A stretch of 64,000 nt of DNA from Leptolinea sp. HRD-7 (lineage in GTDB: Bacteria; Chloroflexota; Anaerolineae; Anaerolineales; Anaerolineaceae). The stretch's first letter is position 1. The number at the start of each line of letters is the position of its first letter. Position numbers and translations under genes: made by a program. The notes beneath the pieces are model-generated. The model was not told the DNA's origin, did not search any database, and was given only the letters and a program-made list of their open reading frames with translations. The stretch covers positions 2,388,001 through 2,452,000 of the forward strand of contig AP024710.1 in assembly GCA_024363285.1 (NCBI GenBank), given 5' to 3'. Below are positions 1 to 64,000 of the stretch, piece by piece.

Positions 1-2
1 AC

Positions 3-1502
3 ATTCTTCAGGGAGAACGCCCGATCTTTTTCTACGGACAATCGTATATGGGCAGCCTTGACGCGTTTCTCGTAGCTGGTCTTTTTTCCCTGTTGGGCGA
101 ATCCGTTTTAGCTATCCGGATACTTCAAGTGATTCTGTATTCCTGTACTATTATAACGACAGCCTTACTGGGACGAAAATTAACCGCTGATTGGGCAACA
201 GGTTTGCTTGCCGCTTTGCTTTTGTCTGTGCCGGTTGTCAACACGACTTTATATACAACCGTCACTCTCGGAGGGTATGGGGAGACTCTTCTTCTGTCAA
301 ATATCGCGTTTCTCTGTTCAATGCAGTTAATCTCCAACGCAGATAGAACGACTCCTGGAAAAGACGTATTGGTTTTCGGCTTTCTGGGATTTTTCTCAGG
401 GTTGGGATTCTGGGTTCTTGGACTTTCTCTGGTGTCAACCATTCCGGCTGTCTTTTTCGCGTGTGTGGAACTGTGGAAACGACGGAAAAATCTACCAGGT
501 GGATGGGTTACGGCGACGCTAATATTTATCCTGGCATTCATCCTGGGGTCATTTCCGTGGTGGTTTGCCAGCTTACAGGCAGGATTTTTAACACAACTCA
601 AGGAACTTTTTGGGTCGGCTATAGCGGTGGAAAATGAGAATTGGGTAATTCGTTCAATTAAGCATCTGTTCTATTTTATCTTCCTTGGATTGCCTGCCGC
701 GTTAGGTCTGCGTCCCCCATGGGATGTCAAGTGGTTAGCGCTGCCTCTGCTACCTTTAATAATAATGATCTGGGGATGGGTATTCTGGAAATTCCCGGGT
801 ATTTATAAGAATGAAACCCAACCTACTCGCTTGGGCTGGAAAATGTTGATCATGTCTGTCGGATTGTTGATGGCAGGATTTGTTTTTACCTCGTTTGGAT
901 TGGACCCATCAGGACGGTATTTCCTGCCGCTGGTAATTCCACTAGCTCTTTGCATATCACGCGTGGTTGTAAAAGCAGAAGTACCTCGTCGTATCCGGTA
1001 TGCTATACCCGTAATACTATTGGTGTTTGCTGCAATTGGAACAATTGAATCCGCTGTCGGATCACCCTGGATAACCACTCAGTTTGACCGGGTAAGTTGG
1101 ATTGATCACCATTATGATGATGATTTGATTCATTTTTTACAGTCAAATGGCGAAACCCGCGGTTATTCAAATTACTGGGTAGCATATCCACTGGCTTTCC
1201 TTACTGAGGAAAAAATTCTCTTTGTGCCTCGATTACCCTATCATCAAGACCTTCGCTACACCAGCCGGGATGACCGTATAGCGCGATACACCGAATTGGT
1301 GGATTCTTCACCACAGACGGCCTATATTACAACATTTAATCCTTCGTTAGATCAAGCCTTAAGGGAAGGTTTTACCCGGTTGGGTGTGACGTGGAAGGAA
1401 AAGAAAATCGGTGATTTTCTTATTTATTATTCATTAAGCCGACCAGTCAGACCGGCTGAGATTCAGAATGAATTAACTCCCCGCATGGAAAACGTGAAAT
1501 GA
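3..1502 (+). CDS. GT-C-like polytopic membrane protein, 5' truncated
   Basis: The reading frame is open to the left edge of the window, so the gene starts outside it; the first ATG (48) is internal, and the residues before it (GERPIFFYGQSYMGS across 12-56) are a typical conserved loop of Chloroflexota GT39-like membrane proteins. The visible 499 residues hold about ten hydrophobic segments, then a soluble C-terminal part of roughly 130 residues, as in GT-C enzymes that transfer sugars from polyprenyl-phosphate donors outside the membrane. The substrate cannot be read from sequence. The stop overlaps the next start by four bases (ATGA), so the two are translationally coupled. The family call is from architecture and the loop motif; enzymatic activity is inferred. 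Confidence 0.75.
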   Translation: MLQGERPIFFYGQSYMGSLDAFLVAGLFSLLGESVLAIRILQVILYSCTIITTALLGRKLTADWATGLLAALLLSVPVVNTTLYTTVTLGGYGETLLLSNIAFLCSMQLISNADRTTPGKDVLVFGFLGFFSGLGFWVLGLSLVSTIPAVFFACVELWKRRKNLPGGWVTATLIFILAFILGSFPWWFASLQAGFLTQLKELFGSAIAVENENWVIRSIKHLFYFIFLGLPAALGLRPPWDVKWLALPLLPLIIMIWGWVFWKFPGIYKNETQPTRLGWKMLIMSVGLLMAGFVFTSFGLDPSGRYFLPLVIPLALCISRVVVKAEVPRRIRYAIPVILLVFAAIGTIESAVGSPWITTQFDRVSWIDHHYDDDLIHFLQSNGETRGYSNYWVAYPLAFLTEEKILFVPRLPYHQDLRYTSRDDRIARYTELVDSSPQTAYITTFNPSLDQALREGFTRLGVTWKEKKIGDFLIYYSLSRPVRPAEIQNELTPRMENVK

Positions 1503-3031
1503 CCTCTTCCGATTATGATCCCTCACCCCAAAAATCCACAAGTGGGTTTCAGCTTTTAATTCCGGTACTCGTAGTTTTGATGGTATTTCTGGTCGCGTCA
1601 CGTTCACCAATCGATTCTGACCTGTGGTGGCATTTGCGCAGCGGGCAGGTAATGATTGAAACAGGGCATCCATTGATTACCGATATGTTTTCGTATACAC
1701 GCGAAGGAGAAACCTGGGTAAATCATTCCTGGTTGGGAGAGATCATTTTATTTGGTTTATACCGATTAGGAGGATGGACAGCCATTTCTGCCTGGATGGG
1801 TGCGATGGCCGCACTGACGGCTGTGTTCCTCTGGTGGCAAACCAGGGGAAATACATATGTAAAAGCCGGTTTTATTCTTTTGGCCAGTGTGGTATGCGCT
1901 CCTCTCTGGACACCGCGTCCTCAGTTTTTTTCATTGGTACTGCTTGCGCTACTTGTGTGGCTGATTAACCGCTGGCTAGACCGGGGAGGGCATTCAATCT
2001 GGTTCTCCGTCTTACTATTTATTCTATGGCCCAATCTCCATGGCGGATTTGTGACAGGAATTCTCTACCTTCTAGCCTATTCGGTTGGATTGCTGATTGA
2101 TGCATTGAATGATACCGGTGACACGCGGAAGATGTTATTAAAAAAATTAAGACTTCTCTTGCCTGTAACCGTTGGAGGATACCTTGCGTCGGCGGTCAAT
2201 CCGAATGGTTACCGGATGTGGCTTATTCCATTTCAAACAGTTGGCGTACGTGTTTTACGGCAATTTATTCAAGAATGGAGTTCTCCCGATTTCCATTCGG
2301 TGGAATCATGGCCGTTCGCGCTTTTTATTATTCTGATGATCTTCTGCCTGTCTCGTCAAAGAGAAAAAACATCATTGCGGTTAATATTTCCGGCAATACT
2401 ATTCATACTCATGGGATTGTATGCCCGGCGGAATATGGCAGCCGCGGCTATCACTGGAATCGGAGTCGTAATAGATGCATGGAATTCCATGACGGTGGGC
2501 AATTTTTTACGGCATTTGGTTCCGAACGAATGGTTGGAATGGATAAAAAACTACCGGGCCGCACAAAAACAGTTCAGTGTTAATCAGATGAAATGGATAA
2601 ATCTGATCATTGCTGGATTTCTGGGTTTGATCTGTTTTATAAAACTTTTTATAGTCGGATATCCAGGATTGATGCGAGTGTATGAGGCCAAATATTTTCC
2701 GATGGATGCCGTCTCTTTTATCTTGAAGACTCCTTCCATCTGTGAAGGTAGAGTTTTTAATTCATACAACTGGGGCGGATATCTGATCTGGAGAGATCCG
2801 CGCGTGAAAGTATATGTAGACGGCCGAACCGATCTTTTTGGTGATGAAATTCTTGGGGATTGGATGACAATCATTCAGGCTGGGAATGAGTGGCAGAATT
2901 TACTGGAAAAATGGGATGTCACACGGGTGATTATTGAGCCAAACCGTCCATTGGCCTCGATAATATCGTCAAAGGGGTGGGTGGAACGTTACCGTGACAC
3001 GCAGGCTGTTGTATTTGATCGAAAAAAATGA
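1499..3031 (+). CDS. GT-C-like polytopic membrane protein
   Basis: 510 residues with about ten membrane segments. After the first membrane helix comes an extracytoplasmic loop with an acidic, tryptophan-rich motif (IDSDLWWHLRSG, about residues 38-49) followed by FSYT and WVNHSWLGE, the position where GT-C proteins carry their catalytic Asp/Glu. The C-terminal 100 residues are soluble and include the conserved-looking YVDGRTDLFG. The gene starts inside the stop codon of the preceding one and is followed by a 74 bp gap. Likely role: transfer of a sugar from a lipid-linked donor to a surface glycan or protein; donor and acceptor are unknown. Confidence 0.72.
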   Translation: MTSSDYDPSPQKSTSGFQLLIPVLVVLMVFLVASRSPIDSDLWWHLRSGQVMIETGHPLITDMFSYTREGETWVNHSWLGEIILFGLYRLGGWTAISAWMGAMAALTAVFLWWQTRGNTYVKAGFILLASVVCAPLWTPRPQFFSLVLLALLVWLINRWLDRGGHSIWFSVLLFILWPNLHGGFVTGILYLLAYSVGLLIDALNDTGDTRKMLLKKLRLLLPVTVGGYLASAVNPNGYRMWLIPFQTVGVRVLRQFIQEWSSPDFHSVESWPFALFIILMIFCLSRQREKTSLRLIFPAILFILMGLYARRNMAAAAITGIGVVIDAWNSMTVGNFLRHLVPNEWLEWIKNYRAAQKQFSVNQMKWINLIIAGFLGLICFIKLFIVGYPGLMRVYEAKYFPMDAVSFILKTPSICEGRVFNSYNWGGYLIWRDPRVKVYVDGRTDLFGDEILGDWMTIIQAGNEWQNLLEKWDVTRVIIEPNRPLASIISSKGWVERYRDTQAVVFDRKK

Positions 3032-3105
3032 CAAAAATTAGAATGAGATTATCAATAAGACGATGAATTATAATCCTGGCAACTACGCTGAATCGGGAGA
3101 TTGAT

Positions 3106-4353
3106 TTGAGAAAATATCGGGATTTACAGATATGGCTGGTATCTGCCGTGGGGTTGGTCATTTTTCTTGCCGCGTTAACGTATGCCAACCATTATTATGC
3201 TGTAAGAAATCCAGGGGGTACTGATTTTCTCGTTCACTGGGTGGGTTCGCGGGCACTGATAATTGATGGAATAAGCCCTTACAGTGATGAAGTGGCAGGC
3301 CGAATTCAGACTATGGTTTACGGACGGCTTGCCCAGGCTGGCGAACATCAATTGCGTGTAGCTTACCCTTTATACAGTATTTCGATATTTTTGCCATTCG
3401 CGTTAATCCCTGACTTCAACCTGGCGCGGGCAATATGGATGTCGGTATCAGAACTGGCGCTGGTTGGACTGGCGATACTTTCCATGCGTCTCACTGATTG
3501 GAAACCCGGTTTTGGTCTGACAGTCGGATTTATTCTTTTTTCCATATTCTGGTATCACGGTATCCGGCCGTTGATCAATGGTAATGCGGTTATTCTGGTG
3601 GCGTTTTTATTGGTCGCCGGACTGATGGCGTTACGCAACAGGGCGGATGAACTGGCCGGTGTGTTATTCGCCTTTATGACCATTAAACCACAACTGGCGT
3701 TGGTATTTGTTTTATATATGACCTTCTGGGGAATCTCCAATCAGCGTTGGCGTATGTTAGGCTGGCTTTACGGAACAGTGGTCACTTTAGCCGGTGTTGC
3801 CACTCTGTTAATTCCCGATTGGATTCTGCAAAACTTGCGCGAAGTGGTTCTTTACCCGAAATACAACCCGCCGGGTACTCCGGCTGCCATTTTTGCTGAT
3901 TGGCTTCCGGCTACCGGAGCGAGGATTGGTTTGGCACTTTCTATTATTCTGATCATTATTTTGATCGTTGAATGGTTTCTTTCAAGGCGATTTGAATTTC
4001 GGGGATTTATGTGGACGGTTTGCCTCACTCTGACCGCTTCACAGTGGATAGGAATTCAGACCGACCCGGGTAACTTCATTATTCTTCTCCCGGTTCTGGC
4101 ATTGATATTCTCAACCCTTGATGAGCGTTTTCGTCACATGGGCCGGTATTTCGTCTGGTTCCTTATGGTGGTTTTGATCATCGGCTTATGGTGGATGTTT
4201 TTAGCTACTCTATCTTATTCCTATCAACCAATTCAAAGTTCAGTCATGTTCTTCCCTTTGGTTGCGTTTTGCTTTATTCTTCTTTACTGGATTCGGTGGT
4301 GGGTAATTCGGCCTTCAACCCTCTGGTTCGACCAGATTTCCATGCGAGGTTGA
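3106..4353 (+). CDS. GT87-like (DUF2029) membrane mannosyltransferase family protein
   Basis: 415 residues, about ten membrane helices. The motif GTDFLVHWVGSRAL with ISPY downstream (about residues 38-65) matches the DUF2029/GT87 family, whose studied members are polyprenyl-phosphomannose-dependent mannosyltransferases. Start is TTG at 3106, preceded by GGGAGA at a suitable distance; no ATG gives a comparable N-terminus. It is the only GT87-type member of the array, whose other genes look GT39-like. The product lacks the soluble C-terminal domain of its neighbours. Sugar specificity is not inferable. Confidence 0.7.
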   Translation: MRKYRDLQIWLVSAVGLVIFLAALTYANHYYAVRNPGGTDFLVHWVGSRALIIDGISPYSDEVAGRIQTMVYGRLAQAGEHQLRVAYPLYSISIFLPFALIPDFNLARAIWMSVSELALVGLAILSMRLTDWKPGFGLTVGFILFSIFWYHGIRPLINGNAVILVAFLLVAGLMALRNRADELAGVLFAFMTIKPQLALVFVLYMTFWGISNQRWRMLGWLYGTVVTLAGVATLLIPDWILQNLREVVLYPKYNPPGTPAAIFADWLPATGARIGLALSIILIIILIVEWFLSRRFEFRGFMWTVCLTLTASQWIGIQTDPGNFIILLPVLALIFSTLDERFRHMGRYFVWFLMVVLIIGLWWMFLATLSYSYQPIQSSVMFFPLVAFCFILLYWIRWWVIRPSTLWFDQISMRG

Positions 4354-4417
4354 TCTGCGGCGGATAATAGCGCATCCCCTTGCTGGCATTTTATGCGGAG
4401 CGGCAGTCATCCGACTG

Positions 4418-5830
4418 TTGGGTGTCACAACCCGTGGAATTCAATATGATGACGGGTTCAGTATTCTGCTTGCTGGTCGATCTATCCCTGAGATCATTTC
4501 AGGTACGGCGGCAGATACGATGCCGCCTCTGTATTATCTAATTCTTCATTTCTGGGAAATGGCCGGAAAGTCAATTGCTTTTTTGCGTTTGCCCGGTATC
4601 ATCTTCAGTCTGGGTATTATTTATCTGACATATATTATGGTAGAGAAAGCTGCCAACCGGAATGCGGCAGTCTGGTCGGCAGCGATCCTTGCCGTGTCAC
4701 CATTGCAGTATTACCACGCGCAGGATATTCGGATGTACAGCCTGGCAACATTTTTTATTCTTGGATGGAATTGGGGCGCTTTGGAAGTTAGCTATATTGA
4801 CCATCCTCGGAATTTACCAGTTTGGAAATGGTTCTATCTGGTTCTTTGCGGAACCGGAGCTTTATATTCTCACGCGTTGTCAGGATTTGGCTTGCTGGCT
4901 TCTTACGTGTACTTATTATGGACACGAAAAGGAAAACATTTTTTGTGGATGGCGGTGGCGGGTGCGGTTTCCCTCGGTTTATATTTCCCGTGGTTGACCA
5001 TGGTTCCAGGTCAGGTGGCTAAAATTCAGAGAGCCTTCTGGACACCCGTTCCCGGTATCGTGGAAATCTTACAGTCTGTGATCATGGCTCTTGGCGATAT
5101 TCCGGCACCACCCGTAGTTCTGGGAATTGTTTTATTCGCGGCAATCTGTGTTTTTATTTTATCTATTATCAGTATGGCCAAAAACCGGAGTAAAAACGAC
5201 AGACTTCAGTTTTTTGGATTGATGATGGTTCTTCCGCCGGCATGCCTATTCATTCTTTCATACATTATGCGCCCTATGTTCGTGCCTCGAGCGTTCTTGA
5301 GTGCTTATGTTGGTATGGCAGCTGTCTTAGGAATAATCCTATCGCGCTCAAGGAAAATAGAAAAAATTCTAATTGGTTTGTTCATTGCTCTGAGCGCCAT
5401 AATCACTTTACCATTTTCCATTTCCTTTGACCGATTCCCGCGGTCACCATTCTATCTCGCAGATCAGTATCTTGAGCAAACCGTAGGGGTTGACGATGTT
5501 ATCCTGCATGATAACAAACTCAGTTATTTACCTTCAAAGGTTTATAAACCGGATTTGGACAGTCGATTTCTTGCGGATGAACCCGGTTCAGCGAATGACA
5601 CACTGGCCATTCAAACGATGGACGCAATGGGTATTGAACCCTATACCCGTGTTGAAAACGCGATAACGGGATACAAGCGCGTCTTTTTTGTTGTGTTTGC
5701 TCAAACGATTGATGAGTATTCCAATTCCGGAGGGCATCCGGTAATGAAATACTTGTTTTCCAAAGCGGGTGAGCCTGTCAGGCATGAATTTGGCGACCTC
5801 ATGATTATGGAATACACAATGGTGAAATAA
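4418..5830 (+). CDS. GT39-like polytopic membrane glycosyltransferase
   Basis: From TTG 4418 the product has 470 residues with the family hallmark of two acidic residues after helix 1 (YDDGFS) and PPLYYLILHFW (about residues 38-48), then HAQDIRMYS, all typical of ArnT/PMT-like GT-C enzymes. From this TTG, however, the protein lacks its first membrane helix. The frame is open upstream to 4307 and encodes a hydrophobic stretch (AGILCGAAVIRLL) directly before it. No ATG, GTG or TTG exists there, but CTG 4355 follows GAGGT at 4346-4350 with ideal spacing, so I think the true start is CTG 4355, next to the stop of the preceding gene. The C-terminal 120 residues are soluble. Confidence 0.72.
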   Translation: MGVTTRGIQYDDGFSILLAGRSIPEIISGTAADTMPPLYYLILHFWEMAGKSIAFLRLPGIIFSLGIIYLTYIMVEKAANRNAAVWSAAILAVSPLQYYHAQDIRMYSLATFFILGWNWGALEVSYIDHPRNLPVWKWFYLVLCGTGALYSHALSGFGLLASYVYLLWTRKGKHFLWMAVAGAVSLGLYFPWLTMVPGQVAKIQRAFWTPVPGIVEILQSVIMALGDIPAPPVVLGIVLFAAICVFILSIISMAKNRSKNDRLQFFGLMMVLPPACLFILSYIMRPMFVPRAFLSAYVGMAAVLGIILSRSRKIEKILIGLFIALSAIITLPFSISFDRFPRSPFYLADQYLEQTVGVDDVILHDNKLSYLPSKVYKPDLDSRFLADEPGSANDTLAIQTMDAMGIEPYTRVENAITGYKRVFFVVFAQTIDEYSNSGGHPVMKYLFSKAGEPVRHEFGDLMIMEYTMVK

Positions 5831-5835
5831 CTCGG

Positions 5836-7434
5836 ATGAGACGGTGGGATTATTTCTTTCTCTACGTTATCGGTCTGGTCTTTTTCGGATTATGCAGCCT
5901 GTGGATAAAATCTCCCGGATATATGGACGCGGAGTATTACACCCTGTCTGCGATTCAGATGGCAGAAGGGAAAGGGATGACTCAGCCAATCATATGGAAC
6001 TATCTGGATGATCCATCCGGAATACCGCATCCATCACATACTTACTGGATGCCGGCACCTTCCATTCTTGCGCTATCCGGAATGCTGGTTACTGGAAAAC
6101 CAGATTTCAATTCTGGAAGATTGTTCTTTATTTTAATCGCCGCGTTGGCAGCACCGGCAGCAGCCTGGATGGGGTTTCGTTTCAATCAGAATAGATTATC
6201 GGGTTGGCTTGCAGCAATTTTCGCAGTTTTTTGCGGCTTCTATGCGCCATATTCTTCAACCATTGACAGTTTTTTTCTAATGATGCCGTCTGCGTGGTTG
6301 ATATTTTATGGAATTGACAGGGCATATGTCTCTGCTTACCCGCTTCGATGGCGCGGCTGGTTTCTTGTTGGCCTGGCTTGCGGATGGATGCACCTCAATC
6401 GGGCTGACGGTTTTCTTTGGGTAATACTTGCTGTCGGTGTCTGGTTATCCTTTTTTCGAATATTTCGAGAATGGAAAATAAAGGATCTAACCGGTATTTT
6501 GCTTCTAATGGGTGGATACTTACTGGTGATGGGCTTTTGGTTTGTCCGGAATTTTTCTCTGTATGGAAGTCCGTTTATTCCCCATACTATCCGCGCATTA
6601 TGGGTAACTCAATATAACGAGATTTTCTCTTATCCATCCGATATTTTGACAGTCTTTCACTGGCTTTCCTCCGGCTGGAGTGTCATTTTGTCAGACAGGT
6701 TTGGCGCGTTGGGTTATAACCTGGTAATTATGATTGCTGTACAGGGCATGATTTTTCTGTTTCCATTCTGGATATATAGTGTTTGGAAACACCGACGAAA
6801 CCCAATCGTCATAGCCGGTACGGGGATGGAACTGGCGATACTCTTGATCATGTCTTTTGTTTTTCCATATACAGGAAGACAGGGCGGCTTTTTGCATTCA
6901 ACTGCCGCGCTTCAACCGCTAATCTGGGGATTAGCCGCCGCTGGTATTATGGATGCCCTGACTTTACTATCCAAGCGGTCAGGTTGGAATGTCTATCGGA
7001 CAATAAAAATGTACGTTCCCGGTATTGCCCTGTTGAGTCTGGTAGTGACTATTTTTATCTTTCAAATGCTGGTTTTAGGAAATACTCCCGAAAAACCGGC
7101 GTGGGAAGAAAGCTACCGTCGGTCTAATATCTCCGCAAAATTATTGACTGAGAACAATGTTCCAGATACCGCCCGTGTAATGATCAATAACCCGGCCGGC
7201 TTCTGGCTGGCGTCACGGAGAGAAGCCGTTGTCATCCCTGATGGTCCTCCTGAAACCAGTCTGACTGTTGCGAAAAAATTTAACATTCAATATATGATAC
7301 TGGAGAAACAATTGGTCACAGGATTATTCCCCCTGTATCGCAGCCCAAATGCTTTTCCAGGATTTGAATTAGTTGACCGAATGGAAGATCAGTTGTTGTT
7401 CCGGCTGTATCCGGAGAAAGCCGGCCTGAAATGA
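5836..7434 (+). CDS. GT-C-like polytopic membrane protein
   Basis: 532 residues, ATG start six bases after the previous stop. One N-terminal helix is followed by an extracytoplasmic loop with acidic residues (YMDAEYYTLS, about residues 31-40) and a Pro/His-rich segment (GIPHPSHTYW), then roughly nine more helices and a soluble tail ending in LYPEKAGLK. The layout is GT-C-like, but the loop differs clearly from the flanking members, so substrate specificity probably differs. Its stop overlaps the next start (ATGA at 7431-7434). Function is inferred from architecture only. Confidence 0.68.
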   Translation: MRRWDYFFLYVIGLVFFGLCSLWIKSPGYMDAEYYTLSAIQMAEGKGMTQPIIWNYLDDPSGIPHPSHTYWMPAPSILALSGMLVTGKPDFNSGRLFFILIAALAAPAAAWMGFRFNQNRLSGWLAAIFAVFCGFYAPYSSTIDSFFLMMPSAWLIFYGIDRAYVSAYPLRWRGWFLVGLACGWMHLNRADGFLWVILAVGVWLSFFRIFREWKIKDLTGILLLMGGYLLVMGFWFVRNFSLYGSPFIPHTIRALWVTQYNEIFSYPSDILTVFHWLSSGWSVILSDRFGALGYNLVIMIAVQGMIFLFPFWIYSVWKHRRNPIVIAGTGMELAILLIMSFVFPYTGRQGGFLHSTAALQPLIWGLAAAGIMDALTLLSKRSGWNVYRTIKMYVPGIALLSLVVTIFIFQMLVLGNTPEKPAWEESYRRSNISAKLLTENNVPDTARVMINNPAGFWLASRREAVVIPDGPPETSLTVAKKFNIQYMILEKQLVTGLFPLYRSPNAFPGFELVDRMEDQLLFRLYPEKAGLK

Positions 7435-8909
7435 GCTCATGGAACCCCATGGTGAATAAACGAAGTTTGTTCCTTATTATTATCAGTCTGGTTGTGGTTG
7501 GCAGTTATCTCGGATATTCTTATTACACCGGGTATAGCGGTTTTCCTCTGGATGACGCATGGATCCATCAGGTATATGCTCGAAACCTGGTGCTGCATCG
7601 AGAATGGGCGTTCAATCCAGGTCAACCATCGGGTGGGTCAACTTCACCATTGTGGTCTTTATTACTCGCAGGCGGTTACATCGTTGCGTTCAACCCGATC
7701 ATATGGTCAGCCATACTGGGATGGATTTCATTGGCAGGCGCAACCATTTTGACAGAGAACATTATCCGTTCGTTGAATAAGGATTATGCACCTGGAATTC
7801 CCTGGGCGGGGTTATTTATTGTTTTGGAGTGGCATCTGATCTGGGCAGCAGTATCCGGAATGGAAACCGCGTTCTTTTTTGTGATTCTATTACTTGTTCT
7901 ATGGCTTGCTTTAGGTTTTCCCCGGTTTACCTGGCTTACCGGAATGTTGATTGGATTGTCCGTATGGGTCCGCCCGGATGGTATTACCCTGCTGGGGCTG
8001 GTCATTTTTGTGGTCTTTTTCAATCCTGATATGCGACGAAATATTTGGTCGTTTTCGCGAAATATCATTCTGGGTTTTCTGGTTTTGTTTATTCCTTATC
8101 TTATTTTTAATTTTAATCAAGCTGGAACAATCTGGCCATCAACATTTGCGGCAAAACAAATGGAGTATCAGGCGGCAACGACATACCCGCTTATACAAAG
8201 GATTGGATCATTGCTTTTGCCGTTCCTGGCTGGAGGCGGGGTAACTTTAATACCGGGTATGATCGCTGGATTTTGTTACACCTTACGAGATAGGAATCCG
8301 ATTACCGCTTCGGTCTTTCTCTGGTTTACCGGGTATGTGTTTATGTATGCTCTTCGATTACCTGTTGTCTACCAACATGGCAGATATATGATTCCCGCGA
8401 TGGTTTTTTATTTTCTGTTCGCGTTGTGGGGAACAACGCGGTGGATGGGCGATTGGTTGCCCGGAAAGCGGACGAATCTGGCCCGTGTATTCTGGATGAC
8501 GTCAATTTTTTCCGTCTTGGGGCTCTTCTTTTTTATCGGATGTGATGTGTATCGTACAGACGTGGCTATTATTCAGACGGAAATGGTTCAAACTGCCCAT
8601 TGGCTCCGAGAAAATACACCCACTGATAGCCGGTTAGCTGTCCATGATATTGGTGCTGTCGGTTATTTTTCAGAACGCGAAGTAATCGATCTCGCCGGGT
8701 TGATTAATCCGGAGGTCATTCCAATCATTCGTGATGAGAACCGGTTAAAACAATATATCAATCAACAAAATGTTCAATTTCTTGTGACATTTCCCGGATG
8801 GTATCCTGAACTTGTCAAAGGTTTGAAACCAGTTTACCAAAGCGGTGGAACTATTTCTCCAAAAGCCGGTGGTGAGAATATGTCCGTTTTTCAATGGAAT
8901 TGGAAATAG
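7431..8909 (+). CDS. GT-C-like polytopic membrane protein
   Basis: 492 residues with about ten membrane segments. The first extracytoplasmic loop carries FPLDDAWIHQVYARNL (about residues 38-53) and then FNPGQPSGGSTSPLW, a signature common in Chloroflexota membrane proteins annotated as glycosyltransferase family 39-like; the paired Asp is the expected catalytic site. A short soluble C-terminal domain includes LAVHDIGAVGYFS and IDLAGLINPE. It is the last of six adjacent GT-C-type genes and is coupled to the one before by ATGA. Donor and acceptor are unknown. Confidence 0.72.
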   Translation: MSSWNPMVNKRSLFLIIISLVVVGSYLGYSYYTGYSGFPLDDAWIHQVYARNLVLHREWAFNPGQPSGGSTSPLWSLLLAGGYIVAFNPIIWSAILGWISLAGATILTENIIRSLNKDYAPGIPWAGLFIVLEWHLIWAAVSGMETAFFFVILLLVLWLALGFPRFTWLTGMLIGLSVWVRPDGITLLGLVIFVVFFNPDMRRNIWSFSRNIILGFLVLFIPYLIFNFNQAGTIWPSTFAAKQMEYQAATTYPLIQRIGSLLLPFLAGGGVTLIPGMIAGFCYTLRDRNPITASVFLWFTGYVFMYALRLPVVYQHGRYMIPAMVFYFLFALWGTTRWMGDWLPGKRTNLARVFWMTSIFSVLGLFFFIGCDVYRTDVAIIQTEMVQTAHWLRENTPTDSRLAVHDIGAVGYFSEREVIDLAGLINPEVIPIIRDENRLKQYINQQNVQFLVTFPGWYPELVKGLKPVYQSGGTISPKAGGENMSVFQWNWK

Positions 8910-8933
8910 TAATTGGGTTATTGTATAATTTCT

Positions 8934-8939
8934 ACAATA
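8934..8939 (+). promoter_or_regulatory. candidate -10 element (TATAAT)
   Basis: A perfect TATAAT lies in the gap between the last GT-C gene and the SRPBCC gene. The best -35 match (TTGGGT, 8913) gives only a 15-base spacer, so this is a weak promoter call. It would argue for starting the downstream gene at 9017. Confidence 0.35.
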
Positions 8940-9016
8940 TTTCCATGTACGGCTTTCAAATCCCTGTTCAATGCAGATTTTGGGTCGGATTGGATTGCAA
9001 AACAGGGATGACTTCG

Positions 9017-9910
9017 ATGAATATCAAAAATAACGGGTGGATAAAATTTTTACTGGGTTTCGTTATGGTCATGGCTATTCTATCTGGTGTTGTTGCTTTT
9101 ATGCCCGGATATATAGCCACATATGGCGCGACCGGAAATGAAGTTTCGGCGATATATCCAGGTGATGAAATCCTGACAAGACCTGTCATCGTGTGGACGC
9201 ATGGATGGTCTATATCTGCTTCGCCGGAAAAAGTCTGGCCATGGATAGCTCAAATTGGTCAATCCCGGGGTGGTTTTTACTCCTATACCTTCATTGAAAA
9301 CCTGATTTCACGCGATGGTTCATATCAAAATGCCATGCAGGTGTTAGAGCAGTATCAAGATCCCAAACCGGGGATATTTATTATTAAAGATATGCTTCCG
9401 ATCAAGGATGTAAAGAAAGGTGAATACTTACTGGCTGCTGTTGACGATTTCTTCGATATGGGCTGGACCTGGGGTTGGTACCTTCGGCCAGAAGGCATCA
9501 ATAGTTCCAGGTTGATCATCCGAATGAAAATTCAGGTTGACGGGGAGCAAGCCAATCCGGTTATGTTTTGGATGTTAAATGCCGGTGGTTTTGTTATGGA
9601 AAAAGCCATGCTTCGCGGGATCTCTGATCGCGCGGAGGGAAGGCCGTTTCCAGCACCAAACGAAATTCCTGAATTAATCATCTGGGTGGGAACATTGGTG
9701 GTTGGTCTGGCCTCTGCCTTGCAGGTGATCAGGCAAAAAAAATGGTTTTTCCCGTTAATGCTGGGCCTGACAAGTCTCGCGTCACTTTTGGTTTTTACTT
9801 TTGTTCAACCCAACAGTATCTGGCGGATACTCATCCTAATCCTATTGATTCTTGCTTACTGGGGTTGTGTAAAATGGGATAAAAATCCCGAAGAAAGAGA
9901 ACAAAAATAA
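9017..9910 (+). CDS. SRPBCC-fold protein with N- and C-terminal membrane helices
   Basis: The open frame reaches back to 8894, but ATG 9017 has AGGG nine bases upstream and places one N-terminal membrane helix at the very start (297 residues). The central soluble region has the pattern of bacterial SRPBCC proteins: ASPEKVWPWIAQIGQSRGG followed by FYSYTFIENL. Two further helices lie in the C-terminal 80 residues. SRPBCC domains bind hydrophobic ligands in a cavity; here the fold is probably on the outer face of the membrane. The ligand is unknown. It follows the GT-C array but has its own candidate -10 box, so co-operation with the array is only a possibility. Confidence 0.65.
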   Translation: MNIKNNGWIKFLLGFVMVMAILSGVVAFMPGYIATYGATGNEVSAIYPGDEILTRPVIVWTHGWSISASPEKVWPWIAQIGQSRGGFYSYTFIENLISRDGSYQNAMQVLEQYQDPKPGIFIIKDMLPIKDVKKGEYLLAAVDDFFDMGWTWGWYLRPEGINSSRLIIRMKIQVDGEQANPVMFWMLNAGGFVMEKAMLRGISDRAEGRPFPAPNEIPELIIWVGTLVVGLASALQVIRQKKWFFPLMLGLTSLASLLVFTFVQPNSIWRILILILLILAYWGCVKWDKNPEEREQK

Positions 9911-10004
9911 TCCGTCACGTGAACAGGTTATGCTATACTATTCACCTGTGCCTTGAAAATCCTGAATTATTGCTATACCGTAAAACCAGTATGGGAGATT
10001 CAGC

Positions 10005-11108
10005 ATGACCAATAAAAAGGCAGAATCATCCGATCCCCTGCTTGAATTCCAACAAGAAATTAATAACGAACTTGAGCAATCCAGACGATCACTTTCGGAG
10101 ATACGTTTGATGCTTGAGCAAAGTCAGGCTGAATTGACACGCCTGACGCAGCGGAACGCGTCTATAACCGGAAAAATGCAGCAGGTTCAAAGCAATTTTG
10201 AGACATTGCCCCGCGAGGAATTGCGCGTTACTTTCAATGAAGCACTGGACGCTCAACAGCGTCTTCTGGTTATGCGCGGGCAGATGGATAAACTGCAATC
10301 TGATCAGTCGCACATTCAACGGTATATTGGCTATCTTGAAAAGGTTCAACTATTTGTTTTTAATGAGAAGGCCATTTCAAAGGATGTGAAACAACAACAA
10401 CAGCCGGCGTCCACAGGAGTTGATACACTGGCTTTAATGATGGATGCCATTGAGAATGACCGGATAAAAATATCGCATGAAATGCATGACGGTCCGGCTC
10501 AGGTGCTGTCTAACTTCATCATTCAGGCAGATATTGCCAATCACTTGATAGATATCGATCCGGCGAAAGCCAAGATTGAATTGGAAAACCTCAAAGCCGC
10601 GGCAGAATCAACATTTAAACGGATTCGTGCCTATATCTATGAGCTTCGCCCGATGACTCTGGATGACCTGGGTCTGGTACCCACGATCAAGCGGTTCTTT
10701 GAAAATTTCGCCGAACAAAACGGAGTTGAATATAAATATGAATACAAAGGGGCAGAGCGTAGACTTGTCAGCTACCTGGATGTCCTGATTTTTCGCGCCG
10801 TTCAAGAATTACTGGCAAACGCGGTAGATCACAATAAAGACTATCCGGTAAAGTTGCAAATCTATGTGCAGGTGATTTACGAAGATAGTGTAGTTCGGGT
10901 AATTGTTCGTGATAATGGTAAAGGTTTTGACACAACTCAACTTGAACAGACCGGTGGTCATGGGCTGCAAACATTACAACAGCGCATCAAGATGGCCGGT
11001 GGAGAAATAGAAATTGAGTCGCAACCGGGAAAAGGCTGTACCGTAACATTCCAGATTCCTGCGATTGAACCTGGCGGGGCTGCGCCTGAAATACCGCCGG
11101 TAAAATGA
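10005..11108 (+). CDS. DegS-like cytoplasmic sensor histidine kinase
   Basis: 367 residues without membrane helices. Residues 10-120 form a long coiled coil, as in the sensor part of Bacillus DegS. The phosphoacceptor motif is HEMHDGPAQ with His161, characteristic of HisKA_3 kinases, followed by an HATPase_c domain (N box [11 protein letters not shown]1 box DNGKGFD, G2 box GGHGLQTL). Start ATG 10005 has GGGAG upstream. No DegU/NarL-type response regulator lies nearby, so it is an orphan here. The C-terminal tail is Pro/Gly-rich. The signal it senses is unknown; the cytoplasmic location suggests an internal cue. Confidence 0.85.
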
Positions 11109-11139
11109 ACTTCTATTTTTTTATCTTGAGGAGGTAGAA

Positions 11140-12309
11140 ATGTCGAAGACCATCGGAATTTTAACAGGCGGAGGCGATGTACCGGGACTAAACCCCTGTA
11201 TGAAAGCAGTGGTTATCGGCGCGCTTGAGATGGGATATCGCGTGCTGGGTATCCGCCGTGGATGGGCCGGATTGTTGAATTACAACCTGAATGAGCCATC
11301 AACCCATGATTATTATGTTCGCGAACTGCATCGTGAAGATGTTCGGACGATCGATCGAACCGGTGGAACATTCCTACATACATCCCGAACAAACCCGCAA
11401 AAAGTCACCCCAAACCGTATACCGGATTTCTTGAAAACATCCAATTTTGGAAAACAGATTTCCGATGACGGGATTATGGATTACACCGATTATGTGATGA
11501 AAGTGCTCGATCACCTGACGATCGATACACTGGTCACCATTGGTGGTGATGACACGTTAAGCTATTCAGCCCGTCTGCATAAAGAAGGCTATCCATGCAT
11601 TGCTATCCCGAAGACCATGGATAACGATGTTTTCGGTACTGATTATTGTATCGGCTTTTCTACCGCGGTTACCCGTAGTGTGGATATGATCACCAATATG
11701 CGTACATCTGTAGGTTCTCACGAGCGTATCGGTGTAGTGGAACTCTTTGGACGCAACTCCGGTGAAACCAGCCTTATCGCGGCATACCTATCTTATGTTG
11801 ACCGCGCCCTGATCCCTGAAGTTAAATTTGACATCAATAAATTGTGTGACTTCCTGGTAGAAGATAAACGGAATAATCCGTCGAATTACGCCATGATCAC
11901 TGTTTCAGAAGGCGCTATTATGGAAGGCGGCGACATCATTGAAAAGGGTGATGCCGACGCTTATGGTCACAAGAAACTTGGTGGTATTGGTGAGATCGTT
12001 TCCGCTGAGATCAAAGCCCGCACGGGGCAGGACATTATGTACCAGCAATTGGCTTACATGATGCGCTCTGGCGCCCCAGATTCACTTGACCGCATGGTGG
12101 CTATGTCCTTCGGCAATTTGGCCGTACAGTTGATTAGAAGGAATGAAACCGGGAAAATGACCGCCTTACACGGTGGTAAATACACCACTGTGCCGATCGA
12201 TATGATCATGGCAGGGAAAAAGACCGTGGATGTTCCCGCGTTCTATGATCTTGAGACATATCGCCCGAGAGTTAAAGACTTCATGGGCGTCCCGATGTTC
12301 TTGAGTTAA
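11140..12309 (+). CDS. pfp: 6-phosphofructokinase with PPi-type active site
   Basis: Phosphorylates fructose 6-phosphate to the 1,6-bisphosphate. The 389-residue protein has the PFK nucleotide loop ([11 protein letters not shown]) and catalytic region PKTMDND. Two residues decide the phosphoryl donor in this family: here GGDD (Asp138) and PKTMDND (Lys158) replace the two glycines of E. coli PfkA (104 and 124). Asp and Lys at these sites are the signature of pyrophosphate-dependent enzymes, so the step would be reversible and save ATP. A strong ribosome site (GAGGAGG) precedes ATG 11140. A second, ATP-type paralogue lies at 49315. Biochemistry is inferred from the residues. Confidence 0.88.
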
Positions 12310-12342
12310 TTACAACGTCCACATTTTTTAAATTATGATATA

Positions 12343-12376
12343 AAAATGGAGCGGATTATTATCTGCTCCATTTTTT
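12343..12376 (+). terminator. Rho-independent terminator after the PPi-type phosphofructokinase
   Basis: ATGGAGC and GCTCCAT form a stem around an AT-rich loop and are followed by a run of six T. It lies 33 bases after the stop and before the Nudix gene. Confidence 0.8.
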
Positions 12377-12398
12377 CTTCAACAATGGAACTATTACA

Positions 12399-12914
12399 AT
12401 GCCGGCTTCTGATCAGGGTGTTTTTCATGAGCGATATAAAGTAATTCCCAGAGTCCTGGTTTTTCTGACCAGGGGGCGGGAAGTATTGCTGATCAAAGGC
12501 GCTCCAACAAAGCGGCTTTGGGCGAATTTGTATAACGGTATTGGCGGGCATGTGGAGCAGGGGGAAGATGTTCTGACGGCTGCTTACCGGGAACTTAATG
12601 AAGAAGCCGGTATCTCAGATGTGACCCTGGATTTATGCGCGATTATCTCGATCGATACCGGCGAACGGACAGGTATCGTTATGTATGTATTCCGGGGGAA
12701 TGTACCGGAGGGGAAGGATTACGAATTGAGGACTTCCAATGAAGGCGCGTTGGAATGGGTCCACCAGTTTGATATGGTTTCTGTACCACTGGTAGAAGAT
12801 TTGCCGGTATTAATTCCAAGGGTACTGGCGCATAAAGCTGGAGCGCAGCCAATATTTGGCCTGTATACGTATTCTGATACAGGAAAATTGCAGGTCAGGT
12901 TTGTTTCACCCTGA
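12399..12914 (+). CDS. Nudix hydrolase (MutT-like)
   Basis: 171 residues with a complete Nudix box: GGHVEQGEDVLTAAYREL continuing into NEEAGI (about residues 48-71), the metal-binding helix of nucleoside-diphosphate-linked hydrolases. Members near this sequence are often annotated as 8-oxo-dGTP diphosphatases, but the box does not fix the substrate. It stands alone between a terminator and the convergent rsmD. Two ATG-like starts are close together; ATG 12399 gives MPASDQGVFHERY and I keep it, though a start at 12426 would also preserve the domain. Confidence 0.85.
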   Translation: MPASDQGVFHERYKVIPRVLVFLTRGREVLLIKGAPTKRLWANLYNGIGGHVEQGEDVLTAAYRELNEEAGISDVTLDLCAIISIDTGERTGIVMYVFRGNVPEGKDYELRTSNEGALEWVHQFDMVSVPLVEDLPVLIPRVLAHKAGAQPIFGLYTYSDTGKLQVRFVSP

Positions 12915-12924
12915 CCTGTTGGTT
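12891..12924 (+). terminator. Terminator overlapping the end of the Nudix gene
   Basis: CAGGTCAGG and CCTGACCTG pair over nine bases with a ten-base loop; a T-rich stretch follows. The stem includes the last codons of the Nudix gene, between two convergent genes. Confidence 0.55.
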
Positions 12925-12928
12925 TTGA

Positions 12929-13495
12929 TCATTCCCCGGTTTTCCGTTCATAAAACACAAGGATCGTACTGCCGTATTTTCGGCGGTCTACCTCTTCAAT
13001 ATTGTTTAGTTCTATTTCCTTAAACTCAACCGGATGGATTTGCACAATTACACATCCGTCTTCGCTCAGCCAGTCAGGATTTTCATCTAACATTTGTAAC
13101 GCTTCGCTCCACATCTCTTTGTACTGAGGAGGCGCAATGTAGATGTAATCAAATGACCGGTTCGGAACAGACCGTAACAGCGTGAAAGCGTCACCCTGAG
13201 CGACAAGCGCGTTGGCTTTCAGACGGGTGATCTCGAGATTCGCATTGATGGTCTGAATAGCCAATCGGTTCATTTCGTTGAAACGCACAAATTCCGCGCC
13301 GCGGCTTAATGCCTCAATTCCAATGCTTCCGGTTCCGGCAAACAGATCAAGCCATGTTGACCCACGCACATCGTCTGCCAGAATATTGAACAATGATTCC
13401 TTTACACGGTCTGTTACCGGACGAGTGGTGTCACCGGGAACAGCTTTTATGCGCATTCCCCTGGCGGTGCCACTGATGATCCTTAATCCAGACAT
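12929..13495 (-). CDS. rsmD: 16S rRNA (guanine966-N2)-methyltransferase RsmD
   Basis: 188 residues. N-terminus LRIISGTARGMRIK and TTRPVTDRVKESLFNIL are the RsmD signature; the SAM-binding loop is LDLFAGTGSIGIEALSRGA (residues 49-67). RsmD makes m2G966 in 16S rRNA of the small subunit. The catalytic motif IV, normally D/N-P-P-F/Y, reads APPQY at residues 121-125, so the acidic or amide residue is replaced by Ala; I believe I have seen this in Chloroflexota homologues but cannot check. Last gene of the leftward run, 33 bases after gtrA. No coaD follows, unlike in many bacteria. Confidence 0.9.
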   Translation of the reverse strand: MSGLRIISGTARGMRIKAVPGDTTRPVTDRVKESLFNILADDVRGSTWLDLFAGTGSIGIEALSRGAEFVRFNEMNRLAIQTINANLEITRLKANALVAQGDAFTLLRSVPNRSFDYIYIAPPQYKEMWSEALQMLDENPDWLSEDGCVIVQIHPVEFKEIELNNIEEVDRRKYGSTILVFYERKTGE

Positions 13496-13528
13496 GTGAG
13501 GTCTTTCCGGTATACGATGAGACTCGGT

Positions 13529-13981
13529 TTACTCAACGTCGTTGTACGTCCAGTAACGGTTGGCAATGTAGTTCCACATCATTACCACGAGAATGGCAAA
13601 CGCCAGAGTGACATTATGGCCGATGAATGTGGGGGTGACGCCAATGTTGGGCAAAAAGGTTTCAGCAAGGTTGATCAACGGGTTTTCAAGGATAGCGAAT
13701 AATATAAGCCTGATCCCCATACCCACAAGACTGATCAGTAAAAATTGAACAGCCTGTTGCGCGAATGTTTTGGTACGTGAATCCGGGTATGTCCAGTAAC
13801 GGTTCAGAAGAAAGTTACTGGCTACAGCCATGATGAATGATAACGCGCTGGATACAATCGCTTTGATCAGAAAGATACTGGTGAATAAATTAAAGAATCC
13901 GAAATCAATTACCGCCCCAAACGCGCCTACAGCGGCAAATTTATAAAACCGGATTCTCTCGTGTCGTTTTGCGAGAATCAT
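13529..13981 (-). CDS. GtrA-family membrane protein
   Basis: 150 residues with four membrane helices and two copies of the GtrA hallmark: NRYWTYPDS after helix 2 and NRYWTYNDV at the C-terminus. GtrA proteins are thought to help move polyprenyl-phosphate-linked sugars across the cytoplasmic membrane. Its ATG overlaps the stop of the UDP-sugar enzyme by four bases, so the two are coupled. The context suggests that a sugar made in the cytosol is passed to the outer face, where GT-C enzymes such as those at 3-8909 use lipid-linked sugars; this link is inferred. Confidence 0.88.
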
Positions 13982-14937
13982 GAAAAACCTAATTTCTCCT
14001 TGAAATACGGTATTGTTTTATTAATTCCATCTTCCAGATTGGTTTTGGGTTCCCATTTGAGAATGCTGCGAGCGCGGGTAATGTCAGGTTGACGTTTCTG
14101 CGGATCATCACCGAGGCGCTGGTCCATTTTGATTTGAATCCCCGCTGGATTATTGGTAATCCGGTTGATCGTCTCGGCAAACTGTTTGATGGTTGTTTCA
14201 GCCGGATTGCCAATGTTGACAGGATAGTGCTCGTCTGACATCAGCAGACGATAGATTCCTTCCACAAGGTCATCCACAAAACAAAAACTGCGGGTCTGCA
14301 TGCCGTCACCATAGATGGTGAGCGGTTCCTTGCGCAGAGCCTGTTGGATGAAGTTCGGAACAACACGGCCATCATCAAGGCGCATGCGGGGGCCATAGGT
14401 ATTGAAGATGCGAACGATGCGTGTATCGATGCCGTGAGCACCGTGGTACGCCATTGTGAGGGCTTCCGCGAAGCGTTTGGCTTCATCGTATACAGAGCGC
14501 ACTCCTATTGGGTCACAATGACCCCAGTAGGTCTCTTTCTGTGGATGTTCAATCGGATCTCCGTAAATCTCACTGGTGGAGGCAAGCAAGAAGCGGGCTT
14601 TATGCGCGCGGGCCACACCCAGTGTATTGTGTGTGCCTAACGCGCCGGCTTTCATTGTTTGAATGGGGAGATTGGTGTATCCATAAGGAGAATTGGGGTT
14701 AGGGCTGGCGGGAGACGCGAAATGCATTACGGCATCTACTTTACCGGGAACAAAGATGAAATTTGCTACATCATGCCGGATAAATGTGAATTTTGGATGG
14801 CCGGCCAGATGAGCCAGGTTTTCCGGACTACCGGTAATAAAATTGTCCATGCCAATAACTTCATGACCTTCACCTAATAACCGGTCACAAAGATGTGATC
14901 CTAAAAAACCAGCGGCACCTGTGATAAGTATTCTCAT
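13978..14937 (-). CDS. UDP-glucuronate decarboxylase-like extended SDR
   Basis: The open frame extends to 15066, but ATG 14937 begins MRILITG directly at the Rossmann strand and has GGAAC upstream, giving 319 residues. It has GAAGFLG (NAD-binding), [23 protein letters not shown] (catalytic Tyr and Lys) and [16 protein letters not shown]. The combination of [18 protein letters not shown] and YDEAKRFAE is that of UDP-xylose synthases (UDP-glucuronate decarboxylases), which convert UDP-glucuronate to UDP-xylose. The family norm is YDEGK rather than YDEAK, so another UDP-sugar epimerase or decarboxylase remains possible. Coupled to gtrA. Confidence 0.8.
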
Positions 14938-14962
14938 TGTTCCTCTTTTCGAAGGGTTGATT

Positions 14963-16528
14963 TTATCTCCAAGCCAGCATACTGACCAGACCATCACCGG
15001 TAATTTGCTGTGCGTTTCCGGAGTAAGGGTCAACAAACCAGATATTTCCCTGATAAACCAGTGCAATTCGTAACGGGATATTTTCTTCAGGAGCCGGAGA
15101 CCAGGAGATCTGTTGAGGTTCTATAGGCTGTGAACCTTCTGCGGGGAAGATAACCCTGCGATTTGACCCATCTCGGTCCATTACCATAAGACGAGCTCTA
15201 CTTGTTTCACTTTGGTCCGGAAAAGCTGCCTGAAGGTATGCTACCAGGTAATTGGAACCATCCAACCAGGGTGAAGTTACTGGATAGGCGAACATTCCTG
15301 TGTTTGGTACAACTTCAAGCTTCAGGCCATCTCTGGGCACCAGCGCGGATACATTGAATCGTTGGGATTGCTCCTGAGTGGATACAGCCGGATCCTGATT
15401 GTGATTGGTGAAAAAAAGAGACAAATGATCGGGAGACCATCCTATGGCGGGTACCCATGCCCAATCACCAGTAGTCTGATAGGGCGTGATCGTCATTAAT
15501 TCCGTTGTCTGACCGCTATCGGGATCGATCAGTCCGATCGAATCTGGCCGGGCATATGCCAGGCGTTCTCCATCAGGAGACCACACATAACGTGTTCCCC
15601 ACCAACCAAAAACTCCACCGGAGTTCGTGGATACTATTTCTTTGCTGCCAACGATATTTCCGCTGTTATCGATCCTTAATAGTTGAAGATCGTTATTTGA
15701 CTGCCATCCTGGAGCGGTAGTGCGTGATTCCACTGTGGAGTAGGTGAAAGTGACATCTTTTCCGGGGATGAACCCGGCTGCGTTGATCACATTGTTGACA
15801 CGCAGGTTGATTAGATTGTCATCGGATTTATCTGTACGGGCCAACCAGAGCGAGTTGATGATGTTGGGTTCACTGTCTTTTAATTTTCGAGTAAACAGGA
15901 TCCATTTTCCGTCATTAGAAACACTGAGGACATGTCCATCGGCGTCTGCCGTAGTGACTACCGGTTTGCGGTTGCCTGTGGCTCCTTCCATCATCCAGAT
16001 ATTGCCGGAAGACAGGTATATCAAATGCCCTTGAATCGCAATGGAGCTAAAGGGCACACGCACACCAATCATTACAATTTCAGGTCGAGCTGCCTTGATC
16101 TCGGTGGATTTAACCAGCGTTTCGGAGGTTTGCTGTTCATCTTCAAAGACTTTGCGGTAGGTATCTTCGCGTTCCCCGTTCTCACCCGGTTGGATGAGCA
16201 TGGTCTGACCTTCCGGTAAAGATTCATTACGCACAGTTTGATGTTCGAACGGAACCGTAACCGTTCGTGTTTCGTTCTCTTCTCGAACCCGAGTCACTGT
16301 AATCATGGTGACATCTGTCAATGCTGAGCCGATAGGAGGGTTTACTTTATCGAGCTCGTTTATGGTTATACCGGCCGCATCGAGAGCTGTTTTTACACTG
16401 GCGCCTGGTAGAACATCCACCGGCACTTCTTTGCCATCCACTTTGATGACCACTGATAGAACAGTCATCTGTGTTGGAGCGGCTGTGCAGCCAACCATAA
16501 GAATGCCGGCCGCCATCAATCCGGCCAA
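14963..16528 (-). CDS. Lipoprotein with DUF348, G5 and TolB-like beta-propeller domains
   Basis: 521 residues from TTG 16528. A lipobox-like LMVGC is at residues 10-14, then a DUF348 repeat (about 25-75), a G5 domain (about 80-155, ending RPEIVMIGV) and a six-bladed WD40/TolB-like propeller to the end. G5 domains bind wall or surface glycans; the propeller probably binds a ligand at the cell surface. The TTG start leaves no positive n-region, but the frame continues upstream into [11 protein letters not shown], a classical lipoprotein signal. The only upstream initiators are ATT 16561 or ATC 16564, after AGGGGA at 16572-16577, right behind the preceding stop. I think translation starts there. 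Confidence 0.8.
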
Positions 16529-16579
16529 AAGGTTAAAGAGGAAAAAGAATCTGCGTTTAATGATGGCTGTTTCCCCTGA

Positions 16580-17146
16580 TTAAATCTTTTGAGCGACGAT
16601 GATAAGTTTATGGTCGGCGATTGTAATTGATTGAACCACAAAGCCCTGACCGGTTTGGCCCTGCAAACCTTCATTAATTGTAGTTGAGATGGTAGTAAGC
16701 GCGCTTTGCGGTATGGGGAAACCCGCGATAGTCGCGCTGGTCACGGTCATTATCGGTTTTCCTGCCGCGTCGCTGGCAACACCGAGAACAATGCTAAGGT
16801 TACCTGAAAAACCATTGGTAGCGGCGTTACCAGTGATGGTAGCCTGGTTGTTATCAAGAACTACCTGCAAGTTGGATAATTGCGCATCCTGAATATTTCC
16901 TGTTTGCCCATTTATCAGGCTGGTTAACTGACTTTCAGTTAATTCAATGGTTATCTGCTGACCGCTGGCTGCCTGGTTCAATTGATTGGCTATCTGATCG
17001 GCAAGTGCCTGTTGTTCGGCTGGCGGAAGAGTTGGGATAACTACTGTAGGTACCTGTTTGACAATGGCTGATTGTAGATTACAGGCAAGAGTGGAAAATA
17101 CCAATCCTGTCAGGAGAATTACAAATTGGATTTTTCTGTTTTTCAT
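16580..17146 (-). CDS. Secreted lipoprotein of unknown function
   Basis: 188 residues with a lipoprotein signal (KNRK n-region, hydrophobic core, FSTLAC with the lipid-modified Cys at 22). The mature part has ITIELTESQLTSLI followed by alternating hydrophobic strands and TSATIAGFPIPQSAL, resembling LmeA/DUF2993-like or YpmS-like beta proteins that may bind lipids. That resemblance is by pattern only. It is first in a leftward run with the propeller lipoprotein, and its stop sits directly beside the ribosome site of that gene. A Gln/Asn/Thr-rich composition is typical of exported proteins here. Confidence 0.75.
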   Translation of the reverse strand: MKNRKIQFVILLTGLVFSTLACNLQSAIVKQVPTVVIPTLPPAEQQALADQIANQLNQAASGQQITIELTESQLTSLINGQTGNIQDAQLSNLQVVLDNNQATITGNAATNGFSGNLSIVLGVASDAAGKPIMTVTSATIAGFPIPQSALTTISTTINEGLQGQTGQGFVVQSITIADHKLIIVAQKI

Positions 17147-17158
17147 TGCTTTAACCCT

Positions 17159-17164
17159 TATAAT
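17159..17164 (+). promoter_or_regulatory. candidate -10 element (TATAAT) for scpB
   Basis: A perfect TATAAT in the short divergent gap between the leftward lipoprotein run and scpB. No good -35 is seen. If used, transcription would begin near 17171, which rules out the upstream GTG 17167 and supports the ATG at 17203. Confidence 0.4.
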
Positions 17165-17202
17165 AGGTGAGAAAATACCCTGATTATCGCGGCAATTATA
17201 GC

Positions 17203-17775
17203 ATGAGTGAAGAAAGCCAAAAATTACCTGAAATCAATCTGCAATCCGCTCTCGAAGCATTATTGTTCATTGCTACGGGGCCTGTAACACCAGATCAGTT
17301 GGCCGAAGTGGTAAATTTACCTGCGGAAAAAGTAGAAGAAGAACTGCGTGTTATGAGCCAGATCTACGAAGAAAGTCGTGGTTTGCGAATTCAATTTCAC
17401 GGTGGTCGTGTTCAATTGACTACAGCTCCTGAAGTGGCTCCTCTGGCAGAAAAATTCCTCGGATTGGATGTCACCGCCCGTCTCAGTCGTGCCGCGCTCG
17501 AGGCGCTGTCAATCGTCGCGTATCGCCAGCCTGTCACCCGGCCTGAAATAGATTCGATCCGGGGTGTGAATTCAGATGGTGTGATGAAGAGTCTTTTGAA
17601 TAAAGGACTTGTTCAGGAAGTCGGCCGTGCAGAAGCTCCTGGAAGACCAATTTTATATGGCACTACCGCCGAATTTCTCCAGCATTTTGGTCTGGATTCT
17701 TTGCAAAAATTGCCGCCTCTCGAAATGGCGGAATCCGTCGAAAAAGTTGACGCCGCTCCATTGTTAAAGGAATAA
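17203..17775 (+). CDS. scpB: Segregation and condensation protein ScpB
   Basis: 190 residues from ATG 17203 (MSEESQKLPEI). Two winged-helix domains are visible; SALEALLFIATGPVT opens the first and ALSIVAYRQPVTRPEIDSIRGVN marks the second, the ScpB signature. ScpB pairs with ScpA and SMC as the kleisin complex that compacts and helps segregate the chromosome. scpA is not in this window. A GTG at 17167 would add 12 residues but coincides with the candidate transcription start. Six bases separate its stop from the rluB start, so the two form an operon, a common arrangement. Confidence 0.93.
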   Translation: MSEESQKLPEINLQSALEALLFIATGPVTPDQLAEVVNLPAEKVEEELRVMSQIYEESRGLRIQFHGGRVQLTTAPEVAPLAEKFLGLDVTARLSRAALEALSIVAYRQPVTRPEIDSIRGVNSDGVMKSLLNKGLVQEVGRAEAPGRPILYGTTAEFLQHFGLDSLQKLPPLEMAESVEKVDAAPLLKE

Positions 17776-17781
17776 TTACTC

Positions 17782-18885
17782 ATGGAAGAACGTATTCAAA
17801 AGATCATGGCGCGCTGCGGCCTCGGTTCACGCCGCGACTGTGAAGAATTAATCGCCGCTGGCCGTGTAAAGGTTAATGGTGAAAGAGCCATACTCGGCAC
17901 TAAAGCCGATGCCGCAACTGATACCATCACTGTAGACGGACGGGCACTTTCAAAAGATGAGCCGGATCGGATTTATATCGCGCTGAATAAACCACGCAAC
18001 GTACTATCCGATAGCGATCCAGATGATCCACGGACATGTGTTCGCGATCTTATCCCTGTTCCCGGACACTTGTTCACAGTAGGGCGGCTGGATTATGAGA
18101 GTGAAGGATTGATTTTGATGACCAACGATGGTGAACTGGCTAACCGCCTCACTCATCCACGCTATGGTCATGAGAAAGAATATCGCGTACTTCTTGCCGC
18201 TACGCCTGATGAAGAACAGCTAACAGCCTGGCGAAAAGGTGTGGTTCTGGAAGATGGCGACCGTACCTTGCCGGCCGATGTTCAAATTGAATCCCGCCTG
18301 GGTAAAGGCGCCTGGGTGCGGGTGATCATGCGTGAAGGTCGAAAACGCCAGATCCGTGAAGTGGGTAAACGAATCGGGTTACCCGTAGTACGGATCCTTC
18401 GCGTGCGTATTGGTACACTTCGTCTGGGTACTCTAAAACCCCGCGAATGGCGTTATCTGACTCCGGAAGAGGTAAACACACTTCGAAGTCTTCAGACACC
18501 ATCAGAATCAAAAACTAGTCCGGAGGGGCGTAAACGCGCTGAACGAAATTCAGACCGTTTCGCTGATCGGACACGTCATCCATCTGCTTCTCGTGGTGCG
18601 CGAGGAACTGGTTCTGAACGGCCAGCGCCAAATCGACGGAATAGACCGGAAGATATTTCATCTGCGGGTTCTATGGGACGGAAACCTTATTCCACCAGCA
18701 GACCTTCTTCAGAGCATTCTGATCGTCCCCTTCATTCAACGGGGAATTCCTCCGAGCAAGATAGACGTCTCTGGAAATCGCGGACATCAGGTACTTCGTG
18801 GTCATCAGAGGGTGGGTTTAAACATGATACCGACGGAGCATCTCGCAGACCTGTGAGACGGCCTGTTCGAAAAACTGAGAAATAA
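17782..18885 (+). CDS. rluB: 23S rRNA pseudouridine synthase RluB-type
   Basis: 367 residues. An S4 RNA-binding domain (residues 1-60, RIQKIMARCGLGSRRDCEELI) is followed by a RsuA/RluB/E/F catalytic domain with the active-site Asp in GRLDYESEGLILMTNDG, and by EGRKRQIREVG. It isomerises a uridine of 23S rRNA in the RluB group. Residues 245-367 form a Ser/Arg/Pro-rich, low-complexity basic tail likely to be disordered and RNA-binding; such tails vary between species. ATG 17782 is preceded by AAAGGA. The gene ends just before a strong terminator. Confidence 0.9.
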   Translation: MEERIQKIMARCGLGSRRDCEELIAAGRVKVNGERAILGTKADAATDTITVDGRALSKDEPDRIYIALNKPRNVLSDSDPDDPRTCVRDLIPVPGHLFTVGRLDYESEGLILMTNDGELANRLTHPRYGHEKEYRVLLAATPDEEQLTAWRKGVVLEDGDRTLPADVQIESRLGKGAWVRVIMREGRKRQIREVGKRIGLPVVRILRVRIGTLRLGTLKPREWRYLTPEEVNTLRSLQTPSESKTSPEGRKRAERNSDRFADRTRHPSASRGARGTGSERPAPNRRNRPEDISSAGSMGRKPYSTSRPSSEHSDRPLHSTGNSSEQDRRLWKSRTSGTSWSSEGGFKHDTDGASRRPVRRPVRKTEK

Positions 18886-18901
18886 CAGAACATTGAAAAA
18901 A

Positions 18902-18925
18902 AAAGGAGCCTTTCAGCTCCTTTTT
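18902..18925. terminator. Terminator between convergent rluB and the NERD-like gene
   Basis: AAAGGAGC and GCTCCTTT form an eight-base stem with a six-base loop; T-runs follow on the + strand and A/T tracts flank both sides, so it can serve both genes. Confidence 0.85.
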
Positions 18926-18927
18926 GA

Positions 18928-19650
18928 TTAACCTTCTGTCTGTTCGGTTTGTTCTTTTTCCTGTGAGGGTAAAAGTACTGAATTCACCTGTTCGACTTTT
19001 TCCATAGGGAACGCATTATCTTTTGCTTTCTTGCGCAAAAAGTCTTTTACCTTGTCTGTTTCCATTGCTGCGTAAGGTGCTTCAGGTGCTTTGACTGATG
19101 CCCGGGGGTTGGTGAAGAGAAGTAACGGTTTTACATCCGGAACCGAGTCTGCGTCTAGTTGACGTTTCAGGTATTTCTGGATGTCTTCTAATGTGTATTC
19201 AGCCTCTTTTTCCGGGCGGCCAAGTCCTTCCTGGGCAAAAATCTTCATATACCAGTTTCCACCTTTTTGCTTGAATCGGCCTTTTTCAAACGTAATGGTT
19301 CCCGGTTGGTTATAAGGAAGGATAGTCCATACTCCAGAGGGTCCAACCAGTAGATGCGAGGTGGGAGTGGTGTAATGGTACAGGGTATAGCGGTTATCCA
19401 ATCCTTTTAATGCTGCGCTCACCTGTTCATCGGGGCGGGGTGACCGGCCAAATTTGTTGCTGAAATATATACCAAACTGTGAAACCATGAAACCCAGGAT
19501 TAACGCTCCGTAAGAATACATGATGTAGGTCATGTCGCCCTGCATGGAGATGATCAGGCCGAAGATCAAAATGAATATGGCGGAAAAGGTCAAAATCTGC
19601 CCGATCCGTTTGTTACGATTGATCAATTTGGTATTTGAGATGATTTTCAT
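18928..19650 (-). CDS. Two-helix membrane protein with NERD-like domain
   Basis: 240 residues: two membrane helices (about 17-65) and then a cytoplasmic region beginning RSPRPDEQVSAALKGL and continuing TSHLLVGPSGVWTILPYNQPG, the pattern of NERD (nuclease-related) domains, where a conserved Glu and a central Asp line a putative nuclease site. Some of these residues look altered (no clear iD...E.K triad), so nuclease activity is doubtful. The C-terminus is Lys/Glu-rich. It lies 26 bases after plsX in the same direction and is probably co-transcribed. Function unknown. Confidence 0.65.
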   Translation of the reverse strand: MKIISNTKLINRNKRIGQILTFSAIFILIFGLIISMQGDMTYIMYSYGALILGFMVSQFGIYFSNKFGRSPRPDEQVSAALKGLDNRYTLYHYTTPTSHLLVGPSGVWTILPYNQPGTITFEKGRFKQKGGNWYMKIFAQEGLGRPEKEAEYTLEDIQKYLKRQLDADSVPDVKPLLLFTNPRASVKAPEAPYAAMETDKVKDFLRKKAKDNAFPMEKVEQVNSVLLPSQEKEQTEQTEG

Positions 19651-19676
19651 TGAGGCAATATCTTTCTTTAGGAGGG

Positions 19677-20699
19677 TTATGACCCCGATTCGGGGGTTGA
19701 GATGGCAGACAATTTATCCTGGATACCATCACGTAGTGAACTCAATAGGTCAGCCTGAACAGAGTTGTAGGCCACTTTCAGCGCGGATGTTAATGCGCGG
19801 GAGTCGGAACGACCATGACCCACGAAGACCAGTCCGTCAATTCCTAAGAGCGGAGCGGCACCGGTTTCTCTAGGGTCCATCATTTTCTTGATGGCTTTAA
19901 ATGCCGGTTTAGCTAATAAGGCGCCAATTTTGGTCTGCAAAGAAGACATCAATTCTTCTTTCAGTGTATCTGTGATCAATTTCGCCACGGCTTCGCTGGA
20001 TTTTAAAAAGATATTTCCGGTGAAACCGTCTGTGACCACTACATCTGTCTGTCCGCTGAAGACTTCTTTACTTTCCACATTTCCGATATAGTTGATGCCG
20101 CACGATTCAAGCAGATGATACGTATCTTTAATTAGCTGGTTCCCTTTTCCCGCTTCTTCTCCATTGGAAAGCAACCCCACGCGGGGATTGCTGAGCTTCA
20201 AGGTTTTTTCCGCGTAGATGCTGCCCATAATGGCAAATTGAACCAGGAATTCCGGACGGCAATCCGCGTTGGCGCCGATATCCAATACCACACAGTGACC
20301 GCCTTTGACCGGGAAAAGCGCGGTAAGAGCCGGGCGCTGAACTCCCGGCAGGCGACCCAAAACGCGAAGGGCGTTGAACATAATACCGCCGGTATTGCCG
20401 GCAGATATAAACGCCTGCCCCTCGCCCGATTTGACCAATTTCAACCCAACTGCCATTGAATTATCCGGTTTCTTTTTGGCATTTTCAACGGGTTTGTCCC
20501 ACATCTCTAAAATGTCAGGGGCGTGGACCAGCCGCACTTTTGACTTATCCCCGGCAGCGGCATCGAGTTTGGGTTTCACAACCTCTTCATTACCGACCAG
20601 CAGGATCTCTTCTCCAAACTGATTGGAAAAATCTATGGCTGCGCGGATCTCGGGATCAGGGTATTGATCGCTTCCCATTGCGTCGAGAACAAGGGTCAT
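19677..20699 (-). CDS. plsX: Phosphate acyltransferase PlsX
   Basis: 340 residues with the complete PlsX pattern: LDAMGSDQYPDPEIRAA at the N-terminus, FISAGNTGGIMFNALRVLGRLPGVQRPA, DIGANADC, VGLLSNGEEAGKGN and DGFTGNIFLKSSE. PlsX converts acyl-ACP and phosphate to acyl-phosphate, the first step of phosphatidic acid synthesis in most bacteria. GGAGC lies before ATG 20699. The usual partners (rpmF, fabD, acpP) are not adjacent. A tRNA-Leu gene is read in the opposite direction just upstream. Confidence 0.96.
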   Translation of the reverse strand: MTLVLDAMGSDQYPDPEIRAAIDFSNQFGEEILLVGNEEVVKPKLDAAAGDKSKVRLVHAPDILEMWDKPVENAKKKPDNSMAVGLKLVKSGEGQAFISAGNTGGIMFNALRVLGRLPGVQRPALTALFPVKGGHCVVLDIGANADCRPEFLVQFAIMGSIYAEKTLKLSNPRVGLLSNGEEAGKGNQLIKDTYHLLESCGINYIGNVESKEVFSGQTDVVVTDGFTGNIFLKSSEAVAKLITDTLKEELMSSLQTKIGALLAKPAFKAIKKMMDPRETGAAPLLGIDGLVFVGHGRSDSRALTSALKVAYNSVQADLLSSLRDGIQDKLSAISTPESGS

Positions 20700-20726
20700 T
20701 TCGGGCTCCTTAAACTTTTAGTTTGC

Positions 20727-20754
20727 TTGACACGGGTACAGCACCGATTATAAT
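20727..20754 (+). promoter_or_regulatory. sigma70-type promoter of tRNA-Leu(GAG)
   Basis: TTGACA (20727-20732), 16-base spacer, TATAAT (20749-20754), ending 13 bases before the tRNA. Confidence 0.9.
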
Positions 20755-20767
20755 ATCACTCACAGTC

Positions 20768-20849
20768 GCGCTGGTGCTGGAATTGGCAGACAGGCATGGT
20801 TGAGGGCCATGTGCCGCAAGGCGTGGGGGTTCAAGTCCCCCCCAGCGCA
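20768..20849 (+). tRNA. tRNA-Leu (anticodon GAG)
   Basis: An 82-base class II tRNA: acceptor GCGCTGG/CCAGCGC with A73, D arm, anticodon stem CATGG/CCATG around loop TTGAGGG, a long variable arm typical of Leu, and T arm with GGTTCAAGTCC. CCA is not encoded. Confidence 0.95.
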
Positions 20850-20865
20850 CTCGTAAATCGGAATT

Positions 20866-20891
20866 ACCACCCCAAACGGGGTGGTTTTTTT
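20866..20891 (+). terminator. Terminator of tRNA-Leu(GAG)
   Basis: ACCACCCC and GGGGTGGT pair around a four-base loop, followed by seven T. The T-run overlaps the stop codon of the convergent LarA-like gene. Confidence 0.92.
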
Positions 20892-21777
20892 ATCCTACGA
20901 TAGGATACGTCATTCCACCGTGTGGAAAAATAGCTACATTGGCTTTCTTTGAGAATTTTTGCCGCGCTAATTCGATGGCTTCTTCCGGCGAATTGACAAA
21001 TTCTATAAAAACCAGATTATTACGCGCTTCCTGAGGGATAGTAGGGGCGTACATTACCAGACGGCAGCGGCACATTGCCTGAAGAGCAAAATACAGGAAG
21101 AATTTATCCTCCTCGCCCATGTTCTTCAATTTCAGTTTGGGTACCAATGGGAGTATGATGGGTGCGATCAACTTCAGCATTCGCCTGCTGACGGGTAATT
21201 TTTTATTCGCCAGCCCAAACACGCCGAGACCTTCTTCAGCCCGCGCCAGAACGATCAACACGCCACCGCGGCGAACCGCACGGATGGTATTTGCCAATGC
21301 TTTTACGCCCTGCCGCAGATCAGAATCCATAGGGTTTGATGATGTAATTACAACATCAGCTTCTTGAGGTACCCGGGCACTGTAGATCTCTGAACTGGTT
21401 CGACAGCCTTCGCGGTGGGCGGCTACAGGGTCACCCGCTACAAAACGAACGGGTTTGAGTGAACTGTTCAGTACCGCATTGATGATAAATACCGGTTTGT
21501 GCATCATACCGGCGGCCTCTTCGAGGTCAAGGCGCATCGGGTTGATTTCGATCGGTTGGCCGACCATGTTGAATGTTCCCGGTTGGCAATTGATGGCGTG
21601 ATTGTGAGCAATGGTCAAACGCCCGGCAACGCCCGGAACAATGTTTTTGTATCCCCCGCCAAAACTGGCAATGATATGTGGTTCAATACAGCCAATCGAG
21701 ATGATCAAATCACTATCTGTAACTGTGCGGTTGATCCAGACTGGTGTGCCGCGGCTAGTGGTTCCGAGGAACTTCAT
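20890..21777 (-). CDS. LarA-family protein, C-terminal part (interrupted gene)
   Basis: 295 residues corresponding to the C-terminal two thirds of LarA, the nickel-pincer-dependent 2-hydroxyacid racemase/epimerase family. It keeps IEPHIIASFGGGYK (His and the Lys that carries the pyridinium thioacid cofactor in characterised LarA) and IAHNH (a catalytic His). It is in frame with the N-terminal part at 21808-22200: a TGA at 21808-21810 and ten further codons (reading ESHDCDNPEK) lie between them. ATG 21777 has GGAG a few bases upstream, so a separate polypeptide could be made. Whether the gene is dead, split, read through or carries a sequencing error cannot be told here. No larB, larC or larE nearby. 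Confidence 0.8.
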   Translation of the reverse strand: MKFLGTTSRGTPVWINRTVTDSDLIISIGCIEPHIIASFGGGYKNIVPGVAGRLTIAHNHAINCQPGTFNMVGQPIEINPMRLDLEEAAGMMHKPVFIINAVLNSSLKPVRFVAGDPVAAHREGCRTSSEIYSARVPQEADVVITSSNPMDSDLRQGVKALANTIRAVRRGGVLIVLARAEEGLGVFGLANKKLPVSRRMLKLIAPIILPLVPKLKLKNMGEEDKFFLYFALQAMCRCRLVMYAPTIPQEARNNLVFIEFVNSPEEAIELARQKFSKKANVAIFPHGGMTYPIVG

Positions 21778-21807
21778 CTTCTCCGGATTGTCACAATCAT
21801 GGCTTTC

Positions 21808-22200
21808 TCATTTAATTTCAGCGGGAACACGATCTCCCATACGGCTGCGAACTTCTTTTTCTGACATTGGACGATGGACTCCCAGAGCAGGGACTACTGT
21901 GATGTCAGGTAGATTCACACCGGCAGATGTTATCTCATCCAGTATGATCGGTAAAATCTGTGAGACCGGTGTGGGGCGGCTCAGATCGTCAATAACAATG
22001 GCAACGTGCATGCCCGGTTTAATGGACGCACGCAGAGCCGGCGCCATAACCGGCCCATTTATCGCGTTTTTTACTGCTTCGTGAACATCAACCGGGGGAA
22101 TAGATGTAGACGGTTCAAACCGCCCGGTCACTTGCCAGATGGATGGCAATGACAGGTTGATTATTTCTTTACCCCAGGGAATGCTAACAGGATCGGTCAT
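21808..22200 (-). CDS. LarA-family protein, N-terminal part (interrupted gene)
   Basis: 130 residues covering the LarA N-terminal domain. VIDDLSRPTP carries the equivalents of Asp72 and Arg75, and LGVHRPMSEKEV the equivalent of His108 of Lactobacillus LarA. Translation stops at TGA 21808-21810 exactly where family members continue into a conserved H-D-C-D region, which is present downstream in the same frame. With the C-terminal part the sum (436 residues) equals a normal LarA length. The gene follows tRNA-Gly in the same direction with 87 bases between them. The substrate of the intact enzyme is unknown; many LarA paralogues act on hydroxyacids other than lactate. Confidence 0.78.
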   Translation of the reverse strand: MTDPVSIPWGKEIINLSLPSIWQVTGRFEPSTSIPPVDVHEAVKNAINGPVMAPALRASIKPGMHVAIVIDDLSRPTPVSQILPIILDEITSAGVNLPDITVVPALGVHRPMSEKEVRSRMGDRVPAEIK

Positions 22201-22287
22201 ACGCTGCCTCGGAAAGGGTAAACTAACAGAGCGCTATACTCACTCCGATTTGATACTTTTTATAAGAATATTTTTGTGAGGGGGAAG

Positions 22288-22359
22288 AGCGGGTGATGAG
22301 ATTCGAACTCACGAATGGTACCTTGGGAAGGTACTGCCTTACCACTTGGCGACACCCGC
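22288..22359 (-). tRNA. tRNA-Gly (anticodon CCC)
   Basis: A 72-base tRNA: acceptor GCGGGTG/CACCCGC with T73 as usual for Gly, anticodon stem GTACC/GGTAC around loop TTCCCAA, T arm GTGAG/CTCAT with TTCGAAT. CCA is not encoded. Confidence 0.95.
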
Positions 22360-22370
22360 ATGGTGAGTAG

Positions 22371-22399
22371 ATTATAGAACTGCCGATTGGGACTGTCAA
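22371..22399 (-). promoter_or_regulatory. Consensus sigma70 promoter of tRNA-Gly
   Basis: On the minus strand TTGACA (22399-22394), an exact 17-base spacer and TATAAT (22376-22371), 11 bases before the tRNA. This is a perfect match to the bacterial consensus. Confidence 0.93.
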
Positions 22400-22519
22400 G
22401 TAATCGCTATTGGTTTCGTAGAATAAAACCATTATGAAGGTTCTTCAAACCTATAGGTAAATGTTTCGGGAGACCATAAAACTTTCGACCGTTAAATTCT
22501 GAGTTGATTATTCATATAG

Positions 22520-22541
22520 AATTCATTGTATACAATGAATT
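22520..22541. promoter_or_regulatory. Perfect 22-bp palindrome, candidate operator of the PAS/HD-GYP operon
   Basis: Half-site AATTCATTGTA is followed without a gap by its exact reverse complement. The core TTGTATACAA resembles operators bound by GntR-family repressors. It lies 113 bp before the start of the PAS-GAF gene, in an otherwise gene-free, AT-rich 294 bp between tRNA-Gly and that gene. A loose promoter (TTGATT 22504, TATACA 22529, 19-base spacer) would place the -10 inside the palindrome. No T-run follows, so it is not a terminator. Confidence 0.5.
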
Positions 22542-22653
22542 TATGTTGTATCTTGAAGAAAGTGTAAATAAATTCACTTAACTTTGTGAAAATGTTTTCT
22601 TAATAGTTCTTGCGTAAAAAGGGCAAGAATTAACCGGGAGATCGGCATGCTAA

Positions 22654-25600
22654 ATGGATTTTAATAAAAAAAAATCTGATTCAGATAATCTCCTTTCAAC
22701 GATAGATGAAAATAACTACCGTCAATTAATCGAATACCTTTCTCCGTTTAATTTGGGAATTGTTCTTGTAGATATCAAAACGAAAATTCCTGTTGTATTC
22801 AATTCGGCTGCTCATCAAATACTCGGTTATTCGGGTGCGGAATTTAAGACAAAGAATATCGAGAACCATGAAGCTGCAGATGACATTGCGCTCACGAACC
22901 ATCTTTCTGAATCTGTTGACTCTGGTGTCGTTAAACAATTTGAAACAACTCTTGTTTCGAAATCCGGTGAACCTCGAAATTTCCGAATGAGTCTTCAAAA
23001 AGTAAAGTTTGGTGATCATCAATATTATTTATTAATGTATGAAGATATAACAGACGAGTACAGTACAACCCGATTAAATCAGGCAGAAAGACAGGTTTTT
23101 ACAATTTGTAATTCGGTCAGTTCAAAGACTGACTTCATCAGGGATTTGCTTTCATTTTTTAAATCTTTTTCAGGCTGTGAAGCGGTGGGAATTCGTTTAA
23201 GAAACGGAGATGATTTCCCATATTTTGAGACCACTGGTTTCTCAAAAGAGTTTGTTGAAATGGAGATATCGTTATGCGCGTATGATGAGGGCGGGAATTT
23301 ACTTCGGGAATCCGGAGGTGACCCGGTTTTGGAGTGTATGTGCGGCAATGTTATCCGCGGACGATATGACGCAACTAAACCATTCTTTACAGCACACGGC
23401 AGTTTTTGGACGGGAAATACAACCCAATTACTGGCCTCCACAACCGAAATAGACAGGCAATCCAGAATCTGCAAGCGTTGTAATGGCTCGGGGTATGAAT
23501 CCGTCGCGTTGATCCCAATCAGACACAACGAAACCACATACGGTTTGATCCAATTCAATGACAAACGTATCGGTTGGCACACATTAAAGAAAATTGAAGT
23601 TCTCGAATACCTGATCGATTATGTGTCTATTGCGCTGGCAAAACTCCAGGCTGAAGATGCCCGGATGGAAAGTGACCAGAATTTTAAACAGATTATCAAT
23701 TCCACTACCGAAGCTATCCTCATTCAAGACGCCGAAACGGGAAAAATCCTGGATGTGAACGATACCATGGTGAGAATGTTTGGCTTCGTTTCTAAAACGG
23801 AAGCACTATCAAAGTCAATCTCAGACATTTCTTACGGCGATTACAAAACAAATTCAACCCGCGCGATTGAACTTGTCAGAAAAGCGGCATCTGAGGGTCC
23901 TCAGACGTTTGAATGGCTTTGCCAGAAGGATAACGGTAAGACGTTCTGGGCTGAAATTGTGTTGAACAGGACTATTCTTTCTGGAAGAAAACGGATTCTA
24001 GCCGTGGTTCGTGATATTTCTGATCGAAAGAGAATGGAGGAAGCACTTAATTCTTCAAAAGAAAGATACCGTTTACTTTTTGAAGAGATGATAGAAGGGT
24101 TTGCTCTCCATGAAATAATACTTGATCAAAAAGGAACGCCTATCGATTACCGATTTTTAGATGTAAATCCCGCTTTTGAAACATTGACTGGTTTGCAAAG
24201 GGATAAATTGATCGGGCACACGGTAAAAGAAGTTATGCCGGGTATAGAAGATTATTGGATAGAAAAATATGGTCAAGTGGCTCTCAAGGGTGGAGATTTA
24301 CGTTATGAAAACTATGCTGGCGATTTAGAAAAATGGTTTAAAGTAACCGTATATAGTCCGAAATTTGGCCAATTTGTAACCGTTTTCGAAGATATCACCA
24401 ATAAAAAAATTGGTGATATGGCATTGTACGAGAGTGAAGAGCAATTTCGCAACACATTTGAACAATCATCTGTAGGAATGTGTATCGTGTCACTCGATGG
24501 GATTTTCTTGCGGATTAATAATTCATTTTGTCAGATGGTAGGATATTTGCCGGAAGAATTATTGGGCCAATCGATCAGTATGGTTACATATCCTGACGAT
24601 CAGACAATATCAAATCAGTTTTTAAAACTTCCGATAACCTCGGGTTCTCCCAGTGTGGAATTTGAAAAAAGGTACATTCACAAATCCGGGCAGATTATTT
24701 ACGTCAATATAAACTCAACCTTGATCCGTGATGCATCAGGCAATCCTCGCCATTTTATTACCCAGGTTCAGGATATTACAGAGAATAAAAAAATGGTTGA
24801 AGCGTTGCAGTTGAGAGACAAGATTTTCATTCACTCCATGGACATGCTTTTTATTGCCGGTTTCGATGGTTATTTCAAGGTGTTAAATCCGGCTTTTGAA
24901 AGAACCCTTGGTTGGACTTTGGAAGAATTGTATGCAAAACCCTGGCTAGATTTTGTATATCCGGAGGATAGAAAAAGAACAGAGGAAATCAAAGCCATTC
25001 GGTTAGACTCAGGCCTCGAAATTATTCAATTTGAAAACCGATATCTTTGTAAAGATGGCAGTTATAAATGGTTGTCATGGAATTCTTTTCCATACCCGGA
25101 AGAAGACATTATTGTCGGGGTAGCAAGAGATATTACTGAGAGAAAAGCGTTGGATGAATCTCTACACCTTTCAGAGGAACGATATAAATTAATAAATGAA
25201 GCAAGCTCCGATTCAATTTACAGTTATGATCGACAGGGAAGGTTTACACATGTAAATTCTGCTTTATGTAAATCACTTGGATTAACAAGCGATCAAATAA
25301 TTGGTAAAACCCATTCTGAATTGGGCTTCCCTAAGGAACAATGTGAAGAATGGGAAAAACTTCATGCGAAAGTATATGAAACTCAAAAAACCGTAATCTC
25401 TGAAACAGTAGCAACAATAAAAGGGGAAGAGAAATTTTATGAAGTTGTGCTGGATCCTATTTATGATCTGTCGGGGAATATTATCGGGATAGCCGGAACC
25501 ACTCGTGACATAGACGCGAGGAAAAAGGCCGAAATCAAGGTCCGCGAACAGATGGATGAACTTCGGCGGTGGAATGCTGTTACCCTTGGGCGCGAAAATC

Positions 25601-25704
25601 GGGTCATCGAATTAAAAAAAGAAGTAAATCAATTACTGGCTCAGCTGAATTTGCCTCCCCGATATTTGACTGGTAATGACATTGAGGAAAATTATGACCG
25701 GTGA
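22654..25704 (+). CDS. Multi-PAS/GAF sensory protein without an output domain
   Basis: 1016 residues, no membrane helix. Order: PAS (about 24-135), GAF (about 140-325), then five PAS domains (338-455, 468-580, 590-712, 718-832, 838-958), each closing with a D-I-T/S-E/D-R/N-K-like linker. The GAF domain has a cysteine cluster, C228-x-C230 and C273-x2-C276, with PFFTAHGSFWTGN between, which may bind a metal or act as a redox switch. The C-terminus (970-1016) is a coiled coil ending in LPPRY, known from PAS proteins that lack a kinase. No kinase, GGDEF or effector is present, so the output probably passes to the HD-GYP protein that overlaps its 3' end. Confidence 0.85.
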   Translation: MDFNKKKSDSDNLLSTIDENNYRQLIEYLSPFNLGIVLVDIKTKIPVVFNSAAHQILGYSGAEFKTKNIENHEAADDIALTNHLSESVDSGVVKQFETTLVSKSGEPRNFRMSLQKVKFGDHQYYLLMYEDITDEYSTTRLNQAERQVFTICNSVSSKTDFIRDLLSFFKSFSGCEAVGIRLRNGDDFPYFETTGFSKEFVEMEISLCAYDEGGNLLRESGGDPVLECMCGNVIRGRYDATKPFFTAHGSFWTGNTTQLLASTTEIDRQSRICKRCNGSGYESVALIPIRHNETTYGLIQFNDKRIGWHTLKKIEVLEYLIDYVSIALAKLQAEDARMESDQNFKQIINSTTEAILIQDAETGKILDVNDTMVRMFGFVSKTEALSKSISDISYGDYKTNSTRAIELVRKAASEGPQTFEWLCQKDNGKTFWAEIVLNRTILSGRKRILAVVRDISDRKRMEEALNSSKERYRLLFEEMIEGFALHEIILDQKGTPIDYRFLDVNPAFETLTGLQRDKLIGHTVKEVMPGIEDYWIEKYGQVALKGGDLRYENYAGDLEKWFKVTVYSPKFGQFVTVFEDITNKKIGDMALYESEEQFRNTFEQSSVGMCIVSLDGIFLRINNSFCQMVGYLPEELLGQSISMVTYPDDQTISNQFLKLPITSGSPSVEFEKRYIHKSGQIIYVNINSTLIRDASGNPRHFITQVQDITENKKMVEALQLRDKIFIHSMDMLFIAGFDGYFKVLNPAFERTLGWTLEELYAKPWLDFVYPEDRKRTEEIKAIRLDSGLEIIQFENRYLCKDGSYKWLSWNSFPYPEEDIIVGVARDITERKALDESLHLSEERYKLINEASSDSIYSYDRQGRFTHVNSALCKSLGLTSDQIIGKTHSELGFPKEQCEEWEKLHAKVYETQKTVISETVATIKGEEKFYEVVLDPIYDLSGNIIGIAGTTRDIDARKKAEIKVREQMDELRRWNAVTLGRENRVIELKKEVNQLLAQLNLPPRYLTGNDIEENYDR

Positions 25705-28513
25705 ATCGTATTTAGGTTTGGTTCATAATGTTTCACTTTTATTAGCCATTGTTCTGATCTTTGATATGGTTTCAGAAAGATGGCGAACCGGAAGAAATTG
25801 GAAACAGGATGTTCTGGTCGGGTTAGTAATTGGCGGAGTTGGCATGGCTATCATGCTTACTCCCTGGGTTTTTCTGCCGGGGATAATTTTTGATACCCGG
25901 TCAATTCTGTTGGGGATATCCGGTCTATTCTTTGGATCACTACCGACCATAATTGCCATGGGGCTTACAACCGTTCTTCGTTTATATCAAGGTGGACCCG
26001 GCGCAATAATGGGAGTATCTGTCATCCTTGCGACCGGTTCGATAGGGATACTCTGGCGAAAACTAAATCATAAGCCTTTGAATGAAATAAGATGGAAAGA
26101 GCTTTATCTTTTCGGGATCATTATTCACATAATTATGATCCTGCTTGCTTTTACCATGCCAATTGATTTAGCACTAAAAACCATTCGAAATATTATCGGC
26201 CCGGTATTAATAATTTATCCATTTGGAACTGTTCTTTTGGGAAGCATATTGATTGCGAGGCTAAACCGCGATAAGCTGACAAATCGAATTATTGAAAGTG
26301 AAGCCCGATATAAAGTCGTCGCAGATAATACCTTCGACTGGGAATATTGGAAAGATGAAAACGGGAAATTCATTTTTTGCTCTCCTTCGTGCGAAAAGAT
26401 TTCTGGATATTCTCAGGACGATTATTTTAGAGACCCTGAACTCATAAATAACCTGGTTCATCCAGATGACCGTGAACTCTATTTAGAACATCAGGATTTT
26501 ACAAATAAAGAAAGAGCGGCAGGGGAGGTTGACTTTCGCATAATCTGTCCGAATGGTACAGTGCGTTGGATCGGGCATGCCTGTCAGCCGGTTTTCGATG
26601 AGAATGGTATTTTTAAAGGCACAAGAGGCAGTAATCGGGATATCACTGAAAAGAAATTAGCGGAAGAAGCGTTGCGGGTCAATGAAGAAAAATATCGATC
26701 ATTTACGGAAAAAATTTCTGATGTGATTTGGGTCTACGATACTGAAACTCAACAGTTCACATATGTAAGCCCTTCTGTAGAAAAGTTACAGGGATATAAG
26801 CCGGATGAGTTAATAAATAAACCGATAAACACTGTCACCCGGCCTGAAGATGTTCAGATTTTAGATGAGTTGATGACGTTCAGAACAATGGCGTATAAAA
26901 ATGGAACTGAACCTCCGGATAAAGTCTATATTAATGAAATCGAACAACCAAGAAAAGATGGTTCACTCGTATATGTAGAGATCAACACCAGTTTTCAAAC
27001 CAATCCTGAAAATGGTCATATTGAAATTCTTGGAGTCTCGCGTAACATAACTGAGCGGAAAAAAGTGGAGCAGGAACTGCAGAATGAATTAATTTTAAAA
27101 GAAGCCATTTTCAACAGTGTTCCCGGAATTCTTTATTTGTATGATTCTGATGGTTATTTACTTCGCTGGAATAAAAAACATGAAGAAATGACCGGTTATT
27201 CTGCGGAAGAATTGGATCATTTTTATTTGTTGGATTGGTATAAAGATCAACCGGAGGATATTGAGCGAGTAACAAAAGGTGTTGAAAAAGCTTTAAAAGA
27301 AGGGTTCGCAACAGCAGAAGCTAACCTCAAGACGAAAAGTGGTGAAAGAATTCTATTTGACTTTACCGCGGCAAGACTGGATATTGGTGGCAAAGTGTAT
27401 TTCACCGGGATTGGTATTGATATTCGAGACCGCCGGGCTGCTGAAAATAAAATCCGCGAACAGACAGAAGACCTTGAACGAAAAAATGAAGAAGCACATC
27501 AATACAGCAGAGTTCTGTTGAGTATGCTTGAAGATCAAAAACGGGCGGAAGAGGCTCTGGAACGCGAACAGTATCTAATGCGAACATTGATGGACACCAT
27601 TCCAGATAATATCTGGTTTAAGGATAAAGAAGGTCGGTTCCTTCGGGCAAATAAAGCGCAAGCCCGTGTCCTTGGAGCGCCGGATATTGCTGATATTCTG
27701 GGTAAAACGGATTTTGATTTCTTCTCACAAGAGCATGCGCAATATGCACGCAATCAAGAGCTGGCAATAATGAACGGCGGTCCCGCGATCATTAGTAATG
27801 ACGAATTATTAACGTATCCGGATCGTCCATCAACCTGGGTCTCAGTGACCAAGCTTCCGCTTTTCAATGAGAACGGGGAGATTATTGGAACATTCGGATT
27901 GGCGAGAGATATTACCGAGCGTAAACGCGCAGAACAAGAACTTCAAACCGCTTATGAATCGACGCTGGAAGGTTGGGCGGCTGCACTAGAATTGCGCGAA
28001 AAAGAAACGGCAACTCACAGCCGAAATGTTGTTGAAATGACGATGGCATTGGCATCACGATTTAATTTTTCTGAAGATGAGTTGATCCATATTCGAAGAG
28101 GCGCCTTGTTGCATGATATCGGCAAAATGGGAATACCGGATTCCATATTATTAAAACCCGGCCCATTAACAGACGATGAATGGACGATCATGCGCATGCA
28201 TCCGACATTTGCTTACAAATTACTTTCCAAAATTCCATATCTGGCGCCAGCTCTTGATATTCCATACCGGCATCACGAACGTTGGAATGGCTCTGGCTAC
28301 CCATCAGGACAGAAGGGAGAGGAGATACCCCTGGCGGCACGAATATTTGCCGTAGTAGATGTATGGGATGCCCTCTCTTCAGACCGTCCGTACAGACCTG
28401 CCTGGCCCCGGGAATCCGTACTGAATTATCTAAAAGAACAAAGTGGAATTCAATTTGACCCAAATGTTGTGAATGCCATTTTGCAATTATTGTCGGAAAA
28501 AAAGGAGGTTTAA
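25694..28513 (+). CDS. 5TM-PAS-HD-GYP cyclic-di-GMP phosphodiesterase candidate
   Basis: 939 residues from ATG 25694, which follows TGAGGA; an in-frame ATG at 25676 lacks a ribosome site. Residues 1-200 hold five to six helices of the 5TMR-LYT type (GGPGAIMG included), then four PAS domains (about 205-325, 330-455, 462-580, 625-745), then an HD-GYP domain with EKETATHSRNV, HDIGKMGIP (about residues 806-814), RHHERWNGSGYP and DALSSDRPYRP. All metal ligands of HD-GYP phosphodiesterases appear present. Such enzymes degrade c-di-GMP. The start lies 11 bases inside the PAS-GAF gene, so both are made from one message and probably work as a pair. Confidence 0.88.
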   Translation: MTGESYLGLVHNVSLLLAIVLIFDMVSERWRTGRNWKQDVLVGLVIGGVGMAIMLTPWVFLPGIIFDTRSILLGISGLFFGSLPTIIAMGLTTVLRLYQGGPGAIMGVSVILATGSIGILWRKLNHKPLNEIRWKELYLFGIIIHIIMILLAFTMPIDLALKTIRNIIGPVLIIYPFGTVLLGSILIARLNRDKLTNRIIESEARYKVVADNTFDWEYWKDENGKFIFCSPSCEKISGYSQDDYFRDPELINNLVHPDDRELYLEHQDFTNKERAAGEVDFRIICPNGTVRWIGHACQPVFDENGIFKGTRGSNRDITEKKLAEEALRVNEEKYRSFTEKISDVIWVYDTETQQFTYVSPSVEKLQGYKPDELINKPINTVTRPEDVQILDELMTFRTMAYKNGTEPPDKVYINEIEQPRKDGSLVYVEINTSFQTNPENGHIEILGVSRNITERKKVEQELQNELILKEAIFNSVPGILYLYDSDGYLLRWNKKHEEMTGYSAEELDHFYLLDWYKDQPEDIERVTKGVEKALKEGFATAEANLKTKSGERILFDFTAARLDIGGKVYFTGIGIDIRDRRAAENKIREQTEDLERKNEEAHQYSRVLLSMLEDQKRAEEALEREQYLMRTLMDTIPDNIWFKDKEGRFLRANKAQARVLGAPDIADILGKTDFDFFSQEHAQYARNQELAIMNGGPAIISNDELLTYPDRPSTWVSVTKLPLFNENGEIIGTFGLARDITERKRAEQELQTAYESTLEGWAAALELREKETATHSRNVVEMTMALASRFNFSEDELIHIRRGALLHDIGKMGIPDSILLKPGPLTDDEWTIMRMHPTFAYKLLSKIPYLAPALDIPYRHHERWNGSGYPSGQKGEEIPLAARIFAVVDVWDALSSDRPYRPAWPRESVLNYLKEQSGIQFDPNVVNAILQLLSEKKEV

Positions 28514-28622
28514 GTTTGGAGAACCGGAAGAATATTTTAGCTCATACCATCATTATTAATTCAGACACAAATTTCAAGAAAAGGACGCTGTTTTGGCGAA
28601 CCCAATCAGTTTTATCTCTTCA

Positions 28623-28651
28623 TTTAATGACCAATTTTTCTCTGGTATAAT
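28623..28651 (+). promoter_or_regulatory. candidate promoter of the mreB operon
   Basis: TGGTATAAT, an extended -10, lies at 28643-28651 with a weak -35 (TTTAAT, 28623) at 17 bases. It precedes TTG 28702 by 51 bases in the 188 bp gap after the HD-GYP gene. Confidence 0.55.
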
Positions 28652-28701
28652 TTTTTGCTGTTATAAATAATTAATGATTATAAGAAATTCAGGAGTGTTA
28701 T

Positions 28702-29772
28702 TTGGCATTTAATCCCCTCAACTGGCTGATGGGTTTATTTTCTCTGGATATAGGGATCGATCTGGGGACAGCCAATACGTTGGTCAATGTGCATGGCAAA
28801 GGGATCATCATCAATGAACCATCCTGGGTGGCTATTGATAAGCGCTCCCGACAGCCTCTCGCGATCGGTGCGAAAGCGAAAGAGATGGTCGGCCGCACGC
28901 CTACTAATGTGGTGGCTATTCGTCCATTACGTGACGGTGTTATCTCTGAATTTGAAATTACTAAAGCCATGCTGGATTATTTCATCAGCCAGGCTCATCA
29001 GCAGACAATCGTACCGGTAGCTAAACCCCGGGTTGTTATTGGTATTCCTTCTGGAGCAACCGAAGTAGAAAAACGTGCCGTATACGACGCGGCAATGGCA
29101 GCCGGAGCCCGGGAAGCGTACCTGATTGAGGAACCACGTGCGGCCGCTCTTGGAGCTGGTCTGCCAGTCTCAGAGATCCATGGGAGTATGGTTGTAGATA
29201 TTGGCGGTGGCACAACCGAGGTTGCTGTGATTTCAATGGGTGGTATTGTGGTGTCGCGTTCATTGCGCGTAGCCGGCGATGAGCTGGACCAGGATATTGC
29301 CCTGTATATTCGAAATAAGTACAACCTGTTTATTGGCGAACGTATGTCTGAACTGATCAAAATTCAGATCGGTTCCGCTTTCCCCCTGCCGGTTGAGAAA
29401 ACAATGACCGTTCGCGGAAGAAACCTTGTCACCGGACTTCCGGAGGCTATCGAAGTCTCTTCTGTGGAGATACGGGAAGCTATCTCTGGTTCCATCCAGG
29501 TCATTGTGGATACAATAAAAGACGCGTTGGACGAAGTTCCGCCTGAAATCGTTTCAGACTTAATTGAAGCGGGTATCTGCATGGCCGGAGGAACATCTCA
29601 GGTTCAGGGTTTTCCCGATCGGCTTTCGGACGAATTGAAATTGCGTGTCTGGGTAGCGGAAGACCCCATGACCTGCGTTGCCAGGGGGGCTGGCATGATT
29701 CTCGAAGACCTTGACCTGTACAAAGATTTTCTCGTTCCGCTTGACCGTTCTGGGAACCGCAATCGGTTATAA
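28702..29772 (+). CDS. mreB: Rod-shape-determining protein MreB
   Basis: 356 residues of the actin fold: phosphate-1 loop DIGIDLGTANTLV (residues 16-28), connect and phosphate-2 VVDIGGGTTEVAVIS, adenosine motif MAGGTSQVQGFP. MreB polymers under the membrane guide the elongation machinery. Start is TTG 28702 with AGGAG at 28691-28695; the N-terminal FNPLNWLMGLF is an amphipathic membrane-binding stretch as in other MreBs, which supports this start. First gene of mreBCD-mrdA-minCDE-rodA. The stop is followed by a hairpin before mreC. Confidence 0.97.
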   Translation: MAFNPLNWLMGLFSLDIGIDLGTANTLVNVHGKGIIINEPSWVAIDKRSRQPLAIGAKAKEMVGRTPTNVVAIRPLRDGVISEFEITKAMLDYFISQAHQQTIVPVAKPRVVIGIPSGATEVEKRAVYDAAMAAGAREAYLIEEPRAAALGAGLPVSEIHGSMVVDIGGGTTEVAVISMGGIVVSRSLRVAGDELDQDIALYIRNKYNLFIGERMSELIKIQIGSAFPLPVEKTMTVRGRNLVTGLPEAIEVSSVEIREAISGSIQVIVDTIKDALDEVPPEIVSDLIEAGICMAGGTSQVQGFPDRLSDELKLRVWVAEDPMTCVARGAGMILEDLDLYKDFLVPLDRSGNRNRL

Positions 29773-29777
29773 TCTGA

Positions 29778-29800
29778 ATGTTCATGTTTCAAATGAACAT
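29778..29800 (+). promoter_or_regulatory. Intercistronic hairpin between mreB and mreC
   Basis: ATGTTCAT and ATGAACAT form an eight-base stem with a seven-base loop, five bases after the mreB stop. There is no T-run, so it may be an mRNA 3'-end stabiliser or processing site rather than a terminator. mreC lacks an evident ribosome site after it. Confidence 0.5.
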
Positions 29801-29813
29801 ATAACCATAACGA

Positions 29814-30659
29814 ATGAAATTTTCTAATCCAGGTAACTGGCGGACATTAATCGCAACGTTGATCGTTGCCGGGATAATTTTCCTGGCGCTGGCTGGATAT
29901 CTGGCGCCTATGATGCGCATGGTTTTGAATCCAGTCATCGGGTTTCAAAGCTGGATATCCAACCGGTATACAGCGTTATCTGATTTCATAACTGTTCCAC
30001 GCGATGTTGCCAGTTTACGTCAACAAAACGCATTGTTGACAAATGAGAATTCGCAACTCCAGACTCAGATCATTCAATTGCAACAACAATTGCGTGAGGC
30101 CGAAGTTCTGTATGCCCTGTTAGATTTTGCTCGGTCTCGGCCTGAAAATGAATATGTTGCCAGCTCCGTTATCGGGCGTGACCCCAGCCCATTTATGAGT
30201 TATGTGATTATTGATCATGGTTCTGATTCCGGGTTGCGCCATGGCATGCCGGTGGTAACCGAACAAGGTTTGGTAGGCCGCGTTGATGCCGTCACCGCCG
30301 GTGCCGCGCGTCTTCAATTGATCACGGATCCTGGCTCTTCAATCAACGTCAGGTTGCAATCCACTCAGACAGAAACCATCCTGAAGGGTTCTATTACCGG
30401 GGATCTTACTCTGGAAATGATCCCGCAGGAGGTTAAGTTGAAAGCCGGGGATCTTGTGCTAACATCAGGACTGGGTGGTGGTTATCCGGCTGATGTTTTA
30501 ATCGGACAGATAATTTCTATTAAGAAAAGGGAAGGGGAATTGTTTCAATCCGCTTCCATTCAACCGGCTGTAGATTTTTCCAGTTTGAGAGCGGTGCTCG
30601 TTATATCCAACTTTAAACCGGTTGATATCGTTCCTCTCATACCTACACTGTCACCCTGA
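29814..30659 (+). CDS. mreC: Rod-shape-determining protein MreC
   Basis: 281 residues: one N-terminal membrane helix (about 10-32), a coiled coil with LRQQNALLTNENSQLQTQ (about 63-95), and the beta-rich extracytoplasmic MreC core with VIGRDPSPFMSYVIIDHGS, GLVGRVDAV, LITDPGSSINV and GLGGGYPADVLIG. It links the MreB filament to PBP2 and RodA outside the membrane. ATG 29814 has no clear ribosome site. The stop is followed three bases later by mreD. Confidence 0.94.
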   Translation: MKFSNPGNWRTLIATLIVAGIIFLALAGYLAPMMRMVLNPVIGFQSWISNRYTALSDFITVPRDVASLRQQNALLTNENSQLQTQIIQLQQQLREAEVLYALLDFARSRPENEYVASSVIGRDPSPFMSYVIIDHGSDSGLRHGMPVVTEQGLVGRVDAVTAGAARLQLITDPGSSINVRLQSTQTETILKGSITGDLTLEMIPQEVKLKAGDLVLTSGLGGGYPADVLIGQIISIKKREGELFQSASIQPAVDFSSLRAVLVISNFKPVDIVPLIPTLSP

Positions 30660-30662
30660 AAT

Positions 30663-31163
30663 ATGCCCGTTCTGGTAGGGATTCCTGTTCTTTTATTGAG
30701 CGTTATCATACAGACAACGGTATTATCGCGTATCCCCATGCTATTTGGAATTCCGGACCTTGTCATGTTGGTTTTTCTCGCCTGGTTTTTGGATGAGAAT
30801 GTTAAACATGGGTGGGAATGGGTTGTAATATCCGGAATCATGGTGTCATTTGTTTCGGCTCTACCTTTTTTTCTGCCATTTTGGGTGTATTTAGCGATAG
30901 CTCTGGTCACTTATTGGTTAAAAAACCGTATATGGCAAACCCCCATAATGGGTATGCTCATCAGTACTTTAATGGGAACTGTTCTAATGCAAGGCGTCAC
31001 CATTTTTGTACTTCAATTTATGGGTACCAGTATTCCTCTGCGGCAAAGTTTTCAACTTATTGTTCTGCCGAGCATTCTCTGGAATCTGATTCTGGCAATT
31101 CCTGTTTATTCACTGGTAAAAGAACTGGTTTATCTGGTATATCCCGGTGAGGCTGACGTATGA
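30663..31163 (+). CDS. mreD: Rod-shape-determining protein MreD
   Basis: 166 residues, five or six membrane helices, the usual size for MreD. It opens with a helix and has GIPDLVMLVFLAWFLDEN, the MreD pattern. Identification rests on length, topology and position between mreC and mrdA, as MreD sequences are poorly conserved. The stop overlaps the mrdA start by four bases. Confidence 0.88.
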   Translation: MPVLVGIPVLLLSVIIQTTVLSRIPMLFGIPDLVMLVFLAWFLDENVKHGWEWVVISGIMVSFVSALPFFLPFWVYLAIALVTYWLKNRIWQTPIMGMLISTLMGTVLMQGVTIFVLQFMGTSIPLRQSFQLIVLPSILWNLILAIPVYSLVKELVYLVYPGEADV

Positions 31164-33229
31164 ATAACAGTCATAAAAGAGACAATCTGGAAAGCTGGCG
31201 GTTATATATAGTCCTGGGGACAATCGCAACTGTATTCCTGTTTTATATGTTCCGGTTGTTTAGTCTGCAGGTGATCAATGGTCAGATATTTTTAGATCAG
31301 GCAAATGAAAACCGGATAAAAAATGTAAGCGAAATGACTCAACGGGGAATAATTACCGATAGAAATGGATTTGTTCTTGCGAGAAATGCTCCCTCATATA
31401 ATGTGATCATTACTCCCGCGTATTTGCCTACCGATGAAGGAACATTACAAAAAATTTATCGGGAGTTAAGTAAACTGATTGACATACCTGTCAATCGAGG
31501 TGAAATCACGGATGAATCGGTCAAAACCTTCAAGTATTGTGATAACAATTTTGGAATTTCCCAGATCGTTTATATCGGCGATACCAACGCACCGTATACC
31601 CCGGTTCAGGTAAAATGCAATATTGATGAGAAAACAGCTTTGATCATCCAGGGGAAACAATCGGATTGGCCAGGAGTAGGTGTCGAGATAATCCCTGTGC
31701 GAGAATATCCGACCGGTTCTCTCACATCAGAGGTGATCGGTTTTCTTGGGCCTATTCCCGCGGCACTGGAAGCATCAATGAAAGAAAAGGGATTTGTACC
31801 AGGCCGTGATAAGTATGGTTATGCCGGTGTTGAGAACTCCTTGAATGAAATTCTAATGGGGCAGAATGGTAAGCGCACTATTGAAGTTGACGTGGCTGGC
31901 AAGGAAATTCGGAATATTACAAACCCTATAGCGCCTGTGCCAGGCAATAATGTCAAATTGACAATCGATGTACGCTTACAGAACGCGGCAAAAACCGCAT
32001 TGATATCTGAGATCAATTTCTGGAATACATATCTGAATAGAATCCAATCTGCAAACGGAGTTGTCATCGCTTTGAATCCGAAGACGGGAGAGATTCTGGC
32101 TCTGGTTTCCTACCCGACCTATGAAAATAATCGGATGGCACGATTCATTCCGGCTTATTATTACAATCAAATAAGTAATGACCCGAACAGGCCTTTATTT
32201 AATCATGCGGTTTCAGCCGAGCATTCTCCTGGTTCTGTGTTCAAGATGGTGACAGCAATAGGAGCATTAAATGAGGGTGTTGTCACGCCAGATAAAGAAC
32301 TGGAAGATCTGGGCAAAATAACAATCATGCAAAAATTTACCGAAAATGAAGTAGGTATCCCGAGAGACTATGTCTGTCACCTCGCGACCGGTCATGGTAT
32401 GGTCAATTTTCTAAAAGGAGTTGCCCAGTCATGTAATGTTTATTTTTATAAACTGGGTGGAGGATACCAGAATGAAGTACCCAAAGGTTTGGGAATCTGG
32501 CGGATTGGAGAATACGCGCGGGCACTCGGGTATGGAGCCATTAGTGGTGTAGAACTTCCTGGCGAGTCAACTGGTTTAATCCCTGATCCTACCTGGAAAC
32601 GTATTAATTTAGGTGAAAACTGGGCAACGGGTGACACTTATATCGCAACTGTGGGGCAGGGGTACGTGCTGGCAACTCCGATACAGGTGGTTATGTCTGC
32701 GGCAACTATTGGCAATAATGGAAAACTTATGCAGCCAACACTGGTTCGCGAAATCACCGATAAAGATGGTGATGTAGTTAAACCTTTTGAACCGAAAATG
32801 AAATGGGATCTGACGGTTGATCCAAAAATTCAGGTTTTTGACGAAGATTTTCTCCCAACCGGAGAGATGAAAACAATTGAGCCCTGGGTGCTGCAAATGG
32901 CAAAAGAAGGAATGCGCGAAGTTGTTCGAAATGGTACCGCGACCAAAGAATTCGTAGGACTTGAATCGCTAAAAGTCGCTGCAAAAACCGGAACGGCAGA
33001 GTATTGCGACAATATTGCCCAGGCGAAAAATCTATGTCAGCCAGGTAACTGGCCTTCACATGCCTGGTTTATGGCTTTCGCGCCTTATGATGATCCGGAA
33101 ATAGCGGTTGTTTCTTTCGTGTATAATGGAGGCGAAGGTGCCAGTGTGTCAGGACCTGTTGTTCGAAAAGTCATGGATGCGTATTTCGAACTTAAGGCCA
33201 TTGATGCGGCTGCTAATCTGCAACAATAG
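31160..33229 (+). CDS. mrdA: Penicillin-binding protein 2 (elongation transpeptidase)
   Basis: 689 residues: membrane helix about 15-36, PBP dimerisation domain with RGIITDRNG and transpeptidase domain with SVFK (Ser359, Lys362), SCN (424-426) and KTG (609-611). It cross-links peptidoglycan with RodA as the glycan polymerase. The protein contains exactly six cysteines, all extracytoplasmic: C127/C153, C406/C425 and C616/C626, spaced like three disulfide pairs; C425 lies inside the SxN motif and C616 just after KTG. PBPs are usually Cys-poor. A VKOR-type oxidase is encoded at 40243. Confidence 0.95.
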   Translation: MNNSHKRDNLESWRLYIVLGTIATVFLFYMFRLFSLQVINGQIFLDQANENRIKNVSEMTQRGIITDRNGFVLARNAPSYNVIITPAYLPTDEGTLQKIYRELSKLIDIPVNRGEITDESVKTFKYCDNNFGISQIVYIGDTNAPYTPVQVKCNIDEKTALIIQGKQSDWPGVGVEIIPVREYPTGSLTSEVIGFLGPIPAALEASMKEKGFVPGRDKYGYAGVENSLNEILMGQNGKRTIEVDVAGKEIRNITNPIAPVPGNNVKLTIDVRLQNAAKTALISEINFWNTYLNRIQSANGVVIALNPKTGEILALVSYPTYENNRMARFIPAYYYNQISNDPNRPLFNHAVSAEHSPGSVFKMVTAIGALNEGVVTPDKELEDLGKITIMQKFTENEVGIPRDYVCHLATGHGMVNFLKGVAQSCNVYFYKLGGGYQNEVPKGLGIWRIGEYARALGYGAISGVELPGESTGLIPDPTWKRINLGENWATGDTYIATVGQGYVLATPIQVVMSAATIGNNGKLMQPTLVREITDKDGDVVKPFEPKMKWDLTVDPKIQVFDEDFLPTGEMKTIEPWVLQMAKEGMREVVRNGTATKEFVGLESLKVAAKTGTAEYCDNIAQAKNLCQPGNWPSHAWFMAFAPYDDPEIAVVSFVYNGGEGASVSGPVVRKVMDAYFELKAIDAAANLQQ

Positions 33230-33240
33230 ACCAACATCCT

Positions 33241-33957
33241 ATGCTGAATTCTGCTACATTGACCGGAGACCATCCGGCGGACTTTCAAATAAAAGGAATT
33301 AACGACGGACTTCTGGTTACTCTCGGAGAAGGAGAATGGACTGTATTACGAGAGCAACTCTTACGGAATATAGAAGAAAGGTCCGCGTTTTTTCAAGGCG
33401 CCCGCCTTGCTCTGGATGTTGGAAATCATGTATTGAAAGCCGCAGAGTTGGGGGCTTTGCGCGATAAATTGGGAGATTTTGGTATCACACTTACAGCGGT
33501 AATCAGCAGCAGCCCGACAACCGAAAAGACTGCGTTAATGTTAGGTATTTCCACACAGATCCAGGCTCCAAAACGGGCTGCATCTCCGATGCGATCGGTT
33601 GAAGAACCTACACCGGTTCAAGGTGAAACAGCAGTTTTTGTTCAAAAGACATTAAGATCGGGTGCAAAAATTCAGAACAATGGATCTGTTATCGTATTGG
33701 GAGACGTCAACCCCGGAGCGGAGATCATTGCTGGTGGGAACATCATCATCTGGGGCAGAATGCGAGGAACCGCCCAGGCAGGAAGCAATGGTGATGAAAA
33801 AGCTGTAGTTTGCGCTCTGGAGATGGCACCAATGAATTTGAGAATTGCCGGAGCTTCATTAGATTGGAAATCAGCCAAAACAAAGCCAGGTCCAGCTGTG
33901 GCTTCATTGGTATCGGGTGCGGTAATTATCCAACCCTGGAAACATCCTACTATCTGA
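33241..33957 (+). CDS. minC: Septum site-determining protein MinC
   Basis: 238 residues. N-terminal MinC domain (about 1-105), a short Pro-rich linker (about 112-130) and the C-terminal beta-helix with KTLRSGAKIQNNGSVIVLGDVN, then PGAEIIAGGNIIIWGRMRGTAQAG, the classic MinC motif. It inhibits FtsZ ring assembly away from midcell in complex with MinD. ATG 33241 is 11 bases after mrdA. The gene overlaps nothing and is followed by minD after nine bases. Confidence 0.94.
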   Translation: MLNSATLTGDHPADFQIKGINDGLLVTLGEGEWTVLREQLLRNIEERSAFFQGARLALDVGNHVLKAAELGALRDKLGDFGITLTAVISSSPTTEKTALMLGISTQIQAPKRAASPMRSVEEPTPVQGETAVFVQKTLRSGAKIQNNGSVIVLGDVNPGAEIIAGGNIIIWGRMRGTAQAGSNGDEKAVVCALEMAPMNLRIAGASLDWKSAKTKPGPAVASLVSGAVIIQPWKHPTI

Positions 33958-33966
33958 GGTACATGT

Positions 33967-34755
33967 ATGGCAGCAAAAGTTGTTACTATAACATCGGGAA
34001 AAGGCGGGGTTGGAAAAACCACCACAACCGCGAATCTGGCGGTTGCATTAAGCCTGGAAGGCGAAAAGGTGGTTTGCCTGGATGGTGATATCGGTTTGCG
34101 CAACCTTGATGTGATCATGGGACTCGAGAACCGTATTGTCTACGATCTGGTGGATGTGGTTGAAGGCCGTTGTCGGTTACGCCAGGCGATGATCCGTGAT
34201 AAACAAAATTCTGAACTGTATTTAATTCCGGCCGCGCAAACCCGTGACAAGAATGCCATTTCACCCACCGATATGGTTAAACTGTGTGACGAACTACGAC
34301 CGGATTTTGACTGGATATTAATTGATTCTCCTGCCGGGATTGAACGTGGCTTTCGAAATGTGATAGCACCGGCTGATATCGTTCTGGTTGTCACAAATCC
34401 AGAAGTCTCTGCCGTCCGTGATGCTGACCGCATCATCGGACTGGTTGAGTCGGAAGAAAAAGGACCTGCCCGGCTGGTTATCAACCGGATGAATGCCAAT
34501 ATGGTGAAGCGCGGCGATATGCTGAGCGTGGAAGATGTGTCCGAGTTACTGGCAATTTCAATAATAGGTATAGTTCCGGAGGATGAGACTGTTATTTCTA
34601 GTTCTAATCGCGGACAACCGGTGGTGAATGATTCAAAATCCCGGGCTGGAATGGCATTCCGTGATATCGCCCGCCGTCTTCGTGGAGAGGATGTTCCTTT
34701 CCCTTCTCTGGATGCGAAAGACGATTTCTTCAAAAAACTATTTCGGGTAAACTAA
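33967..34755 (+). CDS. minD: Septum site-determining ATPase MinD
   Basis: 262 residues. Deviant Walker A GKGGVGKTTTTANLAVALS at the N-terminus, switch region LDGDIGLRNLDVIMG, DWILIDSPAGIE (Walker B), and a C-terminal amphipathic helix (DDFFKKLFRVN) for membrane binding. MinD recruits MinC to the membrane and is cycled by MinE. GAGGT precedes ATG 33967. All expected motifs are intact. Confidence 0.97.
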   Translation: MAAKVVTITSGKGGVGKTTTTANLAVALSLEGEKVVCLDGDIGLRNLDVIMGLENRIVYDLVDVVEGRCRLRQAMIRDKQNSELYLIPAAQTRDKNAISPTDMVKLCDELRPDFDWILIDSPAGIERGFRNVIAPADIVLVVTNPEVSAVRDADRIIGLVESEEKGPARLVINRMNANMVKRGDMLSVEDVSELLAISIIGIVPEDETVISSSNRGQPVVNDSKSRAGMAFRDIARRLRGEDVPFPSLDAKDDFFKKLFRVN

Positions 34756-34770
34756 CGGAAGGGGATGAGT

Positions 34771-35034
34771 ATGCCCGGCTGGATGGATCGAATTTCAGGT
34801 ACACATACCAGTAGTGCCTCTCAAGCAAAAGAGAGACTAAAGCTGGTATTAATTCATGATAGAACAGATCTTACCAATGACGAAGTCGCCCGCCTGAAAG
34901 ATGAATTGATGGGTGTTATCCGAAAATATATTGACATTGATCCCGGTGAAGTTCATATACTGGTAAACCATGACGGGCGTGAACAGCGCCTTGTTGCCGA
35001 TGTACCTCTGCGGTCAGGTCAACGCAGGCGGTAG
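34771..35034 (+). CDS. minE: Cell division topological specificity factor MinE
   Basis: 87 residues from ATG 34771; an in-frame ATG at 34765 touches the ribosome site GGAAGGGG (34757-34764), so the second ATG, six bases away from it, is the better start. It has SASQAKERLKLVLIHDR (anti-MinCD helix region) and KDELMGVIRKYIDIDPGEV with the C-terminal dimer domain. MinE drives MinD oscillation; its presence makes this a Min system of the oscillating type rather than a DivIVA type. Confidence 0.93.
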   Translation: MPGWMDRISGTHTSSASQAKERLKLVLIHDRTDLTNDEVARLKDELMGVIRKYIDIDPGEVHILVNHDGREQRLVADVPLRSGQRRR

Positions 35035-35052
35035 GAAAAATCCGCAGGAAGA

Positions 35053-36153
35053 ATGTTACGTTTATCTAACTGGCGTCATTTCGATTACTGGCTTTTTGGT
35101 TCAGTTACCATCCTCTGTATTTTTGGAATCATAATGATCCGGTCGGCAGTGGCCGGATCAATTGAACTTGCAGGTTACGCGACACGACAGACGTACTTTG
35201 TATTAATGGGATTGGGTGTGATCATGGTAACGGCGGCTATCGATTACCATTTTCTTGGTAGTGTGGCACGCCCCATGTACATTTTTGCCCTGGTTTCATT
35301 GTTAGTGATCTATATTTATGGAACCGCCAGTTTCGGTTCCGCCCGTTGGCTTGATACAGGGGTGTTCTTTATCCAACCATCTGAGTTGGTAAAGATCATT
35401 ATGATTATCGTGTTGGCTTACTACTTTTCTCAAACGCAGAATACCCCGCATGACCTGATTTGGATCGTAAAGAGCGGTGCATTAACGTTTGGTGTGGTAA
35501 TCTGGATCTTGCTTCAACCAAACTTAAGTACTTCCATTGTGATTTCGGTTATGTGGTTTGCCATGTTATGGATCAGTGGCTTACCACCGAAGTATATTTT
35601 GATCTTTGCCGGACTTGCGGTTCTGGCTGCCATCGTTCTGTTCCCGTTCCTGGAAACGTATCAGCAATTACGAATTTTGAACTTCATTTTTCCTGACCCC
35701 AATTCAAGGCATGGCAACAGTTATAATGTCGAACAGGCATTGATCACAATTGGTTCCGGTGGGTTATTTGGAATGGGCTACGGACATGGAACCCAGGTGC
35801 AACTTCGGTTTTTAAAAGTTCGACATACAGATTTCATCTTTTCAGCCATGTCTGAAGAATTTGGTTTCATCGGTACTGTTCTGATCATTGGATTACTGGT
35901 GTTTGTGATTTACCGTTGTTTTCGTATTGCGCGTGAAGCTCAGGATGTTTTCGGGGCAATGATTGCTTATGGTGTAGGTGTTCTGTTCTTTTTTCAAAGC
36001 GCGGTTAACATTGGTGTAAATTTAAATGTTTTGCCTGTAACCGGTCTGGTTTTACCTTTTATCAGTTATGGAGGCAGTTCGCTATTATCTTCCGTTCTGG
36101 CTGTTGGTCTGGTAGAAAGTGTTGCCCTGCGGCGTAAACCGCTGGATTTCTAA
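35053..36153 (+). CDS. rodA: Peptidoglycan glycosyltransferase RodA (SEDS family)
   Basis: 366 residues with ten membrane helices. SEDS signatures include FGSARWLDTGVFFIQPSELVKI, the large loop with QALITIGSGGLFGMGYGHGTQ and HTDFIFSAMSEEFGF, and PVTGLVLPFISYGGSSLLS. RodA polymerises glycan strands and pairs with PBP2, which is in the same operon. RodA rather than FtsW is inferred from the neighbours. AGGA precedes ATG 35053; gltX follows after 17 bases. Confidence 0.94.
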   Translation: MLRLSNWRHFDYWLFGSVTILCIFGIIMIRSAVAGSIELAGYATRQTYFVLMGLGVIMVTAAIDYHFLGSVARPMYIFALVSLLVIYIYGTASFGSARWLDTGVFFIQPSELVKIIMIIVLAYYFSQTQNTPHDLIWIVKSGALTFGVVIWILLQPNLSTSIVISVMWFAMLWISGLPPKYILIFAGLAVLAAIVLFPFLETYQQLRILNFIFPDPNSRHGNSYNVEQALITIGSGGLFGMGYGHGTQVQLRFLKVRHTDFIFSAMSEEFGFIGTVLIIGLLVFVIYRCFRIAREAQDVFGAMIAYGVGVLFFFQSAVNIGVNLNVLPVTGLVLPFISYGGSSLLSSVLAVGLVESVALRRKPLDF

Positions 36154-36170
36154 TATTAATTTGGAGAATT

Positions 36171-37664
36171 ATGTCCTCAAATTTCACTCCTGCACGTGTA
36201 CGTTTTGCTCCATCACCCACTGGTCATCTGCATCTTGGGGGAGCTCGCACCGCTCTTTATGACTATTTGCTCGCGAAACAAACGGGTGGGCAATTTATAT
36301 TGCGAATTGAAGACACAGATCGAAAACGGCTGGTTCCGGGTGCTGAAGAAGAGCTCATGAACGGCCTTCGTTGGCTTGGTTTGCAGTGGGATGAAGGTCC
36401 GGATATCGGAGGTCCTTACGGGCCATACCGTCAATCTGAACGTAAGGAAATTTACCAGGAATATGCTCAAAAGTTGATCGAAACCGGTCATGCGTTTTAT
36501 TGCTTTTGCTCACCTGAACATCTGGAAAAGGTCCGAACAGAACAGCAAAAAAATAAACAGATTCCTCATTATGATGGTACCTGCCGGAATATTGCGCCAG
36601 AAGAGGCACTCCGTCGGGTTCAGGCAGGGGAGAAACATGTAATACGTTTTAAAGCACCTCGTGAAGGTTCAATTACCGTCAAAGACACCCTGCGGGGTGA
36701 TATTACGGTTGAAAACAGGACAATAGATGATTACATTCTGGTGAAATCTGATGGACTGGCTTTGTATCACCTGGCAGCCATGGTAGACGATCACTTAATG
36801 AAGATCACACATGTTATCCGCGGGTCAGAATGGCTGCCCACACTTCCTTTGCATTGCCATATTCATCGCGCGCTGGGTTGGCAAGAGCCGGAATGGGTAC
36901 ATCTATCAGTGTTCTTAAAACCGACCGGTAAGGGGAAAATGAGCAAGCGTGAAGCGGCTGACCTGATCAAAGACGGGCATTCCATTTTTGTGAAAGATTT
37001 TGATGGGTTGGGCTATCTTCCTGAAGCTGTGGTCAATTGGATCGCGCTTATGGGGTGGAGTTTTGATGACCATACAGAATTTTTCTCCTTGAATGACCTG
37101 GTGGAAAAATTCAGCCTCAATCGATTGAATCCATCACCGGCCGCGATAAATTTCACCAAACTCGACCATTTTAATGGCTTGCATATTCGAAATCTGTCGG
37201 TTGAGGAATTCAGCCGGCGTATTAAACCTTTCTTCTCTTCGGCCGGGTTAAACCCTGATGATAGTAAACTTTTGAAAATTGCCCCTATTATTCAGGAACG
37301 TGTAGCCACATTGGATGAATCTGTCGATATTGCCGGTTTTTTCTTCCGTCCTACTGTTGAGCAAAAAGTGGAAGATCTGACGGCCAAAGGACTTACAGCG
37401 GCACAATCAGCGGATGTGGCGCGTAAATGCCTGACTGTTCTGGAAGCTGTACCTGAAATGACCCTGGAAGTCGCTGAGCCGCCCATGCGTAACCTGGTTG
37501 AGGAACTGGGGCTATCGGCAGGTCAGGTTTTTGGTATTTTACGAACGGCCGTTACAGGACAGAAAGTAAGCCCACCGTTGTTTGAAAGTATGGAGATTAT
37601 TGGAAAAGAGGAAGTTGTCAATCGGCTGAAAAGCGCGATTAACCTGCTCGCGCAGGCCGACTGA
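36171..37664 (+). CDS. gltX: Glutamyl-tRNA synthetase
   Basis: 497 residues, class I synthetase. RFAPSPTGHLHLGGAR carries the HIGH-type signature (residues 7-22) and GKMSKREAADL the KMSKS-type loop (about residue 257). The zinc-binding Cys pattern of the E. coli type is only partly present (CFCSPEH). It charges tRNA-Glu and, if gatCAB is present elsewhere, possibly tRNA-Gln; a tRNA-Gln gene lies just after it with its own promoter, so that link may be only positional. It is last in the morphogenesis run. Confidence 0.97.
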   Translation: MSSNFTPARVRFAPSPTGHLHLGGARTALYDYLLAKQTGGQFILRIEDTDRKRLVPGAEEELMNGLRWLGLQWDEGPDIGGPYGPYRQSERKEIYQEYAQKLIETGHAFYCFCSPEHLEKVRTEQQKNKQIPHYDGTCRNIAPEEALRRVQAGEKHVIRFKAPREGSITVKDTLRGDITVENRTIDDYILVKSDGLALYHLAAMVDDHLMKITHVIRGSEWLPTLPLHCHIHRALGWQEPEWVHLSVFLKPTGKGKMSKREAADLIKDGHSIFVKDFDGLGYLPEAVVNWIALMGWSFDDHTEFFSLNDLVEKFSLNRLNPSPAAINFTKLDHFNGLHIRNLSVEEFSRRIKPFFSSAGLNPDDSKLLKIAPIIQERVATLDESVDIAGFFFRPTVEQKVEDLTAKGLTAAQSADVARKCLTVLEAVPEMTLEVAEPPMRNLVEELGLSAGQVFGILRTAVTGQKVSPPLFESMEIIGKEEVVNRLKSAINLLAQAD

Positions 37665-37665
37665 G

Positions 37666-37694
37666 TTGACACAATCGGCTGCCGGTGGTATAAA
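37666..37694 (+). promoter_or_regulatory. sigma70-type promoter of tRNA-Gln
   Basis: TTGACA (37666-37671), 17-base spacer, TATAAA (37689-37694), beginning one base after the gltX stop. Confidence 0.9.
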
Positions 37695-37713
37695 TGGGGT
37701 CGCGAGCTAGTAC

Positions 37714-37787
37714 TGGGGGCTCGTCTAATGGCAGGACAGCAGACTCTGGATCTGTATGTAGAGGTTCGACTCCTTTGCCCCCAGCCA
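37714..37787 (+). tRNA. tRNA-Gln (anticodon CTG)
   Basis: Acceptor TGGGGGC/GCCCCCA with G73 and an encoded CCA, anticodon stem GCAGA/TCTGT around loop CTCTGGA, T arm with GGTTCGACTCC. It is the only tRNA in the window with CCA in the DNA. Confidence 0.94.
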
Positions 37788-37801
37788 GTAAGAAAAACAA
37801 G

Positions 37802-37829
37802 AGGCCATCATTATGATGGCCTTTTTATT
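37802..37829. terminator. Terminator after tRNA-Gln, shared with the NBR1-Ig lipoprotein gene
   Basis: AGGCCATCAT pairs with ATGATGGCCT and is followed by T-rich sequence on the + strand; on the minus strand a T-run (TTGTTTTTC) also follows, so it can stop both convergent transcripts. Confidence 0.88.
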
Positions 37830-38570
37830 TTATGGTGAGATTGTTATTGCGAGACGTGGTACAAAGAAATGCAAGATTGGGGTTGGAGTTTTACTGGCTA
37901 TCACGTGGAATGGTACAGCCGGAAAGAATAGCTGCACAGAGATTGCTTTAATCTCTACCCAAAAAGCATCATTACCGGATGGTCCGATGCCAAAAATTAT
38001 GTTGTCTGACGAGCGTAACTTAAAGTAACCCCTATATGTACCTTCCGTATCAGGAACCTTGAGTGGAACTGAAATATCGACAGTTGCGCCAGGAGAAACC
38101 GTACTAGCTGTAAGTGTGGTTTCCAGTGGCGCGCTCATCTGGTCTCCAGAAACATAGATGATTTTATATCCAGATGTCCATGTACATGACCCGGTATTTG
38201 TGATCCGCCAGGTTTTGGTGAAATTCGTTTTTACTGTTACCTCTGTTCCGTCGGGGTAGTTAACATCTGCCACATATTGAGCGCGGTTGCAGGGAATTGG
38301 GATAGAGGTGTTTGTTGGTGTTATGGGTATCGGGGTGGATGTAGATGTGATTGTGTTTGAAGGTGTTACTGGTGGAATTGTTGCTGTGTCAGTGGGTGAT
38401 GGTTCTACTGTTACTGTAGATGTCGGAGGTGGAAGTGTATTGGTAGGTGGGCCTGATGTTAGTGTCGCTTCCGTTCCAGTTTGAGGGATGATTGGCACAT
38501 TACACGCCAAAACCAGCGATAGGATAAAAGGAATAACCAAACGACGTAAAACCATTGGACGGTGGTTCAT
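37830..38570 (-). CDS. Lipoprotein with Thr/Pro-rich linker and NBR1-like Ig domain
   Basis: 246 residues. Lipoprotein signal with SLVLAC (Cys23), a long Thr/Pro/Ser linker (about 30-93), then an NBR1-type Ig-like domain: YPDGTEVTVKTNFTKTW, NTGSCTWTSGYK and GYFKLRSS (about 100-205). This domain is common in Anaerolineae surface proteins, where it probably mediates protein or carbohydrate contacts. Two Cys in the mature part (PCNRAQ, GSCTW) could form a disulfide. The last 35 residues after the Ig domain are not family-like. AGGAGG lies before ATG 38570. Confidence 0.82.
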   Translation of the reverse strand: MNHRPMVLRRLVIPFILSLVLACNVPIIPQTGTEATLTSGPPTNTLPPPTSTVTVEPSPTDTATIPPVTPSNTITSTSTPIPITPTNTSIPIPCNRAQYVADVNYPDGTEVTVKTNFTKTWRITNTGSCTWTSGYKIIYVSGDQMSAPLETTLTASTVSPGATVDISVPLKVPDTEGTYRGYFKLRSSDNIIFGIGPSGNDAFWVEIKAISVQLFFPAVPFHVIASKTPTPILHFFVPRLAITISP

Positions 38571-38631
38571 TCTTCACCTCCTGGTCTAAATACTACAAAC
38601 ACATTATACAGTTGGCTAACATTAAAACAAG

Positions 38632-39882
38632 TTAAATGATCACCAATGGATTTTTCTTGTCTTTAACAAAAATCTGCATTAAGAAGACGCTTAGAACCGC
38701 GAAGATCGCAGAGACCAAAAAAGTGATGGTATAGCTGCTAATGTCAGCCAGCCACCCACCCAGGAGGGGGGCTAGAATAGTGCTGGGGGCGATCAAGGTG
38801 TTGGAAAGGCCAACATACGTCGGTTTTTCTTCGTCTTTGCCAAATTCGAGCGATTTCGCCATACCGATAGTCCAAAAAGCTGTGGATGCTATGGCAGAAA
38901 GAATGATCACAAGAAAGAACCAGCCGGATGATGTTGCCTTCCAGGCGATAAGCGAAGCCAGACAAATAGAAACGGCTCCCCCTTTGAAAACTTGCGTGCT
39001 ACTCCATTTATCTGAGATCCAACCCAAAACTGGATTTGCCACGACTTGAGTGACAAATAATACCCCGGTCATTATTCCAGCACTTTCGAAATCAAGATGT
39101 AGTTCTTTGATGGCATAAATAATATAGAACGCCTGAGACATCATGCCAATCATAAATGCGTTTCTTGAAATTACGAACCAGCGAAACGAGATATCATGTC
39201 TCATGATGGCCGCTACGTCATGCCAAAAATCAGCATGAGATTTAACCTCAGGAATTTCCAACCTTTCGGGTTCCCGGGAAAATGAGAGAAATGTATACGA
39301 TACTGCCATCAAAACGAAGGTAATAAAAAAACAAATGGCATAACTGTTTGGAGCGTTTACTCTTTCAAGAAGATAACCCGCGATAACCGCCCCTCCACTG
39401 GCCAGTAAATTCGCTCCGGCAGACTGTAACCCAAAAAATGTTGCCAGATTGTCAGACGGTATGATACGACTGATCATGTTTTGCCATGCGTTGGCTGTCA
39501 TCCCGGCGCCCATACCCTGCCAGATGAGAATAATAAAAGTAAGAATGAGAGAAGTAGTTATACCCAGTTTTGGAGATAGCAGAGCAATCACCGCGAGCCC
39601 AAGAAATGGAGCTCGTTCCTGGATGGTCATCAACATGACGTAAGGTTTGAATCTTGGCAAACGCGAGATCCGCTGAGCTGTAAATAATTGCGGCAATTGC
39701 CATCCCATATTGTGAATGGCCGGAATAAGACCGATCAGTATGGCGGAGTCTGTCAAGGTGGAGACAAAAAGGGGGATTACTGTGCTGAATGAGGAAATTC
39801 CTATTCCAAACCCAAAAAAAGATCCATCAAAAAGATTGACGAATAAATTATGTTTAAGGTTTTTCTTAATAAAATCTGACAT
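38632..39882 (-). CDS. Major facilitator superfamily transporter
   Basis: 416 residues from ATG 39882 (MSDFIKKNLK), preceded by GGTGAG; the open frame reaches 39927 but without a ribosome site. Twelve membrane helices, with GMGAGMTANAWQNMISRIIP after helix 4 and NPVLGWISDKW, the MFS loop 8-9 motif. The closest pattern is that of uncharacterised Chloroflexota MFS permeases. Substrate and direction are unknown. It has its own upstream terminator separating it from the VKOR pair. Confidence 0.82.
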   Translation of the reverse strand: MSDFIKKNLKHNLFVNLFDGSFFGFGIGISSFSTVIPLFVSTLTDSAILIGLIPAIHNMGWQLPQLFTAQRISRLPRFKPYVMLMTIQERAPFLGLAVIALLSPKLGITTSLILTFIILIWQGMGAGMTANAWQNMISRIIPSDNLATFFGLQSAGANLLASGGAVIAGYLLERVNAPNSYAICFFITFVLMAVSYTFLSFSREPERLEIPEVKSHADFWHDVAAIMRHDISFRWFVISRNAFMIGMMSQAFYIIYAIKELHLDFESAGIMTGVLFVTQVVANPVLGWISDKWSSTQVFKGGAVSICLASLIAWKATSSGWFFLVIILSAIASTAFWTIGMAKSLEFGKDEEKPTYVGLSNTLIAPSTILAPLLGGWLADISSYTITFLVSAIFAVLSVFLMQIFVKDKKNPLVII

Positions 39883-39898
39883 TCTCACCTTTGTTGAT

Positions 39899-39935
39899 AA
39901 AAACAAATCTCCCTCCCGTTGGTGCAATGGGAGGG
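39899..39935 (-). terminator. Terminator of the VKOR/acidic-protein operon
   Basis: On the minus strand CCCTCCC and GGGAGGG, extended by three further pairs, make a ten-base stem around five bases, followed by a T-rich run (ATTTGTTTTTATC). Confidence 0.75.
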
Positions 39936-40010
39936 GACCTGTGTATTTCTCAGTAACTGTGTGGAACCTCTCAGAACCACAATGATTCTACAAAGAAAAG
40001 ACTTTTCTGA

Positions 40011-40250
40011 CTAGTATGTATCTTCCTCTTCATCAGCCCAGAGATCGTCATCTTCATCTTCTTCGCCATCGATCTCTTCCCATTCTTCCAATTCTTCTTC
40101 TTCTTCCTCCCAATCCTCGTTGGATGAAGATTCAGCATTGGGGTTATATGTCATACATCCAGAATCGGGATCGAACTCCACGGCTGCCGCACTGCACATG
40201 CCTTCGTCGATGAAAACGCAATCCAGATAATGACAACGAATTCTAGCCAT
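40011..40250 (-). CDS. Small acidic protein with four-cysteine N-terminal motif
   Basis: 79 residues. The first 35 hold four cysteines in the pattern C6-x4-C11-x7-C19-x12-C32, suggesting a metal site or two disulfides; residues 41-79 are almost wholly Glu, Asp and Trp. I do not recognise a named family; a remote likeness to small zinc-binding DUF1540-like proteins is possible. The start lies inside the end of the VKOR gene (8-base overlap), so the two are coupled. There is no signal peptide, so it should stay in the cytoplasm. Confidence 0.7.
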   Translation of the reverse strand: MARIRCHYLDCVFIDEGMCSAAAVEFDPDSGCMTYNPNAESSSNEDWEEEEEELEEWEEIDGEEDEDDDLWADEEEDTY

Positions 40251-40710
40251 TTTTTTCCTCCAGGGAAAGAGTATATTCGCTCCGGTCTTTCACCAAGCGT
40301 AACAGAGTGCTAATGAACAGCACCGTCATCATGACGGCTGAAATCACACAAAAAAGACAGACCGATTTTATAACTGCAATTTCCAGGTAGGTCAAGTATA
40401 TAGAAAAAATGAATCCAATAAAAGTGATGCCGAATGTCACCTGATTTTTCAATGTGGAAGAAAGGCCAAAGATTTTTACCGGTGAGACAAGAACTATCAA
40501 TAATCCATATGCAACCAGGCCAATTATTGATACCGGTATGCCATATACGCTTGAATACTCGCTGTTATTGACAGTCCAACAACCACTATTCGCTTGCAGG
40601 CACATGGTTTGATTGTTTGTTAGCTTTAAGATGGCGAGGTATAGTGAATCAAGCACGCCAATAGCGGCCGCAGTGATAAAAACCTTTTGATTGAATGAAG
40701 AAATTTTCAA
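40243..40710 (-). CDS. VKOR-family quinone-linked disulfide oxidase
   Basis: 155 residues, four or five helices. It has the four cysteines of bacterial vitamin K epoxide reductase homologues: the loop pair C37 and C44 (with SGCWTVNNSEYSSVYGIP, including the family Ser) and the active CxxC at C118-x2-C121 (SVCLFC). It oxidises extracytoplasmic thiol partners and passes electrons to quinone, the role DsbB has elsewhere. No fused thioredoxin domain and no DsbA-like gene is seen here. Start is TTG 40710 (MKISSFNQK). Coupled to the acidic four-Cys gene. Confidence 0.88.
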   Translation of the reverse strand: MKISSFNQKVFITAAAIGVLDSLYLAILKLTNNQTMCLQANSGCWTVNNSEYSSVYGIPVSIIGLVAYGLLIVLVSPVKIFGLSSTLKNQVTFGITFIGFIFSIYLTYLEIAVIKSVCLFCVISAVMMTVLFISTLLRLVKDRSEYTLSLEEKNG

Positions 40711-40802
40711 ATCATTTACTCATTATTGGTTGAATAAAGCGGAGCGATTTTACCTCATTGGGATAAATGCGTAAAGTAATCAAGGAATGAAATTCTGATA
40801 AA

Positions 40803-43010
40803 TTATCCGGGTTTTTGGCGACGGGCTTCAAGGACGTTTGGAAGGTTTTCAATTTTCGTCAAAATGCGGCTTAGTTGAGCAATATCTCCAATTTCCAGAA
40901 TCAGGTTGAACGCAGCCAGGTTCTGGTTTACCTTTAGGTTAATATCCAACACATTGATTCCTTCGTTAGTGAGAATGGACGAGATATCACCCATTAGTCC
41001 CTGGCGGTCATATGCTTTTATTTGAATCGCAACAGGAAAAGTCTTTTGCGCTTCTCCCCAGTTGACTTTAACTAATCTTTCGCGATCGGTCAGTCTGAGC
41101 ATGTTGGGGCAATCCATACGATGAATGGTTGCGCCACGACCGCGTGTGATATATCCAATGATCTCATCACCTGGAGCCGGGTTGCAACATCTTGCCAGAC
41201 TGGTCAGAATCCCTTTGAGCCCTAAAACAATTACTGCGTTCGCCACCTTCTTCGGCTCAGTGGCAGGTCTTGTCTCAACATATTCCTGCTGACGGGCTTT
41301 TTCTGCCTCTGATAGTCTGTTGATGATGCGACCAATAGAAAAATCACCACAACCGATATCTTCGTAAAGATCTTCAATGTTGTGATAATCAAAATCCTTT
41401 AGTATTTTTTCCAGATCAAAGTCTGTAATACTTAAGCGGCGCAATTCACGGTCGAGTTGGGTTTTACCCTGAGCTATGTTCTGATCTCGATCCTGTTTCT
41501 TGAACCATTGGCGTACTTTGGAGCGGGCACGTTGGGTTTTGATCAACCCGAGGTTGATATTTAGCCAATCACGGCTTGGTCCGCCTTGTTTGGCTGTTAG
41601 AATCTCAACCTGGTCGCCAGTTTTCAGGGTGTAATCAAGGGTTACCAGTTTGCCATTAATCTTTGCTCCGCGGCAACGGTGTCCAATTTGAGTATGTACA
41701 TGGTACGCGAAATCTATAGGGGTTGACCCGGCAGGAAGGTCAATGATATCTCCACGCGGGGTGAATACATACACCCGGTCCTGGAAGACATCGGTTTTCA
41801 TACTGTCAACAAATTCTTGCGCGTCATTGACGTCCTGTCGCCAGTCCATCAGTTGTCTGATCCAATTTATTCGTTGTTCATACGTTTCATCCCGCCGCCC
41901 GCGTTCTTTGTATCGCCAGTGTGCCGCAATACCAAATTCAGCGTTCTGATGCATTTCAGGTGTGCGAATTTGTACTTCAAGCGGTTTGCCATCATCATAA
42001 ATGATGGCTGTATGGAGGGATTGATAAAAATTGTCTTTCGGGGCGGCGATGTAATCATCAAATTCATGGGGAATGGGGCGCCAGCGGGTGTGTATAACTC
42101 CCAACGCGGCATAGCATGACGGGATATCTGGAACGATCAATCGGAAGGCACGCAGATCCCGCACCATTTCGAATGGACGCCCCTTCTCGATCATTTTCTT
42201 ATAGATTGAATAAATATGCTTTGGACGTCCCGAGATCTCTGCTTTAATGCCAGCCTGTAACATTATGGTTTGTAGCCGCTGTTGAATGGTTAGAATCTGA
42301 CGATTTCGGTCTTCCTGGCGTTCGGCTAAATTCTCTGCGATCTCTTTATATTTTTCCGGCATCGCATAACGGAAACCGAGATCTTCAAGTTCCCATTTCA
42401 TTTGCCAAATACCCAACCTGTTTGCGAGAGGCGCAAAAATGTCAAGAGTTTCCTGTGCGATTCTCCGGCGTTTGGCTTCGGGCATGAAACCCAATGTTCG
42501 CATGTTATGAAGCCGGTCAGCCAGTTTGATCAGAACCACCCGAATGTCTTCTCCCATCGCCATGAAGGTTTTTCGGAGAGTCTCAGATGCAAGGTCCTGG
42601 CGTCTGCCGCGAGAAATGCGATTGTCTTCTGTCTGGTCAGTATCTGATGGAGACTCTGCTTCACTCATATGTTGGTCACCACGTGAAACTCGGGGCAGGT
42701 TGGTCAGTTTGGTGACTCCGTCCACAAGTTTCGCAACCTCATCGCCAAAGTCACGGCGAAGGTCATCGTTGGTGATTTTTGTGTCTTCTACTGTATCGTG
42801 AAGTAGTCCTGATATCACTACTACTGGAGGGACTTTCATTTCTGCCAAAATACCGGCGACGGCCACACAATGGGTGATATACGGTTCACCCGAAGCCCGT
42901 TTTTGATCACGATGTGCTTCTTCCGCGTAGGCATAAGCCCGTTGAACAAGATCTCGATCAACAGCACTATAACTATCTGGAAGAATTGCCATTAAATCTT
43001 CTATTTTCAT
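40803..43010 (-). CDS. relA: RelA/SpoT homologue, (p)ppGpp synthetase/hydrolase
   Basis: 735 residues: HD hydrolase, synthetase, TGS (RVYVFTPRGDIIDLPAGSTPIDFAYHVH region), conserved Cys (CCNPAPGDEIIGYITRGRG) and C-terminal ACT domain. The hydrolase residues are intact (H47, H71-D72, E75-D76, D165, N169). The synthetase motif that in bifunctional Rel enzymes usually reads RxKD reads EFDD (E316-D319), the form of E. coli RelA. A charged insert of about 25 residues (110-138) sits in the HD domain. So the enzyme looks bifunctional but with a RelA-type synthetase site. It has a good promoter of its own. Confidence 0.93.
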   Translation of the reverse strand: MKIEDLMAILPDSYSAVDRDLVQRAYAYAEEAHRDQKRASGEPYITHCVAVAGILAEMKVPPVVVISGLLHDTVEDTKITNDDLRRDFGDEVAKLVDGVTKLTNLPRVSRGDQHMSEAESPSDTDQTEDNRISRGRRQDLASETLRKTFMAMGEDIRVVLIKLADRLHNMRTLGFMPEAKRRRIAQETLDIFAPLANRLGIWQMKWELEDLGFRYAMPEKYKEIAENLAERQEDRNRQILTIQQRLQTIMLQAGIKAEISGRPKHIYSIYKKMIEKGRPFEMVRDLRAFRLIVPDIPSCYAALGVIHTRWRPIPHEFDDYIAAPKDNFYQSLHTAIIYDDGKPLEVQIRTPEMHQNAEFGIAAHWRYKERGRRDETYEQRINWIRQLMDWRQDVNDAQEFVDSMKTDVFQDRVYVFTPRGDIIDLPAGSTPIDFAYHVHTQIGHRCRGAKINGKLVTLDYTLKTGDQVEILTAKQGGPSRDWLNINLGLIKTQRARSKVRQWFKKQDRDQNIAQGKTQLDRELRRLSITDFDLEKILKDFDYHNIEDLYEDIGCGDFSIGRIINRLSEAEKARQQEYVETRPATEPKKVANAVIVLGLKGILTSLARCCNPAPGDEIIGYITRGRGATIHRMDCPNMLRLTDRERLVKVNWGEAQKTFPVAIQIKAYDRQGLMGDISSILTNEGINVLDINLKVNQNLAAFNLILEIGDIAQLSRILTKIENLPNVLEARRQKPG

Positions 43011-43055
43011 TGGTTAGAATAAAGAAGACCTTTATGTAGTAGATTTGTGTGAGTT

Positions 43056-43084
43056 AGTATACCGTTACAATCTGGCAATATCAA
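43056..43084 (-). promoter_or_regulatory. sigma70-type promoter of relA
   Basis: On the minus strand TTGATA (43084-43079), 17-base spacer, TATACT (43061-43056), 45 bases before the start codon. Confidence 0.75.
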
Positions 43085-43089
43085 TTGCA

Positions 43090-44457
43090 TTAAAAGGGTT
43101 CGGTGTAATACGTTTTAAAATTGAACCCATTATTTCGGATTACATTTTTATACCAGAATGCGCTATCTTTAAGAACACGGCGTTGCTCATTTTCATAATC
43201 CACGAAAATGAGCCCGAAACGGCGGCTGTATCCCTGGGACCATTCGAAATTATCCATCAAAGACCAGACGAAATACCCTTTTACCGGAACTCCTTCCATT
43301 AGCGCCCGGTTCATCGATGCCATGTAATCTTGAAGATATTGAATTCGCCGGGAATCACGAACACGACCGTCAGCGTCAATTCCATCTGTAACCGCTGTGC
43401 CGTTCTCTGTAATATATATGGCATTCAAAGGGTAGTCCTTTTTTAACCGGGTGAGAAGATCATATAGCCCTTGTGGGTACATTTCCCACATCGTGGAATA
43501 CGAGCTTTCTTTCGGATAAACAATTTCAAAGGTGAAAGGCGCGTCAGCCGGATTGAATTTCACCACGTCGCGCATGTAATTGTTGATACCGAGGAAATCT
43601 GTTGGCTCGCCAATTACAGAGAAATCTTGCTCAAAACCTTCAGGAAAAACAAATCCCAATTCGCCGGTAATTTCTGCCGGATATTTTTGATAATAGAGCG
43701 GATCAAGAAAGACACGATTTAGATACGCATCGCGTAATGCGGCCGCGTGTTGATCTTCTGGTGAATTTGTGGCACTTTCAACGCTGCTCAGATTTAGTGT
43801 AATCCCAATCTGAAGCGGTTGTTTTGCGTTTGTACGCATACCTTTGACGGCCAGTCCATGACCGAGAAGAAGGTGATGGATAGCGGCCGAAGCTGCCTTC
43901 ACATCTTTCAATCCGGGCGGGAAAACACCCAGGTGATGCCCCATAAGGGCTACAACAAAGGGCTCATTTATGGTAATCCAGTTGGTTATTCGGTCACTAA
44001 AATGTTCGGTTAGTAAAACAGCATAATCAGCAAAGTAATACGCCATATCGCGATTAGTCCAGCCACCTGTATTATCTAAAATGGCCGGGTGATCCCAATG
44101 GTATACAGTAGGGAAGGGTTTGATATTGGCATTCAGAAGCTCATCTACCAACCGGTCATAAAAATCCAATCCCTTTTGATTGACATTACCTTTGCCGGCA
44201 GGAATTATTCTTGGCCAGGAAAATGAGAAGCGATATGCCGGCAATCCAAGCTCTTTCATCATGGCTACATCTTCTTTCCATTTGTGAAAATGATCTGCAG
44301 CCACATCTCCGTTGTCGCCATGGTACACATTCCCGGGAACCCGGGAGTATACATCCCAGGTGGAAAAACTTCTGCCTTCTTCGTTATATCCGCCTTCGAT
44401 CTGGTATGAGGCTGTTGCCGCCCCCCATAAGAACTCATCCGGGAAGTTGACGTCCAT
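43090..44457 (-). CDS. Glycoside hydrolase family 1 beta-glycosidase
   Basis: 455 residues, complete GH1 barrel. FLWGAATASYQIEGG at the N-terminus, acid/base Glu165 in TINEP, nucleophile Glu351 in ITENG, and FVWSLMDNFEWSQGY near the end. No signal peptide, so it hydrolyses imported or phosphorolysis-derived beta-glucosides or -galactosides in the cytoplasm. It starts eight bases after the HAD hydrolase gene, so the two share a transcript. The preferred sugar cannot be fixed from sequence. Confidence 0.95.
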   Translation of the reverse strand: MDVNFPDEFLWGAATASYQIEGGYNEEGRSFSTWDVYSRVPGNVYHGDNGDVAADHFHKWKEDVAMMKELGLPAYRFSFSWPRIIPAGKGNVNQKGLDFYDRLVDELLNANIKPFPTVYHWDHPAILDNTGGWTNRDMAYYFADYAVLLTEHFSDRITNWITINEPFVVALMGHHLGVFPPGLKDVKAASAAIHHLLLGHGLAVKGMRTNAKQPLQIGITLNLSSVESATNSPEDQHAAALRDAYLNRVFLDPLYYQKYPAEITGELGFVFPEGFEQDFSVIGEPTDFLGINNYMRDVVKFNPADAPFTFEIVYPKESSYSTMWEMYPQGLYDLLTRLKKDYPLNAIYITENGTAVTDGIDADGRVRDSRRIQYLQDYMASMNRALMEGVPVKGYFVWSLMDNFEWSQGYSRRFGLIFVDYENEQRRVLKDSAFWYKNVIRNNGFNFKTYYTEPF

Positions 44458-44465
44458 GTGTGAAG

Positions 44466-45143
44466 TTATTTCCTTTCAAGGCGTTCAGAGTGAATTGCTA
44501 CTAATTGATCAATGTCAATTTCTGCCATGGAGTTGACAACCAGATCCGCATGGTCAACTCCAAGCTGCACAGAGATAGTGTTAGGAATGGCGACACAAAA
44601 AATCCCCGCATTTTGAGCCGCGATTATACCGTTAGGGGAATCTTCGAAAACAATCGATTCGTCTGGGTGTACATCCAATTCAGCCAAAGCCATTCGGTAT
44701 AAAGATGGATCTGGTTTGACCGCATCGACTTCGTTTCCGCCGCATATCGCGTCAAAATATTTTAATAAACCCAGACGGGCAAGATTGCACCATACCCAAT
44801 CCGAAGAACTGCTGGAAGCTATAGCCAGTTTTATCCCTCTTGCGCTGGCATTTTTTATCATAATTTCTACACCTGGAAGCGGGGGCATTTCAACAATACG
44901 TGACAGACCAATAACTCGTTGATCGTGTTCGGCTTTCCTTTTATTGATCGGATGCCCGATAAGTTGTTCCAGATATGAAGCCGGATCAAACTCAGATTTC
45001 GATGTTCCCAGGCATTTTTTCCATTCTTGAAATGGAAGATCAAAACCATAATTTCGATATACAACCTGCCATGATTCAAATTCCGGAGTTTCCGTGTCAA
45101 GGATTAAGCCGTCAAAATCAAAAATAAATGCTTTGATCGTCAT
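44466..45143 (-). CDS. HAD-superfamily hydrolase (beta-phosphoglucomutase-like subfamily)
   Basis: 225 residues. Motif I FDFDGLILDTE (nucleophile Asp), cap domain after it, motif II ASSSSSDW, motif III Lys in VKPDPSLYRMAL, motif IV FEDSPNGIIAAQNAG. This is the subfamily of phosphatases and beta-phosphoglucomutases. In an operon with a GH1 glycosidase it may handle a sugar phosphate, but phosphatase and mutase roles cannot be separated here. ATG 45143 follows a TATAAT-like box. Confidence 0.85.
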   Translation of the reverse strand: MTIKAFIFDFDGLILDTETPEFESWQVVYRNYGFDLPFQEWKKCLGTSKSEFDPASYLEQLIGHPINKRKAEHDQRVIGLSRIVEMPPLPGVEIMIKNASARGIKLAIASSSSSDWVWCNLARLGLLKYFDAICGGNEVDAVKPDPSLYRMALAELDVHPDESIVFEDSPNGIIAAQNAGIFCVAIPNTISVQLGVDHADLVVNSMAEIDIDQLVAIHSERLERK

Positions 45144-45159
45144 ATTTTACTCACACAGG

Positions 45160-45202
45160 GTAATTATAAATTAAAGCCGCCTACCTGAAACCGGTCGGCG
45201 GC
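45160..45202 (-). terminator. Candidate terminator after the Ldh2-type gene
   Basis: On the minus strand GCCGCC and GGCGGC, extended by ACC/GGT after one mismatch, enclose a seven-base loop and are followed by TTTAATTTA. It lies just upstream of the HAD gene. Confidence 0.6.
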
Positions 45203-45218
45203 GGATTGCGATATTTTA

Positions 45219-45240
45219 CACCTGTTTGATCAAACAGGTG
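45219..45240. repeat. Perfect 22-bp palindrome after the Ldh2-type gene
   Basis: Half-site CACCTGTTTGA is followed directly by its exact reverse complement, seven bases beyond the Ldh2-type stop and before the GC-rich hairpin at 45176-45202. It could fold as a nine-base stem with a GATC tetraloop, but no T-run follows, so an operator or mRNA end structure is as likely. Confidence 0.55.
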
Positions 45241-45247
45241 ATTGCAA

Positions 45248-46354
45248 TCAGAACGGGAAATGATACTGGTTTAAATTCAACACTTGCTGCATTTCAAGAA
45301 TATCTTTCTGAAGGCTCGGAACGATAGGGATTCCTTTTGACGCCGTTTCTTTTTCAGATATGTATTCTTTTTCTCCAGCAGAATAAATGCGAACCGCGCC
45401 GGGAGCTTTGCGTGAAGCTCGTAATTGACGGACGATTTCTCCCGTGGAATGCTTAAATTCATCCAGAGGGCAGAAAGCTTCGATCTGAATGGCCATAAAG
45501 AAATGCCCGAGATAATTCGGCTGTGTTTTTCCTTCCGGACTGATTCCAGAAAGTCCCCATAGAAATTTACCCTGTTGAAGTGACGCGCTTAAGATTTCTA
45601 CAATTGTTGCCAGACCATAACCTTTGTACCCGGCAAGGTCTTCACCGGCCCCTCCCAATGGTAATAGAGCGGCGGTATCTTTGGCGAAACCCTGTAGCAC
45701 CTGTTCCGCGTCAGTCATGGTTTCATTTCTGTTATTAATTGCCCATCCGGGTTTAGCTGGTTTACCTTCACGCGCCAGTACTTCAAATTTTCCCCGTTGG
45801 GTGATGGAAGTGGCGGCATCAAAGAGGAATGGGCATTCTTCATCAGTGGGGGCGCCAAACGCGATGGGGTTTGTACCAAGCATCGGTTGGACGCCGAATG
45901 TAGGGGCAATACTAGGCCGTGCGTTTGTAAACGCCATGCCGATCATTCCGGCTTTTATCGCCATAAGAGGGTAATAACCGGCAATACCAAAATGTGTTGA
46001 ATTGCGAACAGCTACCGCTCCCATTCCAAATTTACGGGCTTTTTCAATAGCCAATGTCATTGATTTGACCCCGATAACCTGTCCCATACCATGATGCCCA
46101 TCGACCACGGCTGTGGTGGGGGATTCACGAACGATCTCGAAATTGGTTGTAGGCAATTGAATTCCCTTCCGAATACGGTCAAAATATAACTTTAACCGTC
46201 CAATGCCATGCGATTGAATACCACGCCGATCCGAAGTGATTAAGACCTCCGCGCAGACAGCCGCTTCATCTTTCGGAACTCCGCATCCAATGAATACATC
46301 ACGCATGAAGGCTTCAAGGGTCTCTACCGGTACTACCCGGGTTTCAGTTGACAT
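45248..46354 (-). CDS. Ldh2-family (malate/L-lactate-type) NAD(P)-dependent dehydrogenase
   Basis: 368 residues from ATG 46354, preceded by AGGAG; an upstream in-frame ATG at 46372 precedes that site. It has the family pattern: SDRRGIQSHGIGRLKLYFDR (catalytic His region), VDGHHGMGQV, AVRNSTHFGIAGYY, LGTNPIAFGAP and GYKGYGLATIVEIL. Members oxidise 2-hydroxyacids such as malate, lactate, ureidoglycolate or sulfolactate with NAD(P). The true substrate is open. It stands alone with palindromes downstream. Confidence 0.9.
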   Translation of the reverse strand: MSTETRVVPVETLEAFMRDVFIGCGVPKDEAAVCAEVLITSDRRGIQSHGIGRLKLYFDRIRKGIQLPTTNFEIVRESPTTAVVDGHHGMGQVIGVKSMTLAIEKARKFGMGAVAVRNSTHFGIAGYYPLMAIKAGMIGMAFTNARPSIAPTFGVQPMLGTNPIAFGAPTDEECPFLFDAATSITQRGKFEVLAREGKPAKPGWAINNRNETMTDAEQVLQGFAKDTAALLPLGGAGEDLAGYKGYGLATIVEILSASLQQGKFLWGLSGISPEGKTQPNYLGHFFMAIQIEAFCPLDEFKHSTGEIVRQLRASRKAPGAVRIYSAGEKEYISEKETASKGIPIVPSLQKDILEMQQVLNLNQYHFPF

Positions 46355-46372
46355 GTTTGGCTCCTGAATCAA

Positions 46373-47005
46373 TGGGTTTGACTTCTAAGGGAATGATCAA
46401 AAAAAGGATTTATTATTATAAAACGCAAATCCATCAATTTCGATGGCATATACGATATTCTTTTTTCATGGTCAGCCCCCTAAAAAATGAATAATTTTTT
46501 GGAGAATAAAGCCAGCGTGCCTGTTATTCTACACGGTCTTGTTATAAAGGAGCAACAGAATAATATTTATTGCATTAAAAAGTATGTTCTAAAAGCTTAG
46601 GCGCGGGATCAATGTGACAAGAACAAAAACCTGAGAAATTATCAATTGAAACCCCGCGGTTTTTTGTCTAAATCCCCTTTAATGATAAATTTTGCAACAA
46701 ACAGATAAACAATACCCGTTTTTATAATAATTGCAGGTCGGTTTTTCGTGATGTTTCATCTTTCTGATATGAGAATACCCGGCACAAAATAAAATCTTAC
46801 CATTATGAATGAACTTAATCCGGTTGACTTAATTTAAAGGGTATGACCGGAATATTTCTTTTTTGGATTTATCCATAATTCCGAGTTCTCATTTCTTAGT
46901 TGAGATTCTTTAATCAAGAAAAGTGATTGACCGAATCAAAATTCTGGCCTGAAATTTCTTTGAACCGGCCAATCCAGAAAGTGCTTTAACAAGAATAGAA
47001 AAAGG
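46373..47005. other. Gene-free AT-rich gap
   Basis: About 630 bp between the Ldh2-type gene and the KdpE-like regulator, visibly AT-rich. No frame codes for a convincing protein and no tRNA is seen. Small inverted repeats occur at 46431-46446 (CCATC/GATGG) and 46649-46665 (AAACC/GGTTT followed by T, a weak + strand terminator). TATAAT on the minus strand near 46415 could belong to the Ldh2-type promoter. Nothing else is recognised. Confidence 0.6.
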
Positions 47006-47701
47006 TCATTTATCTGTCAGAAAACGATAGCCCACACCGGATTCGGTGATGATGATCTCGGGTTCCTCGGGATTGGTTTCAATTTTTTTTCGTATTTGCC
47101 CGATATAAACCCGTAAATATTCCACCCTGTCAGAATCGGCATAATCCCAAACGTGGTTTAGTATGGCCTGATGGGTTAGAACTCTATCAGCATGTGAAGC
47201 AAGATATGCGAGTACTTTAAATTCTGTGGCTGTAAGTTTTATTTCAGTGCCATTTCGTGTAACAATATGTTTGACCAGGTCGATTTCAACCGGTCCCGAT
47301 GAAATGACTGCCTGCTGTTTTGACGATGAAAGCGCACTATGCCTGAGCGCAACCCGGATACGAGCCAGAAGCTCTTCGATTCCAAACGGTTTGGTTAAAT
47401 AATCATCCGCTCCAAGGTCAAGTGCCCGCACCTTATCTCTTTCATTATCACGCACAGAAAGGATAATGATAGGCACCTGGCTCCATTCCCGTATCCGAGA
47501 GCAGACCTCCATACCAGAAATATCGGGCAAACTGAGGTCCAGAATAATTAGGTCTGGTTTCTGCGTGGCGGCCAATGTTATTCCTTCTTCACCTCGGCTG
47601 GCGGAAAAAACTTTAAATTGTTTGGAACCAAGTATTGTTTTTAACGCACGCAGAATTTGCGGTTCATCATCTATGACCAGGATAACAGGTTGGTTATTCA
47701 T
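47006..47701 (-). CDS. OmpR-family response regulator, KdpE-like
   Basis: 231 residues: receiver domain with acidic pocket DDE, phosphoacceptor Asp in DLIILDLSLPD, Thr/Ser and Lys in ILSVRD and LTKPFG; then a winged-helix DNA-binding domain (LTATEFKVLAYLA, VDYLRVYIGQIRKKIE-like). Sequence and partner point to KdpE, which controls potassium uptake operons. Its start overlaps the kinase stop by four bases. No kdpFABC lies in the window, so the target is not visible. Confidence 0.88.
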   Translation of the reverse strand: MNNQPVILVIDDEPQILRALKTILGSKQFKVFSASRGEEGITLAATQKPDLIILDLSLPDISGMEVCSRIREWSQVPIIILSVRDNERDKVRALDLGADDYLTKPFGIEELLARIRVALRHSALSSSKQQAVISSGPVEIDLVKHIVTRNGTEIKLTATEFKVLAYLASHADRVLTHQAILNHVWDYADSDRVEYLRVYIGQIRKKIETNPEEPEIIITESGVGYRFLTDK

Positions 47702-49197
47702 TCTGTCTCTTTTAGATCGGTATCCGGTGGGATGACTGGTGTTTGGGCTATGGGGATGGTGAAGTTAAATGTTAAACCTTGCGGGGTATTTTGTGCCCAG
47801 ATACTCCCATTGTGTGCTTCAATAATACCCTTACAAATGGATAAACCCAATCCGGTTCCTGTGATCTTATCCGCATCTGTTACTCGATAAAATTTATCAA
47901 AAATTCGGATAAGATGTTCGTCAGACACAGGCGGGCCCTGGTTTATTACTTGAACGAGGATCATTTTTCCTTCAAGTTCATGAGCGTTAATCGTGATTTG
48001 CGAGCCTTCAGGCGCGTATTTTGCGCTATTGCTCAATAAATTTGAAAAGACCTGGTCAATTTGACCATAGTCAACATACACTGTTGGAAGGTTTTCTGGC
48101 AAATTGACCACCAGGGTATGTTTTGAAAGTGTCTGGCGCATCCGTTTTATCGTAGCCGAGAGAATTTCACGTAAGGAATTGTTCTTTTGATTGGGTTGAA
48201 GCGCGCCCATTTCAATACGAGACATATCCAATAGATTTCCGACCAGTTGGTTGAGATGGTCACTTTCTTCTTCAATAGCTGTCAATAACTCAACACGAGC
48301 ATCAGAGTCCCATTCGATCTCACCACTGCGCAAACCGGATACAGAGGCTTTAATCGTTGATAGAGGAGTTCGCAATTCATGTGACACAGAAGAGAGCAAG
48401 GTAGATTTCAGTCGGTCGCTTTCTTCCAGCAAACGGGCTTTGTTTTGCGCATTAACAAGGAAGGCTTTTTCCAACACCAGTGTAGTTTGACTTCCAAAAG
48501 CGCGCAGTAAACGCATTTGTGGATGATCAAGTTCCTGAATCGTCCAAATTTTTATCTCGCCTACACTATCTTCGCCTCCAGAAATGTTTACACACACATC
48601 TGGAATTCGAATGGGTAAAGATTTTCCATCTGGGAAAATGTACTGGTAAGGGTTTTTGTTTTTAACCGGAAAAAATACCAGAACTGCTTCGACTGGAAAA
48701 TGTTCGATGATCTTTTGCCCTACAATTTGCAAAATCTCTTCTTCACGGGTTAATCCGGCTAGAGCTACATTCAATTCATATAGGATGGTAGTTTCACGTT
48801 CACGTGCAAGAGCAGTGGCTAACCCAATTTTTGCCTGGCTGAGAGATTGACTGATGATAACTGCCACAATTAGAAAAATAACTAGTGCAAGGATATCCTG
48901 TGTCTGATGGACGGCAAGGGTATGAAAGGGTGCAATAAAAAAGTAATTAAAACTTAAAAAGGCAGCAAATGATGCCGTTATACCACCTGTAATATCAAAG
49001 TATCCGGCAGAGAAAACAACCGGGATCAAAAATAATAAGGCAATTACAGGGGTACTAAGACTGTTTCGGAGAAGATCGAGTATCCAGGTCAGAACAAAGA
49101 CCAAAATGATAGAAAAGAAGAACTGCGAGATATATGATAACGTCTGTTTCGGATTGATCATAAGATAAACCAATCTTACCTTTTCAATGGTAACCAC
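47698..49197 (-). CDS. KdpD-like sensor histidine kinase lacking the N-terminal sensor domain
   Basis: About 490-499 residues. Four closely spaced helices of the DUF4118 type (about 25-110, FLSFNYFFIAPFHTL and QDILALVIFLIVAVIIS), a GAF-like domain (about 130-255), HisKA with SHELRTPLSTIKASVSGL, and HATPase with NLLSNSAKYAP, FDKFYRV and GTGLGLSICKGI. This is the C-terminal half of KdpD; the N-terminal KdpD/Usp cytoplasmic sensor is missing. GTG 49197 has no ribosome site; TTG 49173 follows AAGGT and is an equally good start. Paired with the KdpE-like regulator. Confidence 0.87.
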   Translation of the reverse strand: MVTIEKVRLVYLMINPKQTLSYISQFFFSIILVFVLTWILDLLRNSLSTPVIALLFLIPVVFSAGYFDITGGITASFAAFLSFNYFFIAPFHTLAVHQTQDILALVIFLIVAVIISQSLSQAKIGLATALARERETTILYELNVALAGLTREEEILQIVGQKIIEHFPVEAVLVFFPVKNKNPYQYIFPDGKSLPIRIPDVCVNISGGEDSVGEIKIWTIQELDHPQMRLLRAFGSQTTLVLEKAFLVNAQNKARLLEESDRLKSTLLSSVSHELRTPLSTIKASVSGLRSGEIEWDSDARVELLTAIEEESDHLNQLVGNLLDMSRIEMGALQPNQKNNSLREILSATIKRMRQTLSKHTLVVNLPENLPTVYVDYGQIDQVFSNLLSNSAKYAPEGSQITINAHELEGKMILVQVINQGPPVSDEHLIRIFDKFYRVTDADKITGTGLGLSICKGIIEAHNGSIWAQNTPQGLTFNFTIPIAQTPVIPPDTDLKETE

Positions 49198-49314
49198 GCA
49201 AGAACTAGAAAAAAAATATCCCCAAAACTTCAGATATGATAAAATTCAAAATTGCATATTACTTAATAACTTACATGAGCCTATAATCTTACTGATCACA
49301 GTAATGGAGGAGCA

Positions 49315-50283
49315 ATGAAACGAATTGGTGTTTTAACAAGCGGTGGTGATGCGCCAGGTATGAATGCTGCCATCCGTGCCGTTGTGCGGACTGGAGTTGC
49401 CAAAGGTTGGGAAGTCTGGGGTGTAAAAGGTGGTTACCAGGGTTTGATCACCGGGAAGATCATGCCACTCGGTCCTCGTGATGTGGGTGGAATTATGCAG
49501 CGCGGTGGAACTGTTCTTGGGTCAGCCCGTTGCCCCGAATTCCGGACAGAAGAAGGTCAATTAAAAGCCTTGCGCACATTAAATGAACAGGGCATTGAAG
49601 CTCTGGTCGTAATTGGTGGTAATGGTTCTCAAACCGGCACCGGAGCTTTACATAAACTTGGTTTCCCTGTTGTCGGCGTCGCCTCCACGATCGACAATGA
49701 CCTGTACGGTTCTGATACAACTATCGGTGTAGATACCGCTTTAAATATTTCTCTGGAAGCTATCGACCGTTTGAAAACCACAGCTTCATCTTTTCAGCGT
49801 GCTTTTATGATTGAAGTGATGGGACGAGATTGCGGTTATCTGGCTCTGATGTCTGCCATCGCCGGCGGCGCTGAAGCCTGTGTGATCCCTGAAGTTGAAA
49901 CTGACCCGGAAGAACTCGCGCAGCGATTACGCGCGGCGTACCAGAAGGGGAAGGAACACGCCATTATTGTTGTGGCTGAAGGCGCGAAATATAATGCCGA
50001 AACACTTGGCCAATATTTCTCGTCACACCGCGAACGCCTGGGCTTCGACCTGCGCGTGACCATTCTCGGACACGTTCAACGCGGCGGCGCTCCCACGGCA
50101 TATGACCGTATCCTGGCTTCCCGCCTGGCCGCGGGCGCCACTGACGCTCTTGCCCGCGGTGAGACCGGTGTTCTGATCGGCATGATCCAGTCTAAAGTTA
50201 CATCTACCCCGATCGACATTGTTAATTCGACCAAGAAAGAAATTGATATGGATTTGTTTGAATTAGCCCGCATTTTGGACTAA
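49315..50283 (+). CDS. pfkA: 6-phosphofructokinase, ATP-type
   Basis: 322 residues, the usual length of bacterial PfkA. LTSGGDAPGMNAAIRA, TIDND with catalytic Asp127, MGRDCGYLAL and GHVQRGG are present. At the donor-deciding positions it has GGNGS (Asn103, Gly104) and Ser124. Gly104 fits ATP use, though Asn replaces the usual magnesium-contacting Asp103; I recall this variant from cyanobacterial and Chloroflexota PfkAs. GGAGGAG precedes ATG 49315, with TATAAT at 49282. It complements the PPi-type enzyme at 11140. Confidence 0.92.
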   Translation: MKRIGVLTSGGDAPGMNAAIRAVVRTGVAKGWEVWGVKGGYQGLITGKIMPLGPRDVGGIMQRGGTVLGSARCPEFRTEEGQLKALRTLNEQGIEALVVIGGNGSQTGTGALHKLGFPVVGVASTIDNDLYGSDTTIGVDTALNISLEAIDRLKTTASSFQRAFMIEVMGRDCGYLALMSAIAGGAEACVIPEVETDPEELAQRLRAAYQKGKEHAIIVVAEGAKYNAETLGQYFSSHRERLGFDLRVTILGHVQRGGAPTAYDRILASRLAAGATDALARGETGVLIGMIQSKVTSTPIDIVNSTKKEIDMDLFELARILD

Positions 50284-50303
50284 TTTGTGGTTTTTCGGGA
50301 AAT

Positions 50304-50333
50304 TAAAACCGGCGGAATTTCCGCCGGTTTTAT
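50304..50333. terminator. Bidirectional terminator between pfkA and prfB
   Basis: AAACCGGCGG and CCGCCGGTTT pair around a short AT loop, with T-rich sequence on the + strand and A-runs before it that serve the minus strand. Confidence 0.9.
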
Positions 50334-51425
50334 TATTCTTCTTTGCCGTTCCAGCGCAGGAAGGCTTCGATGAAACCGTCCAGGTCGCCATCAAGTACAC
50401 CCTGTGTATTTCCGGCTTCAAATTCAGTCCGATGGTCTTTTACCATCTGATACGGATGCAGGACGTAAGAACGGATCTGGCTTCCCCATTCTGTTTTGGT
50501 ATATTCACCACGCAATTCGGCCAATTGCTTGTCCTGTGCTTCTCGTTTTAACTCCAGCAATCGAGAACGTAACACTCGCATCGCGTTTTCACGGTTTTGC
50601 ATTTGTGAACGTTCATTTTGACATGAGACAACCAGTCCGGAAGGAATATGTGTAATACGAACGGCAGTGGCATTTTTCTGTACGTTCTGTCCACCGGCGC
50701 CAGAAGATTTATAAATGTCAATTTTTAAATCATCCGGATTAATCTGGATTTCAGGGTCTTCGGCTGCGGCTTCCGGTAATACTTCAACTTGCGCGAAGGA
50801 TGTATGGCGGCGGTGGGCAGAATCGAAAGGTGAGAGTCTTACCAGGCGATGTACACCTTTTTCTGGCCGTAAATAGCCATAGGCATATTGCCCGGTTACG
50901 GCTATTGTGCAGCTTTTAATACCGGCTTCTTCCCCTTCAGAGATATCTAATATCTCGGTTTTAAACCCACGGCGTTCGCACCAACGCAGGTACATACGTT
51001 GTAACATAGCAGCCCAATCCTGCGAATCTGTACCTCCCGCGCCGGAGTTGATAGCCAGCAGGGCATTACCGCGGTCATACCTGCCTTTAAGAAATACACG
51101 TAGTTCCCGTTGTTCAAGTTCCTGCTCAATCTCAGAAAGTTCCGTTTCAAGCTCTTCTCGCATGGATTCATCATCCATCTCAGAGAGCTCAAGTGTATCT
51201 TTGATCCGTTTTTCGAGCTTTCGCCAACCTTCAATCTCATCTCGAAGCTCAGCTAAGTTCTTCATGACGGTCTGAGCCTTTTCAGGATTATTCCACAAAC
51301 CGGAATCTTCTGATTGTGCCTGTAAATCAGCTAATTCAGCTTCACGTATGGGGAAGTCAAAGATGCACCATGAACTGCTGGATTTTTTCGGCACACGATC
51401 GCGCCCTTGATGAAATATCTTGCAT
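50333..51425 (-). CDS. prfB: Peptide chain release factor 2, with programmed +1 frameshift
   Basis: RF2 recognises UAA and UGA. The main frame (from 51358 leftward) has SPF in LSPFDSAHRRH and GGQ in SSGAGGQNVQKN. Its N-terminus lies in another frame: ATG 51425, with GGAG upstream, encodes 22 residues (MQDISSRARSC...FMVHL) ending CTT TGA at 51362-51357. A +1 shift at CTT, skipping T51359, continues with GAC TTC (DFPIREAELADL), restoring the normal RF2 start. This is the classical autoregulatory shift: low RF2 lets ribosomes pause at TGA and slip. GGTG three bases before CTT may act as the internal Shine-Dalgarno. Full product about 363 residues. It follows ftsY after 17 bases. Confidence 0.95.
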
Positions 51426-51442
51426 AGAAAGACTCCGTAAAA

Positions 51443-52357
51443 TTACCTTTCGGACAGAATGCCGTCAACAAATTCAACACGGTCAAAAGGTTGCAGATCT
51501 TCCGGCTTTTCACCGAGACCGGCAAAGAGAATGGGTACATGTAATTCTTTTTGGATGGCAAAAGCCATTCCACCACGGGCAGAGGAATCCAGTTTTGTGA
51601 GGATTACGCCAGTCACTTTTGTGGTTTCATTGAATGATCTGGCCTGATGAAGCGCGTTTTGACCAGTGGTCGCGTCAAGCACCAGCCATACGCCGTGAGG
51701 AGCCCCGGGCATGGCTTTCCCGGTCACCCGGTGAACTTTCTTTAGTTCTTCCATCAGGTTATAGCGGGTATGGAGGCGACCGGCTGTATCAATCAGTAGA
51801 AGGTCGATACCTCTGGATTTTGCTGCTTCCACAGCGTCATACGCCACAGCTCCGGGATCTCCGCCTGTCTGACCGGCAATAACTGGAATGCTTAACCTCT
51901 CTGCCCAGACTTGAAGCTGATCAACTGCCGCGGCGCGATATGTATCGGCCGCTGCCAGTAGTACTTTTTTCCCTTGATCAACAAAGCGTTTTGCCAGTTT
52001 AGCAGCGGTTGTCGTTTTACCTGAACCGTTTACACCTATTAATAAAACCACGGCAGGATGTTCCGAAGGAAGGATTTCTTCCGGTCTCTCATCCAACCGG
52101 TTGATCAATTCTTCACGCAATTTCTGCTGAAGCTCAGGCGCGCGGGTAAGTCCTTCCTCATCTACCACCTTTCGTAATGAAGCGATGACAGACTCAGTCG
52201 TTTCAAGCCCCATATCTGCCTGAATTAAAATTTCTTCCAGATCTTCCCAGGTTTGCGCGTTTATTTCACTGGTTCCCAGAAGGGAACTGATTCGCCCGAA
52301 AGTTTGCTTTCGGGTGCGTTCAAGTCCATTTAACCATTTAGAAAAGATGTCGGCCAC
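51443..52357 (-). CDS. ftsY: Signal recognition particle receptor FtsY
   Basis: 304 residues: N domain (about 1-90), G domain with GVNGSGKTTTAAKLA, AADTYRAAAVDQL, DTAGRLHTRYNLMEEL and TKLDSSARGGMAF, ending in GEKPEDLQPF. It docks SRP-ribosome complexes at the membrane. The acidic A domain of E. coli FtsY is absent; the short N-terminus FSKWLNGLERTRKQ is probably an amphipathic membrane anchor. ATG 52357; 41 bases after rlmN and 17 before prfB in one leftward run. Confidence 0.96.
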   Translation of the reverse strand: MADIFSKWLNGLERTRKQTFGRISSLLGTSEINAQTWEDLEEILIQADMGLETTESVIASLRKVVDEEGLTRAPELQQKLREELINRLDERPEEILPSEHPAVVLLIGVNGSGKTTTAAKLAKRFVDQGKKVLLAAADTYRAAAVDQLQVWAERLSIPVIAGQTGGDPGAVAYDAVEAAKSRGIDLLLIDTAGRLHTRYNLMEELKKVHRVTGKAMPGAPHGVWLVLDATTGQNALHQARSFNETTKVTGVILTKLDSSARGGMAFAIQKELHVPILFAGLGEKPEDLQPFDRVEFVDGILSER

Positions 52358-52398
52358 GGGTGCGTATTATACCTTACTCGTTTTATTACCTGAACCAC

Positions 52399-53463
52399 TC
52401 AGGCGGAATTTGAAGAAGCTTCATGGTGTTTACCAGCCAGTTGCCCACAACCGGCTTGAATATCAATCCCCCGGCGGAGCCGGATGGTGCAAGGGACGCC
52501 CGCTGAATTCAATTCATTTGAGAAAGCCTGAGCACGCTCCAATGATGTTGCATTACCTGAAAATTTTGTGGTCGGGTTCAAGGGAATAACATTCACATGA
52601 CAGATCATGCCATTAACAAGTCCGGCCAGCTCTCGGGCGTCTTCGAGGCGGTCATTTACATTATCGATCAATGCCCATTCGAATGTAATTCGCCGGCCAG
52701 TTGTTTCCACATAGTCACGGCAGGCGGGGATCAATTCTGATAGCGGGTATTGTCTATTAATTGGCAGTAATTTGGACCGTAGTTCATCATTAGCCGCATG
52801 AAGGCTAACAGCCAGATTCACCTGGCGTTTTTCTTTTGTGAATTCTTGAATTTTTGGGACAAGACCTACTGTCGAGATAGTAAAACGGCGTGCGCCTAGT
52901 CCGAAGCCTCGGGGATCATTCAGCCGGTCTATGGCGTCTAATGTGTTGTCATAATTAATAAAAGGTTCACCCATCCCCATGATCACGATATTGGTTACGG
53001 TTTCACCTACTTTTTTCAGTTCACGGGCAAAGTAGAGTACCTGTTCTACAATTTCGCCAGAAGTGAGATTGCGGAAGAAACCCATCTGCCCTGTCGCGCA
53101 AAAAACACAGCCCATCGCGCAGCCTGCCTGTGTGGAAATACACAGGGTACGGCGTTCGTCATATTTCATAAGGACGGCTTCAATAGCCTGCCCATCACGC
53201 GTTTTGAACAGGGTCTTTATGGTCATCCTGTCGGAGGATTCCAGGCGATCAACGGGGATAATTCCGGAGAATTCGGTTTTTTCTGCCATGATCTTTTTTA
53301 AAACAACAGGCAGGTTGCTCCATTCTTCCGGCGCACTTTTTAGATTCCGGTAGATTCCTTCCCATATCTGGTTTACCCGAAAAGCAGGCTGTTTCCATTC
53401 AGCCAGCAGATTTTTCAATCCCTCACGGTCAAGATCATAGATCAAAGGTTTTGGCATGGTCAA
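52399..53463 (-). CDS. rlmN: 23S rRNA (adenine2503-C2)-methyltransferase RlmN
   Basis: 354 residues, radical-SAM enzyme. The iron-sulfur cluster motif is CAMGCVFC (CX3CX2C), preceded by CISTQAG; VIMGMGEPFINYDNT and the late IQAGCGQL, with the second catalytic Cys, are present. It makes m2A2503 in 23S rRNA and m2A37 in some tRNAs. The first codon is TTG 53463, overlapping the stop of the HAD-IIA gene; ATG 53457 is an alternative. Both leave the domain intact. Confidence 0.95.
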   Translation of the reverse strand: MTMPKPLIYDLDREGLKNLLAEWKQPAFRVNQIWEGIYRNLKSAPEEWSNLPVVLKKIMAEKTEFSGIIPVDRLESSDRMTIKTLFKTRDGQAIEAVLMKYDERRTLCISTQAGCAMGCVFCATGQMGFFRNLTSGEIVEQVLYFARELKKVGETVTNIVIMGMGEPFINYDNTLDAIDRLNDPRGFGLGARRFTISTVGLVPKIQEFTKEKRQVNLAVSLHAANDELRSKLLPINRQYPLSELIPACRDYVETTGRRITFEWALIDNVNDRLEDARELAGLVNGMICHVNVIPLNPTTKFSGNATSLERAQAFSNELNSAGVPCTIRLRRGIDIQAGCGQLAGKHHEASSNSA

Positions 53464-54248
53464 TCAATATCCAATAATTTCCAGATGTCATCAGCCACGA
53501 GATCGGGTTTCGGTTCCCACCCGGCAAGTTCTGCCGGTGAGGTGACGCCGCTCATTACCAGTCCGGTGCGGCAGCCGGCGCGCTGACCTCCGAGAATATC
53601 GGTATCCAGTCGGTCTCCAATAGCCAGAGTGGTCTCAAGCGTGGTTCCCAGACGCTCCATGCTGATTTCGTACATGGCGGGTTCAGGTTTACCGGCAAAA
53701 ACCGGTTTGACCCCGGTAGCGGTTGACACAGCCGCGATTATGGAGCCAGCACCCGGCACCTCGCCGCGTGGGGTGGGGAATGACGCATCAGGATTGGTTC
53801 CGATGAACAATTTGCCTGACCGGATTAGCAGTGTGGCGGTTTCAAGTTTTTCATAGGTTACATGGCGGTCGAGGCCCACAATCACGGCTTGCGCGTCTTT
53901 TTCATCGAAGTAATATCCAGCGGTTTCGATGGCAGCTCTCGTAGCCGGACTGACAACTCCATACACAGGGCCTCCATCAGGAAAGCGGCGTTTGAGCAAC
54001 GCAATGACCACCTGTATGGAATTAATAATCTGCCAGGGTTCCAGGTCAACACCAAAGGATTTCATTCGTTCAAGATGTTCATCGGTGTTGCGGATGGCAT
54101 TGTTAGTTGCCATGATCACCCGCCAGCCTTTTTCTTTAATACCGGCAAACAGGCGGGGCAGGTCACCCAGCGGTTGATTCCCTTTATATAAAACCCCATC
54201 CATATCGAGAATCAACCCCTTTATGGCTGGATCTAATGTATGAATCAT
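53460..54248 (-). CDS. HAD-IIA hydrolase (NagD-like phosphatase)
   Basis: 262 residues. Motif I LILDMDGVLYKG, ATNNAIRN (motif II with the HAD-IIA TNN), cap domain VGLDRHVTYEKL, KPEPAMYEI (motif III) and GDRLDTDILGGQRAGC (motif IV). NagD-type enzymes dephosphorylate small sugar or nucleotide phosphates, often 4-nitrophenylphosphatase-like or phosphoglycolate phosphatase-like. First in the run rlmN-ftsY-prfB, just after the clpP terminator. Substrate open. Confidence 0.9.
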   Translation of the reverse strand: MIHTLDPAIKGLILDMDGVLYKGNQPLGDLPRLFAGIKEKGWRVIMATNNAIRNTDEHLERMKSFGVDLEPWQIINSIQVVIALLKRRFPDGGPVYGVVSPATRAAIETAGYYFDEKDAQAVIVGLDRHVTYEKLETATLLIRSGKLFIGTNPDASFPTPRGEVPGAGSIIAAVSTATGVKPVFAGKPEPAMYEISMERLGTTLETTLAIGDRLDTDILGGQRAGCRTGLVMSGVTSPAELAGWEPKPDLVADDIWKLLDID

Positions 54249-54270
54249 TCAGACTCCCAAAGATTAAATT

Positions 54271-54297
54271 AAAAGGCCGGAAAAACAATCCGGCCTT
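54271..54297 (-). terminator. Terminator of tig-clpP
   Basis: AAGGCCGGA and TCCGGCCTT pair around seven bases; on the minus strand a TTTTAATTT run follows. It lies 20 bases after the clpP stop. Confidence 0.88.
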
Positions 54298-54316
54298 AAT
54301 TGTAATTCGTTCAAAG

Positions 54317-54922
54317 CTATTTCTGAGGTGATTTCAGTATCTGGTCCACAAGGCCGTAGTCAACCGCTGCCTGGGCATCCAGGTAGTAATCACGGTTGGT
54401 ATCACGTTCGATGACGTCAATTGGTTGGCCGGTAGCTTCAGACATGATCTCATTCAGACGAGCTTTGAGGCGCAAAATTTCTTTCGCCTGAATTTCGATA
54501 TCTGAAGCCTGACCCTGGGCACCACCCAAAGGCTGATGCATGTGAATGGTGGCGTGGGGTAGAGCAAAACGCTGTCCTTTGGTGCCGGCAGCTAATAATA
54601 CCGTGCCGAAAGAGGCTGTTACACCAACAGCGACCGTGCTGACCTTATTCGGGATCATTTTCATTGTATCCAGAATCGCCAGGCCGGCATAGATCTGTCC
54701 GCCAGGGGAATTAATATACATTTGAATACTTTTATCCGGGTCTTCGTGACTCAAGTAGAGTAGCTGAGCCACCACGAGGTTGGCAACCTGTTCGTCAATG
54801 GCAGTGCCCAGAAAAATAATGCGTTCTTTGAGCAACAGAGAATAGATATCGTAGGCACGTTCACCACGGCCGGACGATTCCACCACCATCGGGATCACAG
54901 AACGAAACGTTGATTCACTCAT
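54317..54922 (-). CDS. clpP: ATP-dependent Clp protease proteolytic subunit
   Basis: 201 residues. The catalytic triad is visible: Ser in [11 protein letters not shown], His in [12 protein letters not shown], Asp in [12 protein letters not shown]-terminus [19 protein letters not shown] and INSPGG oxyanion region are as expected. It is a serine protease chamber working with a Clp ATPase. It follows tig in the same operon after 31 bases, as in many bacteria, but clpX does not follow: a terminator and an unrelated HAD gene come next. Two Ala-to-Val/Phe changes near Ser (ASMGA to ASFGT) are mild. Confidence 0.95.
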
Positions 54923-54953
54923 TTGATCTCCTTTTTAGAGAACAGAGACACAT

Positions 54954-56402
54954 TTATTCGGCTGCTGCCTCAGGGGTCTCGGTAGATGCCTCGACAGCAA
55001 CCTTTTTAGCGCGGGGTTTCTTAGGTTTGGCTTCGCCTTCATCCGCTTTTTCAGCCGGTTTTTCGGTAGAAGGAGTGCCGGAAGCCAGACCGCGAAGGTA
55101 TTCGAGCACCTTGCGGTTCATAGCCCGGTTTGCGGCTTCAAAAGCGACCGCCTGGCTGAATTTCTTGTCATTGAAATTCTTGCGGATCTGTTTCTGATCC
55201 ATGGTCATGCTGATTTCATTGACTGTCTGATTGAAAGAGTTCTCAAGTTCATCATCCGTCAGTTGCAGATTTTCTGTTTTGCTGATCTCAGTAACGAGCA
55301 ATGAACGCTCGAGGCGTTTGACAGCAACCGGTTTGAGTTCTTTTTCTTCCAGTTCTTCCAATGACATTTTGCGGACCTTCAAATAAGTTTCCAGGTCCAT
55401 CTGCTGCTGGGCTAATGTATCTTGCAGAGAATGCAAAACGCTGTGGGTTTCTTCTTCAAGCATGTGAGGAGCGTACTTAAAGGAGCACAGTGCGACCATT
55501 TTATCGAGCAGGTCATCATAATACTGGTTGTCATACTCTATTTTGCTGTCAGCTTCCAGACGGCGGCGCATGTAATCTCTAAATGCATCAACATTCTGGA
55601 ACTGTCCGATCTTCATAACGAATTCGTCGGTCAACTCAGGGGGAGTGATTTCCTGAACACCGCGCAACAGGACGGTAAACTCAAGTTCGCGGCCCTGCAA
55701 TTTTTCAACACGGTCATCTTTGGCGAATTTGTGTTTAAAAGTTTTGGTTTCGCCTGCTTTCATGCCGATGACGTTCATCGAGAAGTTTTCGAAAGGCCAG
55801 GTTTCCTTGTGAAGGTCATTTTCTCCAATGATTGCCTGGTGAGGGGTCTTCGAAATGAATTCTTTCTCTTCGCCTTCTTCGGGTTTTACAAAAGAAGCGG
55901 AAAGTTCCATGTTGACCATGTCACCTTCTTTCGCTTCGCGTTCAACATTCGTAGGCGTGGAATAATTCGCCAGAACAGATTTAATGGCTTTTTCGACTTG
56001 TTCATCCGTAACTACAGGCTCAACATAGTCTTGCTTTACTGATTTCAAGTCTCCGATAGTTACAACGGGAGCCAGGGGAATTGTGAAGGAGAGCTTCGGT
56101 GGATCCATGCTGATGATGTCATCGAGTTTGCCCATGCCGGAAGCTTCGATCTTGGCTTCATCGAGGATCTGAGGATACTTTTCGTCAACGAGAATCTCTA
56201 AAGCCTGTTCGCGAACAGCTTCATTACCATACGTGCGCAAGACGACTGCGTAGGGTGCTTTGCCGGGGCGAAAGCCGGGAATTTTGGTCTTTTCAGAAAT
56301 CTGACGGGCGGCTTTGTGCATATAAGCTTCAAGATCGGAATTTTCAAATTCCGCAATAACATTGACCTGATGGTCATCACGGGGTGTAGTTTCGAGTTTC
56401 AA
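54954..56402 (-). CDS. tig: Trigger factor
   Basis: 482 residues. Ribosome-binding domain with IPGFRPGKAPYAVV (the GFRxGxxP signature), a PPIase-like FKBP domain (GDMVNMELSASF ... IIGENDLHKETWPF), then a long helical C-terminal arm and a Lys/Ala/Glu-rich tail (about 440-482). It shields nascent chains at the ribosome exit. The FKBP part looks diverged, so isomerase activity is unsure. A tRNA-Leu lies upstream in the same direction with its own promoter. First gene of tig-clpP. Confidence 0.95.
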   Translation of the reverse strand: MKLETTPRDDHQVNVIAEFENSDLEAYMHKAARQISEKTKIPGFRPGKAPYAVVLRTYGNEAVREQALEILVDEKYPQILDEAKIEASGMGKLDDIISMDPPKLSFTIPLAPVVTIGDLKSVKQDYVEPVVTDEQVEKAIKSVLANYSTPTNVEREAKEGDMVNMELSASFVKPEEGEEKEFISKTPHQAIIGENDLHKETWPFENFSMNVIGMKAGETKTFKHKFAKDDRVEKLQGRELEFTVLLRGVQEITPPELTDEFVMKIGQFQNVDAFRDYMRRRLEADSKIEYDNQYYDDLLDKMVALCSFKYAPHMLEEETHSVLHSLQDTLAQQQMDLETYLKVRKMSLEELEEKELKPVAVKRLERSLLVTEISKTENLQLTDDELENSFNQTVNEISMTMDQKQIRKNFNDKKFSQAVAFEAANRAMNRKVLEYLRGLASGTPSTEKPAEKADEGEAKPKKPRAKKVAVEASTETPEAAAE

Positions 56403-56437
56403 AGATACTATCCTTCTAAAAATATTAGGTTTTCAGT

Positions 56438-56518
56438 GGGGATGAAGGGACTTGAACCCTTACGCCTTGCGGCACATGATCCTAAGTCATGCCTGTCTGC
56501 CAATTCCAGCACATCCCC
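56438..56518 (-). tRNA. tRNA-Leu (anticodon TAG)
   Basis: An 81-base class II tRNA: acceptor GGGGATG/CATCCCC with A73, anticodon stem CATGA/TCATG around loop CTTAGGA, long variable arm, T arm with GGTTCAAGTCC. CCA is not encoded. Confidence 0.95.
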
Positions 56519-56536
56519 ACACCGAAATGCCGAGAA

Positions 56537-56566
56537 ATTTTATCACTTTTTAAGGTAATAAATCAA
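56537..56566 (-). promoter_or_regulatory. candidate promoter of tRNA-Leu(TAG)
   Basis: On the minus strand TTGATT (56566-56561), 18-base spacer, TAAAAT (56542-56537), 18 bases before the tRNA. Confidence 0.6.
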
Positions 56567-56657
56567 TTCTTATAAAGAATTTAGATTGATCGAAACGGTC
56601 AGACCTTTCTGTGAAGTATGCTAATAATAACCTGTTTATGGATAATGAGAGCCGGTG

Positions 56658-56663
56658 TATAAT
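56658..56663 (+). promoter_or_regulatory. candidate -10 element (TATAAT) of the 140-residue gene
   Basis: TATAAT with TTTATG 17 bases upstream. Transcription would begin near 56670, downstream of the first in-frame ATG (56611), which supports TTG 56695 as the start. Confidence 0.45.
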
Positions 56664-56694
56664 CTCTGCTCAGATTTTCTTCAGGAGCCGTCCA

Positions 56695-57117
56695 TTGAGC
56701 CGCATCATCACTACCGAAGGTGGTACGAAAGAACGAACCCGCTTAAGTAAAGCAGTTGTTAAAGCCATACGCATGCTGGCACAACAGGAAAAACCCGATG
56801 AACTCAGCCGCGACCTGGCGGCATTCATTTCCATTGCCTGTGATGAGATCAATAAATCCGTTGAATCCAGTGTAATTGCCTGGGAAAAAAAAGATTACTG
56901 GGTGAAAGCCGACCGCTTCCGTATGGAATGGGCCTGGTCTGGCCGCGCGGCCGAAACCATGGCGAAGGCAGTACTGACAGATGATTGGGGCACTGTAGCA
57001 TCTACTTCAGGCTTTATCGCTCAGAAATTGATGAAAGTGCAGCTCGCTCCCGGCGCGCGTATTGGCGAACCCTGGGTAGGCGCGTATAAGAAACTGAAAG
57101 CCAATCAGATAAAATAA
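56695..57117 (+). CDS. Conserved-looking protein of unknown function
   Basis: 140 residues from TTG 56695 (MSRIITTEGG), which has AGGAG seven bases upstream; the frame is open to 56611 but that part precedes the candidate promoter. The protein is all-helical in appearance, basic, with KERTRLSKAVVKAIRMLAQQ, a Trp-rich middle (YWVKADRFRMEWAWSGRAAE) and GEPWVGAYKKLK at the end. No membrane helix, no Cys cluster, no family I recognise. It stands alone between a tRNA and a bidirectional terminator. Confidence 0.75.
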   Translation: MSRIITTEGGTKERTRLSKAVVKAIRMLAQQEKPDELSRDLAAFISIACDEINKSVESSVIAWEKKDYWVKADRFRMEWAWSGRAAETMAKAVLTDDWGTVASTSGFIAQKLMKVQLAPGARIGEPWVGAYKKLKANQIK

Positions 57118-57154
57118 TTGCCTGAAGTTCTTATTTTTGGAATTGAAGCTCATT

Positions 57155-57200
57155 AAAAGAATACGAGATGCCAGTGGTCTCCGGCATCCCGTATTCTTTT
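57155..57200. terminator. Bidirectional terminator
   Basis: AAAAGAATACG-GATGCC pairs with GGCATC-CGTATTCTTTT with a single internal mismatch and a ten-base loop. It lies between two convergent genes and has A/T runs on both sides. Confidence 0.9.
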
Positions 57201-57218
57201 GCACTATTTAACAGAAGA

Positions 57219-59330
57219 CTATTTCTTTTTCAGAATAATACGGGCGTCAACGACTTTCAGGCCTTTGCCTTCTTCGTACACAAGCACGGGATTGGCATCG
57301 GATTCGCTGATCTCGTCTTCCAGGTCGCTGATCATGTTGGAATATTTCTCCACGGTCTCAGCCAGGGCTTTGCGGTCACGGGGTGATTCACCACGGGCGC
57401 CCTTGAGGATGGCGGCCGCGCGGATCTCATCGAACATTTCAACAGCCTGAACTTTATCAACAGGAGCAACACGGAAGGTGACGTCTTTCAAGACTTCCAC
57501 AAAGATACCACCCAGTCCAAACATGATGGTCGGGCCGAAGGTAGAGTCATTGGTTGAACCGAGGATGGTCTCGGTACCCCAGGGGGCCATTTCCTGAATT
57601 GCGATACCGTGAATATTCGCCTCAGCTTTGTAAGCTTTGGCGTTCTTAATGATGGTATTGTAGGCTTCACGGCAGGCGGCTTCGTCTTTGATGTTAACTT
57701 TAACACCACCGGCATCGGATTTATGCAGAATCTCAGGGGAGACGATCTTCATAACCACCGGGAAACCAATTTTCTTTGCCAGGGCAACCGCTTCGTCTTC
57801 GGATTTCGCGAGTTCGGTGGTGGTTACGGGCAGATCGTACACCATGAACACCTGTTTGGCTTCGATCTCGGTCAAAGCATCACGCCCATCAGCCCGGGCG
57901 GCGGAGATAATTTTCATGGCTGCTTTGCGGGCAGCGTCATTGGGTTTATACGATGGTTCTTTGGCGGTTTCGCGCAGCAGAGCATATTCGCGCAGAGCAG
58001 CCATAGCGTTGACGGCAAGATCAGGAGCGCCGTAAGCAGGAACACCGTTTTCTACCAGCCAGGCCATAGCGGCGGCGGATTTTTCACCACCGACAAAGGA
58101 CACGGTGACAGGTTTGTCTTTCTGACCGGCTTCATCGATCGCCTGTTTGATACCTTTTGCGATCTCAAGCGGGTTGGTCATGGCGGTTTCGCAATACAGA
58201 ACGATCAAACCTTCCACCCAGGAATGGGAGATGGCGAATCTAACTGATTCTGTATACCATTCAGTACCGGCCATACCGGTCAGATCAACCGGGTTTTTGG
58301 CGGAACCGAATTCGGGCATGTGTTTCTTCATTTCGTCCTGAACATCTTTCGGGGCGAATTTCATGGGGATGCCGTAGCGTTCCGCGGCATCGGTAGCTAA
58401 CACGCCTACACCACCACCATTGGTGATGACCAGCAGGTTTTCACCTTTGAGGGGGGGCATCAGAGAGAGGGCCAGGGTGCGGTCAAACAGGTTGTCAAGG
58501 TCAGAAGCCTGAATGACACCGGCCTGTTTGAAGGCGGAGCCGTATACTTTAGCGGCACCGGCTAAAGAACCGGTGTGTGAAGCCGCGGCGGCAGCGCCAT
58601 GGGCCGAAACGCCGGATTTCAGGGCGATGATCGGTTTCTTGGAAGCGCGGCCGGATTTGATGAATTTACGGCCGTCTTTCAAACCTTCAATATAAAGGGA
58701 TGTACAGGTGGAGTTCGGGTCGTCGTTCAACCAATCGATGATATCGGCGATGTCGACATCGCACATGTTACCGATGGAGACCATTTTGTCAAAGCCCACA
58801 CGGCGGGTGTAAGTAGCCGCGTCCATGGCGATGAGCAGAGCGCCAGACTGGGTGACAAGGGTTGCTTTGCCATCAAGGGGCAGAAATGGAGCAAAAGAAG
58901 CATTCATTTTGTCCGAGTTGGACAGGGTACCCACAATGTTCGGTCCCAGGATCCGCATGCCGTACTTCTTGGCGGTGGCAATCAGTTCGTCTTCCAGATC
59001 TTTGCGGCCGACTTCGCTAAAACCAGATGTGATCACGATAAGGCCTTTGACACCTTTTTTACCGCAATCTTCCGCGCACGCGTTGACCAATTTAACTGGA
59101 ACGCACATTACAGCAGCGTCAATGCTGCCAGAGACATCCGCCAGGGACGCGTAACATTTCATCCCGAGAATTTCAGTGGCAGACGGATTGATCGGATAGA
59201 CAGGCCCCTGATAACCGGATTTCTGGAGGTTTTCCAGAACGGTATAACCAATTTTACCGGGAGTGGCTGAAGCGCCGATAACAGCAATTGATTTCGGCTT
59301 CAACAATTTGTTCATATCTTCGTGGTTCAC
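57219..59330 (-). CDS. ADP-forming acetate-CoA ligase (acetyl-CoA synthetase), fused subunits
   Basis: 703 residues. CoA-binding Rossmann domain (AVIGASATPGKIGYTVLENL), succinyl-CoA ligase-like domain with the phosphorylated His in AASHTGSLAG, and an ATP-grasp domain in the last 230 residues (FPVVMKIVSPEILHKSDAGGVKVN). It converts acyl-CoA, ADP and phosphate to the acid, CoA and ATP, which lets fermenters make ATP at the last step. Start is GTG 59330 with AGGAGG eight bases upstream. Alpha and beta parts are fused. A 20-bp inverted repeat lies in the leader. Confidence 0.93.
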   Translation of the reverse strand: MNHEDMNKLLKPKSIAVIGASATPGKIGYTVLENLQKSGYQGPVYPINPSATEILGMKCYASLADVSGSIDAAVMCVPVKLVNACAEDCGKKGVKGLIVITSGFSEVGRKDLEDELIATAKKYGMRILGPNIVGTLSNSDKMNASFAPFLPLDGKATLVTQSGALLIAMDAATYTRRVGFDKMVSIGNMCDVDIADIIDWLNDDPNSTCTSLYIEGLKDGRKFIKSGRASKKPIIALKSGVSAHGAAAAASHTGSLAGAAKVYGSAFKQAGVIQASDLDNLFDRTLALSLMPPLKGENLLVITNGGGVGVLATDAAERYGIPMKFAPKDVQDEMKKHMPEFGSAKNPVDLTGMAGTEWYTESVRFAISHSWVEGLIVLYCETAMTNPLEIAKGIKQAIDEAGQKDKPVTVSFVGGEKSAAAMAWLVENGVPAYGAPDLAVNAMAALREYALLRETAKEPSYKPNDAARKAAMKIISAARADGRDALTEIEAKQVFMVYDLPVTTTELAKSEDEAVALAKKIGFPVVMKIVSPEILHKSDAGGVKVNIKDEAACREAYNTIIKNAKAYKAEANIHGIAIQEMAPWGTETILGSTNDSTFGPTIMFGLGGIFVEVLKDVTFRVAPVDKVQAVEMFDEIRAAAILKGARGESPRDRKALAETVEKYSNMISDLEDEISESDANPVLVYEEGKGLKVVDARIILKKK

Positions 59331-59404
59331 GTATTTTCCTCCTGAAGGAATTTATTATCGATTTATTGGTCAATAATCTGGCACACAAAACCAACCGGTG
59401 AAAC

Positions 59405-59424
59405 ATTTTCAGCCGGTTGAAAAT
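59405..59424. promoter_or_regulatory. Inverted repeat upstream of the acetate-CoA ligase gene
   Basis: ATTTTCA and TGAAAAT are separated by six bases. It lies about 75 bp before the GTG start. It may be an operator. It does not match the Rex consensus in spacing. Confidence 0.4.
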
Positions 59425-59510
59425 TTGATCGTGCCTATTGTACGACAAAAAAAACAATAATACCGGTAGAATTAATGATGATTTTTTAAGTATTCGATAG
59501 GAAGAATGTC

Positions 59511-60845
59511 ATGAGAAATGGCATAGCCAGAGTAAAAAAACACTCACCCGCTGCCGCCTGTATATTAGACGCAGTGTTGCGCGCGGCAGATCCGGCCTTT
59601 GCTGTGCGGAATGGACTGCATTCACTTCAAGCTGATGGGGTGTTTACAAAGGGGCAAACCATTGGACTGGTAGCCATGGGAAAGGCATCAGTCGCAATGG
59701 CGCGGTCGGCGTGTGAAGAGTTGGGTGCGCAGATACAGGGTGGAATCGTCATCGGCAAAATGATGCCAGAAGACGTAAATCGTCAGTTACCCGTATTGAC
59801 TGTGCTATCAGGTGCTCATCCAACACCTGATGAGAGCAGCCTGGCCGCCGGTAAAGCGGTTATTGAATTTTTAGAATCGAATAAAAATCTCGATTATTTT
59901 TTATTCCTGATCTCAGGCGGAGCCAGTTCTCTGGTTACAAACCCGTCGGCAGGTATCAGCCTTGAGGATTTGAAACGCGCCACATCAATGTTACTGGGCT
60001 GTGGAGCGTCTATAGATGAGATCAATACAGTGCGTAAGCATATTGATAATATTAAAGGAGGCGGACTTGCCCGGATGGCGGCGCCAGTTCCCTGTATCAG
60101 CCTGGTTTTATCAGACGTTCCCGGCGACCGCCTGGATATGATTGCTTCTGGCCCGACAGTACCGGATCTGACCACTTTCAGAGATTCGGTGGATGTATTG
60201 AAAAAATATGCTCTTTTCGATGCCATGCCGGTATCTGTAAAGGAACATCTTATGGATGGAATTATGGGATGGATTCCTGAGACACCCAAGCCCGGTGATG
60301 ACATATTTAAGAACAACCGGGTAATGATTGTCGGGAGTCTTGAGAAGTCAATATTAGCGGCCGTGCAGGAAGCGGAACATCTGGGGTATCAATGCGAACG
60401 TATCCAGCCGTTACTCCAGGGTGAAGCGGCTGACCAGGGAAAACGATTGGGGCGATTTCTCGCAGAGCAAGCCGCGTCAGTAATGCCCGGAGAGCGCCGG
60501 TGCTGGGTAGGTGGTGGCGAAACCACAGTCACCCTGGGTGACGCACCCACGGGGAAGGGGGGGCGCAATCAGGAACTTGCCTTGGCGGCAGTAGAGGTGT
60601 TGGACGGCGCGCGAAACGCGGTACTGATCGCCTTCGCGACAGATGGTGACGACGGCCTTTCGCCGGCAGCCGGAGCTATTGTGACCGGGAACACAATGTA
60701 TGCAGCCGGGAAATTGGGATTGAATGCGGCTGAATACCTGGCGCGGCATGATTCATATTCCTACTTTGCCGCGTTGGACGCGGCCATTGTATCCGGGCCG
60801 ACAGGAACGAACGTCAATGATCTGGTAATCCTGCTGGTGAATTAA
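59511..60845 (+). CDS. Glycerate 2-kinase (MOFRL/DUF4147 family)
   Basis: 444 residues. N-terminal DUF4147 domain with GLVAMGKASVAMARSA, GAHPTPDESSLAAGKAV, FLISGGASSLV, NTVRKHIDNIKGG and LSDVPGDRLDMIASGPT; C-terminal MOFRL domain with WVGGGETTVTL, GKGGRNQELALA, ATDGDDG and GPTGTNVNDL. These enzymes phosphorylate D-glycerate to 2-phosphoglycerate, feeding lower glycolysis. ATG 59511 has AGGAAG upstream. Its stop overlaps that of the convergent htpG by four bases. Confidence 0.93.
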   Translation: MRNGIARVKKHSPAAACILDAVLRAADPAFAVRNGLHSLQADGVFTKGQTIGLVAMGKASVAMARSACEELGAQIQGGIVIGKMMPEDVNRQLPVLTVLSGAHPTPDESSLAAGKAVIEFLESNKNLDYFLFLISGGASSLVTNPSAGISLEDLKRATSMLLGCGASIDEINTVRKHIDNIKGGGLARMAAPVPCISLVLSDVPGDRLDMIASGPTVPDLTTFRDSVDVLKKYALFDAMPVSVKEHLMDGIMGWIPETPKPGDDIFKNNRVMIVGSLEKSILAAVQEAEHLGYQCERIQPLLQGEAADQGKRLGRFLAEQAASVMPGERRCWVGGGETTVTLGDAPTGKGGRNQELALAAVEVLDGARNAVLIAFATDGDDGLSPAAGAIVTGNTMYAAGKLGLNAAEYLARHDSYSYFAALDAAIVSGPTGTNVNDLVILLVN

Positions 60846-62710
60846 TTCTCGGGTCTTAATGCGGCTGCCATGATCTTTTGAATTCGACCAATCATGCCGG
60901 CTGGATCCGGGTGGAGACCTTCTATCAACAGCGCATCTTCATAGATCTGATCTATCATCAATTCCGCTATTTCTGAATTATCCGGAAGGGTTGCCAGACT
61001 GGTTAAGAGTGGATGACGAGGATTGATCTCCAAAACCTTTCGCGGAATTTCCAACGGTTGATTCATCATCTGGTATACACGCTGGATCTCCGGCGTAGGG
61101 CTGTTATCCGGGTCAACGAGACGCGCGGGAGATTCGATCAGGCGATCTGACGCGCGCACATCTGTCACTCTGTTGGCAAGTTGACGGGCAAATCGGGCTA
61201 TAAGCCCGGCTTTACTCTCTTCCGACAATGCCGGTGTGTCCGCTTCTCCCGGGGTTGAAAGATCATCAAGGTCAGCATTTTTATCCGCCACATTGACCAG
61301 CGGAATATCTTTGTAATTCTTTAATGCCAGAAGCATGAACGAATCCAACGGATCCGTCAGCAGGAGGACATCAAGATTGCGTTTGCGGATGACGTCCAAA
61401 TGTGGGCTGTAAACAACCGAACGGTCATCCTCACCCAGCAAATAATAAATCTGCTGCTGCCCCGGTCGGCGTTCATCCAAATAGGTTTCAAGCGAAATCA
61501 ATTCTTCTGGATGGTGAAGGGTATGAAATCGAAGCAAAGGAACCAGACTGTCATAGTCGGCCATATCCGAAGCCACACCTTCTTTGATATAGCGGCCGAA
61601 CAGATTCCAGAATTCAATATATTTTTCTGGTTTGTCCTGCGCCAGCCTGCGAATCATGTCAATCGCACGGTTTGTGACCAGCTTCTTTAGCTGCATCAAT
61701 AACCGGTTGGATTGGATGGTTTCGCGGGAAATATTCAGAGGCAGGTCTTCTGAATCAACGATACCTTGAACGAAACGCAAATATTCGGGAAGCAGGTCGC
61801 GGAAATAATCTTGGATGAGTACTTTACGCGCGTAGAGACGGAGCCCATCTTGTTTACGGGGAGCAAACAGGTAATGTTCCGCGCTGCCGGGAATAAAGAG
61901 CAGGGCATAGGCTTGAACCGGGGCGTCAACCGCGAGGTGCGTATAGGCGAGAGGTTCTTTCTGATCAAGGGTGAACTGTTTATAGAAATCACCGGCATCT
62001 TTTTCTGTGATCTGTTGGGAATTCTGCCGCCACAATGCGGATTGCCGGTTCACCTGTTCGGTTGAACTGCCAATATATATTGGGAAGGCAACATAGTCAC
62101 TGTGACGCCGGATAAGCTCACGTAACCGATTTTCGCTTGTGAATTCGGCGGCATCCTCTTTCAGAAAGACCGTGATTTGTGTCCCACGATCGGGTTTGTC
62201 AAAGTCTCTTATCTCGTAACTTTCCTGTCCGTCAGATATCCAGACAGCCGAGGGCTCTTCTTTCTTATAAGAATGTGAAGCAACTTCTACTTTGTCAGCG
62301 ACCATGAAGACAGAGTAAAACCCCACTCCGAATTGACCGATGATGTTGGATAGATCGGCTGTCGCGTCTTTTTCGGCAGCTTGCATAAAAGCCCTGGCTC
62401 CCGAATGCGCGATGGTACCCAGGTTCTCTTCCATCTCTTTGCGGGTGAGGCCGATGCCTGTATCACGAATAGTGAGGGTGCGAGCGCCGGGATCTGTTGT
62501 TATCCAGATAGCCGGTTCAGCTTCAGGGTCAAGAACGTCTCGATTGGTGAGCATTTCGAAATTCATACGCGTTAGCGCGTCAGACGCGTTGGAGATAAGC
62601 TCGCGAAGAAATATCTCGCGGTCAGTATAGAGGGAGTGGATCAGGATATTCAGTAGCTGCCGGGTTTCAGCTTTAAAGGGAAGTGTTGATGATTTGCTCT
62701 TGTTACTCAT
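60842..62710 (-). CDS. htpG: Chaperone HtpG (Hsp90)
   Basis: 622 residues from ATG 62710, with GGGG eight bases before it; an in-frame TTG at 62716 lies inside that site. The GHKL ATPase motifs are intact: ELISNASDALTR, IRDTGIGLTRKEM, LGTIAHSGARAF and GQFGVGFYSVFMV. Middle domain with the Arg-containing GIVDSEDLPLNISRE, C-terminal dimerisation domain shorter than in eukaryotes and no charged linker. No CIRCE element is seen upstream. Confidence 0.96.
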   Translation of the reverse strand: MSNKSKSSTLPFKAETRQLLNILIHSLYTDREIFLRELISNASDALTRMNFEMLTNRDVLDPEAEPAIWITTDPGARTLTIRDTGIGLTRKEMEENLGTIAHSGARAFMQAAEKDATADLSNIIGQFGVGFYSVFMVADKVEVASHSYKKEEPSAVWISDGQESYEIRDFDKPDRGTQITVFLKEDAAEFTSENRLRELIRRHSDYVAFPIYIGSSTEQVNRQSALWRQNSQQITEKDAGDFYKQFTLDQKEPLAYTHLAVDAPVQAYALLFIPGSAEHYLFAPRKQDGLRLYARKVLIQDYFRDLLPEYLRFVQGIVDSEDLPLNISRETIQSNRLLMQLKKLVTNRAIDMIRRLAQDKPEKYIEFWNLFGRYIKEGVASDMADYDSLVPLLRFHTLHHPEELISLETYLDERRPGQQQIYYLLGEDDRSVVYSPHLDVIRKRNLDVLLLTDPLDSFMLLALKNYKDIPLVNVADKNADLDDLSTPGEADTPALSEESKAGLIARFARQLANRVTDVRASDRLIESPARLVDPDNSPTPEIQRVYQMMNQPLEIPRKVLEINPRHPLLTSLATLPDNSEIAELMIDQIYEDALLIEGLHPDPAGMIGRIQKIMAAALRPEN

Positions 62711-62868
62711 ATACAAACCCCATAGTGTTTAGATGGATTGATTGTAACCGAAGTGTATATGAGTAGTATTAACAGGTTCATTTTCGATCAAGGCCAGGGC
62801 TACTGGAAGAAGACATGAAATCGCATATAATTCATGCGGAGATATTAAAGGAGCCAAAGAGTGCCAAT

Positions 62869-63084
62869 ATGAGTGATTGGATGGATAAACCAGAGCATCA
62901 GGTTTGGATTAACGTGTTGCTTACTCTATGGATTCTAGGAATAATCACCGTTTATCTGATCTGTTTTGGCCCGCCAGAGTTAGAGGCGTTCATATCGCGG
63001 TTGGGCTTTGGAAAAGAATTTGCTGATCTCAGTAATGAACTGACGTCTTATTTCTTCCAATTCTGGAAATACACATCCCTATGA
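62869..63084 (+). CDS. Small single-helix membrane protein
   Basis: 71 residues from ATG 62869 (MSDWMDKPEHQ). The frame is open to 62815, but TATAAT at 62826-62831 suggests transcription starts inside that extension, so the inner ATG is preferred; AAAGGAG at 62847-62853 is rather far and AAGAG closer. One helix (about 12-32, VWINVLLTLWILGIITVYLICF), then a short soluble part. No family recognised. Its stop overlaps the start of the next gene (ATGA), so it may be a subunit or lead peptide for that GT-C-like protein. Confidence 0.6.
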   Translation: MSDWMDKPEHQVWINVLLTLWILGIITVYLICFGPPELEAFISRLGFGKEFADLSNELTSYFFQFWKYTSL

Positions 63085-64000
63085 TCTTTCTGAAATCTGC
63101 TCTGGTCCTTTTTTTATATTCTTTTTCTTGTACGGGTATTGGCGCTTTTTTGCTACGATTAAAACCTTGGGGTAGGAACGATAAAATCCATCGGTCTGGT
63201 ACACGATTTTTACTGCTTTCTTATATTCTTGGATTCAGTGTTGTCTCTATAATTCTTCTTTTACTGGCTGTATTTGGTGTATTCAGCGAGATAGCAATAA
63301 CGCTTGTTCTCGTACCGGGGTTGGTGTATTTCATTTTTCTGGTTCAAAAGAAATTGCGGCAGGCTGTAATCGAGGTCAGCTCGTATTTACAAAACATGAG
63401 TGACCTGGATATCGGGTGGAAAATCATCGCGGCCGCCTGTCTGGTTTTTTATTTAGTCCTCTTCTCCACTTTTGGGCGGCCCCTTTCAGGAGACGGAGCT
63501 CAGTTATATATGCCCTGGGCGAAGATCATTGCTGAATCACACCACCTGATCACAGTACCTGATCAAAGTGACTACAGCGTGCCAGGGCTTTTCACAGAAA
63601 TGCATTATGCGGCATTTATGTCTCTGGATGTCCGTGAAGCTGGCCGGTTGAATGACTTGATCCTGGTGACTGCCATTGCCGCCATACTGGTATTAACCGG
63701 ACGCAGCCTCGGGATTAAAAAAGAAGGTTCCTGGGCAATACTGGCTTTTCTGTTCACATCTCCAGTGTTCATCTGGTTGATCGGTAAGGGGACTTCAGAC
63801 CTGGCTCCAGCCCTTCTTGGATTAACGGCTGTATTTCTGCTTATCCCGGAAGACCGCGATTTTGATAGTCCCCTTTTCGCGCTGGCAGGATTTTTAGCCG
63901 GGCTTTCGGTTTACGCGAAGATTTCTTATCTGATCGCGTTCATTCCCGTTCTGGGGTTATTCATCATCTTCCGTTATTTCTCAGGGAAGTCTGTTGATTG
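63081..64000 (+). CDS. GT-C-like polytopic membrane protein, 3' truncated by the window
   Basis: An uninterrupted frame of 306 codons from ATG 63081 to the right edge. The product has about eight helices so far; after several comes an extracytoplasmic motif FGRPLSGDGAQLYMPWAKIIAES-like (GDGAQLYMPW in the middle) followed by VPGLFTEMHYAAFM, the acidic loop expected of GT-C proteins. It resembles, in plan, the array at 3-8909 but with a longer N-terminal membrane part. Translationally coupled to the 71-residue protein. Confidence 0.68.
   Translation, partial: MIFLKSALVLFLYSFSCTGIGAFLLRLKPWGRNDKIHRSGTRFLLLSYILGFSVVSIILLLLAVFGVFSEIAITLVLVPGLVYFIFLVQKKLRQAVIEVSSYLQNMSDLDIGWKIIAAACLVFYLVLFSTFGRPLSGDGAQLYMPWAKIIAESHHLITVPDQSDYSVPGLFTEMHYAAFMSLDVREAGRLNDLILVTAIAAILVLTGRSLGIKKEGSWAILAFLFTSPVFIWLIGKGTSDLAPALLGLTAVFLLIPEDRDFDSPLFALAGFLAGLSVYAKISYLIAFIPVLGLFIIFRYFSGKSVD

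Follow-up and report, generated by a model that had tools for sequence, protein, structure and literature searches.

A conserved, ordered array of putative GT-C glycosyltransferase genes with an AftB-like member and genetic ties to Tad pilus loci in Anaerolineae

A run of large membrane protein genes at one end of a 64,000-nucleotide stretch of the Leptolinea sp. HRD-7 genome (contig AP024710.1, positions 2,388,001 to 2,452,000; denoted here as the window) raises the question whether these genes encode GT-C glycosyltransferases with separate tasks or the consecutive steps of one pathway, and where the product would be displayed. Anaerolineae surface glycans are, to our knowledge, hardly known, and the array offers a testable entry to this surface, i.e. 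which glycan, which sugar, and whether it is pilus-borne or not. The reading considered here as probable, with moderate confidence, is that of an ancient ordered GT-C set that uses polyprenyl-phosphate-sugar donors for the assembly of one extracytoplasmic glycan, P6 contributing a pentofuranose in the last step. Each enzyme would draw its sugar from a polyprenyl-phosphate donor on the outward side of the membrane, the putative catalyst being the acidic residue that follows helix 1. The members would add successive or branching residues onto a single glycan, and P6 would most likely attach the terminal pentofuranose.

The window starts with six large polytopic ORFs, all located on the + strand and confirmed as genuine genes, which agrees with the unidirectional arrangement described in the first-pass annotation. 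P1 (3..1502, +), a predicted GT-C type membrane protein, is present with its 3' part; the full gene (558 aa, L021:11826-13502) begins 175 bases ahead of the window, and its motif PFNSDEA had therefore been missed. It is followed on the same strand by P2 (1499..3031, motif IDSDLWWHL), P3 (3106..4353, motif GTDFLVHW), P4 (4418..5830, motif YDDGFS), P5 (5836..7434, motif YMDAEYY), and P6 (7431..8909, motif FPLDDAW). The true start of P4 probably lies upstream of 4418, with a CTG at 4355 as candidate, since N-terminal comparison places the first hydrophobic segment of the orthologues in this region. Coupling by ATGA overlaps had been proposed for several of the genes and exists at exactly two junctions (1499-1502 and 7431-7434), the remaining gaps measuring 74, 64, and 5 bases. 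A further array member, P0 (L021:10523-11809, minus strand, 428 aa, motif PFHPDEST), is divergent from P1 and lies entirely upstream of the window, 192 to 1478 bases before its position 1.

Assignment to the GT-C type is supported by structural models of two members. The AF2 model of P5 (pLDDT 95.6) yields 26 matches in the PDB at E<=0.001, every one of them a GT-C enzyme or a GT-C-containing complex, with Pmt4 (VIA Z 23.5), AglB (Z 21.8), and PglB (Z 21.7) among them. The model of P2 (pLDDT 90.7) best matches catalytic subunits of oligosaccharyltransferases (OST; VIA Z 18.4) and DPY19 (Z 17.2). Foldseek gives E-values of 2.5e-9 for P5 and 3.0e-7 for P2, with GT-C rows outranking all unrelated ones, and both models match solved GT-C enzymes along nearly their whole length. 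The predicted structures of P5 and P2, and of these two members only, thus contain the GT-CA core that is also found in Pmt4 and the oligosaccharyltransferases (PglB, AglB, STT3), their best structural matches, at an identity of about 10% over the aligned residues. Family scores place P3 in the Pfam family GT87 (53 bits, cut-off 25) and P0 just above the PMT_2 threshold (27.1 bits, cut-off 26.1), with P1 (23.0 bits) and P4 (22.4 bits) falling below the latter; no curated-family match was obtained for P2, P5, and P6 in the Pfam/family scan. P1 and P4 are predicted as GT-C proteins from these sub-threshold matches, their profile links to other members, and their motifs. Sequence searches against the PDB gave chance matches only with the P5 and P2 profiles and with P0, nothing with those of P3 and P1, and a weak match of P4 to EmbC (E 0.049). 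No phage families were detected for P6 or for the protein encoded at 8894-9910.

The second hallmark of the GT-C superfamily is a conserved catalytic acid at the tip of the first juxtamembrane helix; the first-pass annotation had placed acidic motifs in the first extracytoplasmic loop. In P0, P1, P2, P3, P5, and P6, an invariantly acidic D/E column directly follows the first hydrophobic segment; in P4, it corresponds to YDD, and the preceding hydrophobic segment is visible only in orthologues. Family by family, the site is acidic in all aligned sequences: D34-E35 of P0 in 11/11, D49-E50 of P1 in 18/18, D41 of P2 in 26/26, position 40 of P3 in 19/19 (D in 17, E in 2), D11 of P4 in 16/16, D31 of P5 in 70/70, and D42 of P6 in 59/59. 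For comparison, acidic conservation averages 0.41 to 0.71 when every acidic position of these proteins is counted. In the models of P5 and P2, the residue is situated at the start of the helix following TM1. The GT-C type and the acidic loop proposed in the first-pass annotation are both supported, the former by the P5 and P2 models, the GT87 assignment of P3, and the match of P6 to AftB (see below); neither of the two observations it had named as contradicting this view, a missing GT-C core or the lack of a conserved acidic site, was encountered in the members tested.

The genes did not arise by recent tandem duplication, as had also been proposed from their differing motifs: no blastp pair among P0 to P6 is better than E 0.017, and each protein forms a separate orthologue group. 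Comparison of profiles with hhalign links P5 to P6 (97%, over nearly the full length), P1 to P4 (96%), P1 to P5 (93%), and P0 to P6 (91%), and some members are therefore old relatives; P2 and P3 were linked to none of the other array members in this comparison.

Synteny across Anaerolineae had been put forward as a check, and orthologues do occur in conserved order across the order. Among 61 genomes, homologues of P0, P1, P2, P3, P4, P5, and P6 are present in 29, 38, 43, 51 (paralogues included), 34, 41, and 43, respectively, P5 giving a single match in most genomes that harbor it. A search of the genome contigs for P5 retrieved 339 loci, the best 80 of which were examined. All seven genes are found in one order in six of the 20 chosen relatives' loci, to which L122 is added if a further P3 match is counted, and P5 adjoins P6 in each of the 71 loci with both genes on the + strand. 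Array membership varies between lineages: three such genes are present in 30 of the 52 arrays with an uncut upstream end, and many relatives retain just P3-P5-P6, so the full chain does not seem to be needed in every case.

For P6, the last gene, a sugar can be proposed. Its profile matches AftB, the mycobacterial terminal arabinofuranosyltransferase (PDB 9dlf/9dlh), with E 4.2e-6 for 9dlf and an alignment over 300 residues, AftB being the longer protein (669 aa versus 492 aa). In the AftB study, D62, T91, E172, R221, T274, and R372 are given as active/donor-site residues (PMC12041299). They correspond to D42, T71, E145, R181, T238, and R318 of P6, each of which is present in 59/59 aligned sequences, the DD motif of AftB likewise being preserved. 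The genomic context differs, as P6 neighbors a kinase and, in relatives, the Tad pilus genes. A DprE1-type ALO domain (PF04030) gave no match in the genome of the window, with Corynebacterium glutamicum as positive control, and matches occur in four of the 61 genomes; for this reason, P6 is referred to as AftB-like and not as AftB. A decaprenyl-phosphate phosphoribosyltransferase is encoded at C1:3245207-3246073, about 850 kb from the array (NF008977, 265 bits, cut-off 234; PDB 8j8j, E 8.9e-43). As this enzyme occurs in 60 of the 61 genomes, whether the array is present or absent, it does not serve as an array-specific marker. Since a phosphoribosyl-polyprenol synthase is present and a DprE1-type oxidase was not found in this genome, ribofuranose is the better guess for the P6 substrate; arabinofuranose made via DprE1 remains only a second choice, given that a different epimerase could take over this step. 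Three-component pentofuranose systems (GT136, Citrobacter) are comparable in combining a polyprenyl-phosphate-ribose synthase with a GT-C transferase in one genome, and ribofuranose would be possible in both cases without DprE1 (PMC11127046). These systems contain one GT-C protein and a MATE protein, in contrast to seven GT-C genes, a GtrA gene nearby, and a synthase not adjoining the array here; synthase, flippase, and GT-C are not encoded together in this genome, the GtrA gene lying 4.6 kb from P6.

The substrate pathway had been described as invisible, which is true within the array, where no polyprenyl-phosphate-sugar synthase is encoded in this genome, and less so beyond it. Downstream by 4.6-6 kb and outside the array, a GtrA family protein, a candidate polyprenyl-phosphate-sugar flippase (13529..13981, -; Pfam GtrA_DPMS_TM, 80 bits), and an NAD-dependent nucleotide-sugar epimerase/dehydratase (13978..14940, -; Pfam Epimerase, 166.8 bits) are encoded by overlapping genes. 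In the best 80 of the 339 loci, the GtrA cluster (c22) is found in 10 and the SDR cluster (c15) in 13, some of the latter being a different SDR within the array. To these come the phosphoribosyltransferase mentioned above and a GT2 gene that one relative (L126) has within its array. The S-layer suggested as a target in the first-pass annotation found no support here: Pfam matches among the array neighbors scanned revealed no S-layer gene. In nine of 20 relatives, a gene for a soluble protein lies between P2 and P3 in opposite orientation to the array. It was considered as a cytosolic transferase and turned out to encode a carbon-nitrogen hydrolase; it is absent from the array of the window.

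A conserved neighbor of the array is a HisKA_3-type histidine kinase (10005..11108, +; Pfam HisKA_3 and HATPase_c). Relatives at greater distance carry, behind the core P3-P5-P6, genes for a response regulator and a histidine kinase and then a Tad/Flp pilus operon. Downstream sequence of 6 kb or more is available for 50 loci; in these, the kinase cluster follows the core in 47 and Tad genes in 39, always with at least two Tad families; Pfam identifies CpaB/RcpC, a receiver-ParA CpaE-like protein, a T2SSE ATPase, and two T2SSF proteins. CpaB, CpaE-like, CpaF, TadB, and TadC components lie downstream of array and kinase in many Anaerolineae. In the lineage of the window, the array is followed by the kinase and PFK; PFK is found in 10 of the 50 loci, none of which carries Tad genes. 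The Tad operon of this genome is located about 97 kb from the array, with the kinase still beside the latter. In two genomes negative for P5 (G049 and G044), other array genes remain upstream of kinase and Tad genes, and in a third (G042) P6 does so. By genome, 39 contain both a P5 orthologue and the Tad-1 ATPase, two P5 only, nine Tad only, and 11 neither (Fisher p 2e-5; the test takes no account of shared ancestry or of MAG incompleteness, and the 700-bit cut for Tad-1 was fixed after the scores were seen). The kept gene order and the frequent Tad neighborhood suggest that the pilus and a sugar coat on the cell surface may share assembly or control, a tie that would consist either in pilin glycosylation or in shared regulation. 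Open-access full-text searches yielded no paper that describes GT-C arrays linked to Tad loci.

Three other explanations share parts of this evidence. The glycan could decorate the Tad/Flp pilus itself, the GT-C proteins glycosylating pilins or pilus-associated proteins as they leave the membrane and kinase and regulator switching pilus and coat jointly, which we consider unlikely. The downstream Tad genes, their persistence beside array genes in P5-negative genomes, and the co-occurrence of P5 with the Tad-1 ATPase point in this direction, as do the best structural matches, i.e. protein O-mannosyltransferases and oligosaccharyltransferases for P5 and OST and DPY19 for P2. Precedents exist in two reports, one implicating RcpC in the glycosylation of Flp pilin (PMC12307814) and one proposing pilin O-glycosylation from a polyprenyl-phosphate pentofuranose in Pseudomonas (PMC11127046). 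The distant Tad operon in the lineage of the window and the caveats of the Fisher test weaken this explanation, and enzymes with non-protein acceptors, e.g. ArnT, score within a few Z units of the top matches; in addition, no pilin gene was found. An extended version, in our opinion improbable, would treat the Tad pilus and its sugar-coating enzymes as one inherited unit in Anaerolineae, with a variable series of three to about a dozen GT-C proteins ending in P5-P6. Pilins or proteins associated with the pilus would then carry a glycan capped by a pentofuranose, probably ribofuranose, under the same two-component kinase, and the lineage of the window would show the unit after a split.

Alternatively, and somewhat doubtfully, the array could produce a wall-linked or lipid-anchored polysaccharide akin to mycobacterial arabinogalactan or lipoarabinomannan (LAM), with the Tad linkage being historical. 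The resemblance of P6 to AftB fits, as does the membership of P3 in GT87, the Pfam family that includes PimE. P4 also matches the NCBIfam model of the MT1671 mannosyltransferase, but the score of 42 bits is far below the cut-off of 900, and only two of 16 P4 relatives match this model; a role of P4 as LAM-capping mannosyltransferase is rejected on this score. The scarcity of DprE1-type domains described above speaks against this explanation as well. LAM itself is reported to be assembled by a whole series of GT-C enzymes (PMC3123699). It is quite unlikely that the genes are neighbors through shared regulation only and each enzyme serves its own acceptor with its own sugar, as proposed in the first-pass annotation. 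Such a division of labor would suit the mutual divergence of the members, the isolation of P2 and P3 in profile comparisons, and the variable array membership, but P5 and P6 are related along nearly their full length, and a shared product fits better because the order is conserved and the P5-P6 adjacency strict.

The single-glycan reading preferred here has a parallel in the mycobacterial LM/LAM set, in which several GT-C enzymes, including an AftB member, work on one glycan. This set comprises PimE, MptA-C, EmbC, and AftB-D. Most of the mycobacterial genes lie dispersed over the chromosome, whereas those of the Chloroflexota form one ordered array. With its intact donor site, an AftB-like enzyme found beyond the mycobacteria would broaden the known range of AftB-type chemistry. 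P2 and P5 represent two GT-C families without a Pfam model for the window proteins, and the gene set as a whole has a strong genetic tie to the Tad pilus. Finally, the gene that had been counted as a seventh member lies at the far end of the window, from 63081 onward (L022:1081-3078, 665 aa). It does exist but is situated about 54 kb from the array and outside of it, the actual seventh member being P0; it is only weakly similar to a GT-C family seen in the arrays of relatives (best E 9e-7, identities of 24-26%).

Six polytopic open reading frames (ORFs), P1 to P6, occupy the + strand at 3-8909, as the first-pass annotation had described; the window itself spans C1:2388001-2452000 of its genome. 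P1 comprises 558 aa once the sequence upstream of the window is joined and faces P0 (428 aa), a seventh gene divergently oriented just upstream of the window. The proposed coupling by ATGA overlaps holds for two junctions within P1-P6; the remaining three are separated by gaps of 74, 64, and 5 bases. N-terminal comparison revealed that P4, called at TTG 4418, lacks the first hydrophobic segment present in its orthologues. The frame upstream of this codon encodes the expected segment (window 4298-4450), and no ATG, GTG, or TTG start occurs in the P4 frame upstream of TTG 4418 through this segment. A CTG at 4355 stands in this stretch just 3' of the P3 stop; judged from the sequence, translation of P4 probably begins at a non-standard codon, with this CTG as candidate. 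Among named genomes, P5 is most similar to Leptolinea records (51-53% identity).

The assignment of these proteins to the GT-C membrane glycosyltransferases is corroborated by family searches and structure prediction. In Pfam, P3 belongs to GT87 (53 bits vs. a cut-off of 25) and P0 lies above the PMT_2 cut-off (27.1 vs. 26.1 bits). P1 (23.0 bits) and P4 (22.4 bits) remain under the cut-off of 26.1, and the Pfam scan returned no family for P2, P5, and P6. Since this evidence is incomplete, P5 and P2 were chosen for modelling, based on alignments of 70 and 26 sequences, respectively. The P5 model (mean pLDDT 95.6) has 26 matches in the PDB at E <= 0.001, every one a GT-C enzyme or a complex containing one; its VIA list is headed by Pmt4 (Z 23.5, rmsd 3.7, 355 residues), and AglB (21.8) and PglB (21.7) score slightly lower. 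All 13 matches of the P2 model (pLDDT 90.7) at this threshold are GT-C as well, and VIA retrieved the yeast OST (Z 18.4, rmsd 4.3, 439 residues) and DPY19 (Z 17.2). P6 finds a single match among PDB sequences, the mycobacterial terminal arabinofuranosyltransferase AftB (E 4.2e-6). The whole genome is rich in GT-C-like proteins: PMT_2 is matched 26 times at E <= 0.001, and some of these matches form neighbouring pairs (C1:53610/55112, 92840/95344, and 3230326/3231848).

AftB is described as using D62 of the DD motif as nucleophile, contacting its donor through T91, E172, and T274, and requiring R221 and R372 (PMC12041299). These residues align, with numbering checked, to P6 D42, T71, E145, T238, R181, and R318, each identical in all 59 sequences of the P6 alignment. 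An acidic site is likewise found in homologues of the other proteins: the acidic residue directly C-terminal to the first hydrophobic segment forms an invariantly acidic column in P0 (11/11), P1 (18/18), P2 (26/26, D41), P3 (19/19), and P5 (70/70). The corresponding column of P4 is acidic in 16/16, the preceding hydrophobic segment being visible in orthologues only. As a baseline, averaging over every acidic position in these proteins gives an acidic conservation between 0.41 and 0.71. Each family shows two to six further fully acidic columns, and it is therefore the position, beyond mere invariance, that carries the active-site argument. An aspartate at the tip of juxtamembrane helix 1 is stated to be essential in every GT-CA enzyme (PMC12041299), and the models put P5 D31 and P2 D41 at this site.

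Among 61 genomes (own and 60 relatives), homologues at E <= 1e-8 occur in 29 (P0), 38 (P1), 43 (P2), 51 (P3, paralogues included), 34 (P4), 41 (P5), and 43 (P6). Synteny is also retained: in 6 of 20 contiguous-looking array regions fetched from relatives (L113-L116, L121, L123), a script recovered the complete seven-gene set with order and orientation unchanged, and L122 joins them once a separate P3 match is added. A P5 profile scan of named genomes gave 339 loci, of which the best 80, all titled Chloroflexota or subgroups, were kept. At a 100-bit cut, a script detected P5 in 76 of these best 80 of 339, P6 in 74, P3 in 66, P2 in 31, P4 in 25, P1 in 21, and P0 in 13; wherever both P5 and P6 lie on the + strand, they are directly adjacent (71/71 loci). 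Many arrays are short (of 52 with an intact upstream end, 30 contain three such membrane genes), and those of other lineages contain extra membrane genes coding for ~395 and ~668 aa. The array core is therefore P3-P5-P6, the seven-gene form being seen mainly within the window's wider family. In 9/20 relatives' loci (e.g. L114:8759-9553), P2 and P3 are separated by a carbon-nitrogen hydrolase gene on the other strand, which is absent from this position in the window. Of 21 loci compared, only the window, L121, and L122, all from the same genus, have a 338 aa membrane protein without significant Pfam family next to the array (8894-9910 in the window). Two adjacent, similar thymidylate-kinase-like genes (L021:4413-5123 and 5135-5830), identified by eye from translations, lie ~6 kb upstream of the window array.

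In most of the best 80 of 339 loci, clusters and Pfam place a NarL-type regulator and then a HisKA_3 kinase 3' of P6. In most, a Tad pilus operon follows the kinase; Pfam identifies its products as CpaB/RcpC, a CpaE-like protein, a T2SSE ATPase, and two T2SSF proteins. In 50 of the 79 core-bearing loci among these 80, the sequence extends 6 kb or more downstream; 47/50 encode the kinase, 39/50 Tad (at least two Tad families each), and 10/50 a phosphofructokinase (PFK). Tad and PFK occur together in 0/50, and one locus (L202) has neither. The window belongs to the PFK group, with the kinase at 10005-11108 and PFK at 11140-12309 (Pfam). The Tad genes of this genome are located at C1:2494021-2499877, ~97 kb beyond the window array. 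A few kb past this displaced operon lie a PMT_2-like membrane protein below cut-off (L217:4324-6084, 586 aa) and a GT4 glycosyltransferase (L217:6131-7381). A second Tad-type ATPase is encoded at C1:3470057-3471190 (519 bits), as in many relatives.

With Tad-1 ATPase presence set at over 700 bits, 39 of the 61 genomes have both P5 and this ATPase, two P5 alone (G009, G040), nine Tad alone, and 11 neither (Fisher p 2e-5, a statistic that ignores shared ancestry). Among genomes with Tad-1 and no P5 match, other array genes (G049, G044) or P6 (G042) precede kinase and Tad, and G038 has a P6 fragment at a contig end beside the regulator. The regions retrieved from G020, G021, G036, G024, and G008, several of them truncated at contig ends, showed no array genes.

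The array encodes GT-C-type proteins whose catalytic positions are intact, one of them AftB-like, and both the set and its order are conserved; it is linked to a kinase and, in the majority of relatives sampled, also to a Tad pilus. It may act on or with this pilus; Tad-consistent pili are reported on Litorilinea, another Chloroflexota (PMC13319060), and RcpC is implicated in glycosylation of Flp pilin (PMC12307814). An S-layer target, also suggested in the first-pass annotation, finds no support among the findings, all made by searches for other features. The enzymes would use polyprenyl-phosphate donors, and their products may form a shared glycan with a putative pentofuranose cap. Extracytoplasmic transfer of ribofuranose or other pentofuranoses by three-component systems with a GT-C enzyme has been described (PMC11127046). 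A decaprenyl-phosphate phosphoribosyltransferase is encoded in this genome (265 bits vs. a cut-off of 234; PDB 8j8j, E 8.9e-43) and present in 60/61 genomes. The DprE1-type ALO domain had no match in this genome, with a positive C. glutamicum control, and matched in 4/61. The window further harbors a GtrA gene with an overlapping epimerase at 13529-14940, and one relative carries a GT2 gene inside its array (L126:6249-6956).
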